Both the position numbers and the translations under genes were made by a program. Shown here piece by piece: positions 1-64,000 of a stretch of DNA of 64,000 nt; the stretch's first letter is position 1; the number at the start of each line of letters is the position of its first letter. The notes under the pieces were generated by a model, which worked only from the letters and a program-made list of their open reading frames with translations, did no database searches and was not told where the DNA came from. This DNA comes from Closterium sp. NIES-65 (taxonomy: Eukaryota; Streptophyta; Zygnematophyceae; Desmidiales; Closteriaceae), in the NCBI GenBank assembly GCA_948144175.1, contig CANXME010000398.1, positions 511,001 through 575,000 on the forward strand, written 5' to 3'.

Positions 1-1108
1 GCTTCGATGTTCTGTAAATGCTGTGCTCTATCGGGGCTGTAAATCCGTATGTCGTCAAGGTACACGATGACGCACTAATCTAGAAGCGGGCGAAAGGCTT
101 TGCTCATGGTCATTTGAAAGGTGGCGGGGGCGTTGGTCAGTCCGAAAGGCATGACGGTGTATTCGAGGGATCCGTAGCGTGTTCAGAAGGCTGTCTTAGG
201 GCAGTCGGGTGGGTTGACGCGAATTTGGTGTTAACCTCCTCGAAGGTCGATTTTCGAAAAAACCCGGGCTGTACGCAGTTGGTCGGCTCGCGGGATGGGG
301 TAACGTGATTTTATGGTAACCCGGTTCAGTGCTCACCCCCGTCTTTTTTCGGTGTGAACAGTATTGGTGCTGCGAAGGGCGAAGAACTAGGGCGAATGAA
401 CTCCTTCTCGAGCAGGAAATCCAGCTGCTTCCTGTGGTCGTGCGGTCGCTGAGGTGGCAGTCCCGTCGGTAGGTCGTCCGGGAAAATGTCACTGTACTGC
501 TTCAACAGTGCTACCAGATCACTCGGTACGTCGGCTAGCACTTTCTGTAAGCCCCCTCCTTTGTCTGCTGACTCGGCTTCCCGTATGTCGACCGCGTACA
601 CGTCAGCTCCTTCCGCTACAGCGCGTTTCATCGTGATCGCGTTGACATGCACCGACGAAGACTCAGGCGAGCCCCAGCGAGGTAAGGCGATGTTGTTACC
701 GTTCACTCGTACAGTGCAGTCACCCGTCGTCCAGTCGATTTGCGGATCGTGTCGTCGCAGGCAATCACGGCCGAGTAAAATATCGGTTCCGTCGAGGGTC
801 GTTGCGAGCATTTCCTGGCTAAACGTGAAGTTGCCCCCGCATCGAATCTGAACTCGGTCCACGCGTTCCCGTATCGCCAGTGGCGTACTGTCGACCAGTC
901 TTGCGTCGATCTTAGGTAAGCATCTGTCCAGTGGCAGTCGCAGTTTTCGTGTTGTGGCAGTGTTGATAAGGCTGTGGCTGGCCCCTCCGTCTACGAAGAT
1001 TTTTACTAAGTTCGTCCCGATTTTCCCACTAAGTAGTATAGGGCTATCTACCGTGGTACCCTCCTTATTCGGCCGGGTGTGGTCGATTGCGTGAACCGGC
1101 ACAATCAC
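1..1108 (-). pseudogene. Ty3 pol: protease and N-terminal reverse transcriptase
   Basis: The frame holds a retropepsin-type aspartic protease with the active-site motif FVDGGAS, the flap-side motif DILLGRD and a link segment ending at the RT fingers motif FIRPSSSPFAAPILF. The intact relative has about 25 more residues between the protease tail and the RT start, so this copy has a deletion there. Further left on the minus strand the RT continues with [14 protein letters not shown] and YLDDIRIYS in other frames, with an in-frame TAG before CVIVYLDD. Non-functional. Confidence 0.85.
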
Positions 1109-1167
1109 TCGGTGAGGGTCGGTTGGGTCGGGCGAGCGGCGTGATTTGTCAGCAGAGGGCCCGTCTG

Positions 1168-2319
1168 CTACTGACTCCCAACGTTTCCCTGGTGCTTGGT
1201 CTGTTTCTGCTTCTCAGCTTCCCCCTTTCCCTTAGCGTTTTCCGGGCATTCGCTCTTACGGTGTCCCGGCCGGTTGCACGCAAAGCAGCGCCCTTTGAAC
1301 GGTGTGGCAGCGGCATTTGTGGCGACGGCACGTATCGTAGCGCCCTCGTTTGTCCCACGAGGCCGATGTCCCCAATTGCTGCTTCCGTAGGACCCCGGTC
1401 TAGGTCGGCGGAAGAAATCGAGTTTCTCCGCCATGGCGAGAATCTCCCGAAAATTGGTGACGCTGCCTAGCTGGATTTCGTGAACGATGTCTCGCTTCAG
1501 GCTGCCGATGTTGCGGTCGATGCGCTCGCTCTCATGCATGTATCCCACCTGCTCGCATAGCGCCAGAAACTCGCTCGTGTAGTCTTGGACGGAACCGAGT
1601 TGGCGCTAAGTGCGGAGCCTCTGTCGCGCCGCGATCGAAGCTGCAATTGGCTCGAAACGAGCGCGCAGACCTACGCACCACACGTCCCACGTGCGATACT
1701 GGGGCACCTCCACGAAATACGACGGCGCCCAGGGTCCGGTTTGTCCTTCCCGTGTCGGTAGAGTCGCGTAGTCCACCGGCTTCGTGACAATGAGACGCCA
1801 CCAGTCCATGGCGGGTCCTCGCAGCAACGACACGGCTTAGCGAATCTTCGCCGTATCCTCCGAGACGTAGTTCGCATCGAAGAAGACATTGAACGTGAAG
1901 AGCCACGCCTGAACGGTGGGACCACCCCGCTGACTCGGATCAAAGCGTGGCGGACGCTGCGGCATCGGCGACGGTAGAGTTGATTCGCCGGCCGGCACTG
2001 AAATCGTGACTCGAGGCTGATTCCTGGTCGCATTCGTCGCATCGGGATGTATCGTGTCATGGTCGTCGTCTCCGTCATGGCGGATGACGCCATTACTCGC
2101 GGCGCTCGCGGGTTGCCCCACACTTTCGTGTTGTGATGTCTGCGGTTCGGGCTGAATCGGAGTGCCCGGTGGTTGGGATTGTGCTCGTGCGAGGTCGTTT
2201 TGCAGGGACGTGCGTTCTGCCGTCAGCGCCGCGATTTCTTCAGAGCTTTCGCGGATTTGCTGCTGCAGTTCGTTCAAGTGGTCCTGCGTGAGAGTCGCGA
2301 CATCGATATGCTCAGCCAT
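1168..2319 (-). pseudogene. Ty3 gag, broken by stop codons
   Basis: Gag polyprotein of the left element. It starts with a coiled-coil-like stretch (MAEHIDVATLTQDHLNELQQ), then a proline-rich part, the capsid core (FNVFFDANYV, SLLRGPAMDWW, LRARFEPIAAS) and a C-terminal CX2CX4HX4C knuckle (CFACNRPGHRKSEC). A TAA after AKIR and a TAG after RQRLRT interrupt the frame. Both positions are sense codons (Tyr and Trp) in the plus-strand relative. Capsid and knuckle would package element RNA in an active copy. Confidence 0.85.
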
Positions 2320-2483
2320 TACGAGGGACGTCGGCTCGGCTTAGTCTAGGCGCAGTCGCGGCTGCACGCGTTTACGCGAGAACGCGAGGACAGCGGCTCC
2401 TAGAGGCTAAGGTGCGTGAGTCCCTTCGAGTGAAAAATCACAAGATTTCCTGGGGTGCGGAGATGCGCGGTCCGAAAGAAAGA

Positions 2484-2497
2484 GGCTCTGAATACCA
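2484..2497 (-). other. Primer binding site of left Ty3 element
   Basis: On the minus strand the sequence two bases inside the LTR reads TGGTATTCAGAGCC. It resembles the plant initiator-tRNA-Met site TGGTATCAGAGCC with one extra T. The plus-strand relative has the same extra T at the same place, so the variant belongs to the family and is not a random change. Confidence 0.65.
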
Positions 2498-2499
2498 AG

Positions 2500-2813
2500 T
2501 GTTACGGGTGCAATGAATCGGAGTAGCGAGAATTGCACTAAGGTGTCAAACGAGTAGAAAATGTGAGCGAAGGCATGAGCGAACATTTATACGCGAAACC
2601 TGCAAACGGTAACGCGGTGCGTGCGAGCTAGCTAGTGCTATGCTGGAAGCGAGGCTCGGGCTAGTCCCGAAGCGTAGGCCGACACGGTCAGTGCGAGGTT
2701 TGGTGAAACAGTGCGTGCGAAGTCGACGAAGCCCCGTTAGCAGTAACGGGCGAACAACGGCTGCTGCCGTACGCGATGTTTCAGGGCGCTAAAAGGAATA
2801 TAAAATCCTTACA
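2500..2813 (-). repeat. 5' LTR of left Ty3 element
   Basis: On the minus strand it begins TGTAAGGATTTTAT and ends CACCCGTAACA, so it has TG...CA ends and is 314 bp long. The end blocks and the internal CGTATAAATGTTCGCTCATG segment align by eye with the LTRs at 30810-31138 and 43399-43740. The TATAAA-like string in that segment could serve as the element promoter. Confidence 0.8.
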
Positions 2814-3251
2814 ACATTGCACATCGTCGGGAGTTAGATGTCGTACGAGCAATAAGTAAAATCCATGCAGAAACAATCAAATTGGATACACTACAAGGAT
2901 ATTGAAAGTATGCTCTTCCCTTTGACGTTTTCCACTACAGTTTGGCGAAAGAGCCTGTATGGAAGGTAGAACTTCGTTTCTCTCCATCCACCCATCCATC
3001 ATCCATCCATCCATCCGACATGCATCCAAACCCAAACCACCATACATAGCTCCATCCCTCTGTCCCTTTCACAAACCTCCCAAACCATCCCCACCATACG
3101 TAGCTCCATCCCTCTGTTCCTCCGTCACATTCATCATTCAATATGGAAGCATTTTTTTTTAGCAAACCCTAATTGCGATAAGGTCCAGCTGAGTTAGGGT
3201 TAGTTAGAGCCACTCGACCTTCAGCCAACGATACTTGGTCTATTAACGCCC
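2814..3251. other. 5' flank of IWS1 with small tandem repeats
   Basis: No coding signal. It contains a (CCAT)n microsatellite near 2985-3030. A block of about 50 bp is repeated twice (about 3030-3115), both copies ending in AGCTCCATCCCTCTGT. The region upstream of the ATG at 3252 presumably holds the IWS1 promoter and 5' UTR; I see no clear TATA box. Confidence 0.5.
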
Positions 3252-6200
3252 ATGGCGAGGTATGTGCGCATCGCACTCCACGACAAGTTATCTGTGTGAT
3301 TCTGAATGTTCTTTTGTCTCTCCCGCGGATCTTGGTCTGTTGATTTCTGTTTCGTTGAAAGGTCTGCGTTTTTTTTTTGCTTCGACTGTAAGCTCCCTTC
3401 GTTCGCCGTACTCGTGTTCAGTTGACTCGTCTACCTCAATTTTATTTCCCCGTTCCTCGCCCGCTCTCCCGTCCCCCCCTCCTCCCCCCAGCCTCCCCCC
3501 TCCCACCCCCCCGCCCCTTTTCCTTCCCGTCCTCTCCCTTTGCTTCGACTATTCGTATGCACCCCTAACCTGTCACCGTTTTGCCGATTGACATGTTCAA
3601 TTCCCGTGTGATTCTTATATTCTGACCGTTTCTTTTTTTCGTCAGCCCCCAACATGGCGAGGACGGCCGCGTCGACCCAAACTTAGTAGACTTTGACGAC
3701 TATGGCGACGCGGACCCGCAAGGCGCTGCGGACGTAGGAGGCGGAGGTAACGACAACGATCACGGTAACGGTAACGATAACGACGACGACGCGTACTACG
3801 ATGCGCGGCTCTTTGAGGACGAGGAGCCCGACGAGCGCGGCGGCAGGCGGCTCGTGAAAAAAGGCGGCGGCGGGGGGAGGGAAGACGAGGAGGAGCGGTG
3901 GGAAGAGGACGAGGGCGGAGAAGGAGTGGGGGGAGCGGACCCGTGGGACCGGAGGGATAGGGGGAAAGGGGGGAAGCGGAAGAAGGGTAAGGAGGGGCGG
4001 AAATCGGGGGGGAGGCTGACAAAGGTGAAGAGGCCACGAGGGGGTGAGGAGTGGGGCGGCGGCGGAGGCGGGGGAGGGTATGAGGAAGGCGGGAGAGAGA
4101 CGTGGGACCAAGGACCGGCGAATTCCGAGGTGAGGAAGGGGGAGGATTGAGGAGAGGAAAGCTTGTGGGAAGCCGGCAGGGCGGGAGATTCGTTCTCTCT
4201 TCCATGCCGTCACTACTCCCCCTCGTCTCTCGTTCCCTCACATCATGCCTCCTTTTCTCTTTGCTGTCGCTTTCTTCCTCGTTTCTCCCGCTCCCTCCTT
4301 TGCTCTCTCCCCCCCACCCTTCTTATTTCTCTTTGCGGCCTCCCCCTCTCCCCCCCCCCCCCCCCACCCCCCTTCCCCCCCTCTTTTCCTCCACTCCTCT
4401 CTGCCCCACCGTCTCCCCACCGTTAATCACCCATTTGCATCCTCTCTCTGGCTCCAATCGCTCCGTCTGTCTTCGTCGGGCCTACAATTTCCCCCCCAAT
4501 CCCCCGCCCCCTCGCCTATTCCTCGTCAATTTTCGCCAACCCCGCTTCCCTCCGCTCCGCCCTCCCGCGACTCCCCCTCCCCCCCCCCCCCCACCCCCCC
4601 GCGCGCGCGGCATCAGGAGGACGTGGAGGGCGCGCGCACGGGCGAGGACGACGCGTTTATCGACGACGCGGGCGTGCATCCGGACGACAGGCATGCGATG
4701 GGGTACGACGAGTACGACGACCAGCGCATCTCCCACGCGCCGCAGGTGCGTCTGGGGGGGATTTCTGGGGGGACTCTGGGTGTTTGGGGAGGATTTGGGG
4801 GGAGTTGGGAGGGGGGGGGGAAAGCGGGGGGGAGGGATGGATTGGGGGGGGGATATGTAGGGAAGGGGGTGGTTGGGAATCGGTGGAGGTTTAAGGGGGA
4901 AGGGAGGGGGAATTTGAGGGAAGGGTGGGAAGGGAGGGTGGTGGGAAGTTAAGGCGGGGCGCTGCTAAGTGTGTGGGAAGGGAAGGCGGGGAGAAGATGC
5001 GTGTGTAGATTCGAATCAAAGGAATCGCCTTCTCCCCTTTCCCTTCCTGCATCACACTCCCTGTGCGTGGAAGCCTGAGGAGGACAGACAAAGTGGTGCG
5101 GCTGTCCCAACCAAACCCTCCTTCTTCCCCTTATCCATTCCCCCTTTCCCCAACTCCCCTTCCCTGCCCCCCGGTTTCCTGCATCACACCACACTCCCGT
5201 TCCCTGTTTCCTCTCCCCTTTCCTTGCAGGCGGAGGAGGAGGACGAGGTGGGGGTGGGGCCGCTGTTCCAGGGTGAACTGTTCAAGAAAGAAGCGGCGGC
5301 AGCGCACCAAGAAGCGTTTGAGAATTCTCAACCGCGACTCACATTACACTCTCGCCCCTTTCCTTGCAGGCGGAGGAGGAGGAGGACGAGGTGGGGCGGC
5401 TGTTCCACAGCCTTGCATTCGCGTAATTCTTCTCCCCCTCCACCCCGCCTCCACCCCCCTCCCCCTTTTCTCCCCGTTCTCGCCCCATTCTCTGGGCAGG
5501 CGGAGGAGGAGGACGAGGTGGGGCGGCTGTTCAAGCACGTTCCATTTGCTTAATCCGTCTTCCTTTTTTCAATCCGTCCTGCATCACTCACACTCGCCCC
5601 TTTCCCTTGAAGGCGGAGGAGGAGGACGAGGTGGGGCGGCTGTTCAAGGGCGGGAAGAAGCGGCGCAACGAGATGAGCGACGGCGAGAAGGCGCTGTTTG
5701 TGGAGGAGTTCCACGCCAAGATGCTCAAGGCCGCCGAGGACGACGCCACCGCCAACCGCCAGCACCGCCCCGCCATTAACAAGCTCAGGATGCTTCCCGA
5801 GATGCTGAATACTCTGCGCAAGTGAGGCACGGGGAGGGGGAGAGGCTTGGGGGAGTTCTGGGGGATTTTGGGAGGTTCTGGGCGGTTCCTGGGGGTTCTG
5901 GGGGGTTCTGGGCGGGGTCTTGGGAAGGGGAATAGGGGATGAGAGGGGCGGGCAGTGGCGGCAGGCTGTCGTCTAGGAAGGCGCTGTTTGTGGAGGAGTT
6001 CCACGCCAAGATGCTCAAGGCTGCCGAGGACGACGCCACCGCCAACCGCCAGCACCGCCCCGCCATCAACAAGCTGCGCATGCTGCCCGAGATGCTCAAC
6101 ACGCTCAGGAAGTGAGGAATTCGGGGGAGAAGGGGTGGGCGGGTTCTGGGGGGGCTTGGGAGGTTCTGGAGGGTTGTGGGCGGGTTCTGGGGGGTTCTGG

Positions 6201-9200
6201 GCGGAATTGGGGGGTTCTGGGGGTTTGGGGGAAGGGGAAGAGGGGATGGGAAGGGCGGGCAGTGGGTGGGGAGGGGGCAGGCTGTTTTTTGATCGAGAAG
6301 GCGCTGTTTGTGGGCGGACAGGCCGCAGAGGACGCCGCGCGGGGGACGTGACGGTGGTTGCTCAAAGTGAGGGTGCTGTGGCGGTTCTTTGGGGGGGAGA
6401 TGAGGGCGGAGGAGAGAGGAAGAGCGGGGAAATGGAAGGGAGGAGACTTTTGAGTCGACTCAAAACGAGGTGACTTCTGAGTCGACTCAAAAGTCACCTC
6501 GGGACGTGACGCAAGTGAGGGTGCTGTGGTGTTCTTTGGGGGGGAGATGAGGGCGGAGGAGAGAGGAAGAACGGGTAAATGGAAGGGAGGAAGGACGCAG
6601 CAGCAGCAGCAGAAGCAGTGTGCGGTTTTTGTTCCTCTCACGCTTCCCACGCTTCCGCTTCCCTCCCTCCGTTTCTCCCTTCCTCCCCTCCCCTCTCCCT
6701 GCCCGTCCCCTCCATCTCTCCCCCTCTGTACCCCTCTCTCCTTTCTTTCCCCCCCAATTGCCCCCTTGCTTTGCCACCCTTCCCCAGGAAGCACCTACAG
6801 CGCGAGTTTTTAGACCGCGGCGAGTTGTCGTATTTCAAGAACTGGCTGGAGCCGTCCTCACGCCGTTCTAGATTGCTCTCACGCTTCCCCCACTCCTGCC
6901 TTCCTCCCACTCCCCATTGCACCCCCTACCACTCCCCTGCACTCCCTTTCCCCTCTGCGCCTCCTACCTCACCTCAGGAAGCACCTACAGCGCGAGTTTC
7001 TAAATCGCGGAGTGTTCTCGTACTTCAAGAACTGGCTGGAGCCGCTGCCTGAGCTTTTCCTCTCGTTCGTCCTTTTCCCCCTTTCACACCCTTTCCCACC
7101 CCTTCCCCACCCCTTTCCCACCCCTTCCCACCCCTTTCCCACCCCTTCCCACCCCTTCCCACCCCTTCCCACCCCTTCCCACCCCTTCCCACCCCTTCCC
7201 ACCACCGTCCCACCACCGTCCCACCGCCGTCCCACCGCCGTCCCACCTCACCTCAGGAAGCACCTACAGCGCGAGTTCCTAGACCGCGGCGTGTTCTCGT
7301 ACCTCAAGAACTGGCTGGAACCGCTGCCTGACCTGTCGCTGCCCAACATCAAGATCCGCACCAGCATCCTCGAGCTCGTTAAAGAGGTGCGTTAAAGTGG
7401 AGGTGGGGGTTGAAAAGGGCGTGTGGAGGGGGAGAGTTGCTGGCTGGAGCCGCTGTCGGACTTGTTGCTGCCCAACATCAAGATCCGCACCAGCATCCTT
7501 GAGCTCGTTAAAGAGGTGCGTTAAAGTGGAGGGGGGGAGAGGGGGGGGGGGGGGGGGTATGGTTGGGGAGGGGGGGAACGGAATGGGAAGGGGGGGAAAG
7601 GCGGGGAAGAGGGACGGGGAAAAAGCGGGGAGAGGGGTTGGGGGGGAGGTGGGGAGAAGGAAGAGGGGATAAGGTTACTGGGGTGTATGTAGGGAGTGAG
7701 TTGTTGGCTGGAACCGCTGCCTGACCTGTCGCTGCCCAACATCAAGATCCTCACCAGCATCCTCGAGCTCGTTAAATAGGTACATTTGGGGGGGGGGTAT
7801 GGTAGGGGAGAAGGGGAAATAAACTGGGGTGAGGTGGGGATGGAGGGCGGAGCAGGGGAAGGGCGGACAGGGGGAGAGGGTGGGAAGAAAGTAACAGGGA
7901 TAAGGTGAATGGGGTGTGTGTGTGGAGGGGGAGGAGAGTTGGTGGCTGGAGCCGCTGGCCAGCTGCCATACCTGCCCCTGCTCCTTCTTTCTGCCCACAG
8001 CTACCAATATGTTTCCACTCTAACGTCCCTCTGCCTGCCGCTCTCCATGTTCCCTGCGGCCTCCCCTATCGTTGTTCCCTTCCCTCCCTCCCTCCCCATG
8101 CCTCTCGCCCCCACTCCTTCCGGCCGCAGTTACCAATAGACGTGGGAGGCAGCCCGGAAAGGAGGAGACAGCTCAAGGAGAGCTCTTCCCCCTTTCACCC
8201 ATCCTCTGTTGTTGCGTCTCCGCCCTTGCCTCCCTCCTTTCGCCTCCCCGTCCTTCTATCCGCAGTTACCAATAGACGTGGGAGGCAGCCCGGAAAGGCG
8301 GAGACAGCTCAAGGAGAGCGGGTTGGGCCGGGTGAGTGTGAGGGAGAGGCGTGAGGTGGGAGTTGGGTGGGAGGGTGGGTGTGGGGAAGAAGTCTTTATG
8401 CGTAGAGTGTCTTTATGTGCACCCTCTGTGCACCCTCTGTGCACCTTCTGGGAGGGTGCAAAGTTGTAGATTGTCTCTGTGCACCCGGTCGGTCCGACTC
8501 CCCACCCGGTCGATTCGTCAACCCCACCCGGATGACCCGGATAATCCGGTTCCCCGTCCGGATCACTATCCGGTTGGTCTGGTTCCCCACCCGGTACCGC
8601 ACCCAGTTGGTCTGGTTCCCCACCCGGTACCGCACCCGGTTGGTCTGGTTCCCCACCCGGTACCGCACCCGGTTGGTCTGGTTCCCCACCCGGTACCGCA
8701 CCCGGTTGGTCCGGTTCCCCACCCGGATGACCCGGATGATCAGGTTCCCCATCCGGATGGTCTGGTCGATCCGGTTCCCGACCCGGTACCCCACCCGGAT
8801 GGTCCGCCTCCCCACCCTGGACCGGGTCGATCCGTTTCCCCACCCGGATGACCCGGATGACCCGGATGATCCGGTTCCCTGTCCGGACAGTCCGGTTGAT
8901 CCGGTTCACGGCTGGTCGGTCCTGCGCTTTCTTCAATGAAAGTGGGTTGGTCTGGGTGAGGGGAGTGAGTGTGTGTGGGGTGTGAGGACCTCGGTTCTGT
9001 CTCTCGGCTCTCGTTCTGATCCAACGGCCCTCCTTGCGAGGGACCTGGTCGACAATTTCTCATTCTTTCTCCGGTGACCCACCTCACCCTTCTCTCCCTT
9101 ATCTCCCCCTTCAAACCCCCTCAACCCCCTCACCATTCACTCCTTCTCACTCCCCTCGCCCCTCTCACCCCCCCGTCCAGGTGGTGATGTTTCTGTCCAA

Positions 9201-12200
9201 GCTTCCAGAGGAGACGGTGCAGAACAGAAATCTCACTGATGTGCCTTGAAAAGCTTTTCCAAATCTCTCCCCACCTTTCTCCGCCACTCCTTACCTCCCC
9301 TCCCTCTCACCCCCCGTCCAGGTGGTGATGTTTCTGTCCAAGCTGCCAGAAGAGACGGTGCAGAACAGAAAGCTCGCGAGGGATCTGGTCGACATGTGGG
9401 TGCGTTGCTGCCTTGCTGCAAGGGGGCAGGGGGGGTATTAAGGGGGACACAAGGGGTGGGACAAGGGAGGGCACAAGGGGGGGGCACAAGTGGGCACAAG
9501 GGGGGTCAAGGGGGGTCAACACAGAACAGGAAGCTAGCAAGGGACCATGGGGGAAACAGAAAAGGGGGTGCGTTGCCTGCTTGCAAAGGGGGTCAATGGA
9601 CCATGGGGGAAACAGAAAAGGTTGCGGGATGGGGGGCAAAGAGGGGACAAGGGGAAAACTGGAAGCTAGCGAGGGACCTGGTCGACATGTGGGTGCATTG
9701 CTGCCTTGCAAAGGGGGGTGTTGCCACCTTGCTGCAGGGAAGGGGGGAGAAGGAGGAAGGGGAGGATGGGGGGTCGGAAAAAAGGGGAAGGAGGGCTTTT
9801 TGGGAGTGTGCAGGGTTGCCTTAGCAGTTGGGGGGGTTGTGGGTGGGAAAGAAGAAGAGCACTCACTGTTGTGAGCTAGGCCGAATGAGGGCCTTTAGCT
9901 GCTGGGTTTTTTTGTAGGCGCTTCAAAAACGACCTCAATGGGGGGGTTGTGGGTGGGAAAGAAGAAGAGCACCCACTGTTGTGAGCTGAGCCGAAGTGAG
10001 GGCCTTTAGCTGCTGGTTTTTGAGTCCACCTGCTTTCACTTCTTTGCTCTCCACTTCTTCTGCTCCCTCCCTCCCCCCGTTTCATTCGCGTCCATTTTTT
10101 TCAAGAGCATGCACGAACGTGATTTAGGAGGAGCATGGCATCTTAAATGATAAAACAATTCCTCTTGCCCATTCCTCTCTTCCCCACCCCATCCCCCCCC
10201 CCCCCCCCCCTTCCCCTCCTCCCTCCCCTCCCCCTCCTTCCTCCCCATCGCCCCCTTCCCTTCTCTTTCCCCTGCAGTCACGGCCCATATTTGAGAAGAG
10301 CACACACTACCGTGACTTGAGGAACGACTATGACCGACCCACACGCCCTCCACCTTCACAGAGGTTAGTACGACAAGAAGCAGCAACTCTTGGTAATATG
10401 TGCCTCCAATTGAGTTGTGTTAGTTTGTTGTGGGCGTTTTCTAATTACTCAAGAGAATGTGCGTTGCGAGTTGGCACTGAGCAGCTCAGCCGATTGTGTG
10501 AGGCTTGCAAACCGACTGCGCACGCTCGTGTGCGGAGAGTGAGGTCATGTGCGCGCAACTTCCCCCACCCGCTCATGTGCGCGCTGGTCATGTATCGGCG
10601 CAATCGCGGCCTGATGATTTAGATTAAAAGAAACTCTTGTTCTTTGTCAAATTCTTCCAACCCAACCAACACCCTTTGCCCTCTCTCCCTGTGTTTATGG
10701 CATGCAGGGAAGATGCGTCAGCGCATGTGTCGTCGCACTCGCGGCCTGACGACCTAGATCTAGACAACGCCGGGTGAGTTACGATGGGTCACTTGAGAGT
10801 CAGCACTGGGTGGGCTTTGGGTCTGCGTTGGGTGAGCTTTGGGTTGAGTTGGGATGGGAGCTTTTATGGCTCCTTTGTGTCTGCTTCAGGTGTGCTGTGT
10901 TCCAGATGTCTTCCAGCTGTGTTCCAGCTGTGTTCTGGCTGCTTGCCGCTGTGTTGTGCCGGCTGAGTCCCCTCCCTTCTCCCCTCCTCATCCTCCCTCC
11001 CTCCCTCCCTCCCTCCCTCCCTCCCTCCCTCCCTCCCTCCCTCCCCCCCTCCCTCCCTCCCTCCCTCCCTTCCTCCCTCCCTCCCTCCCTCCCTCCGTCC
11101 CTCCCTCCCTCCCTCCCTCCCTCCCTCCCTCCGTCCCTCCCTCCCTCCCTCCCTCCCTCCCTCCTCTCACTCACTCACACACTCGCTCCTTCGGCCTTGC
11201 CCTATCTCTCGCTCACTCCCACACTTTTCCCTTGACTCTCCGTCCGACCTGTTGACTTCCGGGTGACGCAGGGAGGCGAGGGGGGAGGCGGAGGAGGGGC
11301 CGGGGAAGAAGCGGGTGATGACGCGCGTGCCACAGCCCATGGCCATGGACTTCCGAGTGCGCCCCGAGTCCAAGGTCACCGAGGAGATGCTGGCTCGGCG
11401 CGGCCAAAAGGACGCCAGACACCAGAGCGTGAGTGCCGTGGGGTGCGGTGCAGTACGGTGGGGTGGGGTGGGAGTGGGAATGGGGGGAGATGGGAATGGG
11501 GTGATGGACTGCTGAGTGCCACCACTCCGAGTCCAAGGTCACCGAGGAGATGCAGATGCTGGCACGGGCGTGGCCACAAGGACGCCAGACACCAGAGCGT
11601 GAGTGCCGTGGGGTGGGGAGTGAAATTGGGATTGGAGTGGGAATGGGACTGGGATTGGTAGTGGAATACGGTGGGGTGGGGTGGAGTGCGGTAGTAGTGG
11701 GAACGGAGGTGGGAGGGTGGAATGGGAAGGAAGGGGTGTGCGTCAAAGCGTCTTAATGTGGGGGGGGGACGAGGATGCCAGACACCAGGGACGGTTGTTG
11801 AGGAGTGGCAGTCCAAGGTCATCAAGTAGATGCTGGCACGGCACGGCCACAAGGACGCCAGACACCAGAGCGTGGGTGCCCTGGGGTGTGGTGTGGTGGA
11901 GTGGGTTGGAATGGGGTAAGGTGCAGTAGGAGTGGGAATGGGGTAGGTGGGAATGGGAGGTTGGAAATCAGATCGTGGCTAGGGGAATGGGAAGGCAGGT
12001 GCGTGCTTTGCGTGGTTTCGATGCTCGGGCATTACGGTGTTAAATACCGAAACGTGAGTGGGAAGGGGAGGGGAGGGGACAAGGGAGGGTAGAGGAGGGA
12101 GGCCAAGGGAGTTGTTAGCATGGGGATATGTTCTCACTGGTATTGATTCTATTTATTCTGCTTGCTGGTGGTGCTGTGGCACAGGTGACCAAGAAGCTCC

Positions 12201-12283
12201 AGAAGCTGAGGCAGAGCAAGAACAAGAACCTGCGTGCGGAGAAAGTTAGTGTTCAGGGCCGAGGCATGGTCAAGTTTGTATGA
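3252..12283 (+). CDS. IWS1: IWS1/SPN1-type transcription elongation factor, 11 exons
   Basis: IWS1 (SPN1) binds Spt6 and RNA polymerase II and acts in elongation and mRNA processing in the nucleus. Exons: 3252-3259, 3646-4129, 4617-4745, 5613-5821, 7257-7386, 8266-8331, 9322-9399, 10278-10363, 10708-10773, 11272-11428, 12185-12283. All junctions are GT-AG and all phases agree. They sum to 1512 bp (503 residues plus TGA), close to plant IWS1. Residues 1-207 are acidic and low complexity. The TFIIS N-terminal-like (LW) domain lies at about 250-375: NKLRMLPEMLNTLRK, FLDRGVFSYLKNWLEPLPD, SLPNIKIRTSILELVKE, VVMFLSKLPEETVQNRKLA and DLVDMWSRPIFEKS. The C-terminus has the family motif VSVQGRGMVKFV. 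Introns carry many truncated exon copies. The tiny first exon (ATGGCGAG) is the least certain part; family membership is secure. Confidence 0.92.
5230..5545 (+). pseudogene. Three truncated 5' copies of IWS1 exon 4
   Basis: Copies begin at 5230, 5370 and 5500. Each follows an AG acceptor and starts GCGGAGGAGGAGGACGAGGT like the intact exon at 5613, but leaves the exon sequence after about 35-60 bases. Copies at 5370 and 5500 run into an in-frame TAA soon after (ending SLAFA and HVPFA). Use of these acceptors would therefore truncate the protein. Their pyrimidine tracts are as good as that of the intact exon. Confidence 0.85.
5318..5331. repeat. Palindrome TTGAGAATTCTCAA at a copy seam
   Basis: A perfect 14-bp palindrome between the first truncated exon-4 copy and the pyrimidine tract that leads to the second copy. 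It fits the TTGAG-NNNN-CTCAA pattern found at other seams, here with centre AATT. Confidence 0.7.
5977..6111 (+). pseudogene. 3' copy of IWS1 exon 4, could be an in-frame cassette exon
   Basis: It repeats the last 135 bases of exon 4 (5687-5821) with mostly silent changes. It is preceded by AG (5975-5976) and followed by GTGAGG. Its length is 45 codons and its phase matches both neighbours, so inclusion would duplicate the segment from KALFVEEFHAKM to LNTLRK without a frame break. A shorter degenerate piece (EKALFVGGQAAEDAA) follows near 6296-6345. The pyrimidine tract before 5975 is weak, so I treat it as a relic rather than an exon. Confidence 0.75.
6448..6465. repeat. Perfect 18-bp palindrome TTTTGAGTCGACTCAAAA
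   Basis: Perfect inverted repeat located exactly between the two tandem copies at 6345-6440 and 6501-6595. Same outer heptamer as the palindromes in the TBL gene, with centre TCGA instead of GCGC. Confidence 0.85.
6467..6500. repeat. 34-bp near-perfect palindrome centred on GTCGAC
   Basis: Outer arms are GAGGTGACTT and AAGTCACCTC around TGAGTCGACTCA, with a single mismatched pair. It adjoins the 18-bp palindrome and ends where the second tandem copy begins. It could form a cruciform or hairpin. Confidence 0.85.
6788..7055 (+). pseudogene. Two truncated 5' copies of IWS1 exon 5
   Basis: Copies start at 6788 and 6978, each right after an AG acceptor, and translate like the start of the real exon at 7257 (KHLQREFLDRGELSYFKNWLEP and a near-identical version). 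They end after the LEP or LEPLPE codons and run into pyrimidine-rich intron with no usable donor. Each upstream intron piece is similar to that before the intact exon. Confidence 0.85.
7440..7785 (+). pseudogene. Two truncated 3' copies of IWS1 exon 5
   Basis: Copies at about 7440-7519 and 7708-7779 repeat the end of exon 5 (WLEPLSDLLLPNIKIRTSIL) without its 5' half. The first keeps the donor context (GAGGTGCGTTAAAGTGGAGG); the second has AAATAGGTACA in its place. They follow the rule that downstream copies keep the 3' end of the exon. Confidence 0.85.
8130..8185 (+). pseudogene. Truncated 5' copy of IWS1 exon 6
   Basis: It follows CCGCAG and repeats the first 50 or so bases of exon 6 (LPIDVGGSPERRRQLKES), then turns into pyrimidine-rich intron at an AGAGCTCT palindrome. 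A still smaller remnant (CAGCTACCAATA) lies near 8000. Confidence 0.8.
8476..8915. repeat. Minisatellite in IWS1 intron, core unit 33 bp
   Basis: The core at about 8570-8740 consists of 33-bp units built on GGTTGGTCTGGTTCCCCACC followed by CGGTACCGCACCC. More diverged units built on GATCCGGTTCCCCACCCGGA flank it on both sides. A 33-bp period keeps all six frames open, which explains the long repetitive reading frames here; they are not genes. Confidence 0.9.
9181..9259 (+). pseudogene. Truncated 5' copy of IWS1 exon 7 ending in a palindrome
   Basis: After CGTCCAG it repeats exon 7 (VVMFLSKLPEETVQNR) for about 50 bases, then diverges. At 9248-9259 lies the perfect palindrome GAAAAGCTTTTC, after which the pyrimidine tract leading to the intact exon at 9322 begins. 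A fragment GCGAGGGACCTGGTCGACA near 9035 is another remnant of this exon. Confidence 0.8.
9528..9700 (+). pseudogene. 3' copies of IWS1 exon 7
   Basis: At about 9660-9700 the end of exon 7 recurs (CTAGCGAGGGACCTGGTCG and ACATGTGGGTGC, the latter including the donor), and a weaker copy lies at 9528-9550. Both are downstream of the intact exon and lack its 5' part. Confidence 0.75.
9826..10034. repeat. Tandem duplication with degenerate palindromic seam, exon-8 relics
   Basis: Unit 1 (about 9826-9906) and unit 2 (about 9937-10015) share GGGTGGGAAAGAAGAAGAGC and GAGGGCCTTTAGCTGCTGG. The stretch GAAGAAGAGCACTCACTGTT resembles exon 8 (GAGAAGAGCACACACTACCG), so these look like decayed exon-8 copies. 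The seam carries TTTTGTAGGCGCTTCAAAA, a degenerate form of the 18-bp palindrome, and unit 2 is followed by TTTTTGAGTCCACC. Confidence 0.65.
10585..10626 (+). pseudogene. Degenerate copy of IWS1 exon 9
   Basis: TCGCGGCCTGATGATTTAGA matches the exon-9 stretch TCGCGGCCTGACGACCTAGA at 10740-10759, and the upstream bases also correspond (CATGTATCGGCGCAA against CATGTGTCGTCGCAC). It lies upstream of the intact exon. Confidence 0.65.
10994..11165. repeat. (CCCT)n microsatellite in IWS1 intron
   Basis: About 170 bp of CCCT repeats with occasional CCGT and CCTT variants, between exons 9 and 10. The complement is a purine (AGGG)n strand. The tetranucleotide repeat opens several false reading frames of Ser/Pro or Gly/Arg repeats. 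Confidence 0.95.
11521..11875 (+). pseudogene. Three 3' copies of IWS1 exon 10
   Basis: Copies at about 11528-11598, 11771-11791 and 11810-11871 repeat the end of exon 10 (GAGTCCAAGGTCACCGAGGA; GACGCCAGACACCAGAGC), two of them followed by the same donor (GTGAGTG or GTGGGTG). None keeps the 5' part of the exon. The copy at 11810 has a TAG in the exon frame. Confidence 0.85.
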
Positions 12284-12440
12284 GCCCAGTTTGCCTAGCA
12301 TTCATTTGTGCTGTAATCTAAGCCTTGTACACATTAGAATTGTGAGCATCCGTCGATCATAAGTGACTGGGCGGAGCTGGAAGTGTTGGTGATCATTCAT
12401 TTGTGAATATTGGGGTAGTGGTGACATTCACATCTGTGAT
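12284..12440. other. IWS1 3' flank and LINE target duplication
   Basis: Short AT-richer stretch after the IWS1 stop, probably its 3' UTR. Positions 12429-12440 (CACATCTGTGAT) are repeated exactly at 25761-25772 and form the LINE target-site duplication. The LINE therefore landed about 150 bp past the stop codon. Confidence 0.75.
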
Positions 12441-12559
12441 ATTTTTTTTTTTTTTTTTTTTTTTGGAATTGGAGTATACATTAAAGAGGACAATGCATAC
12501 AGCAATAGCAGTCGTAACTGAGCGTGAGGGCAGGCACCTTGCGCTGCCCAGCGAGACAA

Positions 12560-15500
12560 CTAGGGCGGTTGGAGAGCCCTCTTGGGTCTGTTCCAGATGG
12601 CCGCAAAGCTGTCCGACCAGCCCCACTTCCTGTCTCCGACTTTCCTGATCCTCATCAGCATCTTTTGTTCTGCTTCAAAAACCCCCCTAACCTTTTTGAG
12701 TTTCCCCAGCTTGCCCGGCCTCACAACTTTCGCCCCAGTCACTCTTGTGTACACCCTTACGTGCAGCCGGAAAGCCGTCCCGATTCTCCTGAGCACCCGC
12801 CGGGCTCTGAATTTTTGCCCACGGAAGCTCGCCTCGCAGCGTTCCACCCACAACTGGTGGAAGGTGATGGCCGTTAGTGTAGCCTCTGGGAAGTCTGACG
12901 TGGTACCAGTTTCCTGGAACAGTAGATCACCGAGCGTGGCAGATGTCCTTGTGGGGTTGAGCATGCGCAGAGCGCGCCAGAGACCAGAAACCACAGGCTG
13001 AATCACCGGGCAGCTAAAAAGGCAGTGATCCTGTGTCTCAATCTCTCCACAGTACGGGCACTTCGGCTTACTGCTGAGAAAATCCACCCTCTCCCCAACC
13101 TGAAGGTTGTGGTTGTGTATACGCGTAAGGACATCACGCGGTCGGTTCGGGATGGCAAGCGAGTTTCTGGTGTGGATAATTCGGTCCCAGTCTATCTTCC
13201 CGCTCCACTTGCCGACCCACTTCTCCTGCTTCGTGGAGACCGCGACTGGCACAGCCCACGATTCCCTCAGCTGCTTCAGGGATGACAGCTGCCCGTTCGT
13301 GAAAATCCCCGAACGAAAAATTGTAGCCGCTGCATGTTCGCCACCGCCGCTGTTCCCAGACGATTTTTTCACCCCAGATCCAGCCCCCTTGCCACTGGCA
13401 TCCGGGATGAGCACTTCCTTCCATTCCTGCGGGGCTGCATCAAGTGCTTTGAGAGCCAGCCGGGCTGAGTCCCTGCTACGCAGCTCCCGCTCAAGCGTAT
13501 CCATGTCCTTAATCTCCACCGTACCGTCCTGACGCGTGGTTACCAGGTCACCCAGCCTCGTCCCCCAGAGGCCCTTAGCCTCCTTTTGTCCACCCACTGG
13601 GTTCGTGCAGTTCAGAAGCAGCTTCCGGTTAAAAACCACCCTTTCTTGCGCCACCTCCTCTTTGCTGTCTGACTTCCCAGTGTCCGCCATCGGGGATTTC
13701 ATGAAAGTCTCGCATGTCTGTAACCAGCGCTCGTTTTCTCCCGGCCAGTGCTTCAGCAACCGTTCATGAGCCAGGAACGTGTCCTCTCCGAGCGGTAATC
13801 CCGCCGCCTTGAGCGTGATTTCCCTTTTTTTTTGGTTCTTCTCCAGCAGCAAGCAGCCAATCCTTCTCGCGGCAAGGCAGGCGAGAAGCACTCCTGGGTC
13901 CAGAACTCCGAGACCTCCGTCGGCTTTCGGCGTGGTAAGCAGCCCCCAGTTCCACAGCACAAACCCTTTCTCAGCCGATGCATTGTTCCCCGTTAAGAAA
14001 TTGTGAATCAGCTTAACGAGCTTCTTCCAGATCTCCTCTGACGGGGGATAGACCTGCGCCTGGTATGCTATTCTCGGTGTGATGTAGCAGTTGATAATCA
14101 CAACCCTCGCCGCAATCGTGAGGAAGAGCGCCTTCCACTTAATCAACTCCACTATTATTTTTTCAAAAGCCCGCTTCCAGGTCGGCTCACTGCTTCCAGA
14201 GGGGGTGACCCAGACTCCCAGGACTCTCTCCGCTTCGTCCGCATTGGCCCATTTAAAGCCGCCCAGCGTCCTTGGTCTCCTCCCAATGTTGTGGCCGATC
14301 GGGAGGATCACCGATTTGCCCTTGTTCGTCTGCAGCCCTGACAGTCCAGCAAACCAGGCTAACAGCTTCTCAGCCCTGGCGATTTGTCTTTTCCCATCCA
14401 AAAAGAGTGTCGTGTCGTTCGCGTAACCGACATACGCTAACCGTTGGTTTGCCTTGTTGCAGAGACCAATCTTCCGACGCTCTGCCTCTTGCGCCAGCGG
14501 TTCCACCGCGCAGAGAAACAGGTACGGAGCGAGTGGGCAGCCCTGTCTCACCCCCGACTTAACTTCCACTGCTTCCCCCAGCCAACCGTTGATTAATAAC
14601 CTTGTTCTTGTGTCTTTGTGCAGACCTTCCACCCAGCCGACGAATCTCTCTGGGAAGCCCATTTCCTTGAGGGTGCTGAAAAGGAAGCTTCTAGACACCG
14701 AGTCGAAGGCCTTGCGGAAATCTACCAGCAGCATGTACCAGTCTTTATTCCCCTTTTTCGCCGCCTCAATAACATCAGCAACCACACCGATGGCCTCCGA
14801 GATTCTCCTGCCGGGAATAAAGCCGTACTGCTCCGCCGAGATCACCTTGTGCAGGTGCATCTTCATCCGGTTCGCCACCACCCGCGCCAGCACCTTGTAC
14901 GTGAAGTTCAGAAGTGTGATCGGACGATAGTTGTCTAGATTGTCCTTCTCTCCCTTTTTATGGAGCAGAATAGTAATCGCTTCTTTGATGCTTGCAGGAA
15001 TGGTTGCTGAAACCGAGAAGGATTGCGCCATGCGGAGGAACTCCTTGCCGAGGACATCCCAGTGTCTTTCAAACAGCTCTTTCGGGAGCCCATCCTTCCC
15101 GGGTGATTTGCCGTCTGCAAGCGCTTTGATGGCCTGTTTAGCCTCCTCTTCTGTCCAATCTGCTGCGAGCCCAGCCGCCGACTCTGCATCCAACTTTCTC
15201 CCAGCAAGCGGTTTCCACCGCTCTGTTGATGTCCGACCGTCAGTGCCGAAAAGGTCCGTGAAATACTGCGTCGCGGCCGTCAGAATCCCGGGTGAGTCAG
15301 AAATCTTGACGCCTCCCACCTTCAGCTCTGCAATCTGTGTCTTCTGCTTCCTGACCTTGACTCTCGCCGATAGGAAAGGCGAAGGGACCTCCCCAGCTAA
15401 CTCCGCATCCGTCCCTGTCATCACGTGAAGTCTGTCCCGTTTTGATGCATGGTACTCTCTCAGCTGCGCGTCCCTGACGTGAAACAGATCACTCGTCTTT

Positions 15501-16567
15501 AGACAGCTCGGGTTGCGCATCTGCTCCTGATGTAGCTCCGCCACTACCTCCGCCAGATGAGCCGTTGTTTTCTTTACTCTTTTGTTCTCCTCCTTCATGT
15601 ACGCACGTAAACCAGCATTGAGCCTCCCAAGTAGTAACTCGAAATTACCATCTCCATCCTCAGCCGCTTTCGCCAAGGCAGCCTCTACCGCTTTCCGAAT
15701 TCCAGGCCTGCCCAGGGCTGCTGCATGCAGTCTCAAGATGCCAGGACCCAGGTGAGAAGATGCTTTTATTTTTAAGGCGATTTTGATCCCAAATCCATGA
15801 TTTGAGATGTACTCCTCCGGCCGTATGTGTGCAGCTATATCAAGATGCGGGAGCAGCGAGCAAGAAACTAGCGCGCGGTCAATGCGAGAGCTGGATTGCT
15901 TGGATGCAGCGTAAAAGGTGTACTCTCTGAGCTTAGGGTGAAGCGTGCGGAAAGCGTCTGAGAGTTGAAAGCGGTTGCATCTTGAAATAAGCCTGTCGTT
16001 TTCTAAGGAAGTGCCTGATTGTGACGTCCGATCTAAAACTGGGTCTTCTACCATGTTCAGGTCTCCCAGGAGAACTACGTGGTCAGTGGTGGGGATCTGG
16101 TCAAAAGCCGGGCCGACAACGTTCTTCAAAAAAGAGCATCTGTCAGTGGCATCTGCGGGAAAGTAAGCAGCAATGAGGGTAAGAGTGAAATCGAAGCGGC
16201 TAGCGGTAGTTACTATCAGTCTCCCTGATGGGTGTGTGCTGGTGTTCGTGAGAAGGACGGAGGGATCCCTGGTAAGAACGGCAACGCCGCCGGCTTTATC
16301 AGTGGGTGGCGTTGTGAGGACTGTGGTGAAGGATGGAGTTTTCCAGTAAGTGTGGTTATCCGGAAGTCTTGTGTCTGTGAGAATGATGATGTCAGCTGCT
16401 GTTCTAATCCAGGTTGAGACTCTGTCTTGCTTTGTTTTGTCACCTAGGCCGTTGACGTTAAGGCCTGCTAAGGAGAAGAAATTTTTGTTACTCATTTGAT
16501 AACTGCCTGGAGGCCCCTGTTCATCCACAGGCCGAAGATGGTGACAACACTGACTACTGCACTCCAC
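12560..16567 (-). CDS. LINE ORF2: endonuclease-reverse transcriptase
   Basis: A 1335-codon uninterrupted frame. It starts MSNKNFFSLAGLNVNGLGD (residue 25 onward), the beginning of an exonuclease-endonuclease-phosphatase domain with GDLNMVEDP at about residue 170. RT motifs follow: LPKELFERHW, YRPITLLNFTYKVLARVVANR, EQYGFIPGR, LLVDFRKAFDSVSR, GVRQGCPLAPYLF and the palm motif YANDTTLF. Near residue 1160 is CPYCGEIETQDHCLFSC, a zinc-binding box common in plant LINE proteins. The active-site box should read (F/Y)ADD; here codon 14417-14419 reads AAC, giving Asn717 in place of the first catalytic Asp. The protein is probably unable to polymerise, although the frame is otherwise open. Confidence 0.92.
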   Translation of the reverse strand: MECSSQCCHHLRPVDEQGPPGSYQMSNKNFFSLAGLNVNGLGDKTKQDRVSTWIRTAADIIILTDTRLPDNHTYWKTPSFTTVLTTPPTDKAGGVAVLTRDPSVLLTNTSTHPSGRLIVTTASRFDFTLTLIAAYFPADATDRCSFLKNVVGPAFDQIPTTDHVVLLGDLNMVEDPVLDRTSQSGTSLENDRLISRCNRFQLSDAFRTLHPKLREYTFYAASKQSSSRIDRALVSCSLLPHLDIAAHIRPEEYISNHGFGIKIALKIKASSHLGPGILRLHAAALGRPGIRKAVEAALAKAAEDGDGNFELLLGRLNAGLRAYMKEENKRVKKTTAHLAEVVAELHQEQMRNPSCLKTSDLFHVRDAQLREYHASKRDRLHVMTGTDAELAGEVPSPFLSARVKVRKQKTQIAELKVGGVKISDSPGILTAATQYFTDLFGTDGRTSTERWKPLAGRKLDAESAAGLAADWTEEEAKQAIKALADGKSPGKDGLPKELFERHWDVLGKEFLRMAQSFSVSATIPASIKEAITILLHKKGEKDNLDNYRPITLLNFTYKVLARVVANRMKMHLHKVISAEQYGFIPGRRISEAIGVVADVIEAAKKGNKDWYMLLVDFRKAFDSVSRSFLFSTLKEMGFPERFVGWVEGLHKDTRTRLLINGWLGEAVEVKSGVRQGCPLAPYLFLCAVEPLAQEAERRKIGLCNKANQRLAYVGYANDTTLFLDGKRQIARAEKLLAWFAGLSGLQTNKGKSVILPIGHNIGRRPRTLGGFKWANADEAERVLGVWVTPSGSSEPTWKRAFEKIIVELIKWKALFLTIAARVVIINCYITPRIAYQAQVYPPSEEIWKKLVKLIHNFLTGNNASAEKGFVLWNWGLLTTPKADGGLGVLDPGVLLACLAARRIGCLLLEKNQKKREITLKAAGLPLGEDTFLAHERLLKHWPGENERWLQTCETFMKSPMADTGKSDSKEEVAQERVVFNRKLLLNCTNPVGGQKEAKGLWGTRLGDLVTTRQDGTVEIKDMDTLERELRSRDSARLALKALDAAPQEWKEVLIPDASGKGAGSGVKKSSGNSGGGEHAAATIFRSGIFTNGQLSSLKQLRESWAVPVAVSTKQEKWVGKWSGKIDWDRIIHTRNSLAIPNRPRDVLTRIHNHNLQVGERVDFLSSKPKCPYCGEIETQDHCLFSCPVIQPVVSGLWRALRMLNPTRTSATLGDLLFQETGTTSDFPEATLTAITFHQLWVERCEASFRGQKFRARRVLRRIGTAFRLHVRVYTRVTGAKVVRPGKLGKLKKVRGVFEAEQKMLMRIRKVGDRKWGWSDSFAAIWNRPKRALQPP

Positions 16568-16607
16568 CCTACAATCGCCAACAGTACACTGTTCTCCTTC
16601 CGCAGCC

Positions 16608-18005
16608 TCAGAAGCTGTAATCCTTCTTCAAACCGGCAAGAGCAGCCTTGTCCATGGAGGCTTTTGTGGCAGTACCCATCTTCTCCTGGTTCAGCAGGTG
16701 AGTCGAAGAGATGATGTGATCCGCCGCAGCCAAGAAAGTTTTCCCCTTCGCCTTCCCGCAGCACACTTGCGTGCAGATCCATTCTTCGCGGTTGCTGCCG
16801 GTCGAGACAAGAGCGATGGATGGATCTTTCAGTATGGGGGTGACGAGAGCGGAGGTAGAGACGCAGCTGCGAGCGCAACAGAGATCGTCAGTGAGAGATG
16901 AGAAAGGTAAGTCTGCGATGTAATGAAGAAAGCTGATGCAGTTACCATTGATACTATGAGCTTTCCCCAAGGTTAGGTTCCACTTCCCTATATTGTTCTG
17001 CCGCTCTGTGATGAACAGATCATGATAAATGTCATAATGCTGTCCATTGCAGAGCTGACAGGACAGTGCAGGGTAGTGGACCATGAGCTTTTCTCCGGAC
17101 CCCATCGGGCTGTCGACCATGTGGCGCCAGCGATAACGATCCCCAGGATGCTGCACGACCAGGCCTTTGATAACATCGGTGTCAGCTCCGGTGAGTGGGT
17201 GAGCCACCCGATGGAAACCAAACCCTTCCTTGAAAGCCGACTGCTGACGCTTCTTCAGTTTGAAACGGACAAGCAGGTCCTTCAAAACATCCGGGACAAT
17301 GTTAGCGGGCACTCGCCGGAACACCACTTCAATAGCAAGGGGACGAGTAGCCTTCTCCTTAAGGTACGAAGCGTTCTCTGTATGCTGCCAGATGCACTTG
17401 ATCGCCGGAGCATTCGCCTTCTGGTACTCAAAAACATGAAACTTGATGTGATGCGCATCCCGTTCGTCGAGGAAGGAGATTTGAAGCCGGCAGAATCGTG
17501 TCTTCGCGACGAAACCAGGTATCATCTCCTGTATGTTAGCCGTCACCCCAGCGTTCTCGGTTAGAGAAGAGCTCCAGACCTTGGTCATCAAAAGACGCAC
17601 TGCAGCAATAATGGCCTTAATCTCCTGAGAAAGCACCATCGGGATGAGTAAGATTGCTGTATAACGAAGACGAAAAGCATCTTCCTTGGCAATGTCGATC
17701 TCCAGCTCTTCATCCTCATCATCCTCCAGGAACTCGTCAAGCACAGCAACAGGAGCCTGGTTGTCTTGAAACTTCTCTTCCACTGATAGTCCAGAACCAC
17801 CGGCGACGTCAGCAGCAGTAGTAGTAGCCGATTCCTTGACGGACTGCGCAGCATTGTCCGTGACTGCATTAACAGTAACCGCATCGTTTGAGCCTTGCTT
17901 CTCAGCCCCATCCACAACAGGAGCCGGCGTGGTGATCGGATCCGTTAGGAGGTCGTCCGGGAGCGTGACCTCAGCAGTGACCTTTGACGACCGTTTAGGA
18001 GGCAT
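16608..18005 (-). CDS. LINE ORF1, probable RNA-binding protein
   Basis: From the ATG at 18005 (MPPKRSSKVTAEVTLPDD) it encodes an acidic, low-complexity N-terminus (LEDDEDEELEIDIAKEDAF) and a folded C-terminal half with SCQLCNGQHYDIYHD, a CX2CX3HX4H arrangement. ORF1 proteins of plant LINEs bind the element RNA. The same frame stays open upstream to 18371 and, beyond the Copia-1 insertion, continues at 25550-25728, where an ATG lies 33 bp from the 5' end of the LINE. Either start is possible. ORF1 ends 41 bp before the ORF2 ATG. Confidence 0.75.
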   Translation of the reverse strand: MPPKRSSKVTAEVTLPDDLLTDPITTPAPVVDGAEKQGSNDAVTVNAVTDNAAQSVKESATTTAADVAGGSGLSVEEKFQDNQAPVAVLDEFLEDDEDEELEIDIAKEDAFRLRYTAILLIPMVLSQEIKAIIAAVRLLMTKVWSSSLTENAGVTANIQEMIPGFVAKTRFCRLQISFLDERDAHHIKFHVFEYQKANAPAIKCIWQHTENASYLKEKATRPLAIEVVFRRVPANIVPDVLKDLLVRFKLKKRQQSAFKEGFGFHRVAHPLTGADTDVIKGLVVQHPGDRYRWRHMVDSPMGSGEKLMVHYPALSCQLCNGQHYDIYHDLFITERQNNIGKWNLTLGKAHSINGNCISFLHYIADLPFSSLTDDLCCARSCVSTSALVTPILKDPSIALVSTGSNREEWICTQVCCGKAKGKTFLAAADHIISSTHLLNQEKMGTATKASMDKAALAGLKKDYSF

Positions 18006-18371
18006 GGTGCGATGATGAGTCTCAGAAAGCAGCCGTTTGAAAAAAGGCTGAGACCAAAAAAGAGCTGATGCTGCTTGAGGACTGAGCACCACCTCCTTAT
18101 AAAAGGTTTTCGGAGCTTGTGACTTGCTCTCCTGAAGGAAGTGATGAATTCCCGAGGTCGTAGCCTTGGGATCATGTCTTGCATAGCGATCAGGAGTGTT
18201 GTTGTTTCTGTTTTTAATTTCATTGCAGTTGCGATGTCCATTGTAGGAGCCTTGGAAACTGCCGGAAGTATCAAGGAACCCTTGAGGTTGGTTAGCTTGA
18301 AATGTGTTTGGAACACTGAGATACCTCTGAGTAGCCGAGGTTATAATGTCCGCGTAGTAGACATAAAATTT

Positions 18372-18481
18372 TGTCAAATGTTGTAGCCTGTAGTGAGGTT
18401 TGTCTTAGGGGGTACAGAAGTTAGGGTTTGTCATATGTACCCCAACCAACATCAATGGAAACACCATTCCTCATTCTGACA
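18372..18481 (+). repeat. 5' LTR of Copia-1 (110 bp)
   Basis: Starts TGTCAAATGTTGTAGCCTG and ends CATTCTGACA. It is unusually short for a copia LTR. The first bases of the PBS (TGGTATCAG, 18482-18490), complementary to initiator tRNA-Met, follow without a spacer. Confidence 0.95.
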
Positions 18482-19233
18482 TGGTATCAGCTAGGTTAGG
18501 ATCCTGTGGGATCCCGTTCCTCCGTTCTCCGTTCGTACCTCCCGAGCCTGATCCTACCTCTCGTTCGTACCAGTTCCGTTGTTACCCAGCCTAGCGCCCT
18601 TTCCCCCGTCGCTTAGCGCCCTTTCTCCCCGTCGCCTAGCGCCCCCCCCCCCCCCCCCCCGTCGCGTCGCGCCCTTTCCCCCCCCCCGTCACGCCCTTTC
18701 CCCCCGTCGCGTCGCGCCCGTTCCCCCCGTCGCGTCGTGCCCGCCTGTTCCCCCCCCGTCCCGTCGCCCTGTCCCGTCGCGTCGCCCTACCCCGTCCCGT
18801 CGCCCTGTCCCGTCCCGTCGCCCAGTCCCGTCGCGTCGCCCTACCCCGTCGCGTCGCCCTGCCCCGTCCCGTCGCCCTGCCCCGTCGCTTCGCCCTGTCC
18901 CGTCACGTCGCCCTGCCCCGTCGCGTCGCTCCCGCCCTTTCCCCCGTCGCGTCGCCCTGCCCTACGCCCTGGCCCGTCGCCCTGCCCTAAGCCCTGGCCC
19001 GTCGCCCTACCCTAGGCCCTGGCCCGTCGCCCTCCCTAAGTCCTGGCCCGTCGCCCTACCCTAGGCTCTGGCCCGTTGCCCTCCCTAAGCCCTGGCCCGT
19101 CGCCCTACCCTAGGCCCTGGCCCGTTGCCCTACCCTACGTCCTGGCCCGTCGCTCTAGCCCGCTCTTCCGCTGCGACTGAGTCCTCTTCCCCCCCGGTTG
19201 TTACTCGCCTGTTCGTTCGCTTTAGTCCTCACT
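18482..19233 (+). repeat. PBS and GC-rich repetitive leader of Copia-1
   Basis: After the PBS comes about 600 bp of C-rich tandem repeats based on CGTCGCCCTGCCCCGTC and later CCTGGCCCGTCGCCCTACCC. All copia copies here have a leader of this style. Open frames in it give Pro/Arg/Ser repeats and are not credible proteins. It is more likely a structured 5' UTR of the genomic RNA, perhaps for packaging or translation control. Confidence 0.8.
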
Positions 19234-22200
19234 ATGGCGACTCCGCGAGTTCTTCTTTTCGACGCTGACGGTAGACCCCTTGACTTTTCCGTCTGGCTTC
19301 TTCGCGCTCGCCGTCTGTTAGAGAGTCAGGTCCAGGGGGGCGAGACCCTCTAGTCACACGCTACTGGTGACCTCCCTGAGCCCCCCGAGCCTACAGCTTT
19401 AGGCCCTGCTCCTGACGACGCTGCTACGGCTCGCTTTGCCCGTCAGCGCGCTGACCGGACGGCTTGGACGTCGCGTGACGCTGCGGCCTGCATCGCACTC
19501 AGCAGCCTCCTCCCTGAGTCCGAGGAGGTCCACTTTACTCAGGTTCGCACCGCTGCTGCGTACCTCACTGCGATTAAGGCCCGCTACTCTACTCCCGCTA
19601 CTGTCTCTCTTGGCCGTCTTTTCCTCCCGTTCCTGTTTCCTGATCTTGCCTCGTTTGAGCGCTCTGCTGACTTGATCGCTCACCTCCGCTCGCTCGACGC
19701 TAGTTACCGCGCTGCTTGCACTGAGGCACAGCTTACACTGCTTCCTCCCCCCATGGCGATCACTGTCTATTTCATCGCCACTAGCCTCCCTGACCGCCTT
19801 GCCTCCGTTCGTGACGCGCTTCTGCTGAAGCACCCTAGTGAGCTGACTATCGAGGTCCTTGAGTCTGCACTGAAGGACGTCGAGAGCAACCTTCGTTCGG
19901 TAGCTGCCGCCTCTGGTACTGTGTCCCCCCCACTCTTCCACGGGTGCACAGTCCCGCAGTTACCCACCTTCACTGCCTCTCTTGCCACTGCCGCTACTGA
20001 CGCGACTGCGGCTGCTGTTACGACTGCGTCGCGGTCCCGCGGCAGGGGGGGCAAGAAAGGTGGTTCTGGTGGAGGTGGAGGCGGAGGTAGCGGAGGTAGT
20101 GGGGGTGCTGTTGCGACTGGGGGTGGTGGGAGTGCAGCGTCTGGAGAGACCCCTCGTGCAGCGGCTGGTGACTCCACTGCACCTGCTGGTGGCGGCGACC
20201 CCCAAGCTCGTCAGTCGCCTCCTGTACTGCCGGCCCCGCTAGGTGGAGCAGCGGCGTGGTACCAGGCTCAGCGTCAGCAGCACCTTCAGCAGCAGCAGCA
20301 GCCCCTTTCCTCCCAGCAGCCTCAGCAGCAGCAGCGTCAGCAGCTGGCTCCGGGGTCGGGGCTGCGTCAGCCCCAGCGCGGTGCGGCTTACCCTCCCTGC
20401 CCCTACCAGGTTCAGACAGGTCCTCGTCGGGGCCACCCTTGTGGCCGCTTTCACCCCCCTGGTCAGTGCTTTGCTCAGCTCACTGACACGGTCCGGTTGA
20501 CCTACGGGGTTGGCGGTCCTGCTCCTGACTGGCTTCCTCTGGTTTAGCGCTACGGCTCCGCTCTGTGGGGCATGTCTGCTGAGTAGTTAGTTGATCTGAT
20601 TAGTGCTCCTCATGCTATGTATGCTGTTGTTGACTCTAGTGTTTCTGACTCTGTTTACTCTGGTGTTGTTAGCTTAGGTGCTGGTCTTGCTCAGTTGCCT
20701 GTTGCTAGTGTAGGTACTTGTGTAGACTCTAGACCAGCGACTACCTCAGGGGACGCTTCGATGTCGTTCACACTGGACTCTGGAGCCTCCCACTGCTTCT
20801 TCCGGGACAGCACGACACTTACACCACTTCCTGCGCCTGTTTCTGTAGCGTTGGCTGATCCCACTACGGGACCAGTCACTGCCCGTCACACTACCACTTT
20901 ACCGTGTCCTGCTGCTCCCTCCGGGTCTCTCACTGGGTTTCACGTCCCCTCGTTCTCCCGGAACTTGGTGGGCGTGCGACCCCTCGTGAGTCAGCACGTG
21001 GGTGTGTGGTTTGAGCCTTCTGGAGAGACTGCGGTGTGTGTTGACGGAGACTCTTACCAGCCTCTTGCTACCTTTACTGCTGAGCCGGGCTCGGGTCTCT
21101 ACACTCTTCACACTGGCCCGCGTGCGCCGCAGCAGCAGCCGCAGCAGCAGCAGCAGCAGCCGCAGCCGCAGCAGCAGCAGCAGCAGCACCAGCACCAGCG
21201 GCCGCACCAGCAGCCCCCCCTACTGCCACTGCCCCCGGTTCCCCCCCCCGTTCGGGTCCCCGTGTCTCACCAGGTTGCTTCGTCCCCCCAGGTGTCTGTG
21301 TCGTGTCAGGTTCCTACGTCTGTTCCAGTCGCTGCGTCGTGCTCCTGCCGGTAGCTTGCCCACCCCACCGTTCTGTGGCACCACCGGATGGGGCACCCGT
21401 CCCTTCCTCGTCTGCGCGCTATGTCTAGTCAGCGACTTGTCCTAGGCCTCCCACGTGTCTTGCCGTCGCTGCCGCCTTCGCTTGCGCCGCCGTGTCGTCC
21501 CTGCGTCGAGGGTAGGCTGCGCGCCACCCCTCACTCCTCCTCCCTTCGTCCGGCCACCGAGCCTTTTGAGACGCTTCACTTGGACGTCTGGGGCCCCGCC
21601 CCTCGTCTAGGCCCTGAGCGTGAGCGTTACTTTTTGGTGGTCGTTGACGACTTCTCCCGCTACACCACAGTGTTCCCACTGGCGAAGAAGTCTGAGGTGA
21701 CTTCTACGCTGATCAGGTGGTTGCTCACCACCGAGGACACTCGTCGTCGTCGTGTCAGCTGTCTCCACTCCGACCGTGGGGGTGAGTTTCGCTCCGGCAT
21801 TCTCGCTGGATTCTGTCGCGAGCAGGGCATTCGTCAGTCCTGGACGCTTCCAGAGTCCCCACAGCAGAATGGGGTTGCTGAGCGCTGCATAGGCCTGGTC
21901 ATGGAGATCGCCCGCACCTCCCTGACTCACGCCTGTGCCCCCCATTTTCTGTGGCCCTACGCGGTCAGGTACGCCGCGCACCAGCTGAACCTCTGGCCAC
22001 GTGTCTCTCGACCAGAGGTTTCACCGACCAGTCTTTGGACAGGGTCCCCTGGTGTTGCGTCGCGGTTTCGTGTCTGGGGGTGCTTGGCTCTTGTCCGCGA
22101 CACCTCCGCGGACAAGCTCTCGCCTCGTGCCGTCCCCTGTGTCTTCCTTGGTTTCCCTGAGGACTCCTCTGACTTCACCTTTTACCACCCTCCCTCTCAC

Positions 22201-25200
22201 CGGTTCTTTGACTCCCATGACGTCCGTTTCGAGGAGTCCACTCCGTACTACGTCAGGTACCCCAGTCGAGGTCTCCCGGTTCCTCCTCCCCCCCTCTTCC
22301 TGACTGCCGCTCCCCCTCCTGCTCCCCCGGTACAGCCTCCCCCCCCTGGCCCAGCCCCGTCAGGTGTGTCCCAGGCTACCCCTCCTCCTTCGGTAGCCCC
22401 TCCGGTACAGCCTCCCTCCCCACAGTCCTCCTCGCAGCGTGCCGCTGGTGCTAGCTCTGGAGAGGTTGGTGCTGCGCCTGTTCCTGTACCGGTTTCTGGT
22501 TCTGGGGGTGCTGGAGTTGGAGCTGGTGTTGGAGCTGGAGTTGGCACTGGAGTTTCTGGTTCTGGGGGTGCTGGAGTTGGAGCTCGGGTTGGAGCTGGAG
22601 TTTCTGGTTCTGGAGTTGGAGCTGACCCGGTGGGTGCAGAGGACTCTTGTCGTCCGGGAGCCGGTGCTGGCCGCGCGGACTCTGGGGGTGCTCCCTCTGG
22701 GGGTGAGGGTGCGCCTGCTTCGGGTTCTGGTGCGCCTGGGTCTGGAGCTGGTGTTAGTGCTGCCTCTGGGGGTGGTGCGCCTGGTTCTTCGGGGGTTGAC
22801 TCTGGAGCTGCCGCTGCTTCGGACACTACTCCGCCCCCCCACCCCTACCCGACTAGGCACCAGGCTCGTGTTCGCCGTGCGCGTGACGAGCAGCTGGAGT
22901 TGGAGAGAGAGGAGAGGGAGTTACAGCGGCTGGCGGAGCAGCAGCAGCAGCTGGACCCGCAAGAGCAGCAGTCCCAGCAGCAGCCGCGTCCGCAGCAGCA
23001 GCAGTCGCAGCAGCAGCAGCAGCAGCCACTTCCTCCTCCTGTCTCGGGTCTTCGGGCCCTTGGTCTCCCCTCCCCTTCTCCTCCCTCCTCCGCCTCTCCT
23101 CCTGTCTACGGTCCCACGTTTCCTCCGCCTGACTCCTCCCCCGCTGTTTTCTCTAGTTCTCCGCCTTTGTCCTCTCCTCCTCCGTCTCGTTCTTGGGCTA
23201 CTCGTCGCTCCCCTCGTGCTCGTCCCTCGTCTCCTGTTCCCTTCACTGACCTTCGTACTGCCTTACTTTGTTCCAGTCCACCTCGTCCGTCTCAGTCTGT
23301 GCTTCCGTCTCCTCCTGAGTCGGCCCTCACCGTGTCGCTCCCTGCTCCTGTCACTGACTACTACCGCACGTACCGTCCTGTTCTCTCTCGTGTTCTCGCC
23401 TCTCTTGTTTCTCACCCTCGTGCCTCTGTGTCCTCTGTGTCTGCTCTTACTGCCGCGGTTACTGACTTTGCCGCTACCCGCCGCCTTGACTACGCCACCA
23501 CGCTTGTGGCTGCTCCTCCTACCAGTCCTCTGGCCGTCGGGGGTGTGTCTGCCCTTGGCTGTGACGCCCTAGAGGACAGGCAGTTTGAGCTAGAGTTCCT
23601 GGCGGCCGCTTCCCCTCATCTCTGTGCCATGCTCCTCGCCCCTGAGGGTGACCTCGACGCCCTTGACATTCCGACTCCTCGCACTTACGCTGAGGCAGTG
23701 TCAGGGCCTTGGGCCTCTCAGTGGAGAGCTGCCATGGACGCAGAGATGGCCTCCTACAGATCCACAGGCACCTACGTCGATGAGGTTCCCCCCCCTGGGG
23801 CGAACGTAGTCGACGGCATGTGGATCTACAGGGTGAAGCGGCCACCGGGATCTCCCCCGGTCTTCAAGGCGCGCTACGTGGCTAGAGGTTTCAGTCAGCG
23901 CGAGGGAGCTGACTTCTTTCAGACCTTCGCACCTACCCCGAAGATGACCACTCTTCGGATGTTACTACACGTAGCAGCACAGAGAGACTACGAGTTACAC
24001 TCTCTCGACTTCTCCACTGCTTTCCTTCAGGGCAGCCTACACGAGGAGGTCTGGTTGCGTCGTCCCTCGGCCTTCACTGGCACTTTCCCTCCTGGGACCC
24101 AGTGGAGGCTGAGGCGACCTGTTTACGGTCTTCGCCAGGCCCCTCGCGAGTGGCACGACACTCTGCGTTCTACCCTCTCTGACCTTGGGTTCCAGCCGTC
24201 TTCTGCCGACCCGTCGCTGTTCGTTCGTCGTGGCTCCACACCGTTCTTTGTTCTGGTCTACGTCGACGACCTCGTTTCCGCCACTCCGGACAGGGTTGCT
24301 TTGGCAGACGTGAAGTCCGAACTGCAGAAGAGACACACGTGCACTGATCTTGGTGAGCTGCGCCACTACCTTGGCCTGCAGATCACTAGGGACAGAGCCG
24401 CTCGCACCATTACACTCTCACAGTCACACATGGTGCAGCAGATCCTTCAGCGGTTCGGGCTTCAGCACTCCACCGTACAGCGCACACCTCTCGCTGTTGA
24501 CCACAGACTCACTGGTCCCTTTCCTGACGAGCCGTTTGAGCCTAGTGGTCCCTACGCAGAGCTTGTGGGTTGCCTCATGTACCTGATGACTTGTACTCGC
24601 CCGGACCTCGCCTTCCCTCTCAGCATCCTTGCGCGCTTTGTTGCGCCAGGGAGACACCGTCGTGTTCACTGGACGGCAGCTGTGAGGGTGGCGAAGTACC
24701 TAGCGACTACATCAGGCGTGGGGCTAGTTCTTGGAGGGCAGCAGTCTGTCGTACTCACTGGTCACTGTGACTCCTCTTACGCTGACGACGCTGAGACTCA
24801 CAGGTCTACTCAGGGGTACTGTTTCAGTCTGGGTTCTGGAGCTGTTTCCTGGCGTTCCACGCGGTCCTCTTCTGTCTCGACCTCTACAGCTGAGGCTGAG
24901 ATTTACGCTGGTGCCATGGCGGCACAGGAGTTGCGGTGGTTGACCTTCTTGCTCGCCGACCTTGGTGAGCGGCCGAGCTCTGCACCGACCTTGTTTACTG
25001 ATAACAAGGCGTCGATCCTCCTCTGTCGTGAGCCGCGACTGGAGAGCAGAGTGAAGCACATTCACATCAGGTACTTTCTTCTGCGAGAGTTGCAGAGACG
25101 TGGACAGGCTCGCTTCGAGTTCGTGGAGTCCGAGGCCAACACTGCAGACATCTTCACCAAGGTGCTTCCGCCTAGTGACCACCAGAGGTGTTGTGTGCAG

Positions 25201-25236
25201 TTAGGCCTTGTTGAGACAGGTTCTAGTCATGTGTAG
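19234..25236 (+). CDS. Copia-1 gag-pol, a single frame with four TAG codons
   Basis: The frame from ATG 19234 to the stop at 25234 spans 2001 codons with no frameshift, no TGA and no TAA; it is interrupted only by TAG at 19351, 20545, 20584 and 21352. Gag (to about 20550) has a Gly/Gln-rich tail and a CX13CX3HX4C knuckle. Protease: LDSGASHCFF. Integrase: LWHHRMGHPS, DVWGPAP, VVVDDFSRY, HSDRGGEF, NGVAERCIG. RT: TAFLQGSLHEEVWLRRP, VYGLRQAPREW and YVDD. RNase H ends with EANTADIFTKVLP. Whether the TAGs are read through or are nonsense mutations inherited from a mobilised parent is open. Confidence 0.9.
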
Positions 25237-25439
25237 ACTTGAGTTTATTGCCTGCTTCGTCTGTACACTTGCTATATATACATGTGATCTCTTGGACTGG
25301 CCTTGTGGCCACTGTTGCTTGTGCTCAGAGTGTGTGGTGACGTTGTGATCCACCCTGAGCTTTGTTTTCTTTTGGACTGGTCTTGTGACCGTACTCTTTT
25401 TGATTTTGCTAGACACCCCTCACTTAGGCTATGGGGGTG

Positions 25440-25549
25440 TGTCAAATGTTGTAGCCTGTAGTGAGGTTTGTCTTAGGGGGTACAGAAGTTAGGGTTTGTC
25501 ATATGTACCCCAACCAACATCAATGGAAACACCATTCCTCATTCTGACA
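25440..25549 (+). repeat. 3' LTR of Copia-1 (110 bp)
   Basis: Same sequence as 18372-18481. It is preceded by the short purine-rich tract TATGGGGGTG (about 25429-25439). Confidence 0.95.
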
Positions 25550-25760
25550 AATTTATATCCTCCGCTTCGTAATGTACTCAGGAACTCGAAAATGGTCTCA
25601 GAGTTACGAACTGATAAGTAACCTTCACGAAATAGGTTCTCGTTAATCCGCGGAGAAATCCATGGCGGCCAGGACATCCTGGCGTCACTCCTGAAAGACT
25701 TTAAGCTGTTGCAACCTGTAAGATACACGCGTACCCTTTTGAAGCAGTGAAATTGCAGTA
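25550..25760 (-). other. 5' end of the LINE beyond the Copia-1 insertion
   Basis: This piece carries the first LINE bases and an open frame starting MYLTGCNSLKSF that leads into the Copia-1 target site. Removing Copia-1 and one AATTT would restore continuity of the frame with the ORF1 side at 18371. It ends at the LINE target duplication 25761-25772. Confidence 0.75.
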
Positions 25761-25772
25761 CACATCTGTGAT

Positions 25773-26702
25773 GTGCATAGACTGTCGTTCAGCATAACAA
25801 TATATGTTACTGGTGTAGTTTATGCGTACCTAGTCTTCCGTCCACTCGAATTAGTGCACTGATAATTTACATTGCGGTGCGTCTCCTGCCCCCCAATCAA
25901 AATCACCTGGCGAGCTGCATTTGGGGCAGTACGCAACCTATAGGTGGTGACCGTTGTGGCGCGGTGAGTCTCCCGCGAAATTCAAATGCGCGACGCCAGT
26001 GGTAGAAATATGGTCTGCAGTCGCGATCGACTGCAACCTCGTCTGCGATTTCAGTGCACCCTGCCCTTCTCGTTTCCCCCATTCTCGTTCCTCTCCAAGC
26101 CACCACCCACCATTAAACCTACACTCTTCAAGCCCCCAAAACCCATTTCAACGCCGACCCATTTTCCGAATTCCCCCCACCGTTAACTTTTTCTTCGTCC
26201 GAATCTGCCCCACCACACCCCAGCAGCACCTCTTGCCCTTTGGCCCCTGTGGTGGCACCTTGTCAGCTCGAATTTATCGAACCGCCTTCAACCGACAAAT
26301 TCAAGTGGAGGGGCAACGGACCGCCTGGACCACATGTCGCCCAGGTCCCTGCATTTATGCTCAAATGACTAGCACCCAAAACAATCGGCTTTATTTTGGA
26401 CCAGCATATTACATCGTTACATCATGGCAAGTACCTAGCCTTCGTTTTATCTCCGTGTTATCGGCTAGCCTTTCTACCAACGCCGAGGATTTGCCAGCAG
26501 GGAGACTTTGAGCGCGTTACTTACGGCTCGTGAGCTCGCGCAACGATCCTTTAAAACCGCGCTTCAGAGCAGCAGGCCTCAGTTAACCATCCGTTGGCGC
26601 GCGCGACGGTGAAGCAATTCCTCCCACGTTTCTAGGCCCACATTTCTCTTAACTCATCTCCAATCCGCTACACCCCTCGACGCTTCTCCCGCATCGGGAA
26701 TC
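25773..26702. other. Intergenic region and 5' flank of TBL
   Basis: No coding frame is convincing. It begins AT-richer after the LINE target duplication and becomes C-rich toward the TBL start. It should contain the TBL promoter and 5' UTR. I could not identify a specific promoter motif. Confidence 0.5.
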
Positions 26703-29700
26703 ATGGGGGGCTTCTCGCTGCTCCGCGTGCTCCTGCTTCTCACGGCGGGGATTGCTCTCCTATCGAACGAGCGCCATCAAGCGCGCGCGCAAGACTCCTT
26801 GCCCGAATCGGGCCTGGAAAGACTACCACAATTTGCTAGAAGTTCCAATCTGAATGACTCTACTGTGGCTGCTACTAGTTCCGACGATGTACTCAAAGGC
26901 AGCGATTGCAACGGCGAGAACGGCGGCGACGGCGGCGGCGGCGCAAAATCCGATGATCGTGGTGTGACGGTAAGGAGCTTGTCCAGCGACAACAATCCCG
27001 GCGAGCCGTCGATTGAATCATCGGATGCAAGCAAGGCCGAGAAGAAGGCCGAAAGTAAGAGCAAGAGCAAGGGCGGTGGTGGTCGGAGGAGGACCAAGAG
27101 ACACGGCAGTGGGAGGAAGGTAAAGGCGGGTAAGAGGGGGAAGCGCGCCGCTCTCAGCGGTACGCTGAGCACGGAATTGAGCGATGCCGCGACGGTGGGT
27201 GAAGCGAAGCGAACGAGCACGCCGGGCAGCAAGACGGGCAGTAAGGCGAGCGACGCGAGCAGTAGTAAGAGTGCTAGTGGCAGCAAGGCCAGTAGCAAGA
27301 GCAGCAGCAGTGGCAAGAGCAGCAGCAGTGGCAAGAGCGGCAGCAGCAGCGGAAAAAGCAGCCAGACCAGCAGCGACGCGAAGAGCAAGGACAAGGGGAC
27401 GGAGACCAAGGCGACGAAGGCGAAGGAAGGCAAGACGGCGTCGACAAAGAGCGGCAGCAGCAGCAGCAGCAGCGGCGGCGGCGGCGGCGGCGGCGGGAAG
27501 GTTATCAAGGCCAAGGGGAAAACGGGCGCACAAAGCGTGGAGGACGAGTCGACCTGCGACTTCGGGGAGGGAAGGTGCGTGCGGTTTGAACGTGGTAAAC
27601 ACTCCTTACCATAGTTACATGATTCTGCTGGTTTTTTTCTCTCTTTTATCCTCTCTGTTTTCCCATCAGAAAGCACATGCTGCGGCGTAATCCACGCTGA
27701 GATCGCAGCGCTCTGCTGTTTGACGGCCTGACGGATTCACAGCTCCTCGGCGAGACGGATCGAACACGTTTACTATGAGCAACCAACAGTACTTTTAGAC
27801 GTGCCACCTCAGTACTCGCTCTCCTCCCTTTGTCGCTTCTCCCCCGTGCCCCTGCCTGTGTGCCGTCTCAGGTGGGTGATATCCCCCAACAAGGCCTTGT
27901 ACTCGGGTAGAACGTGCCCCTTTATTCGCTCCAACGAGAACTGCCAGAACTTCTTTTGAGGCGCCTCAAAATTCCCTCTGCCCCTGTGTGTGTGTCTGTG
28001 TGTCGTCTCAGGTGGGTGATATCCCCCAACAAGGACCTGTACTCGGGTAGAGCGTGCCCCTTTATTCGCTCCAACGAGAACTGCCAGAAGAACTTCTTTT
28101 GAGGCGCCTCAAAATTCCCTCTGCCTCTGTGTGTGTGCGTGTGTGTGTGTTTCTGTGTGAGTCGTCTCAGGTGGGTAATATCCCCCAACAAGGCCCTGTA
28201 CTCGGGTAGAACGTGCCCCTTTATTCGCTCCAAGGAGAACTGCCAGAAGAACGGGCGGAGGGACACGGGGTACCTCAACTGGCGCTGGCAGCCGCGCGGA
28301 TGCGACGTTAACCGGTGAGAGGGGACTGTAACAAGTGCGGGAGTGTAGCGATTGCGGTGTACAATAACGGATATATTAGTTGTGCCATGAGTATAGCCGC
28401 GAGTGCGAAGCTTTTTTTCCGTTTCGTTCCCCGTCTTCCGCTGACCCCGTTTCCACTGTTTCCGCTCTCCCTCGTCTAATTCCTCCTTGGAAACTCGAAT
28501 TCCTCTTCCCCCCGGCCCCTCCGCTTCCCCGCTCCCCCGCGCCCCTTCCGCCAGCCTGGACCCCGCGGCGTTTCTTTCCCGGTACCGCAACAAGGTATTC
28601 GCGATAGCGGGCGACTCGTTTTCGTCCAACTTCGGCAACGCCATTCGCTGCTCGCTGCACTCCTATTCGTCAACGGTGGACTTTTCGGGCGAGTTCGGCG
28701 GCACGGACGTGAAGGGGTACCGCGTCGCGCAGTATAACTTCACCTTCCTGCACATCTCGTCCGTCTACTTGGTTGACGCCGAGCCCATTGTAAGTAACGG
28801 AGCAGAGGGGTGCGGTTCGGTACAAGCAGGTGCACGAAGGTGCAGGGATGTGCGGGGAGACGTGAAGCGGTGAAGGGGTACCGCGTCGCGCAGTATAACT
28901 TCACCTTCCTGCACATCTCGTCCGTCTATCTCGTCGACGCGGAGTCCATTTTAAGTAGAAGGTGCAGAGACGTGCGGAGGGGTGCGGTTAGGTACAGGAT
29001 GGTGCAGGGCGGTGCGGGGTGCGTGCAGTAGAGAAGGGGTACCGCGTGGCGCAGTACAACTTCACCTTCCTGCACATCTCATCTCTTTCTCTCTTCTTTC
29101 TTCTTTCTTCTTTCTGCTTTGACTTGTTTGAGACATTTCCAATCTGTCTCACTCGTTTCGCCTCTTCTCTCTTCTCTCTTCTCTCTTCCCTCTCTGCTCC
29201 TCAGGGCGCAGCCAAGAGCTCGGGCGCGTGGAAGGTGTACCTGGATACGCCCCGGGATAAATGGGGTGACATCCTGAATTACCTTGACGTCTTCATCTTC
29301 AGCGCCGGCCACTGGTTCGTTAACGTGAGCGCGCTTCTCCCCCCCACCCCACCCCCCCCTTCCCCCTTTCGCCCCCGACACTCTCTTTCTCTCTCTTCTC
29401 CTTCCGCCACTTTCCATCTCCTTTTCTATCTTTCTATCCCCGTCACTCTCTTTCAATCTTTCACCCCCTCGCTCACGCCCTCCCCACACACTCCCTCCCT
29501 CTCTCTCTAACGGTCCTTTCATCTCTCTATCCTCCCCTCTCCCGCCACCCGTCCACCAGGCACCGTCCAGTCTACGCCAATACTACATAAAGGGCGTGCA
29601 GCAGACGGGGATAACGGGCTTTAAAGCCATGGAGATCGCGCACGCCACGGTTCGCGACCACATAATCCGGTCCCGCTATAAAGGCATCCCCGTTATGCTC

Positions 29701-30516
29701 TCCTTCTCGCCTTTCCATGACGAGGAGGCTTATGGCGGGCCGGACTCGGGGCGCAACTGCAAGGGCGCCAAGATGCCGTTTACTGCTGCTGAGCTGGCGA
29801 ATGCGGAGAAGTATGGTGATGCTTCAGAGGCAGTGGGAGTGCAGTTGAAGGTGTTTGAGGGCGTGACGTGGAGCCCTCCCCCTGCTGCTGCTGGTACTGC
29901 CGGTGCTGCTGCCAGCACCAAAAGCAGAATAAGCAGCAGCAGGAGAAGCAGCAGCAAGAGCAGCAGCAGGAGAGGCAGGACGATGAGTAAGAACAGGATG
30001 GGTAAGGGGAGGAGCTCTGGATCGTCTGTCAGGGTGGGGACGACTAAGGGGGTTGAGGAGGGGGACAGTGAGGAGGAGGAGGTTGAGGTTAATAGCACGG
30101 CCAGGAGCTTACTGACTAGCAGCAGCAGCAGCACCAGCAAGAGTGCCTCTACTAACAAGAGCTCCTCCTCTTCTTCTTCGTCCAAATCTCCCTCGGGCAA
30201 AACGAGCACAGCCAAGCCACAGGAAGCAGACGACCGCAACGCCGACACACCCTCGTCGTCACCCTCCTCAGGCAGCAGCAGCAGCCGCAGCGGTGGCAGC
30301 GGTGGCAGCGGCAACGGCGGCAACGGCGGCAGCGGCAGTAGCAGGAGCAGCAGCGTGCAGTTCCGAATGCTAGACATCACGCACCTGTCGCTCATGCGGC
30401 CGGATGGGCACCTGCAGAACTACACGGGGGGGCCTGGCACGGACTGCTCCCACTGGTGCAACCCGGGCGTTCCTGACACCTGGGCTGATATTCTCTACTC
30501 CATGCTGCTGCTGTGA
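26703..30516 (+). CDS. TBL: Trichome-birefringence-like O-acetyltransferase, 5 exons
   Basis: TBL proteins are Golgi enzymes that acetylate cell-wall polysaccharides (xylan, mannan, pectin, xyloglucan). Exons: 26703-27574, 28171-28314, 28555-28789, 29205-29324, 29560-30516. Junctions are GT-AG, phases agree, total 775 residues. A hydrophobic N-terminus (LLRVLLLLTAGIALL) fits a signal anchor. The TBL domain has CDFGEGRW, CPFIRSKENCQKNGR and YLNWRWQPRGC. The esterase domain has the nucleophile motif GDS (about 358-360) and the C-terminal DCSHWCNPGVPDTW with Asp752 and His755. Two features are unusual: a Lys/Ser/Gly-rich region at about 100-280, and a Ser/Lys/Gly-rich insertion of about 155 residues (565-722) between the GDS half and the DXXH motif. 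The polysaccharide substrate cannot be told. Confidence 0.93.
27954..27971. repeat. Perfect palindrome TTTTGAGGCGCCTCAAAA
   Basis: Sits exactly at the seam between the first truncated exon-2 copy and the repeated intron piece. Confidence 0.92.
28097..28114. repeat. Perfect palindrome TTTTGAGGCGCCTCAAAA, second copy
   Basis: Same 18 bases as at 27954-27971, at the seam after the second truncated exon-2 copy. Confidence 0.92.
28872..29088 (+). pseudogene. Two 3' copies of TBL exon 3
   Basis: At about 28872-28954 and 29034-29086 the end of exon 3 recurs (GYRVAQYNFTFLHISS) with mostly silent changes. The first copy extends to the former donor, where CATT-GTAAGT has become CATTTTAAGT, losing the GT. 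Both lie downstream of the intact exon and lack its 5' part. The intervening sequence (GGTGCAG repeats) is copied too. No palindrome is visible at these seams. Confidence 0.88.
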
Positions 30517-30809
30517 GCGGTGTGCTGTGAGCGGCGTGCTGTACGGGGTGTGCCACCATATTGCTGTGTTGACCCTTGTGTTGGCACCCTGCCGTGCTGA
30601 GGACACCAGCAGAGCTGATTCATGAGAGCTTCAACCATGGCAGCAGTGCTGCAACCAGTAGTTGCAGACACGTGCTGTCACCTAGTGGTAGTCTGGTAGG
30701 TAGTGTGTGTGGTAGTTGGACTGAAGCTGGTTTTGTAGGTCTCTCATAAATCAGCTCTCGCATGTAGCAGATCTCATTCGATAACCTCATATTTAAACAA
30801 ATATATGTA
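30517..30809. other. TBL 3' flank
   Basis: Probable 3' UTR and a short flank up to the chromovirus insertion. No coding signal. The last five bases (ATGTA, 30805-30809) are close to ATATA after the far LTR (43741-43745) and may be a decayed target duplication. Confidence 0.55.
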
Positions 30810-31138
30810 TGTAAGGAAAATTCCTTTTCCTTAGCGTCCCCGCTCAGCGCATACACCACTGTAGCACCACAGTCAGCACCGTTACCACTTGCATCGACAA
30901 TCCTCCCGCCACCTTCGCACGTCGCACCCCGTCCTCACGGCTCGGCGGGTAACCCGCGCTCCGGGCCTCCGCTTCGACACTCCCCCAAACCTCAGTCCCA
31001 GGCCCATCGCGCGATAACCACAGTCCATTACTGTTACCACTGTAGTTTCGCTATATATTCTTCGCTCATGCCTTCGCTCATTGTACTCTTGCTTCGATAG
31101 TGCAATTCTCGCTCGATCACTCAATAGCACTCGTAACA
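30810..31138 (+). repeat. 5' LTR of chromovirus
   Basis: 329 bp, TGTAAGG...CGTAACA. It contains CGCTATATATTCTTCGCTCA, a likely TATA region. Two bases later comes the PBS TGGTATTCAAAGCC (31141-31154), which again has the extra T relative to the initiator-tRNA-Met site. Confidence 0.9.
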
Positions 31139-31320
31139 CTTGGTATTCAAAGCCTACGATCTCTTCTCGGACCGCACCCACACCTTCGCTTCCCCACTAT
31201 CTCAATTTTTTGGGGGGGTAGACGTCTCTCAGCGACACAGCACCGCCGCTCGTAGTGCTCTTTCGTAAGCACGCACGGCCACGACAGAGGCTCTCGCTGA
31301 GCTTGCCCGACACCCCCGCC

Positions 31321-32741
31321 ATGGCCGAATTTACTCTCGCGGCACTAACGCAGGAACAACTCGACCGTCTCGTGCGCCAAGTTGAAGAATCGGCGCTCGA
31401 AATTGCGACACTCACGGCGGAACGTGACTCCGCGCGTCAGCAATCCACGGTGAATACTTCGGCGCCACCACACGCACCTGCAAATGCACATGCACAATCG
31501 GAGGAGCCGATCGTCATTTCATCAGGCACACCAACACAGAACGACAGTGTAGGACAGCGCTCAAGCGCAGCCAGTGATGGCGCCGCCCACTCGATGCCGG
31601 GCATGGAGAGGAACAGGGTTGCGCCAAGCCCACGGGAGCCTCGCGAAGCCCGTCGACACGTGGAATTTGCGGCGACAAGTGGCGACCACGCCATCATGAC
31701 GCCAATGCCACTGAAGCCGCAGCGCCCACCCTGTTTCGTGTTGAGATAGTAGCACAAGTGGTAGTTAGGTTTAGGTAGGGCCTAGGCTTAGTAGCCTAGG
31801 CCAAGGGGAGTCGAGATAGTTGTGGCAAGGGAGGAAGTCGAGAATGGGATTGATGTTCACTATAGCACTGTTAGGTACATATAGCAAACAGAGCATGCAA
31901 AGAAGGTGCACCACCAACAGTTTATAATAACTACACTAAACTACAGCTACAGGCAGTTACATATATATTCTAACATTTCGACCCGAGTCAGCGTGGAGGT
32001 CCGACGGTTCAGTCGTGGGTCTTCACGATGAACGTATTTTTCGACGCAAACTACGTCGAGTCGGACGCAGCGAAGATCAGATACGCCGTCTCGCTGCTGA
32101 GGGGCCCCGCCATGGACTGGTGGCGAGTCATCGTGACGTCGCCACGCGCCTACGAGCCACCGTCGCAAGAGGAAGGGCCCACGGGTCCAGCTGACACCTG
32201 GGGTTCATTCTGCGAAATCGCCCGGTACAGCTCGTGGGATGCGTGGTGCGCAGGGCTTCGGGCGCGCTTCGAGCCAATCGCGGCTTCTATTTCGGCGCGT
32301 CAGAGACTGCGTACTTGGCGGCAGCTCGGGTCGGTTCAAGACTACACGAGCGGTTTTCTCGCATTATGCGAGCAAGTCGGCTACATGCACGAAGCGGAGC
32401 GGGTGGACCGTTACGTCGGAGGGCTGAAGCCGGACATTTCGCACGAAATCATGCTACGCAGACTCTCGAATTTCAACGAGTTTCTCGCGCTCGCCGAGAA
32501 AATCGACATTTTGCGTCGTCCGAGAGCGGGGTCCTACTACGGACATCACCTTCGGGGACCGATCGAGCACGCCACCGTACATGCCGTTGCGACGAATGCA
32601 GCTGCCGCGCCGTTAAAGGGGCGCTGCTTTGCTTGCAATAGGCCGGGCCATCGCAAGAGTGAATGCCCAGAGGAGCTGAGGCTCCGCGGAGCAGAGCAGG
32701 GGAGAGAGTCTCCAAGGCAGGGAAACGCCAGCAGTCAGTAG
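31321..32741 (+). pseudogene. Chromovirus gag, interrupted by a solo LTR
   Basis: Starts MAEFTLAALTQEQLDRLVRQ with a coiled-coil-like N-terminus. The frame breaks at 31739 where a solo LTR has entered and resumes after 31980 with DPSQRGGPTVQSW, the capsid core (NVFFDANYVESDAAKIRYAV, SLLRGPAMDWWR, LRARFEPIAASIS) and the zinc knuckle CFACNRPGHRKSEC. Apart from the insertion the frame is open. It stops at 32741, overlapping the start of the pol frame. Confidence 0.9.
31739..31975. mobile_element. Solo LTR inserted in chromovirus gag
   Basis: 237 bp with ends TGTTGAG and CTAACA, flanked by the perfect 5-bp duplication TTTCG (31734-31738 and 31976-31980). The homologous gag of the left element lacks this block, which confirms an insertion. 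No internal coding region is present, so it is a solo LTR or a very short non-autonomous element. It does not resemble the LTRs of the copia or Ty3 elements seen here. Orientation is undetermined. Confidence 0.88.
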
Positions 32742-34749
32742 GAATTGGGCCAACTACCGACGAGACTGCCTGCTCGCCCAACCCCACCGGCCCTCACCGA
32801 GTCACGGTACCGATTCATGCTATCGATCGGGCTCGGACGAATAAGGAGGGTACAGCGACGGATTGCCCAGTACTGATCCACGGGAAAATACAGGGAGCAG
32901 CAGTGAAGATTTTTATCGACGGAGGAGCAAGTCACAATTTAGTTAATACCGCAAACGCACGAAAACTGCAGCTGACACTTAGCCGTTGTTTACCTGAGAT
33001 AGATGGATGCTTAGTTAACGGCACGCCACTGGCCTTACGGGAAAGGGTGGAGAGAGTCAAAGTCCGCTGCGGGGGAAATTTTGGATTTACACAGGAAATG
33101 CTCGCGACGACACTAGATGGGCAGGACATTTTAATGGGACGTGATTGGCTGCGACAGTATAACCCGCAAATTGACTGGACGACAGGTAGCTGCACTGTGC
33201 GAAGTAGCGGTAACTGGGTTGAGCTACCTCGCTGGCAGTCGCCTCAGTCTTCAACGGTACACGTCAACGCCGTCACCATGAAACGGGCTGTCGCTGCTGG
33301 AGCTGACGTGTACGCAGTAGACATTGCAGTGGTAGAGGGAGCAGAGCAGCCGAGTGATTTCAAGAAACTGCTGGCAGCGGTACCGCCCGAATTGCAGAAA
33401 CTGTTGAAACGATATCCCGGGATTTTTCCCGACGACTTACCGGAAGGACTGCCACCTCAGCGAGCACATGGCCACCGAATAGAATTAGAAATGGGGGGCA
33501 CACCCAACTGTACAGCGCCATTTCAGACTGACACAACCCGAGCTCGACGAGCTGAAGAAGCTGTTAGATTACTTGTTAGAGAAGAAATTCATCCGACCGA
33601 GCTCGTCACCGTTCGCCGCACCGATACTGTTCACGCCAAAAAAAGACAGAGGGTTTCGCATGTGCATAGATTATCAAGCGCTCAACAGGGTAACTGTCAA
33701 GTCGTGGTACCCCATTCCCCGCGCCGACGAACTGATCGACCAATTGCGAACAGCACGGGTTTTTTGGAAAATAGATTTACGGGGAGGTTACCATCAGATT
33801 GGGGTCAAACCATCGGACTGCACCAAAACAGCTTTCCAGACTCGGTACGGGTCGTTCGAGTACACCGTGATGCCCTTCGGGCTGACCAACGCACCTGTGA
33901 CATTTCAGATGACCATGAACGAGGCGTTTAGGCCACTTTTAGATAAATGCGTGATAGTTTACCTCGACGACATCCTCGTCTACAGTCGTGACAAGCAGCA
34001 GCATTTAGCCGATCTGGAAGCAATATTTCACATTTTTGACGAGAATCGGCTACTAACAAAGGGTTCCAAGAGCGAGTTTTTTCGGGACAGGCTAGAGTTT
34101 TTAGGGCACGTTATTTCGGAGGCAGGGGTCGAAATTGACCCAAAGAAGTTAGACACGATGAAAGCCTGGCACCCCCCGACGAATATCACGGAACTACAGA
34201 GCTATTTGGGGTTCGTCAATTACGTGCGTCGGTTTGTCCCCGACATGGCACGATTAACAGCGCCGCTGACGGAATTGTTACGGAAGGGGGTTGCTTTTAC
34301 GTGGGGGGAGAAAGAGCATGCTGCCTTCTCTACCCTGAACATTGTTCTCTGTTCACAGCCCATCCTGCGCATCGCCAATCCACACTGTCCATTCGAAGTA
34401 GTTACCGACGGAAGCGACATCGCCATCGGAGCCGTATTGTTACAGGATTTCGGCTACGGCCTACAGCCCATCGCATACGAGTCACAAAAACTGCATCCGC
34501 GCGAGAAAAATTACCCGATACACGACCGCGAAATGCTTGCGATCGTGCACGCGTTGAAAGTGTGGCGCTGTAACTTGACCGGTGCAGACGTAACAGTACG
34601 GACAGACCATAAATTACTGCAGTACCTCCGCGCACAGCCACACCTCAACCTACGACAGACCCGCTGGCTCGATTTCCTCGAGTCAAATTTCCACTACACC
34701 TCACCTATAAAAAGGGCACATCGAACATCGCTGACGCTCTGACCCGCCC
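32742..34749 (+). pseudogene. Chromovirus pol, first part: protease, RT, RNase H
   Basis: Protease: KIFIDGGASHNLVNTA and DILMGRDWLRQYNPQIDW. After about 33490 the frame shifts, and RT continues with [52 protein letters not shown] and the palm motif IVYLDDILVYSRD. RNase H follows with VVTDGSDIAIGAVLLQ, NYPIHDREMLAIVHALKVW and VRTDHKLLQYL. Another one-base frameshift lies near 34710, and SNIADALTRP marks the end of RNase H just before Copia-2. Confidence 0.92.
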
Positions 34750-34899
34750 TGAGAAAACTGAAACGAGAATGAATGCACTATGAAAGAGTTGGGTACAAGT
34801 ACTAACCCTAATTGGGTTGTACCCTATATGGGCTACCCCACTACAGCCTACACAAAAGCATAAGCTATAATGTTCTGACACACCCCCATAGGCAAAGTG

Positions 34900-37800
34900 G
34901 GGGAGTACAAGGGGTCACAAGACCAATCAAGCAAAGCAAGCTCAAGGTGGATCACAAAGTCACCACACATTCCGAGCAGAAGGTCAAGGCCACAAGGCCA
35001 GCTCACATGCAGGAGTACATATATATATAAAAGGCTAGAGAAGCAAGAGCAGGTGTAAATATATATGTGACACTACAAGCAAGGTCAAGAGGTGAGCAAG
35101 TGAGGCAAGGCAGGCACAAGACCCAGCTGAGTACAGAAGCGCTGATGATCACAAGGTGCAAGCGCCTTGGTGAAGATATCAGCAGTGTTGGCCTCAGAGG
35201 CCACGTACGTAAGACGCAGCTGACCACGCTGCTGCAGCTCACGAGCAAGGAAGTAGTGGAGAGCAATGTGCTTCGTTTTGTGCTCCAGTCTCTACTCTCA
35301 ACACAAGGCCAGCATGGCCCTGTTGTCTACGTACAGCACTGGAGGAGAACGAGGCGGCTCTCCGAGGTCAGTCAGCAGGTAGGTGAGCCAGCGAAGCTCC
35401 TGAGCAGCCATGGCCCCGGCGTAGATCTCAGCCTCACAACTGGAGCCGAGAACAGAAGACGAGCGAGTAGCCCTCCACGAAACAAAGCCGGAACCAAGGC
35501 TGAAGGTGTAACCCTATGACGACCGCTGCGTAGCCTGGTCGTCAGCCCAAGAAGCGTCTGCGTGCCCAGTGAGGACCACTGGACTCTGCCCTCCAAGCAC
35601 AAGCCCCATGCCCGACGTACTGCACAAGTAGCGCAACACCCTCTTCGCTGCAGCCATATGCTCCGGTCTGTGTCTCCCACGAAAAACATAGCGTGCAAGA
35701 ATGCTAAGAGGGTATGCAAGGTCAGGTCGAGTGCAGGTCATCAGGTACATGAGGCAGCCAACAAGCTCTGGGTACGGGCCACTCGACTCTACGGACTCAT
35801 CCGAAGGCAGAGCTGAGAGCGAGTGGCGAGTAGGCAGAGGAGTGGCCTGAGGCGAGGAGTACGTGAAGCCGAAGCGCTGAAGGACCTGCTGCACCATGTG
35901 TGACTGAGTCAGGGTAATGGTGCGCTGTGCTCTGTCCCGGGTGATCTGCAAGCAAAGGTAGCTGCGCAGTTCACCCAGGTCTGTGCACGTGTGTCTCTTC
36001 TGCAGCTCGGACTTCACGTGGGCGAGTCTAGCAGTGTCAGCAGTGGCAAAGACCAAGTCGTTAACGCACATGAGGATGTAGAGCGGCGGCAAAGAAGTGT
36101 CGGTGCGCATAAACAGCGACGGGTCGGCAGCAGAGGGAGCAAACCTAAGAGCCGCAAGTGTAGTCCTCAGTGTGTCGTGCCACTCACGCGGTGCCTGGCG
36201 GAGACCGTAGACTGGCCGCCGGAGGCTCCACTGGGTGCCAGGGGGAAAAGACCCAGTGAAGCCAGGTGGGCGGCCCAGCCTGATCTCCTCGTGCAGGCAG
36301 CCCTGGGAGGAAAGCTGTGCTGAAGTCAAGAGAGTGAAGCTCGTAGTCACGGTGAGCAGCTATGTGCAGCAGTACCCAAAGAGTGGTCATCTTCAGGGTG
36401 GGAGAGAAGGTCTGAAAGTAGTCAACTCCCTGCCGCTGTCTGAAGCCACGAGCCACGTACCGCGCCTTGAAGACTGGCGGAGAACCCGGCGGCCGCTTCA
36501 CCCTGAAAATCCACATGCCACTGACGATGTTCGCCCCAGGCGAGGGAACCTCGTAAACGTAGGTGCCTGTGGACTTCCAGGAAGCCATCTCTGCGTCCAT
36601 AGCTGCCTGCCACTAGGAGGAGTAGGGACCCTCTATCGCCTCCGCGTAGGAGCGCGGAGTCGGGATGTCAAGTGCATCCGGGTCTCCCTCAGGGGTAAGG
36701 AGTACGAACACGAGATGAGGTGAAGCAGCAGCCAGACACTGGAACTCCTCCTGCCTGTCCTTAAGGACGTCCGTGCCAAGGGCACACTCACCCCCGACGG
36801 ACGGAGGACAGACAGACTCAGACTCAGCGACAAGACTAGCAGCGTAGTCGAAACGACAGCGAGCAGCAAAGTCGACGAGCTCAGCAACTAGGGTAGACGC
36901 AGTAGTGGACTCAAAGGAAGGGTCAGTGACGACAGTAGCAAGGAGACGCGTGACAGTAGGACTGGAAGCACCAAGAGAGTCCGACTCCGGGTCGGCAAGA
37001 GCAGGAAGAGAGGACTCAGGAGGAGAAGGAAAAGGGGCACGCAGAGGAGCAGTGGACGGAGGCAGAGACATCCGGTGCGTGCCAGGGACAGGAGGAGGAC
37101 GCTGACGCGAACCACGACCACCAGTGCGAGCAGCACGGACAGGCGACGCAGAGCGAGATGCAGCCTCACGACACTAAGCAAGACCTCCAGTAGGACCAGT
37201 GTAGGGAGAAGGAGCAGGAAGTGGGGAGGACGGCTGTAACTATAACAGTGACGGGACAGGCTGTGGACACTCTAAGGGAAGAGGAGGACCAGTAGAAGGC
37301 GGGAGACCAAGAACCTGCTGTAGGAGCGGAACGAAGTACGGCCGAGGCCGCGTGGCGACTCCAGACACAGCAGGGACAGCCCAGCACCCCCAGCGGCAGC
37401 ACCAGCGCCAGGAGCACCTCCAGCTCCAATACCTCGAGCAGCACCAGTAGTACCCCCAGCACCACCGCCTCCAGGACCGACAGCAGTAGCCTCAGCGCCA
37501 ACACCCTCAACAGCTCCAGCTCCAGTCGCACCCGCAGGCCCAACAGCTCTAGTACTCCCACCACGAGGACCTCCGAGACCCGCGGTACCAGCACCCTCAG
37601 CAGGCGGAGAACCTCCAGCTCCAGCAGCACGCCTCCAGCGCCGGGCAAACCACTCACGCAGCTCCTGTGGAGAGAGGGGCTCCCGTCGAGACAAAGCACC
37701 CGGAGAACCTCCAGGCCCAGCACCGCCAGACGCCACACGAGAAGGCGAAACTCCCTCAAGCTCCGCACCTCCAGGCTCAGCACCTCCAGGCGTAGCACCC

Positions 37801-39700
37801 CCAGGCTCAGTACCCCCAGGCTCACCACCCCCAGGCTCAGCACCCCCAGTTGCAGCACCCCCAGGCTCAGCACCCCCAGTAGTAGCACCCGCAGGCTCAG
37901 CACCCCCAGGCGCAGCACCCGCACGCTCAGCACCCGCAGAGTCAGCACCCCCAGGCTCAGCACCAGAGTCCCTTCTAACCTCAACAGGCTCGACTGCGTC
38001 TACCTGGGACACACTTGAAGGGGCAGGACCCTGAAGGCGGAGGGGGTCTACCGAGGGGGGACCTGTCACAAGGAAGAGTGGTGGCGGGGGGAGGGACGGA
38101 GTGCGGTAGGGGAAGAGGCGGTAGAAGGGGACCGACTCGTCAAACGTGACGTCCTGGGAGGACAGAACACGGCGAGAGGTGGGGTGGTAGAACTGCCACC
38201 CTGGCGCGTCAGAGGGGAAGCCTAGGAAGACGCAAGGAGCAGCACGAGGGGATAGCTTGTCCGCAGACAAGTCGCGAACAAACGCCCGAGATCCCCAGAC
38301 ACGGAACGCAGACGCATCGCCAACCTTCCCCATCCATAGCAAAGCTGGGGAGGTCTCCGGCATGGAGACCCTGGGGTGAAGGTTGATCAGATGCGCCGCG
38401 TACTGAACCGCAAAAAGCCACAGAAAATGGGGGGCAGCCGCATGCATCATGGACGTACGAGCGACATCCATGACCATGCCAATGCGGCGCTCAGCAATCC
38501 CATTTTTCTGTGGAGAGTCCGGAAGCGTGAAGGTCTGGCGGATGCCTCGTGCACGACAGAAGGCTCGCAGAAGGCCAGAGGAGAACTCTCCACCTCTGTC
38601 ACAGTGCAGACGCAGAACAGGAATGTCTGAGCCGAAGCTCTGCCTGAGCTGGAGACGAGCTGCGCGGATCCGGTCGATCAACACCGCAGTGACATCACCC
38701 TTGCTGCACAAGGGGAAGACTGTGGTGTAACGCGAGTAGTCGTCAACCACCACCAGGAAGTAGCGCTCGTGACCTTGTCCACGGACGCGGGCCGGGCCTC
38801 ACACGTCCATGTGAAGAGTCTGCAGCGGGGCCTCTGTCGGAGGAAACTGGGAGGAGTGAGGGGCAGCCCGCTGCCGCCCCTCGACACAGGGGACGCAGGT
38901 AGGGCCAGGCCCTGGAGGAAGGGGAGGGAGGGACCGGGGAAGACCAGAGACAAGGACACGGGAGGCCATGCCTCGGAGACGAAGCATGGAGGGGTGACCA
39001 AGGCGGTGGTGCCAGAGGAGAGTCTCGTGAGACAGGAGGCGACACGAGCAGGGGGCAGACTCAGGACCAGACCTGGACGCTGCAGCAAACACCTGACCCG
39101 ACGCAGCTACCTGACCAGACACAGTGACTGGAGGAGACGCTGTGGTCAGTGTGTACAGGCTCGACCCCGGCTGACGTGTAAACGTGGCCAGGTGTCGGCC
39201 TGTCCGAGCGTCTGTGCAGTGGGTCAGCCGCTGACGCGCAAGAGTGAACTGGTGAACCCCCGCATCCTGTAGGTCAGCACCACTCACCAAGTTCGTAGAG
39301 AATGAGGGGAGGTAAAGACCAGACAAGGTGCCAGAGGGGGCCGCCGGACACGGGAGGACAGTGGAGTAGTGAGCAAGGATAGGACCCCCAGAGGGGTCTG
39401 CCAGAGAGACTGCAACTGGCCGGCCAAGCGGCGTGAGTGTGGTGCGGTCTCGAAAGAAGGAGCGAGAAGCCCCTGAGTCAAGGGTGAAGGTGTGGGAGGC
39501 CAAAGCCGGCGCAGTACCTGAGAGAGAAGACTCACCAGCACCCGAGGGAGCAGACGCACGAGCACCTAGAGCAGCAGCCTCGCTAGCACCCAGAGCAGCA
39601 GCCTCACTAGTACCTAGAGCGGCAGTCTCAATGCGCGGGTCGGGCGGAAAACACCGGTAACAGTCACCCTCATCACTAATAGTCACAGCATACATGGCAG
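34900..39700 (-). pseudogene. Copia-2 pol, broken by stops and frameshifts
   Basis: Protease LDSGASRSFFRD (near 39480), pre-integrase LLWHHRLGHPSMLRLRGMAS (near 39010) and integrase VVDDYSRYTTVFPL to PRVSMPETSPALLWM (38750-38330) are readable. A TGA replaces the Trp of DVWGPA at about 38799. The linker is rich in GGAEPGGA repeats. RT (FRVKRPPGSPPVFKARYVARG, 36550-36450) and RNase H follow in several frames. VYVDD has changed to LMCVNDLVF, so the palm Asp pair is damaged too. Confidence 0.88.
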
Positions 39701-41037
39701 CAAGAATAGCATCAAAGTCAAGGTCAAAGACAGCTACTCCCGCCCTAGACAGCTCACCCCAGCGGGGGATCTCCGTGGCCTCCGGGAACTGGTGACGCCA
39801 AGCGTCCGTGAGGCGGCCAAAGCAGCGCTGGGTGGAGTGCGCCACCCTGCACTGCTCACCTGGGCGGTCGCTGATGCGTAGGATGTAGGTGCACGGACCA
39901 GTACCCCCACCCCGCTGGCGTGCAGCGTACCACTCACGGAGCTGCCGAGGGGAGGGGATGTCATGAGTGCGCTGCTATTGCTGCTGCTGCTGCTGGCGCT
40001 GACCACCACTGGAGCCGACCCTCTGCGCAGCGCCACCCCGACCAGCTCCACCTCCTCCGCCACCGCCTCCTCCACCGCTGCCACCTCCGCCACCACCTCC
40101 GCTCCCACCGCCACCGCCGCCTCCTCCGCCTGCACTGCCGCCACCGACACCTTCACCCCCGCCACCACCCCCACCGCCACCCTCACTCCCTCCGCCGCCT
40201 CCACCGCCGCCTCCACCGCCCCCGGTAGCTCCTCCAGCGCCCGTGCCCCCTTTGCCCTTACCAGGGCGACGTCTCCCGCTAGGGGTAGACGCCGCACCGA
40301 CCGACTCAAGTCCAACGAGGTTGGCCGCAGCAGCACAGGCAACAGAGGGCAAAAGAGGGGAGGGGGAACACCCCTCAAAGATGGGGGTGCGAGGGTCACC
40401 ACGAGAGGCTCTTGCAGCGACTATGCTCTTCTCCGCTGCTAAGAGGGCCTTCTCGAGGAGGTCAACGGTGAGGGTGGTGGGGCAAACTGAGAGAAAGTGG
40501 TCCCTGACTACGCGAAGGGAGTCAGGGAGGCGGGTGACTATGTAGTAGAGAGTGATGTACATGGGGGGGGGGGTTCTTGGCGCAGAACTCAGCAAGAAGC
40601 GCAGCGCGGTAGCGAGTGTCACTAGTGCGGAGGTGCGTAATGAGGTCAGCGTCTGTGGGAAAGGCAGCAAGGTCAGGGAAGAGGTACGGTAGCATGAGGC
40701 GGCTCAGTGCAGCAGTGGAAGGGGAGGAGTAGCGTGCAGCTACAGCGTCGTACAAGGTCTGAGCACTCTTGTACTGGCTAAAGTGCACACGCTCAGAGGT
40801 AGGCAGGTGGCGACGCACATCAAGACGTGCAGCAGCATCGCGTGTGGTCCACTGTGAACGAACAGTGGCTTCAGCATCAGCAGCAGGGGCAAGAGAGGCA
40901 CCAGAGGTGAGGTCAAAGAGGGAGAGACCGTCTGCCCTATCGCACTGTAGGAAAAGCTGCAGGTCATCTACCTAGACATCAAAGTCAATGGCCCGACCCT
41001 CAGCGTCAAAAGCGAGGACACTAGGGTTAGCCGTGAC
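39700..41037 (-). pseudogene. Copia-2 gag, start codon lost
   Basis: Homologous to the Copia-3 gag at 51338, but the initiating ATG has become ACG and the Trp of FDVWVDDLQ has become TAG. The middle (DLITHLRTSDTRYRAALLAE) leads to a long poly-Gly tract and the knuckle segment CTYILRISDRPGEQC plus RVAHSTQRCF. The frame changes near the tract of G at 40560. Confidence 0.85.
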
Positions 41038-41947
41038 AGCAGTAGACTAGTAGCACGAACAGTGGGGTAAGGGCAGTGCAGTGACAGAGGCGCTGCTCTT
41101 ACCGGACAGGGCGGCTCGGGCGGCTCGGCGTCTCGGCAGCTCGGCAGGATCTGCAGCTCGGTGGCGCGGCAGGAACTGCAGCTTGGCGGCTCCGCTACTC
41201 TGCGGCTCGGGCGGCTCGGGCGGCTCAAACGACTCGGGCGGCTCAAGCGGCTCGGCGGGACTGCGGCTCGGGCGGCTCAGGTGGCGCGGCGGCTCGGGCG
41301 GCTCGGGTGGCGCTGGCGGCTCGGCAGTAGCTCAGCGGGGCTGCGTGAAGGCAGGGTCGGGGCCGGGAAGGGCGTGCGACGGGGCCAGCAGGGGCTGGGC
41401 TGGGGCCAGGAAGGGGCGGCGCCGGGGCCGTAAGGTAGGCGACGGGGCCAGGAGAGACTGGGCCGGGTCGGTAAGGGCGGCGTCGGGGCCGCAAGGAGGC
41501 AACGGGGCCGCAGGTAGGCGTCGGGGCCGCAGGTAGGCGACGGGGCCGCAGGTAGGCGACGGGGCCGCAGGTAGGCGTCTGGGCCGCAGGTAGGCGACGG
41601 GGCCAGCAAGGGCGGGGCCGGGTCGAAAAGGGCGGCGCGAGGGCCGCGGGGTAGGCGACAGGGCCGAAAGGGCGGCGAATCGGGGCCGGGAAGGGTGGCT
41701 CGAGGGCCGCGGGGTAGGCAACGGGGCCGCTAGGGCGGCGGATCAGGGCCGTCAAGGGCGGCGCGACATAGCCGCTAGGGCGGCGCGACACAGTGAGAAA
41801 GGGGGAGCGCGACTCGGGCAAGGGCTGAGCGCACTCCGGGCAGGAAAAAAAATTCGAATCGGTGGGCCCTAGGAACAGTTCCCACGAGGGAACCTACTCT
41901 GATACCATAAGAAAACTGAAACGAGAAAGATGCACTATGAAAGAGTT

Positions 41948-43370
41948 TAGATCCACACAATACTACTCGCCCAGACAAGCCCACTGCTGACAGGCCTATT
42001 TACCCACGGGTACCAAACGGATCCATTCTTCACGGGAGGAAATTCGCGGCAGTTCGCAGCAGCAAAGGGAGTCTATTACGTAAAAGCCGGGATCGTCCGC
42101 ATCAAGGTACCGGGGTAGAGGCACACGACGGAGTTACCTCAGGGCATTTCGGGGTAGAGAAAACACGGCAACAGCTGCAACGGTATTATTAGCCCGAGAT
42201 GTTGACCAACGTAGAGCGACACGTGGCATCGTGTCCCACTTGCTCGCTCATGAAATCATCGCGGAAGCAGCCGGCAGGACAGTTGCAGCCGATACCACCC
42301 CCAGAGCGTGCTTGGTAGCAAGTGACGATGGATTTCGTCACGGGGTTACCACCCGGGGCAAGTGGGAACGACACGATCCTGGTCGTTGTCGATCGACTGA
42401 CGAAAATGGCACACTTCGCAGCCTGCAAAAAATCAATCACAGCCGAAGAAACAACACGCCTCTTCATCTCCACGGTCGTTCGACTGCATGGGATACCAGC
42501 AGCGATCATCAGCGACCGAGACACGAAATTCACTAGCAACTTCTGGCGGAATGTATGGCAACAATTCGGCACGCAACTACAGTTCAGTTCCTCATACCAC
42601 CCCGAGAGGACAAATCAGACAATGTAACAACTCATTCTGGCCACGTGCGACGACCCAACCACTTGGGAACAGCAGCTGCCGCTCGTCGAATTCGCGTACA
42701 ATAGCTCACCCTCCGCCACAACCCAATAGTCGCCGTTTTACCTGAACTACGGACAAGACCCGACAGTACCCATGACCCCGAATCCTGACAACCCGGTGCC
42801 ACGAGCACAACAGTTTGCCGAAATTTTACAAGAAGCACGGACCCGGGCAATAGACGCAATAAAAAATCGAACATCATCGCTAAACGTAACGTCGACCGCC
42901 ACCACCGACCTGTTACTTACCAGTCTGACGACCTAGTTTTACTTGACACCCAGAACCTCCGCCTGCCCATCACCCCAAAACTTCGCCCCGATTCTGTGGA
43001 CCATTCCGCATCAGCCACATGATTACGCCCGTCACCGCCAATCTTCTCCTCCCCGCTGACTGGTATGTCAGCCCGTCCTTCCACGTCAGCCTACTTCGCC
43101 CTTACATACCGTCCACAAGCCAACTGCCACGTAATCACCCAGCCAGCATGACACGACCGCCGACTGAATCAATCATCACACCCGAGAAAATTCTGAGCCA
43201 CAGAGTTCGTGACCCTCGAGGAGCCCGAAGGATCGAGTTCCTGATCCGCTAGAAAGACCGTACACCCACCGAAGACAACAGGGTTCCCCTGGACAAAATG
43301 GAAAACCACCCCGTCCTCACCGAGTATCTGCGCAGCCGAAACTTCAGGGATGTACACGCGCTTTCATAAG
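41948..43370 (+). pseudogene. Chromovirus pol, second part: integrase and chromodomain-like tail
   Basis: After Copia-2 the element resumes. The HHCC zinc region can be read near 42120-42240 (SGHFGVEKT...CPTC). The catalytic core is at 42330-42720: DFVTGLPPG, VVVDRLTKMAHF, IISDRDTKFTSNFW and a conserved Glu in the HPERTNQ region; a TAA follows it and a TAG lies near 42728. The C-terminal part has FHVSLLRPY and then [20 protein letters not shown] with LIR-TAG-KD, which matches the start of a chromodomain with Trp changed to stop. This tail is why I call it a chromovirus. Confidence 0.88.
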
Positions 43371-43398
43371 GAGGACCTCCTTAAGGGGGGGGGGGTAG

Positions 43399-43740
43399 TG
43401 TAAGGAAAAATCCTTACCCTTACTTCGCGTCCCCGCTCAGCGCGTACACCACTGTAGCACCATAGTCAGCACCGTTACCACTCGCAAACCTCGCATCGAC
43501 AATCCTCCCACCACCTTCGCACGTCGCACCCTGACTTCATGACTCGGCGGGTAACCCGCGCTCTGGGCCTCTGCTTTGACATTCCCCCAAACCTCAGTCC
43601 CAGGCCTATCGCGCGACAACCACAATCCATTACCGTTACCACTGTAGTTTCGCTATATATTCTTCGCTCATGCCTTAGCTCATTGTAAACCTGCTTTGAT
43701 AGTGCAATTCTCGCTCCATCATTTAATTGCACTCGTAACA
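43399..43740 (+). repeat. 3' LTR of chromovirus
   Basis: 342 bp, with the same ends as the 5' LTR and scattered substitutions and small indels, so the insertion is old relative to Copia-1. The polypurine tract (AAGG followed by a G run, about 43381-43396) precedes it. Confidence 0.9.
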
Positions 43741-43874
43741 ATATATATCTAATTATTCGAAGGTGTTCCCACTGTAATTTGCCCACTACATGAACCTCTC
43801 AGTATAGACCAATTCACCACTAACATACATAGCGGCGACACAAGAAGGAAGCAGTCATCATTCTCATAGCAATA
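43741..43874. other. Host spacer between chromovirus and Copia-4
   Basis: 134 bp of AT-richer DNA with no coding signal; probably the original intergenic DNA downstream of TBL. Confidence 0.5.
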
Positions 43875-44527
43875 TGACAAAATGAACGAGAATGAATTGA
43901 CAGAGGGAAAGTTGGGTACAAGTACAAACCCTAGAAAGTCGTACCCCATATGTGCTACCCCACTATAGCCTACAACAGCTATGTCATATAAATCTGACAC
44001 ACCCCCAAAGGCAAAGTGGGGGAGAACAAGGGGTCACAAGACTAGTGAAGCAAAGCAAAGCAAGCTCAGGGTGGATCACAAAGTCACCACACATTCCGAG
44101 CACAAGTTCAAGGCCACAAGGCCAGTTCACATGAAGGATTACACATATATATATATAAGGCTAGACAAGCAAGAGCAGGTGTATATTTATGTATGTAACA
44201 GTACAAACAAGGTCAAGTGGTGAGCAAGTGAGGCAAGGCAGGCACAAGACCCAGCTGAGTACAGAAGCGCTGATGATCACAAGGCGCAAGCGCCTTGGTG
44301 AAGATATCAGCAGTGTTGGCCTCCGAGGCCACGTACGCAAGGCATAGCTAACCACGCTGCTTTAGCTCACGAGCAAGGAAGTAGCGAAGAGCAATGTGCT
44401 TCGTTCTGTGCTCCAGTCTCTGCTCCCGACACAAGGCGAGCATGGCCTTGTTGTCTACGTACATCACTAGAGGAGAACGAGGCGGCTCTCCGAGGTCAGT
44501 CAGAAGGTAGGTGAGCCAGCAAAGCTC

Positions 44528-47119
44528 CTATGCAGCCATGGCTCCTGCGTAGATCTCAGCCTCACAAGTGGAGCCGAGAACAGAAGACGAGCGAGTAGCC
44601 CGCCACGAAACAGAGCCGGAACCAAGGCTGAAGGTGTAACCCTGTGACGACTGCTGTGTAGCCTGGTCGTCAGCCCAAGAAGCGTCTGCGTGCCCAGTGA
44701 GGACCACTGGACTCTGCCCTCCAAGCACAAGCCCCATGCCCGACGTACTGCACAAGTAGCGCAACACCCTCTTCGCTGCAGCCATGTGCTCCGGTCTGTG
44801 TCTCCCAGGAGCAACATAGCGTGCCAAGATGCTAAGAGGGTATGCAAGGTCAGGTCGTGTGCAAGTCATCAGGTACATGAGGCAGCCAACAAGCTCTGGG
44901 TAAGGGCCACTCGGCTCTACGGACTCATCCGAAGGCAGAGCTGAGAGCGAGTGGCGAGTAGGCAGAGGAGTGGCCTGAGGCGAGGAGTACGTGAAGCCGA
45001 AGCGTTGAAGGACCTTCTGCACCATGTGTGACTGAGTCAGGGTAATGGTGCGGCGTGCTCTGTCCTGGGTGATCTGCAGGCCAAGGTAGCTGCGCAGTTC
45101 ACCCAGGTCTGTGCACGTGTGTCTCTTCTGCAGCTCCGACTTCACGTAGGCAAGTCCAGCAGTGTCACCTGTGGCAAAGACCAAGTCGTGGACGTACACG
45201 AGGATGTAGAACGGCGGTAAAGAAGTGTCGGTGCGCAGAAACAGCGACGGGTTGGCAGTAGAGGGAGCAAACCCAAGAGCCGCAAGTGTAGTCCTCAGTG
45301 TGTCGTGCCACTCACGCGGTGCCTGGCGGAGACCGTAGACTGGCCGCCGGACGCTCCACTGGGTGCCAGGAGGGAAAGACCCAGTGAAGCCAGGTGGGCG
45401 ACGCAGCCAGATCTCTTCGTGCAGGCTGCCCTGCAAGAAAGCAGCGCTGAAGTCAAGAGAGTGCAGCTCGTAGTCACGGTGAGCAGCTATGTGCAGCAGT
45501 ACCCAAAGAGTGGTCATCTTTGGGGTGGGAGAGAAGGTTTGAATGTAGTCAACTCCCTGCCGCTGACTGAAGCCACGAGCCACGTAACGCGCCTTGAAGA
45601 CAGGCAGAGAACCCGGCGGCCGCTTCACCCTGAAGATCCACATGCCACTGACGATGTTCGCCCCAGGCGGGGGAACCTCGTCAACGTAGGTGCCTGTGGA
45701 CTTCCAGGAAGCCATCTCTGTGTCCATAGCTGCCTGCCACCGAGAGGAGTAGGGGCCCTCTATCGCCTCCGCGTAAGAGCGCGGAGTCGGGATGTCAAGT
45801 GCATCCGGGTCTCCCTCAGGGGTAAGGAGTACGGACACGAGATGAGGTGAAGCAGCAGCCAAACACTGGAACTCCTCCTGCCTGTCCTCAAGGACGTCCA
45901 TGCTTAGGGCACACTCACCCCCGACCGACGGAGGACAGACAGACTCAGACTCAGCGACAAGACTAGCAGCGTAGTCTAGACGACAGCGAGCAGCAAAGTC
46001 GACCACCTCAGCAACTAGGGCAGACGCAGCAGTGGACTCAAAGGAACGGTTAGTGACGACAGTAGCAAGGAGACGCGTGACAGTAGGACTGGCAGCACGA
46101 AGAGAGTCCGACTCCGGGTCCGCAAGAGCAGGAAGAGAGGACTCAGGAGGAGAAGGCAAAGGGGCACGTAGAGGAGCAGTGGACGGACACAGAGACATCC
46201 GGTGCGTGCCAGGGATAGGAGGAGGACGCTGACGCGAACCACGACCACTAGTGCGAGCAGGACGGATAGGCGACGCAGGGCGAGACACAGGCTCACGACG
46301 CTCAACAAGACCTCCAGTAGGACCAGTGTAAGGAGAAGGAGCAGGCAGTGGGGAGGCCGGCTGTAACTGTAACTGTGACGGGACAGGCTGTGGACACTCT
46401 AAGGGAGGAGGAAGACCAGTATTAGGCGGAAGACCAAGAACCTGCTGAAGGAGCGGAACGAAGTACGGCCGAGGCTGCGCGGCGCCTCCAGACACAGCAG
46501 AGACAGCACCAGTACCACTAGTGGCAGCACCAGTGCCAGCAGCACCTCCAGCTCCAGCACCCCCAGCAGCTCCAGTAGCTCCAGGACCTCCAGCAGCACC
46601 AGTAGCTTCCCCAGCAGAACCACCTCCAGGACCGGCAGCAGTAGCCTCAGCGCCAACACCCTCAGCAGCTCCTTTTCCAGTCGTACCCGCAGGCCCAACA
46701 GCCCGAAGAGTCTGCAGCGGAGCCTCTGTCGGAGGAAACTCGGAGGAGTGAGGGGCGGCGTGCTGCCGCCCCTCGACGCAGGGAACGCAGGTAGGGGCAG
46801 GCCCTGGAGGGAGGGCAGGGAGGGACCGGGGGAGACCAGAGACAAGGACATGGGAGGCCATACCTCGGAGACGAGGCAGGGAGGGGTGACCAAGGCGGTG
46901 GTGCCAGAGGAGAGTCCGGTGGGACAGGAGACGACACGAGAAGGGAGCAGACTCAGGACCAGACCTGGACGCTGCAGCAAACACTTGACTCGACGCAGCT
47001 ACCTGACCAGACTCAGCAACCGGAGGAGACTCAGTAGTTAGTGTGTACAGGCTCGACCCCGGCTGACGGGTAAACGTGGCCAAGTGTCGACCCGTCCGAG
47101 CGTCCGTGCAGTGGGTCAC
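44528..47119 (-). CDS. Copia-4 863-codon fused pol frame lacking integrase
   Basis: The frame opens with the pre-integrase zinc region (RTLLWHHRLGHPSLPRLRGM), then at TEAPLQTL jumps directly to the Gly/Ala-rich linker (RAVGPAGTTGKG). The whole integrase catalytic core (from DVWGP on) has been removed without breaking the frame. RT is complete to the eye (MWIFRVKRPPGSLPVFKARY, FLQGSLHEEIWLRRPPGF, YGLRQAPREWHDT), with YVHDLVFA where YVDDLVFA is expected. RNase H reaches CEAEIYAGAMAA and then stops. Not a functional polyprotein, but striking for its length. Confidence 0.88.
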   Translation of the reverse strand: MTHCTDARTGRHLATFTRQPGSSLYTLTTESPPVAESGQVAASSQVFAAASRSGPESAPFSCRLLSHRTLLWHHRLGHPSLPRLRGMASHVLVSGLPRSLPALPPGPAPTCVPCVEGRQHAAPHSSEFPPTEAPLQTLRAVGPAGTTGKGAAEGVGAEATAAGPGGGSAGEATGAAGGPGATGAAGGAGAGGAAGTGAATSGTGAVSAVSGGAAQPRPYFVPLLQQVLGLPPNTGLPPPLECPQPVPSQLQLQPASPLPAPSPYTGPTGGLVERREPVSRPASPIRPARTSGRGSRQRPPPIPGTHRMSLCPSTAPLRAPLPSPPESSLPALADPESDSLRAASPTVTRLLATVVTNRSFESTAASALVAEVVDFAARCRLDYAASLVAESESVCPPSVGGECALSMDVLEDRQEEFQCLAAASPHLVSVLLTPEGDPDALDIPTPRSYAEAIEGPYSSRWQAAMDTEMASWKSTGTYVDEVPPPGANIVSGMWIFRVKRPPGSLPVFKARYVARGFSQRQGVDYIQTFSPTPKMTTLWVLLHIAAHRDYELHSLDFSAAFLQGSLHEEIWLRRPPGFTGSFPPGTQWSVRRPVYGLRQAPREWHDTLRTTLAALGFAPSTANPSLFLRTDTSLPPFYILVYVHDLVFATGDTAGLAYVKSELQKRHTCTDLGELRSYLGLQITQDRARRTITLTQSHMVQKVLQRFGFTYSSPQATPLPTRHSLSALPSDESVEPSGPYPELVGCLMYLMTCTRPDLAYPLSILARYVAPGRHRPEHMAAAKRVLRYLCSTSGMGLVLGGQSPVVLTGHADASWADDQATQQSSQGYTFSLGSGSVSWRATRSSSVLGSTCEAEIYAGAMAA

Positions 47120-48560
47120 CCGCTGACTCGCAGGAGTGAGCTGGTCAACCCCCCATCCTGTTGATCAGCACCACTCACCAAGTTCGTAGAGAACGAGGGG
47201 AGATAGAGACCGGACAGGGTGCCAGAGGGGGCCGCCGGACACGGTAAGACAGTGGAGAAGCGAGCAAGGACAGGACCCCTAGAGGGGTCTGCCAGTGAGA
47301 CCGCAACCGGCCGACTAAGCGGCGTAAGCATGGTGCGGTCTCGAAAGAAGGAGCGGGAAGCACCCGAGTCAAGGGTGAAGGTGTGTAAGGCCTGAGCCAA
47401 CGTGGTACCTGAGAGAGCAGACTCACCAGCACCTGGGGCAGCAGACGCACTAGCACCTCAAGCAGCAGCCTCAATGCCCGGGTCAGGTGGAACACATAGG
47501 TAACAGTCACCCTCATCACTAGTAGACACAGCATACATGGCAACAAGAATAGCATCATAGTCAAGATCAAAGATAGCAACCCCCGCCCTAGACTGCTCTC
47601 CCCAGCGAAAGATCTCAGTGGCGTCAGGGAACTGGTGACGCCAAGCATCCGTCAGGCGACCGAAGCAGCGCTAGGTGGAGTGTGAGCCCCCGCACTGCTC
47701 ACCAGCGCGGTCGTCGGTACGGAGAATGTAGGTACAGGTACCAGTACCCCCACCTCGCTGACGCCCAGCGTACCACTCACGAAGCTGCTGGGGGGACGGG
47801 GTCTCACGAGTGCGCTGCTGCTTCTGGCGCTGACCACCACCTAAGCTGCCCCGCTGCGCAGAGCCACCCCGACTAGCTCCACCTCCTCCGCCGCCACCTC
47901 CGCCACCGCCGCCACCGCCTCCTCCTCCGCTCTCAGCGCCACTGCCGCCGCCGCCTCCGCCGCCACCGCCGCCACCGAAGCCCCCACCCTCGCCACCACT
48001 CCCACCACCACCCCCACTCCCTCCGCCTCCTCCACCTCCACCTCCACCGCCCCCGCCAGCCCCTCCAGCGCCCTTGCCCCCCTTGCCCTTGCCGGTGCGG
48101 CGTCGCCCGCTAGGGGCAGACGCAGCGCCGTCCGACTCGGTGCCAACGAAGTCGACGGCAGCAGCAGAGGCAACAGAGGGCAAAAGGGGGGAGGGGGAGC
48201 ACCCCTCGAAGACAGGGGCATGCGGGTCACCTCGAGAGGCTCCTACAGCGACTATACTCTTCTCAGCTGCCAGGAGGCGCTCCTCGAGGAGGTCAACGGT
48301 GAGTGTGGTGGGGCAAACTGAGAGGAAGTGGTCCTTGACCGAGCGAAGGGAGTCAGGGAGCCGGGTGACTAAATATTAGAGGGTGATGTACATGGGGGGG
48401 GGGGTTAGTGGCGCAGAACTCAGCAGGAAGCGCAACGCGGTAGCGGGTGTCACTAGTGCGAAGGTGCGTAACGAGGTCAGCGACATTGGGAAAGGCGGCG
48501 AGGTCAGGAAACAGGTACGGCAACATGAGGCGGCTAAGGGCAGCAGTGGCAGGGTAGTGG
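47120..48560 (-). pseudogene. Copia-4 gag remnant and protease
   Basis: Gag starts in mid-domain: the GC-rich leader runs directly into ATAALSRLMLPYLFPDLAAF, so the N-terminus of gag is deleted. Poly-Gly tract, CTYILRTDDRAGEQC and GGSHST-TAG-RCF follow (Gln changed to TAG). The protease has TFTLDSGASRSFFRDRT but ends in a frameshift near 47150. Confidence 0.85.
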
Positions 48561-49354
48561 CGGCTCGACGGCGGCCTCAGCGGCTTGGCGGCTCGGCTGC
48601 AGGCGGCTCGGCGGCTTGGCGGTTCGGCGGCTCGGCGCCTCGGCGGTTCGGCGGTTCGGCTGCTTGGCGGCTCAGCGGCTCGGCGGTGAAGGGGCCGGGG
48701 AGGGGCCGAAAGGGGGCGGCTACGGGGCCGCACGAGGGCGGCGACAGGGCCGCGAGAGGGCGGCGACGAGGCTGCAAGAGGGCGGCACTGAGGCCGCGAG
48801 AGGGCGGCGACGCGACCGCGAGAGGGCGGCACTGGGGCCGCTAGAGGGCGGCGACGAGGCCGCGAGGATCGTCTGCAGGGCCGCGACGGGCGGCGACGCG
48901 GCCGCTAAGGGTGGCAGCGGGGCTGCGAACGGCGGCGACGGGGCAGCGAGAGGGCAGCGACGGGGCCGCGAGAGGGTGGCGACGGGGCCGTGGAGGTGGG
49001 GCCGCAAGGGGCTGCTGAGGGAGGCGCGAAGGGCCGCTCAAGGCGGCGCGACGGGCCGCTAGGGGGCGGCGACGGGGCCGCGAGGGGCCGTGAGAGGGGG
49101 GGCCGCTAAGGGCGGCGTTACGGGTCGCTAAGGGGAGGGCGGCACACAGGGCGCGCCTCGATCAGGGGCGACTCGATCTTAGGGCAGGAAAAAAAAAATC
49201 GTTTTTTTAGGGGTGGGCCCTAGGAAAAGTTCCCACTAGGGATGAGGAATGAATGAACTAGCAAGAAGGTGGGTACAAGTAGGAAAACCTAAAAGTGTTG
49301 TACCCCATATTGTCTACCCCACTACAGCCGAAACTATAGCATATGAGTTTAACA

Positions 49355-50312
49355 CAGAATTTTTGTGCGGAAAGTGTTTCCCCTTTCCTTGTATTTGACG
49401 GGGGTTTTGCACGCAAGAATAAAAAGCACATCTATTCACGGGTTTTCACGCGGAATAACAAAGGAACAAAACGCCACGTGGGCAAGAACAAGAAAACCTA
49501 AGCGCGGACGGAATCCGCGAGATGTTTTGCGGGTTTAATTCACATAAGGTTTCGTTCAAAATGCGCTTGGGCTGAACGGCTAAGTGTAGTAGAGCGAGGG
49601 TCTGAGAGTCCTTGCTCGTCCGTTTTTATTTAAACTATTGGTCCATACTGAACGATCATATGCCAGTATGGAATGCGGTAACAACCGCTGGTTGTACAAG
49701 CATCCGACTTCCACCCGTGGTACAGCCGAAAAAACACTCGTGTCGTCGTGGGCGCGAAGAAATTTTCCACCATTTACACGCGTTTCCTAGAGGAAACAGA
49801 GGGAAAAAAACTCAGGAAACCCGCGGAATTACAAAAACACGCGCCCATTTGTGCACGCATTTGCCAGTCACCGCCAGCAATTTGAGGCTGACAATGACCC
49901 TCAACGCGGGCAAAACAATCCACAAAACAAACACGCATTTGACTTCCGGAAGCAAACAGTCCACAAGCGATGTTTACAAACTGTATCACGGGGCATTAGC
50001 CATGCTACTAGTCTGTGGTGAAATCAATCTGTGCGTGAGTGTGCTACAGTGCAGACGCGGGCCATTCCCACACGCACGACAGTCATTGACATCGTTTTTT
50101 GGGTGATTGCCTCATACTTGCCCAGGCGGCATGTCCTGACACGGGAAAAAACATAACGAAAGTGTTCTCAACAATCCCCTCTGCTTTGCAGGGTGAGTAC
50201 GTGCAGCTGCTAACACGCATAAACATTTTGCACGTTTAGGGTGTGGAGCGGAATATGCGAGCGCGAAGTGCACGGGTCAAACAAACACAGCAGCATAAAA
50301 ACAAAGGGAACG
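49355..50312. other. Non-coding DNA between Copia-4 and Copia-3
   Basis: AT-richer, no credible gene. Ends with GAACG (50308-50312), the left half of the Copia-3 target duplication. Several stretches such as CACGCGTTTCC and GCGGAAT recall the sequence right of Copia-3 (57150-57330), so both flanks may belong to one older, unrecognised repeat. Confidence 0.5.
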
Positions 50313-50435
50313 TGTCAAATCATAATGTTCTATAGGCTGTAGTGGGGTAGCATATATGGGGTACACATTTCTGGGGTTGCATATTTGTACCACATTCCAT
50401 TCCTTAGTGCATCCATTCTCGTCTCAATTCTCACA
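50313..50435 (+). repeat. 5' LTR of Copia-3
   Basis: 123 bp, TGTCAAATCATAATG...CAATTCTCACA. Same start as the Copia-1 LTR (TGTCAAAT), which places the two subfamilies in one lineage. Confidence 0.93.
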
Positions 50436-51337
50436 TGGTATCGAGCAGGTTCCCTCGTGGGAACTGTGCCTAGGGCCCACCAAGTCGAATTTTTTTTTTT
50501 CCTGCCCGGAGCGCGCTCTGCCCGAGTCGCGCTCCCTTCTCTGACTTTGTCGAGCCGCCCTAGCGGCCAGGTCGCGCCGCCTTAGCGGCCCCTGATTCGT
50601 CGCCCTAGCGACCCCGTCGCCCTACCTGCGCCCCGGCCCTGTCGCCCTACCTGCGCCCCGGCCCCGTCGCCCTACCTGCGACCCCGGCCCCGTCGCCCCC
50701 CCCCCCCCCCCCTTGCGACCCTGGCCCCGTCGCCATATCTGCGGCCTCGGCCCTAGCCCCGTCGCCCTACCTGCGCCCCGGCCCGGTCGCCCTACCTGCG
50801 CACTGGCCCCGTCGCCCTACCGTCGACCCGGCCCCGTCGCCCTACCTACGGCCAGGCCCCGTCGCCCTACCTTCGACCCGGCCCCGTCGCCCTACCTACG
50901 GCCCGGCCCCGGCCCCGTCACCCTACCTACGGCCCGGCCCCGGCCCCGTCGCCCTACCTTCGACCCGGCCCCGTCGCCCTACCTGCGCCCCGGCCCCGTC
51001 GCCCCACATGCGCACCGACCCTGTCGCCCTACCTTCGATCCGGCCCCGTCGCCCTACCTACGGCCCCGCCCGAACCGCCTACGCAGCCGAGCCGCCCGCG
51101 CCGCTCAGCAGCCCGAGCCGCCCGTTCCGCCCGAGCCGCCCGAGCCTCCCGAGCCGCCAGAGCCGCCCGAGCCGCCCGAGCCGCCTGAGCAGCTGAGGAG
51201 CCGAGCCGCGGGTGCCGCCGAGCCGCAGTTGCTGCCGAGCCGCCCGAGCTGCCCGAACCGCCCTGTCTGGTGAGCGCAACGCCTCTGTCACTACACTGCC
51301 CCTTCTCTACAGTCAGCGCTCCTAGTCTACTGTTGTC
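50436..51337 (+). repeat. PBS and GC-rich leader of Copia-3
   Basis: After the PBS come tandem repeats based on CCCCGTCGCCCTACCTGCG and CCTACCTACGGCCCGGCCC, then GAGCCGCCCGAGCCGCC repeats, up to the gag ATG at 51338. Comparable leaders occur in Copia-1, -2 and -4. Confidence 0.85.
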
Positions 51338-53033
51338 ATGGCTACCCCTAGTGTCCTCGCTTTTGACGCCGAGGGTCGAGCCATTAACTTTGACGTCTGG
51401 GTAGATGACCTGCAGCTGTTCTTACAGTGCGATAGGGCAGACGGTCTCTCCCTCTTAAACCTCACCTCTGGTGCCTCTCCTGCTCCTACTGCTGATGCTG
51501 ACGCCACTGTTCGCTCACAGTGGGCCACGCGCGATGCTGCTGCACGTCTTGCTGTGCGTCGCCACCTCCCTACCTCTGAGCGTGCGCACTTTAGTCAGTA
51601 CAAGAGTGCTCAGACCTTGTACGACGCTGTAGTTGCACGCTACTCCTCCCCTGCCACTGCCGCACTCAGCCGTCTCATGCTACCGTACCTCTTCTCTGAC
51701 CTTGCTGCCTTTCCCACAGTCGCTGACCTCATTACGCACCTCCGCACTAGTGACACTTGCTACCGCGCTGCGCTTCCTGATGACTTCTGCGCCAAGAACC
51801 CTCCCCCAATGTACATCACCCTCTACTACATAGTCACTCGTCTCCCTGACTCCCTTCGCGTAGTCAGGGACCACATCCTCTCAGTCTCTCCCACCACTCT
51901 CACTGTTGGCCTCCTCGAGAAGTCCCTCCTAGCGGCTGAGAAGAGCATAGCCGCTGTAGGGGCCTCTTGTGGTGACCCGCGCACCCCCATCTTTGAGGGG
52001 TGTTCCCCCTCCCCAATTCTGCCCTCTGTCACCTCTGCTGCTACAGCCGACCTCCTTGGTCTTGAGTCGGTCAGTGCGGCGTCTACCCCTAGCGGGAGAC
52101 GCCGCTCTGGCAGGGGCAAGGGGGGCAGGGGCACTGGAGGAGCAAGCGGGGGCGGTAGAGGCGGAGGTGGAGGCGGCGGGGGGGAGTGCGGGTGGCGGTG
52201 GGAGTGGAGGTGGGGGTGGAGGTGTTGGTGGCGGCAGTGGAGGCGGAGGCGGCGGCGGCGGTGGCGGTGGGAGCGGAGGTGGCGGAGGTGGTGGCGGTGG
52301 AGGAGGCGGCGGCGGCGGCGGTAGTAGCGGAGGCGGTGGAGGCGGCGGGGGTGGCGGTGGAGCTGGTCGCGGGTCTACGCAGAGGAGTGGCTCCGGTGGT
52401 GGTCTGCGCCAGCAGCAGCAGCGCGGTCGTGAGACCTTGTCTCCTCAGCAGCTCCGTGAGTGGTACACTGCACGCGAGCGGGGTGGGGGCTTTGGTCTGG
52501 GCACCTACGTCCTGCGCACCGGCAACCGTGCGGGTGAGCAGTGTGGGGGTGCGCACCCCACCCAGCGTTGCTTTGGCCGCCTGACAGACGCGTGGCGTCA
52601 CCAGTTCCCGGAGGCCACTGAGATCCCTCGCTGGGGCGAGCTGTCTAGGGCGGGAGTTGCCATCTATGATTTTGATTTTGATGCTATCCTTTCTGCCACG
52701 TATGCTGTGTCTATTAGTGATGAGGGTGACTGTTACCGGTGTTTCCCGCCCGGCCCGGGCATTGAGACTGCTGCTCTAGGTACTGGTGAGGCTGCTGCTC
52801 TAGGTGCCAGTGAGGCTGCTGCTCTAGGTGCGAGTGTGTCTGCGTCCTCAGGTGCTGGTGAGTCTGCGCTCGCAGGTACCGCGTCGGCTTCGGCCTCCCT
52901 CACCTTCACACTTGACTCAGGGGCTTCTCGCTCCTTCTTTCGAGACCGCACCACACTCACGCCGCTTGGTCGGCCGGTTGCAGTCTCCCTCGCAGACCCC
53001 TCTTGGGGTCCTGTCCTTGCGCAGCAAGGGTGA
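51338..53033 (+). pseudogene. Copia-3 gag and protease
   Basis: Starts MATPSVLAFDAEGRAINFDV. The UBN2-like gag core (LQLFLQCDRADGLSLLNL, YKSAQTLYDAVVARYSS, PPMYITLYYIVTRLPDSLR) is intact. In the long Gly tract (about 52150-52370) the frame shifts by one. The new frame continues with LSPQQLREWYTARERG, the knuckle segment GEQCGGAHPTQRCFGRL (first Cys replaced) and the protease TLDSGASRSFFRDRTTLTPL. It stops at 53033, just after the deletion junction. Confidence 0.88.
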
Positions 53034-56000
53034 TGTCACTGAGGTGTTGATTGAATGGATCCGCGCAGCTCGTCTCCAGCTCAGGAGGAGCTCTGGCTCG
53101 GACTTTCCTGTTCTGCGTCTGCACTCTGACCGAGGCGGAGAGTTCTCCTCTGGCCTTCTGCGAGCCTACTGTCGTGCGCGAGGCATCCGCCAGACCTTTA
53201 CGCTTCAGGACTCTCCACAGAAAAATGGGATTGCTGAGCGCCGCATTGGCATGGTCATGGACGTTGCCCGGACGTTCATGATGCATGCGGCTGCCCCCCA
53301 TTTTCTGTGGCCGTTTGCGGTTCGGTACGCGGCGCATCAGATCAACCTTCACCCCAGGGTCTCCATGCCGGAGACCTCCCCAGCTTTGCTGTGGACGGGG
53401 AAGGTTGGCGATGCGTCTGCGTTCCGTGTCTGGGGATCTCGGGCGTTTGTCCGCGACTTGTCTGCGGACAAGCTGTCCCCTCGTGCTGCTCCTTGCGTCT
53501 TCCTTGGCTTCCCCCCTGACGCACCAGGGTGGCAGTTCTACCACCCCACCTCTCGTCGTGTTCTGTCCTCCCAGGACGTCACGTTTGACGAGTCGGTCCC
53601 CTTCTACCGCCTCTTCCCCTACCGCACTCCGTCCCTCCCCCCGCCACCGCTCTTCCTTGTGCCAGGTCCCCCCCCGTTAGACCCCCTCCCCCCTCAGGGT
53701 CCTGCCCCTTCAGGTGTATCCCAGGTAGACGCAGTCGAGCCTGTCGAGGTTACTAGTGTTTCTTGTGCTGCTGAGGGTGCTGAGCGTGGGGGTGCTGACC
53801 CTGGGGGTGCTGAGCGTGTGGGTGCTACGCCTAGGGGTGCTGAGCCTGAGGGTGCTACTACTAGGGGTGCTGAGTCTGGGGGTGCTGCGCTTGGGGATGC
53901 TACGCCTAGGAGTGCTGAGCCTGGGGGTGCTGAGCCTAAGGGTGCTACGCGTGGAGGTACTGAGCCTGGGGGTGCAGAGCCTGAGGGAGGTGGGCCTGCT
54001 TGTGCTGTGCCTGGCGGTTCTCCGGGTGCTTCGTCGTGCCGAGAGCCACTCTCTCCACAGGAGCTGCGTGAGTGGTTTGCCCGACGCTGGAGGCAAGCTG
54101 CTGGAGCTGGAGGTGCTGCAGGTACTGGAGGTTCTGTTGCTGCTGAGGGAGCTGGTGCCACGGGTCTCGGAGGTGCTCGTACTGGGAGTACTGGAGCTGC
54201 TGGGCCTGCGGGTACTTCTGGAGCTAGAGCTGCTGCAGGTGTTGGCGCGGAGGCTCCGGCTGTCGGTCCTGGAGGCGGTCCTGCTGGGGGTACTACTGGT
54301 GCTGCTGGAGGTACTGGAGTTGGAGCTGCTACTGGTGCTGGTGCTGCCACTGGGGGTGCTGGTGCTGTCCCTGCTGTGTCTGGAAACGCCGCGCGGCCTC
54401 GGCCGTACTTCGTTCCGCTCCTTCAGCAGGTTCTTGGTCTCCCGTCTTCTACTGGTCCTCCTCCCTTAGAGTGTCCACAGCCTGTCCCGTCGCAGTTACG
54501 TTTACAGCCGGCCTCCCCACTGCCTGCTCCGTCTCCCTACACTGGTCCTACAGGAGGTCTTGCTGAGCGTCGTGAGCCTGCGTCTCGCCCAACGTTGCCT
54601 GTCCGTGCTGCTCGCACTAGTGGTCGCAGTTCGCGTCAGCGTCCTCCTCCTGTCCCTGGCTCGCACCGGATGTCTCTGTGTCCGTCCACTACTCCTCTGC
54701 GTGTCCCTTTGCCTTCTCCTCCTAAGTCTTCTCTTCCTGCTCTTGCCGACCCGGAGTCGGACTCTCTTCGTGCTTCCACTCCTAGTGTCACGTGTCTCCT
54801 TGCTACTGTCGTCACTGACCCTTCTTTTGAGTCCACTGCTGCGTCTGCCCTAGTTGCTGAGCTCGTAGACTTTGCTGCTCGCTGTCGTCTAGACTACGCT
54901 GCAAGTCTTGTCGCTGAGCCTGAGTCTGTCTGTCCTCCGTGCGTCGGGGGTGAGTGTGCCCTTGGCACGGACGTCCTTGAGGACACGCAGGAGGAGTTCC
55001 AATGTCTGGCTACTGCTTCACCTCATCTCGTGCCCGTACTCCTTACCCCTGAGGGAGACCCGGATGCACTTGACATCCCGACTCCGCGCTCTTACGCGGA
55101 GGCCGTAGAGGGTCCCTACTCCTCTCACTGGCAGGCAGCTATGGATGCAGAGATGGCTTTCTTGAAGTCCACAGGCACCTATGTTTACGCGGTTCCCCCA
55201 CCTAGGGCGAACATCGTCAGTGGCATGTGGATCTTCAGGGTGAAGCGGCCGCCAGGTTCTCCACCTGTCTTCAAGGCGCGTTACGTGGCTCGTGGCTTCA
55301 GTCAGCGGCAGGGAGTTGACTACTTTCAGACCTTCTCTCCCACCCCGAAGATGACCACTCTTCGGGTGCTGCTGCACATAGCCGCTCAGCGCGACTACGA
55401 GCTTCACTCTCTTGACTTCAGCACTACTTTCTTCTAGGGTAGCCTGCACGAGGAGATCTAGCTGCGCCGCCCACCTGGCTTCACTGGGACTTTTCCTCCT
55501 GGCACCCAGTGGAGCCTTCGGCGGCCAGTCTACGGTCTCCGCCAGGCACCGCGTGAGTGGCACGACACACGAAGGACTACGCTTGCGGCCTTTGGGTTTG
55601 CTCCTTCTACTGCCGACCCGTCGCTGTTTCTGCGCACCGACACCTCTTTGCCGCCGTTCTACATCCTCGTGTACGTCGACGACTTGGTCTTTGCCATTGC
55701 TGACACTCCTCGACTCGCCCACGTGAAGTCGGAGCTGCAGAAGAGACACACATGCACAGACCTGGGTGAACTGCGCAGCTACCTTGGCTTGCAGATCACC
55801 CGGGACAGAGCACGCCGCACCATTACCCTGACTCGGTCACACATGGTGCAGCAGGTCCTTCAGCGCTTCGGCTTCACGTACTCCTCGCCTCAAGCCACTC
55901 CTCTGCCTACTCGCCACTCGCTCTCAGCTCTGCCTTCATATGAGTCCGTAGAGTTGAGTGGCCCGTACCCAGAGCTTGTTGGCTGCCTCATGTATCTGAT

Positions 56001-56655
56001 GACCTGCACACGACCTAACCTTGCATACCCTGTTAGCATTCTTGCACGCTATGTTGCTCCTGGGAGACACAGACCAGAGCACATGGCTGCAGCGAAGAGG
56101 GTGTTGCGCTACTTGTGCAGTACGTCGGGCATGGGGCTTGTGCTTGGAGGGCAGAGTCCAGTGGTCCTCACTTGGCACGCAGACGCTTCTTGGGCTGACG
56201 ACCAGGCTACACAGCGGTCGTCACAAGGTTACACCTTCAGCCTTGGTTCCGGCTCTGTTTCGTGGCGGGCTACTCGCTCGTCTTCCGTTCTCGGCTCCAG
56301 TTGTGAGGCTGAGATCTACGCAGGAGCCATGGCTTCTCAGGAGCTTCGCTGGCTCACCTACCTGCTGACTGACCTCGGAGAGGTGCCTCGTTCTCCTCCA
56401 GTGCTGTACGTAGACAACAAGGCCATGCTGGCCTTGTGTCGGGAGCAGCGCTTGGAGCACAGAACGAAGCACATTGCTCTCCGCTACTTTCTTGCTCGCG
56501 AGCTGCAGCAGCGTGGTCAGTTGTGACTTGCGTATATGGCCTCTGAGGCCAACACTGCTGATATCTTCACTAAGGCACTTGCGCCTTGTGATCATCAGCG
56601 CTTCTGTACTCAGCTTGGTCTTGTGCCTGCCTTGCCTCACTTGCTCACTTCTTGA
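53020..56655 (+). pseudogene. Copia-3 pol: partial integrase, RT, RNase H
   Basis: The frame enters at SKGDVTEVLIEWIRAA, inside the integrase core; the first catalytic Asp and the HHCC region are deleted. HSDRGGEF and NGIAERRIGMVMD remain. RT is in the same frame, with TAG at 55435 (Gln of FLQGSL) and 55459 (Trp of EEIWL), then FYILVYVDDLVFA intact. RNase H has EIYAGAMASQELRWLTYLL; a TGA at 56524 precedes EANTADIFTKALAP, and the frame ends at 56655. Confidence 0.88.
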
Positions 56656-56865
56656 CCTTGCTTGTACTGTCACATATATATACTCCTGCACTTGCTTGTT
56701 TAGCCTTTTATATATATATGTGTGCTCCTGCATGTGAACTGGCCTTCTGGCCTTGAACTTGTGCTCGGATTGTATGGTGACTTTGTGATCCACCCTGAGC
56801 TTTGCTTTGTTCTGATTGACTGGTCTTGTGGCCCCTTGTTCTCCCCCACTTTGCCTATGGGGGTG

Positions 56866-57002
56866 TGTCAAATCATAATGTTCGATAAGCGGTAGTGGGG
56901 TAGCCTATATGGGGTAGCCTATATGGGGTACACATTTCTAGGGTTGCATATTTGTACCACATTCCATTCCTTAGTGCATCCATTCTCGTCTCAATTCTCA
57001 CA
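56866..57002 (+). repeat. 3' LTR of Copia-3
   Basis: 137 bp. The extra 14 bases are one additional copy of TAGCCTATATGGGG. Preceded by a short purine stretch (CTATGGGGGTG). Confidence 0.93.
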
Positions 57003-58221
57003 GAACGCACCCACGATGCACGAAAAAATGAAACACAACAGAGGAAAAGTTGAAACTGTACACGTGTGTGGGGTGGCGCGTGTGTACAGCGCCTCCCGAA
57101 GCGGGTTCCGCGCCTCTGTACCGCGCCTAAGTTCCGCGCCTCTGTGAGAAAACAACAGCGCAACGGCAGCTAGAAATTCCCCGTCTCTGTTCCGCAAGAA
57201 ATTCCCGCATCTCTGGTCCGCGAGAATTTCTGCGGAAAAACATTAGGGGGAATTTCGTGCCTATGTTTTGTGTCCCTATCCCCATTTCCGCGGAAATTTC
57301 CGCGTTTTCTCAGCTGCGTCAGCCTTTGTGTACATGCAAAAATCGGAGGTTGAAAAAAATACCAGGGTGCATTATCTTTTTGTTTGCCGTGTGTGTTTCG
57401 CTGGCTGATATGTGTGTGCGTGTTATTTTGTTTTCAAGGTTTTTAAGGTTTTCGGGGTTTTTAACATTTCAACAGAACAACACAGAGACACAAAGCAGCG
57501 AGAACAAGAGCGATCGCAGCAAGGGGTGTGGCTCGCGGGGTGCCCTTTTTCCGTTCCCCCGCGTGTTCTTCCTTGGGGTGCTCCGCGCGTTCCACATGGT
57601 GAATGGTGAGGCTGGCCCGGTGGTCCCTGGCCACGTCACTCGGGGAGCGTGCTGAGTCACGCGGTCCCCGAGCTAGCTCGGAGACTCGGAGCTGCGTCAG
57701 CCAGCTTACCACCCCGGACAGGCTGGCGAGCTCGGTTCCGGGCGGTCCAGTGTAGCACGTGTGGCCCAGCGTGCTGGGAGCTCGGAGCCCGGTAGCACTA
57801 CCGAGGCCGCTACCGGGCGACTACCGGTTTACGATGTGAAATGTATTGCAGGACCAGATGTCTCGATTCATTTTGGGGCACGCTGCCTGATCTGAGTTGG
57901 GACCCGTTACACCCTAACTCTGTAGTGTGCCTTGGCGGTCGTACTCAAGAAATTGCAGTGTGATTTTTTTTCGAGGTCGAATCTGGCAGGGTGAGAAACC
58001 CAAAAACACTGCCTAGCTAAAAATTTTTGGTCTAGCAGTCTATCCTGCCATATCGATGATTCCTAGAAGCCATAAAATTTTGTCGAACTGGGTCTTCCTG
58101 GCTCGATTCTAAGTGGTCGACTCTATGCGTAAGTGCGTGATGGTTGAGGTTTTAATGGTGCTGGTGGGGAGATGAGAGGCCTGCTGGCGGGTCTTCTAGG
58201 TGCGGTCACTACGATAACGCG
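57003..58221. other. Non-coding DNA right of Copia-3
   Basis: No gene recognised. It includes GCGGAAATTTCCGC near 57290, a perfect palindrome, and several related GCGG/AATTTC blocks, so it may be an old non-autonomous DNA transposon or repeat. GC content changes along it. Confidence 0.45.
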
Positions 58222-58398
58222 CCACTCTCTGTGCTGGAGCTGAATCTCTGGTGTTGAAAGTACTTCGCCGATTCTGGAATTTTAGTCACAAACGCTACTG
58301 GACACATTTCAGTCACAAACGCCCACTCACCGTGCTAGAGTTGAATCTGTGGTGTTTCAAGTACTCATCCGATTCTGGAAATTGAACTCACAAACGTG
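58222..58398. repeat. Two tandem copies of a ~75-bp block
   Basis: 58222-58296 and 58323-58398 share CGATTCTGGAA and TCACAAACG and align along their whole length with about a dozen differences. No coding potential. Confidence 0.75.
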
Positions 58399-58740
58399 TC
58401 AGAGGTCCACTGGTTATCCCCGATTGATCCTAGGTAAGGGTTACAGGCAAGTTGGCCTGGGGGGTTATGGGCGCACTTACCCGCTACACAAATAAGCCCT
58501 TTTATCCCAATGGTGTAGTGGTTGGGAATTCGACATGGTATCGGAGCGAAGGTCTCTGGTTCGAATCCCTGTGTGTGCACCTCGGGCATCCCAGTGCGGG
58601 GGGTGTCAGAGGTCCACTGGTGATCCCCGATTGATCCTAGGGAAGGGTTACAGGCACGTTGGTCTAGGGGGTTGTGGACGCACTTACCCGCTATACAAAT
58701 AAGCCTTTTTATCCCAATGGTATTGTGGTTGGGATTGTGA
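58397..58740 (+). mobile_element. tRNA-like SINE, tandem partial copies
   Basis: TGGTGTAGTGG (58511-58521) and GGTTCGAATCC (58558-58568) match the pol III A and B boxes at a normal distance. They are followed by a unique body (58607-58690, CAGAGGTCCACTGG to ACTTACCCGCTA). The body also occurs at 58397-58490, before the head, and a second partial head follows at 58700-58735, so the element is duplicated in tandem. No clean cloverleaf forms with an acceptor stem, which argues for a SINE rather than a tRNA gene. Confidence 0.6.
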
Positions 58741-60217
58741 CAAAACGCTACTTAGAGGAATAGCCGCGCAATTAGTAAAGTTCAACAAAAGAGGAAAAGT
58801 TGGCAGGGTGTCTGCCGTAACCAGCTGGGAAAAGGCAGTGTTGCACATAAGCGTAAAACAACATTTGCAGGGTTTATTTTCAGCCCTGCCTAACGATGAG
58901 AGGGTGGACGCCCAGCCAAACCCAATTCTAGCAGTGTGGGTCCAAAATTTCACCCTTAAATGCAGGGAAAACAGGGTAAAACGCCCTGCTATCCTCAGCC
59001 CTGTGCAGGACGCTGAAGCATTCTGTTCTCTTGTTGGACCTTGTTGAGCAAGCCTCTGCATGTTGATTCCTGTTTCAACTCTTTACTATTGACCCAGCAA
59101 ATGACTGACGGTCAATCCCAACCGCATGCAGATTTTGCCAGCGCGTGTTTGCGAATGCATGCAATTGACGGTTACTGGAGGAAAGCTGTCGGCTCGTCGG
59201 GTTACCACGCGGCTACCTGTGTTTAGGGTTCAGACTTCCCTAGTTGGATGACATGCCATCCGAATGGGGATTATATTTTTCTGACCGTGGGCACATAAGG
59301 ACGCGACACCTCAAGGGAGCTGGCCAAGATCGGGGAAGGGTCGGGGCCTCACACCGATGTGGGCACATCGATCGGCACACCGATGTGCCCACACAGCAAA
59401 ATTGCGATCTTCGGGACTCACCGAGCCACAGGTGCCACGATCGAAAATTTCAGGGGCAAAATGGCCCCGATCTCCACAATTACACGATCGATTTGTGGGC
59501 GCAGGCACATCGATCGTGCGAGCCAGAGGTGCCACCATTTTGGGCACCAATTTACTGTACACTTGCGAGCTATGACGAAAACGGATACCAGCCCGGTGGT
59601 GATTTCGCGATTTTACTGCACAAGCCAGGATCGATCCCCACTCAGGATCGATCATGGCTTCCTCCCTAGAGGTGCCGCGTCCTAACCGTCCGACGGACTC
59701 TTTCCCCTATGGCCGTCAATTGCACGCAATTGCAAACTTGCACTGGCAAAAGTTGAATGCCGTTGATATTGGCGGCGCATTGATTGCTGTCTAGTCGCGT
59801 TGGACACAAGCAGTTGGATCCGATCATCTACCGTACCGTATTTTCTAACAATGGTGGGTGGGGCGAGAGGAAATGGTACATTACCAGGCGTACCGCCTTA
59901 GTAGCACCTATCGTATATGATATATTAGCTTGCTCATGTACCCTAAAAGTTCTTCCCACATGTAGCAAGGCGGATGAGGTGGAATGGAAGGATCTGGTAT
60001 GTAGTGAGCTAGTTTGCTGCAGCTCTGCTTTCCAATCCAATCCAACCAACCAGTTGGTAGGTGGGCACCGTACATCTCGCAGTCGGTACCTTGCATTGCA
60101 AGTCTTACGGTTACAGGTAATCCTATATGAACTTGGACCATATTTGGAGTTACAGATGTGGTAGGACAGAGCACAAGATGAGGAGGGTCAGCACGGCACG
60201 GCAACGAGCATGCTATG
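58741..60217. other. Non-coding DNA before DENR
   Basis: No convincing gene. GATCG-rich stretch at about 59300-59660 with a strong hairpin at 59358-59393. Contains probable DENR 3' flank close to 60217. Confidence 0.5.
59358..59393. repeat. Hairpin with perfect 13-bp stem
   Basis: TGTGGGCACATCG (59358-59370) and CGATGTGCCCACA (59381-59393) are exact reverse complements with a 10-base loop. The surroundings are rich in CGATCG. Function unknown. Confidence 0.7.
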
Positions 60218-60336
60218 CTAGCATGCAGGTACTTTCTTCCCGTCCTCTATGAAGAAAATAGCCTCCTCGGGTACCTGAACAGAGGGGGGGCGGAGGAGGG
60301 GAGGGGATAAGGCAGAGAGAGGGAAGGTGTAAGAGC

Positions 60337-60433
<97 letters not shown>

Positions 60434-63400
60434 GAAACGAGGATGCTATGCTGGCATGCATGTACTTTCTTCCCGTCCCCTGTGACAAGTATTGCCTCCT
60501 CAGGTACCCTGAACAGAGGGGGTGAAGTAAGGAGGGGGAGAGAAGGCGGAGGGAAGGTGTAAGAGAGAGGGAGAGAGAGAGAGAGAGGGGCAGGGCAATG
60601 AATTGCCTTCTCAGGTACCTGAGGAGAGGGGGTGAAGAGAGGAGGGGCGGGGACAGGGAGAGCAGAAGAGCGAGGTATGTCAAGCGAAGTACGGGCACGG
60701 TCAGTCCAAATAGGAGGCCAACAGGTGTAAGGTAGGGGTGAGCATGAAGGTGATCCGCATCTACCATTTTAGTCAGGAGAGAGAATGGGTGGGGAAGGAC
60801 AAGACAACATAAGTCAACACACGTCAACACAAGTCGACACAAGTCAACACAAGACAACAAAAGTCAACACACGTCAACACAAGTCAACAAACGTCAACAC
60901 AAGTCGACACACATTAACACAAGTCAACACAAGTCAACACAAGTCAGCGACACAAAGTAAACACAGCACAACGAGTCCTGGAATGCTATAGGTTGAGAAA
61001 GGGAGCCTCACGTCGGGCCATGTGGCTGTAATGAAGTCGACTATATCGAGGAGAATGTCCCCCTGCACATCCACCTGCTCCTTCTCCGTCGGTCCCTGCA
61101 AGAGGGGGAAGGGGGGAGGGGTAGGGACGGAGGGGAGGGGGAAGCGAAGAGGAAGGGAAGGAAAGGACAGTTGGAGTAGACTGTATCGAGGAGAATGCCC
61201 CCCTGCACATCCACCTGCTCCTTCTCCGTTGGTCCCTGCGGTGAAGAGGGAGGGACAGTGGTCAGTAGGAGAGAGAATGATGCGGAGAGAGGGATGCGTG
61301 CATGTGTGCAGGAATGCATCGAGGAAGATGCCCCCCTGCTCGTCCACCAGCTCCTTTTCCGTTGGTCCCTGCGGGGGAGGGAGGGAGGGAGGGAGGGAGG
61401 GAGGGAGGGAGGGAGGGAGGGAGGGAGGGAGGGAGGGAGGGAGGAGGAGGGAGGGAGGGAGGGAGGGAGGGAGGGAGGGAGGGAGGGAGGGAGGGAGGGA
61501 GGGAGGGAGGGAGGAAGGGAGGGAGGGAGGGAGGGAGGGAGGGGGGGAGGGGGGGAGGGAGGGAGGGAGGGAGGGAGGGACGGACGGAGGGACGGACGGA
61601 GGGACGGAGGGAGGGACGGAGGGACGGACGGACGGACGGACGGAGGGACGGAGGGAGGGACGGAGGGAGGGACGGACGGACGGAAGGACGGAGGGAGGGA
61701 GGGGGGGAGGGAGGGAAAGAAGGAAAGAGGGACTGAGATAGGAAGCGAGGGAGGGAGGGAGGGAACGGACGGGGAAGTTGAAAGTAGGAGTAAGTGACTC
61801 GGACAGGGGAAGAGAGTGGATGGCGTGCGTGTGTGAGTACGTGTATCTGCATGCTTGCACGCTCGCATGATGCTTGTATGAGCGCATGATGCGTGCATGT
61901 GCCCTTCTCACAGCTGCCATTAACTTTCTTACCGACGACACCCCTACCACGTCGGCTCCGAGTCGACTCAAACGTGACCCTGCGCCACAACCAACCCACC
62001 CGGACAAGCGCAGGAGGGCGATTGCAATGCTGAATCTGTTCTTTGAGAGTTAAAAAAAAATCAGAACTGACATTGCACCGCAACCAACCCACCTTGACCA
62101 CCGAGGCCCCACTGGCAAACTTCTTGCCTAGCTTCTTGGCTGCTTCGGGCAGTTTCACACCTGCACGGGGGCGAGGAAGCGGTTGGGAGGGGTGGGGAGT
62201 GGTGAGGGAGTGGTGTGGTGGTGAGGGAGTGAAGAGAGAGGGTGGGCGATTAACTGTTGAAGGTGTGAAACTCTCGCTCAGGAATTGGGGGGTGAAAAGG
62301 CAGAGCAAGAAAAGATGGGATATGGTTTTGTCTGAATTGCTTTTTGAAGCGCCTCAAAAGGTGAGAGGGAAAGAGGAGGAGGAGGAGGAGGAGGAGGAGG
62401 AGGAGGAGGAGGAGGAGGAGGCAGAGAGTATGGGGATATAAAAGTATTCAAGGCCTTTGATAACTGTGACTGACTTGCATTTTTTAGGGCGCCGCAAGTA
62501 CGAGGGGGAAAGAGGAGGAGGAGGCAGAGAGCATGGGTTTACCTAAGTGTTTGAGGCCTTCGATAACTGTGACTGACTTGCTTTTTTTAAGGCAGCCGCA
62601 AATGCGAGGGGGGAAGAGGAGGAGCAGGCAGAGAGCATGGGGTTACCAAAGTGTTCGAGGCCTTTGATAACTGTGACTGACTTGCGCTTGTTGCGCACTA
62701 TTCGCTCCACCACCACCTCCTTCTTATCCTGCTCATCCCATGCCATGCCATGCCATGCCATGCCGTGTCAGATAAATTGCATGGTAGTAGCGGGGAGTGC
62801 AGTGATGCGGAGGGGGAGGGAGAGAGGTGGAGAGAGATGAGGGAGGTGGGAAGTGGTGACATGGCAGCATGCGCGCGTGGCAAATGGCTTTGGTATCATC
62901 AGTAGCATCAGTAGCATGTGATGTGATGTGATGCAGCAACGGGGCCCTAAACACTCCTAACACGCATGCCCGCACACACACACGACACACCCATGCCATG
63001 CCCATGCCCACACTCATACGTGCCCCCTTGTGCATACCAGCTGCTTACCCCGGCCCCCAGCCAGCTTCTAAGGCATCTCCAAAATCACAAACACACATCC
63101 AAACACACACACACACCTACACACGCGTCCGCGAACCCACGCCCCCGCCGACGCGTCCCCGTGTGCATACCTGCTTCTTGACCCGGCCTCCCGGCAGCTT
63201 CTTGACAGGCTCTTCTGGCTTGGCTGCAGCTGCACTCAGCGAGCGAGAGGGAGAGGGGAAGGGAAGGGAGAGGAGAAGGGAAGGGAGAGAGGAGACATTC
63301 TGTTGATTTGAAAGTCGCTTTTTGACAGGCTCTTCTGGCTTGGCTGCAGCTGCACTCAGCGAGCGAGGAAGGGAAACGAGAGGGGATGTTAGAAAGCAAG

Positions 63401-63686
63401 AGGATGCATGCAACAAGTATGTGCGAGGATCATAAGTGGAAGATGTGCGAGGATCATAAGTGGAAGATGTGCGAGGATCATAAGTGGAAGATGTGCGAGG
63501 ATCATAAGTGGAAGATGTGCGAGGATCATAAGTGGAAGGTAACAAATAACCATGTGCATACGCACTGCACTGTGTACCCATCTGGTTCTGTTGAAATCAC
63601 CTGGCTCTGTTGAACTCACCTGGTGCCGCTGCTCCCGCTCCTGATTCCCCGGTCCCTCCCTCAGCTGTTGACAACTCCTTGAGTTT
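60218..63686 (-). CDS. DENR: DENR (density-regulated protein), C-terminal exons, partial
   Basis: DENR pairs with MCT-1 and acts on the 40S ribosome in recycling and re-initiation. Exons on the minus strand: 63620-63686, 63171-63229, 62647-62728, 62093-62160, 61012-61095, 60218-60274. GT-AG junctions and phases agree. They encode about 125 residues: a linker (KLKELSTAEGG, AKPEEPVKKLPGGRVKKQ), then the SUI1 fold: VVVERIVRNKRKSVTVIKGL, GVKLPEAAKKLGKKFASGAS, GPTEKEQVDVQGDILLDIVD, FITATWPD and VPEEAIFFIEDGKKVPAC-stop. This is the usual DENR order and end. The N-terminal zinc-binding part must lie to the right, beyond or near the window edge. Introns carry copies of nearly every exon. The first listed exon is the least certain. 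Confidence 0.92.
60337..60427. repeat. (GA)n microsatellite in last DENR intron
   Basis: About 90 bp of uninterrupted GA dinucleotides; a shorter GA run lies near 60566-60590 in the duplicated segment. Confidence 0.95.
60441..60630 (-). pseudogene. Copies of the last DENR exon
   Basis: 60441-60516 repeats the terminal exon almost completely (VPEEAI, DGKKV), including the flanking ATGCTATG; an extra G after the acceptor and base changes remove the stop. A shorter copy at about 60597-60627 keeps only the acceptor and the first codons. Both are upstream of the real last exon on the minus strand. Confidence 0.85.
60807..60950. repeat. 10-bp tandem array AAGTCAACAC
   Basis: About 14 units of AAGTCAACAC with variants (ACGTCAACAC, AAGTCGACAC, AAGACAACAA) in the last DENR intron. 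Confidence 0.9.
61179..61368 (-). pseudogene. Two truncated 5' copies of DENR exon GPTEKEQVDVQGD
   Basis: Copies at 61179-61235 and 61314-61368 translate as GPTEKEQVDVQGGILLDTV and GPTEKELVDEQGGIFLDAF, each after a CAG acceptor, and are upstream (minus strand) of the intact exon 61012-61095. Neither reaches the exon 3' end. Confidence 0.9.
61376..61760. repeat. (GGGA)n / (CGGA)n purine tract in DENR intron
   Basis: About 385 bp almost pure purine on the plus strand, built from GGGA with GGAC variants. Such tracts can form triplex or G-quadruplex structures; in the DENR transcript it is a pyrimidine tract. Confidence 0.93.
61955..62092 (-). pseudogene. Donor-side copy of DENR exon GVKLPEAAKK with palindrome
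   Basis: CACAACCAACCCACC at about 61990-62004 resembles the donor region of the exon 62093-62160 (CGCAACCAACCCACCTTGAC on the plus strand), with a little flanking similarity. Next to the copy is GAGTCGACTC (61960-61969), a shortened form of the palindrome. Between the copy and the exon is CTTTGAGAGTTAAAAAA (near 62041), a degenerate version. Confidence 0.6.
62342..62606 (-). pseudogene. Two 3' copies of DENR exon VVVERIVRNKRK with palindromic seams
   Basis: At about 62447-62480 and 62545-62581 the end of the exon 62647-62728 recurs (plus strand AGGCCTTTGATAACTGTGAC and TGACTTGC). Each copy breaks off at a form of the 18-bp palindrome: TTTTTAGGGCGCCGCAA (62481-62497) and TTTTTAAGGCAGCCGCAAA (62584-62602). 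The outer member TTTTGAAGCGCCTCAAAA is at 62342-62359. AAAGAGGAGGAGG and GGCAGAGAG repeat between the copies. Confidence 0.85.
63300..63360 (-). pseudogene. Truncated 5' copy of DENR exon AKPEEPVKK
   Basis: The acceptor side and first codons of the exon 63171-63229 recur near 63326-63350 (plus strand AGGCTCTTCTGGCTTGGCTG). The copy ends at TTTGAAAGTCGCTTTTTGA, another degenerate palindrome. It is upstream on the minus strand, as the polarity rule predicts. Confidence 0.8.
63419..63538. repeat. 24-bp tandem array, five units
   Basis: Five near-perfect copies of GTGCGAGGATCATAAGTGGA plus AGAT in a DENR intron. No spacers, so not CRISPR-like. The period of 24 keeps frames open. Confidence 0.95.
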
Positions 63687-64000
63687 CTCAGCTGGATGAA
63701 CAGGAGCGAGGGGGGAGGTCAGAGAAAAAACGCACATATCTTAGTCGACCTAAAAATAACTCAGCTGGAGAAACAGAAGTGACGGGAAGGGGGGGGGGGG
63801 GGAGGGCAGGGAGAAGGCAGTTCGCTTGATAAGGTACTGCAAGAGAAGGCAGTACACAGATAAGGCTGAAAAGTTCCCTCCCTCCCTCCCTCCCTCGGCT
63901 GTTGATAACTCCTTGAGCTTCTGACCTGGAGAAAAAAAGGAGTGAGGGGGTGAGTAGGTATAGGGAGAATGCAGTGTGAGTGCGTGCTGTAAGACACGTT
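63687..64000 (-). other. DENR intron with a copy of exon KLKELSTAEGG
   Basis: GAAGCTCAAGGAGTTATCAA (minus, about 63903-63922) repeats the start of the exon 63620-63686, followed by GGGA repeats. At 63741-63758 TCTTAGTCGACCTAAAAA is a degenerate palindrome. Upstream DENR exons are not visible before the window ends. Confidence 0.65.

What the first reader, a model, noticed from the sequence alone, without database searches (positions are those of the whole stretch)
27954..28114. Palindrome TTTTGAGGCGCCTCAAAA inserted exactly at both duplication seams of TBL exon 2
Two truncated exon-2 copies each end at the same 18-bp perfect palindrome, after which the preceding intron is repeated. The palindrome is missing from the intron before the first copy and from the intact exon. 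It was therefore added when, or after, the tandem duplications formed. I know of no described element of this kind; a repair footprint, a minimal palindromic insertion element or a site-specific recombination product are all possible.
Basis: seen in the sequence. Interest (0 to 1): 0.88.

Follow-up and report, generated by a model that had tools for sequence, protein, structure and literature searches.

The report
Tiny palindromes between duplicated DNA copies
In this green alga (Closterium), a tiny mirror-symmetric DNA motif occurs at more than 30,000 places, and most of the places examined sit between two copies of the neighbouring DNA, as if a minute mobile hairpin had been inserted with an unusually long duplication of its target; no described element known to me does this.

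Summary
A perfect 18-bp palindrome, TTTTGAGGCGCCTCAAAA, separates three copies of an intron/exon-2 unit of a TBL-type gene. It is not private to this gene: the 874-Mb Closterium assembly holds 30,327 TTTTGAG-N4-CTCAAAA sites, against 4 for the reversed control. Sampled cores are mostly palindromic (TCGA, ACGT, GCGC, AATT). Of 52 testable sampled sites 48 lie between direct repeats, against 25% of 1,728 random positions. In a small sample not chosen for the motif, 2 of 5 passed. Chance copies in prokaryotes and viruses: 0 of 5. Arrays read U(PU)n. At one locus three paralogous exons have a single U and no P. Outer arms vary between sites but match within a site in three of four families. Best reading: miniature palindromic insertions, about 18-56 bp, captured at staggered breaks whose fill-in duplicates about 7 to over 100 bp of target. 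When U carries a splice site, an exon hit becomes intronic. What moves the palindrome is unknown. Even in these P-rich stretches 82% of duplication pairs show no recognisable P.

The parts
27838..27953 (.). U1: first copy of the duplicated unit (intron end + start of TBL exon 2, truncated)
   Evidence: Direct-repeat alignment to 27977-28096; also tandem repeat row 27856-28248.
27954..27971 (.). P1: perfect 18-bp palindrome TTTTGAGGCGCCTCAAAA
   Evidence: Exact match; palindrome scan.
27972..28096 (.). U2: second copy of the unit, truncated at the same place
28097..28114 (.). P2: second perfect palindrome
28115..28252 (.). U3: third copy, continuing without palindrome into the intact exon
28171..28314 (+). 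Intact exon 2 of the TBL-type gene (acceptor AG ends at 28170, donor GT at 28315); a protein annotated in Closterium sp. NIES-64 matches this copy
   Evidence: tblastn of P0001 residues 2-53 to 28160-28315, 94% identity; boundaries read from the sequence.
5316..5333 (.). AATT-core variant (TTGAGAATTCTCAA perfect) between two copies of an intron/exon unit; weak case
   Evidence: flanking-repeat score reached by 7.7% of random positions.
6448..6465 (.). TCGA-core palindrome TTTTGAGTCGACTCAAAA at a duplication seam
6467..6500 (.). 34-bp near-perfect palindrome GAGGTGACTTCTGAGTCGACTCAAAAGTCACCTC, same seam; shows longer arms of the TCGA family
   Evidence: Sequence; (core at 6475-6492).
9911..9928 (.). 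Degenerate copy between direct repeats 9829-9910 and 9939-10021
62342..62359 (.). One-mismatch copy just before a 104-bp tandem array; association not significant
   Evidence: fails.

Best explanation
The palindrome (P) is a miniature palindromic insertion, one of about 30,000 in this Closterium nuclear genome. A self-complementary DNA piece of about 18-56 bp (TTTTGAG-NN|NN-CTCAAAA plus family-specific outer arms) enters a break whose two strands were cut apart, by about 7 to more than 100 bp. Fill-in of the overhangs duplicates the intervening target (U) and gives U-P-U; unequal exchange or further events then give U(PU)n. SHOWN: dispersed family; U-P-U structure at most sampled sites; n palindromes for n+1 U in arrays; fixed centre with variable outer ends; within-site matching of variable arms in three of four families; single U without P in three paralogous exons at one locus. 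INFERRED: that P arrives as one self-complementary molecule (hairpin or palindromic duplex) at the moment U is duplicated. UNKNOWN: where P molecules come from and which enzyme makes the breaks. In the TBL gene the duplicated U carries the 3' splice site, so the hit in exon 2 would have lengthened the intron and left an intact exon.
For: Genome count 30,327 against 4 for the reversed, non-complemented control. Cores in 54 sampled sites: TCGA 23, ACGT 13, GCGC 12, AATT 2, four singletons. After dropping simple-repeat arms, 40 of 40 perfect palindromes with arms of 10 or more in about 264 kb belong to this family. Flanking direct repeats: 50 of 54; 48 of 52 against 25% of 1,728 control positions; repeats close to P on both sides, 50 of 52 against 22.8% of 400 controls. 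Arrays, read from the sequence: L011 7990-8155, five P and six U; L014 1439-1668, five P and six U. Empty sites: L011 9299 has U of 60 bp, identical in both copies, around P, while two neighbouring paralogous exons and a diverged paralog on C429 (L041) have one U and no P. Arms: left/right outer matches exceed re-paired sites of the same family: TC n=33, 2.39 against 1.31, and AC n=15, 3.47 against 0.80 (0 of 2,000 shuffles each); AA n=6, 3.83 against 1.49, p 0.008. Symmetric long cases: L018 9827 (32-bp insert, U 44), L024 2603 (perfect arms of 26). Prokaryote and viral copies: 0 of 5 with flanking repeats.
Against: The genome is rich in tandem duplications anyway (25% of random positions score), and most seams have no P: 29 of 161 pairs P-like against 4.2% control, 13 of 84 arrays against 6.7%, in stretches mostly picked for holding P. 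Many duplications carry other, non-palindromic inserts, so P may be one kind of captured filler and not a mobile element. In loci not picked for P, 2 of 5 P-like sites passed the repeat threshold, a third had an abutting 15-bp exact repeat just below it, two had none. No insertion polymorphism between near-identical copies: 9 of 9 P shared at 99.5% identity, and 3 of 3 P-like sites shared by L026/L027 at about 98%. Array members and sites on three contigs are not independent. No enzyme or donor was sought or found. The GCGC family, the one in the TBL gene, shows no significant arm matching (0.76 against 0.49, n=17, p 0.11).
Confidence: 0.6

Rival explanations
1. P is passive filler: this lineage repairs staggered breaks (paired nicks) with fill-in and often captures short DNA; P is simply the most abundant captured fragment, not an element with its own mobility.
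For: Many U-X-U duplications carry heterogeneous non-palindromic inserts of about 20-60 bp; by eye 14 of the 50 duplications that one search listed carry P or a decayed P (the listing is not exhaustive; it misses L011 9299, for one). U length is broad, as expected from random nick spacing. Small tandem duplications at breaks with long overhangs are documented (PMC8355091, passages read).
Against: One sequence family at about 30,000 sites needs a specific, recurrent source; every strong palindrome (arm 10 or more) in the sample is this family (40 of 40). Ordinary filler is not a conserved palindrome.
Confidence: 0.21
2. Both ends of a staggered break receive the same short sequence at their 3' ends (templated by a small RNA, telomerase- or retroelement-like) and are joined head to head; the palindrome is the joint.
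For: Would explain why any core is palindromic, why the centre is fixed and the outer ends variable, and why left and right arm lengths differ.
Against: Locus-specific arm variants match within a site, so the same template variant would have to serve both ends; no template RNA or enzyme was sought or is known here.
Confidence: 0.12
3. The palindrome came first and provokes duplications: replication stalling or cruciform cutting at a resident P copies neighbouring DNA.
For: Palindromes are known fork-stalling and cutting sites (recalled); array expansion with P inside each unit occurs.
Against: Arrays have one more U than P; at the one locus where paralogs could be compared cleanly, single-U exons have no P.
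Confidence: 0.1
4. P is an extreme internal-deletion derivative (MITE) of a terminal-inverted-repeat DNA transposon.
For: Palindrome = two inverted repeats with nothing between; high copy number; dispersed.
Against: Outer ends vary and the centre is fixed, the opposite of internal deletion; duplicated target is about 7 to >100 bp and variable instead of a fixed few bp; no longer element with these ends noticed among the 83 half-sites listed (no systematic genome search).
Confidence: 0.06
5. Assembly artefact or chance in a duplication-rich genome.
For: High background of tandem duplications; no raw reads available here.
Against: 30,327 against 4; diverged U copies; 9 of 9 P shared by a paralogous contig of the same assembly.
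Confidence: 0.02

Closest known systems
Short palindromic repeats of Volvox carteri organelle genomes (Smith & Lee 2009, PMC2670323; abstract and passages read)
   Same: Short (10-100 nt) palindromic, dispersed, apparently selfish, in non-coding DNA and introns of a green alga.
   Different: Different motif; there they spread in mitochondria and plastids and the nuclear copies are judged inert; the passages read mention no long duplication of the target around each copy. Here about 30,000 sites in a nuclear-type assembly, mostly with target duplications where sampled.
Small tandem duplications from staggered breaks or paired nicks (Schimmel et al. 2021, PMC8355091, passages read; Vaughn & Bennetzen 2014, seen only as a reference there)
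   Same: Duplicated local DNA explained by fill-in of overhangs.
   Different: No conserved palindrome at the joint is described in the passages read.
MITEs and other TIR transposons (recalled)
   Same: Short, palindromic potential, dispersed, flanked by target duplications.
   Different: Fixed outer ends and fixed short target duplications; here the centre is fixed, ends vary, duplication about 7 to >100 bp.
Bacterial REP elements (search listing only) and yeast mitochondrial GC clusters (recalled)
   Same: Small palindromic repeats in high copy (REPs 20-40 bp).
   Different: Other compartments and organisms; no long duplication of the insertion site known to me.
CRISPR spacer acquisition by Cas1-Cas2 (recalled; analogy only)
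   Same: A short DNA piece is inserted and the target stretch (repeat) duplicated, giving U(PU)n.
   Different: Fixed repeat length and varied spacers there; variable U and one P family here; no cas genes were sought.

Membership tests
MITE / TIR DNA transposon | Defined outer termini in all copies | tested here: not met
   Insert boundaries vary from 0 to about 19 bp outside the 18-bp core; centre fixed.
MITE / TIR DNA transposon | Short target duplication of fixed length | tested here: not met
   U ranges from 7-8 bp (L023 8302) to about 100 bp and more.
MITE / TIR DNA transposon | Longer autonomous relative with same ends and a transposase | tested here: inconclusive
   None noticed among 83 half-sites in about 264 kb; whole genome not searched for it.
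Organelle-type short palindromic repeat (Volvox) | Short palindrome with many dispersed copies | tested here: met
Organelle-type short palindromic repeat (Volvox) | Spread within organelle genomes | not tested
   Organelle contigs were not identified; the copies studied lie in contigs of about 153 kb to several Mb.
Tandem duplication by staggered-break fill-in | Direct local duplication of tens to >100 bp | tested here: met
Tandem duplication by staggered-break fill-in | Joint without a conserved recurrent insert | tested here: not met
   P sites carry one conserved palindrome family.
Chance palindromes in a duplication-rich genome | Same flanking-repeat rate as random positions | tested here: not met
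   48/52 against 25%; prokaryote and viral copies 0/5; small unselected sample 2/5.

The most novel reading that the evidence does not exclude
A new kind of mobile DNA: a gene-less hairpin of about 18-56 bp that spreads through a nuclear genome by inserting into staggered breaks, duplicating a long and variable stretch of target each time. It thereby produces a share of the small tandem and exon duplications, and intron growth, seen in Closterium.
Probability: 0.4. Interest if true: 0.92.

Novelty: categorically new. Interest (0 to 1): 0.84.

Why it matters
If the reading holds, a selfish repeat may be as small as an 18-bp palindrome. The long duplication that accompanies each insertion would be a direct source of tandem exon copies and intron expansion. 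It would also explain how coding exons tolerate hits: when U includes the splice site, the insertion becomes intronic. With tens of thousands of copies and several sequenced sister strains, origin and mechanism can be tested at once by comparing strains.

Tried and rejected
Considered and set aside: the palindrome as private to the TBL gene. Coding conservation (in copies 1 and 2 the exon frame ends in the palindrome, read from the sequence). Part of a longer TIR transposon (83 half-sites look like decayed or truncated palindromes or unrelated hits; not a systematic search). A LINE-made target duplication as a yardstick: no direct repeat was found around the LINE-like element. Non-palindromic inserts of other duplications as a second family: among 23 tested, matches were to neighbouring repeats or short chance-like stretches; the one genome-wide count did not complete. 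Recent empty sites in segmental copies: the TBL query found no other full match in the assembly; the first L011 search was swamped by a repeat; the narrower one gave copies at 99.5% that share 9 of 9 P. Four 10-kb stretches picked without regard to P held no P-like site (about 1.4 expected from the genome average). Viral and prokaryote scans gave few exact matches (0, 0, 1 and 4 loci). Nine literature searches (listings) showed nothing that describes such an element; one search returned no paper. The Closterium genome paper PMC10407611 has no 'palindrom' in its main text (outline and section 7 read); supplements could not be read. A Fusarium mitochondrial palindrome paper (PMC7218506) was checked by passages only: no occurrence of 'duplication'. 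Not obtained, because the whole-genome machine was busy: genome-wide counts of arm lengths, paralogs of more sites, copy number of the other inserts.

Full report
WHAT IS THERE. The window lies at C398:511001-575000 of an unnamed 874,075,685-base assembly of 2,400 contigs. A TBL-type protein encoded here matches one from Closterium sp. NIES-64 at 100% over the aligned part, 32% of the query. The assembly size is close to the 876 Mb reported for strain NIES-65 (PMC10407611, section 7), so I take the genome to be NIES-65 or a close relative (inference). At 27954-27971 and 28097-28114 stands the perfect palindrome TTTTGAGGCGCCTCAAAA. It separates three copies of a unit that joins the end of an intron to the first part of exon 2. 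The third copy runs on into the full exon. The sister-strain protein P0001 matches that copy over residues 2-53 (94%) and carries its residue (KENC) rather than that of copy 1 (NENC), read from the sequence. In copies 1 and 2 the exon frame would end in a TGA inside the palindrome.

NOT A LOCAL ODDITY. In the window, related palindromes with other cores lie at 5318 (AATT), 6448 and 6475 (TCGA), 9911 and 62342. Of six sites tested, four lie clearly between direct repeats, 5318 weakly (7.7% of random positions score as high) and 62342 not (60%), though the last precedes a 104-bp tandem array. In the whole assembly TTTTGAG-N4-CTCAAAA occurs 30,327 times, against 4 for the same pattern read backwards. 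Among 54 sites in 20 fetched 10-kb stretches plus the window, the core is TCGA 23, ACGT 13, GCGC 12, AATT 2 and four single variants. Those 20 stretches were chosen because they hold sites or lie between such stretches, so density there is not representative; four stretches chosen otherwise held none. In about 264 kb, simple-repeat arms left out, 53 of 61 perfect palindromes with arms of 8 or more, and 40 of 40 with arms of 10 or more, belong to this family.

ASSOCIATION WITH DUPLICATIONS. Within 200 bp, 50 of 54 sites have a strong direct repeat across the palindrome. Leaving out two sites too near a stretch end, 48 of 52 pass, against 25% of 1,728 random positions (2,000 drawn, those within 500 bp of a palindrome dropped). 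With both copies within 20 bp of P it is 18 of 52 against 117 of 1,728. With the repeat within 40 bp on both sides, 50 of 52 pass at score 10, against 22.8% of 400 controls. The high control rate shows how rich this genome is in small tandem duplications. The sites are not all independent: three arrays contribute 14 of the 54. Outside control: 0 of 5 prokaryote and viral copies of these 18-mers have a flanking repeat. In loci fetched for another reason, five distinct P-like sites were met (L026 three, L029, L030; L027 is a near-copy of L026): two pass the threshold of 32, one (L026 1668) has an abutting exact 15-bp repeat scoring 30, two have none, one of these an exact match to the pattern. 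So the high rate in the main sample may be somewhat favourable. From the other side, 29 of 161 tandem-duplication pairs have a P-like seam against 4.2% in control intervals, and 13 of 84 arrays against 6.7%, in stretches mostly picked for holding P. So P marks a minority of duplications, while most sampled P mark a duplication.

ANATOMY OF AN INSERTION. U ranges from 7-8 bp (L023 8302: CATTGCC) through 13-60 bp in many cases to about 100 bp and more. Arrays read U(PU)n: L011 7990-8155 has five P and six U, L014 1439-1668 likewise (by eye). The centre of P is constant; the outer ends are not. Examples: L018 9827, GAGTGACTTTTGAGAATTCTCAAAAGTCACTC between 44-bp copies; L011 9299, on the minus strand GACTTTTGAGTCGACTCAAAAGT between 60-bp copies that are identical; L012 8971 and L017 2219, one arm long and the other short; L024 2603 (perfect arms of 26) and L014 5291 (arms of 25 with mismatch), ACGT cores. 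The outer arms deviate from the family consensus in a site-specific way, and yet left and right agree. In 71 P-like sites (96 found, 25 array repeats dropped) the mean outer match is 2.39 against 1.31 after re-pairing among 33 TC-family sites and 3.47 against 0.80 among 15 AC-family sites (0 of 2,000 shuffles each); AA 3.83 against 1.49 (6 sites, p 0.008); GC, the TBL family, 0.76 against 0.49 (17 sites, p 0.11). This points to P arriving as one self-complementary molecule, or to copying of one arm from the other; for the GC family it is not shown.

EMPTY SITES. At L011 9299 the palindrome splits a duplicated exon end with its splice donor. Two paralogous exons next to it and a third in a diverged paralog on another contig (L041) have one U and no P; both U copies of the P site align to the same L041 stretch. 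At L011 6805 both flanking copies align to one L041 region. L041 contains no exact P, against 9 in the compared C6 stretch, of which 7 lie in the part that L041 matches. L041 does hold, by eye, one decayed P-like sequence (TTTTTGAGTGGAATCAAAA) of its own, also between tandem copies. A 99.5% identical copy on contig C1658 shares all 9 of 9, and L026 and L027 (about 98%) share 3 of 3 P-like sites. So these insertions are older than those duplications and are not private errors of one contig; but no recent insertion difference was caught. The TBL query found no other full match in the assembly, so its empty state could not be seen.

INTERPRETATION. Addition of P together with duplication of U explains these facts; resident palindromes that later provoke duplication fit less well (one more U than P; single-U paralogs without P at one locus). 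The closest known process for U is fill-in of staggered breaks, for which small tandem duplications are documented (PMC8355091, passages). The closest known thing to P is the class of short palindromic repeats in Volvox organelles (PMC2670323, abstract and passages), whose nuclear copies are judged inert. A MITE is disfavoured by two tested features: variable outer ends and variable, long target duplication. I therefore describe P as a miniature palindromic insertion, probably captured as a hairpin or palindromic duplex. Where it comes from and what cuts the target are unknown and were not sought. Other duplications here carry non-palindromic inserts, which leaves open that P is one very successful filler and not an element in its own right.

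CONSEQUENCE FOR GENES. In the TBL gene U contains the 3' splice site, at L011 9299 the 5' splice site (read from the sequence, no RNA data). In both, a hit inside a coding exon leaves one intact exon plus a longer intron. Survival of such hits would be favoured by selection; the general frequency was not tested.

LIMITS. No raw reads, no second strain, no RNA. Genome-wide measurements beyond the single count were blocked by a busy server. Claims of absence from print rest on listings of nine searches of an open-access library.

Noticed in passing
28711-29080: Exon 3 of the same gene is also partly duplicated in tandem (period 161, 2.3 copies), with no palindrome at the seam.
   Followed up: partly
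5185-7957, 8071-8319, 11345-12006: Dense run of tandemly duplicated pieces in neighbouring genes, several with a short non-homologous insert between copies.
   Followed up: partly
61000-62050 (minus strand): Repeated copies of a coding piece reading GPTEKE(Q/L)VD(V/E)QG in the open frames; another case of repeated intron end plus exon start.
   Followed up: no
L006-L023 and window, list: Many tandem duplications are U-X-U with a non-palindromic insert of about 20-60 bp; of 161 pairs only 6 had a seam under 10 bp (copies that overlap were counted among the 84 arrays instead). A general tendency to insert short DNA with target duplication?
   Followed up: partly
L014:6164-6469 and L014:7344-7500: Arrays with 24-bp (TTTTGAGGCGCCTAAAAAATCACC) and 20-bp (GACTTTTGAGGCACTTTTGC) units that look like tandemly amplified, decayed palindromes.
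   Followed up: no
L011:2093-2410 and L011:1390-1529: A 318-bp repeat with dozens of matches (most at 78-96% identity) and a 138-bp stretch with inverted repeats at 99-100% identity on three contigs.
   Followed up: no
12440-18404 (minus strand): LINE-like element (named from recall) with two long open frames and a poly(A)-like tract; no target duplication found around it.
   Followed up: partly
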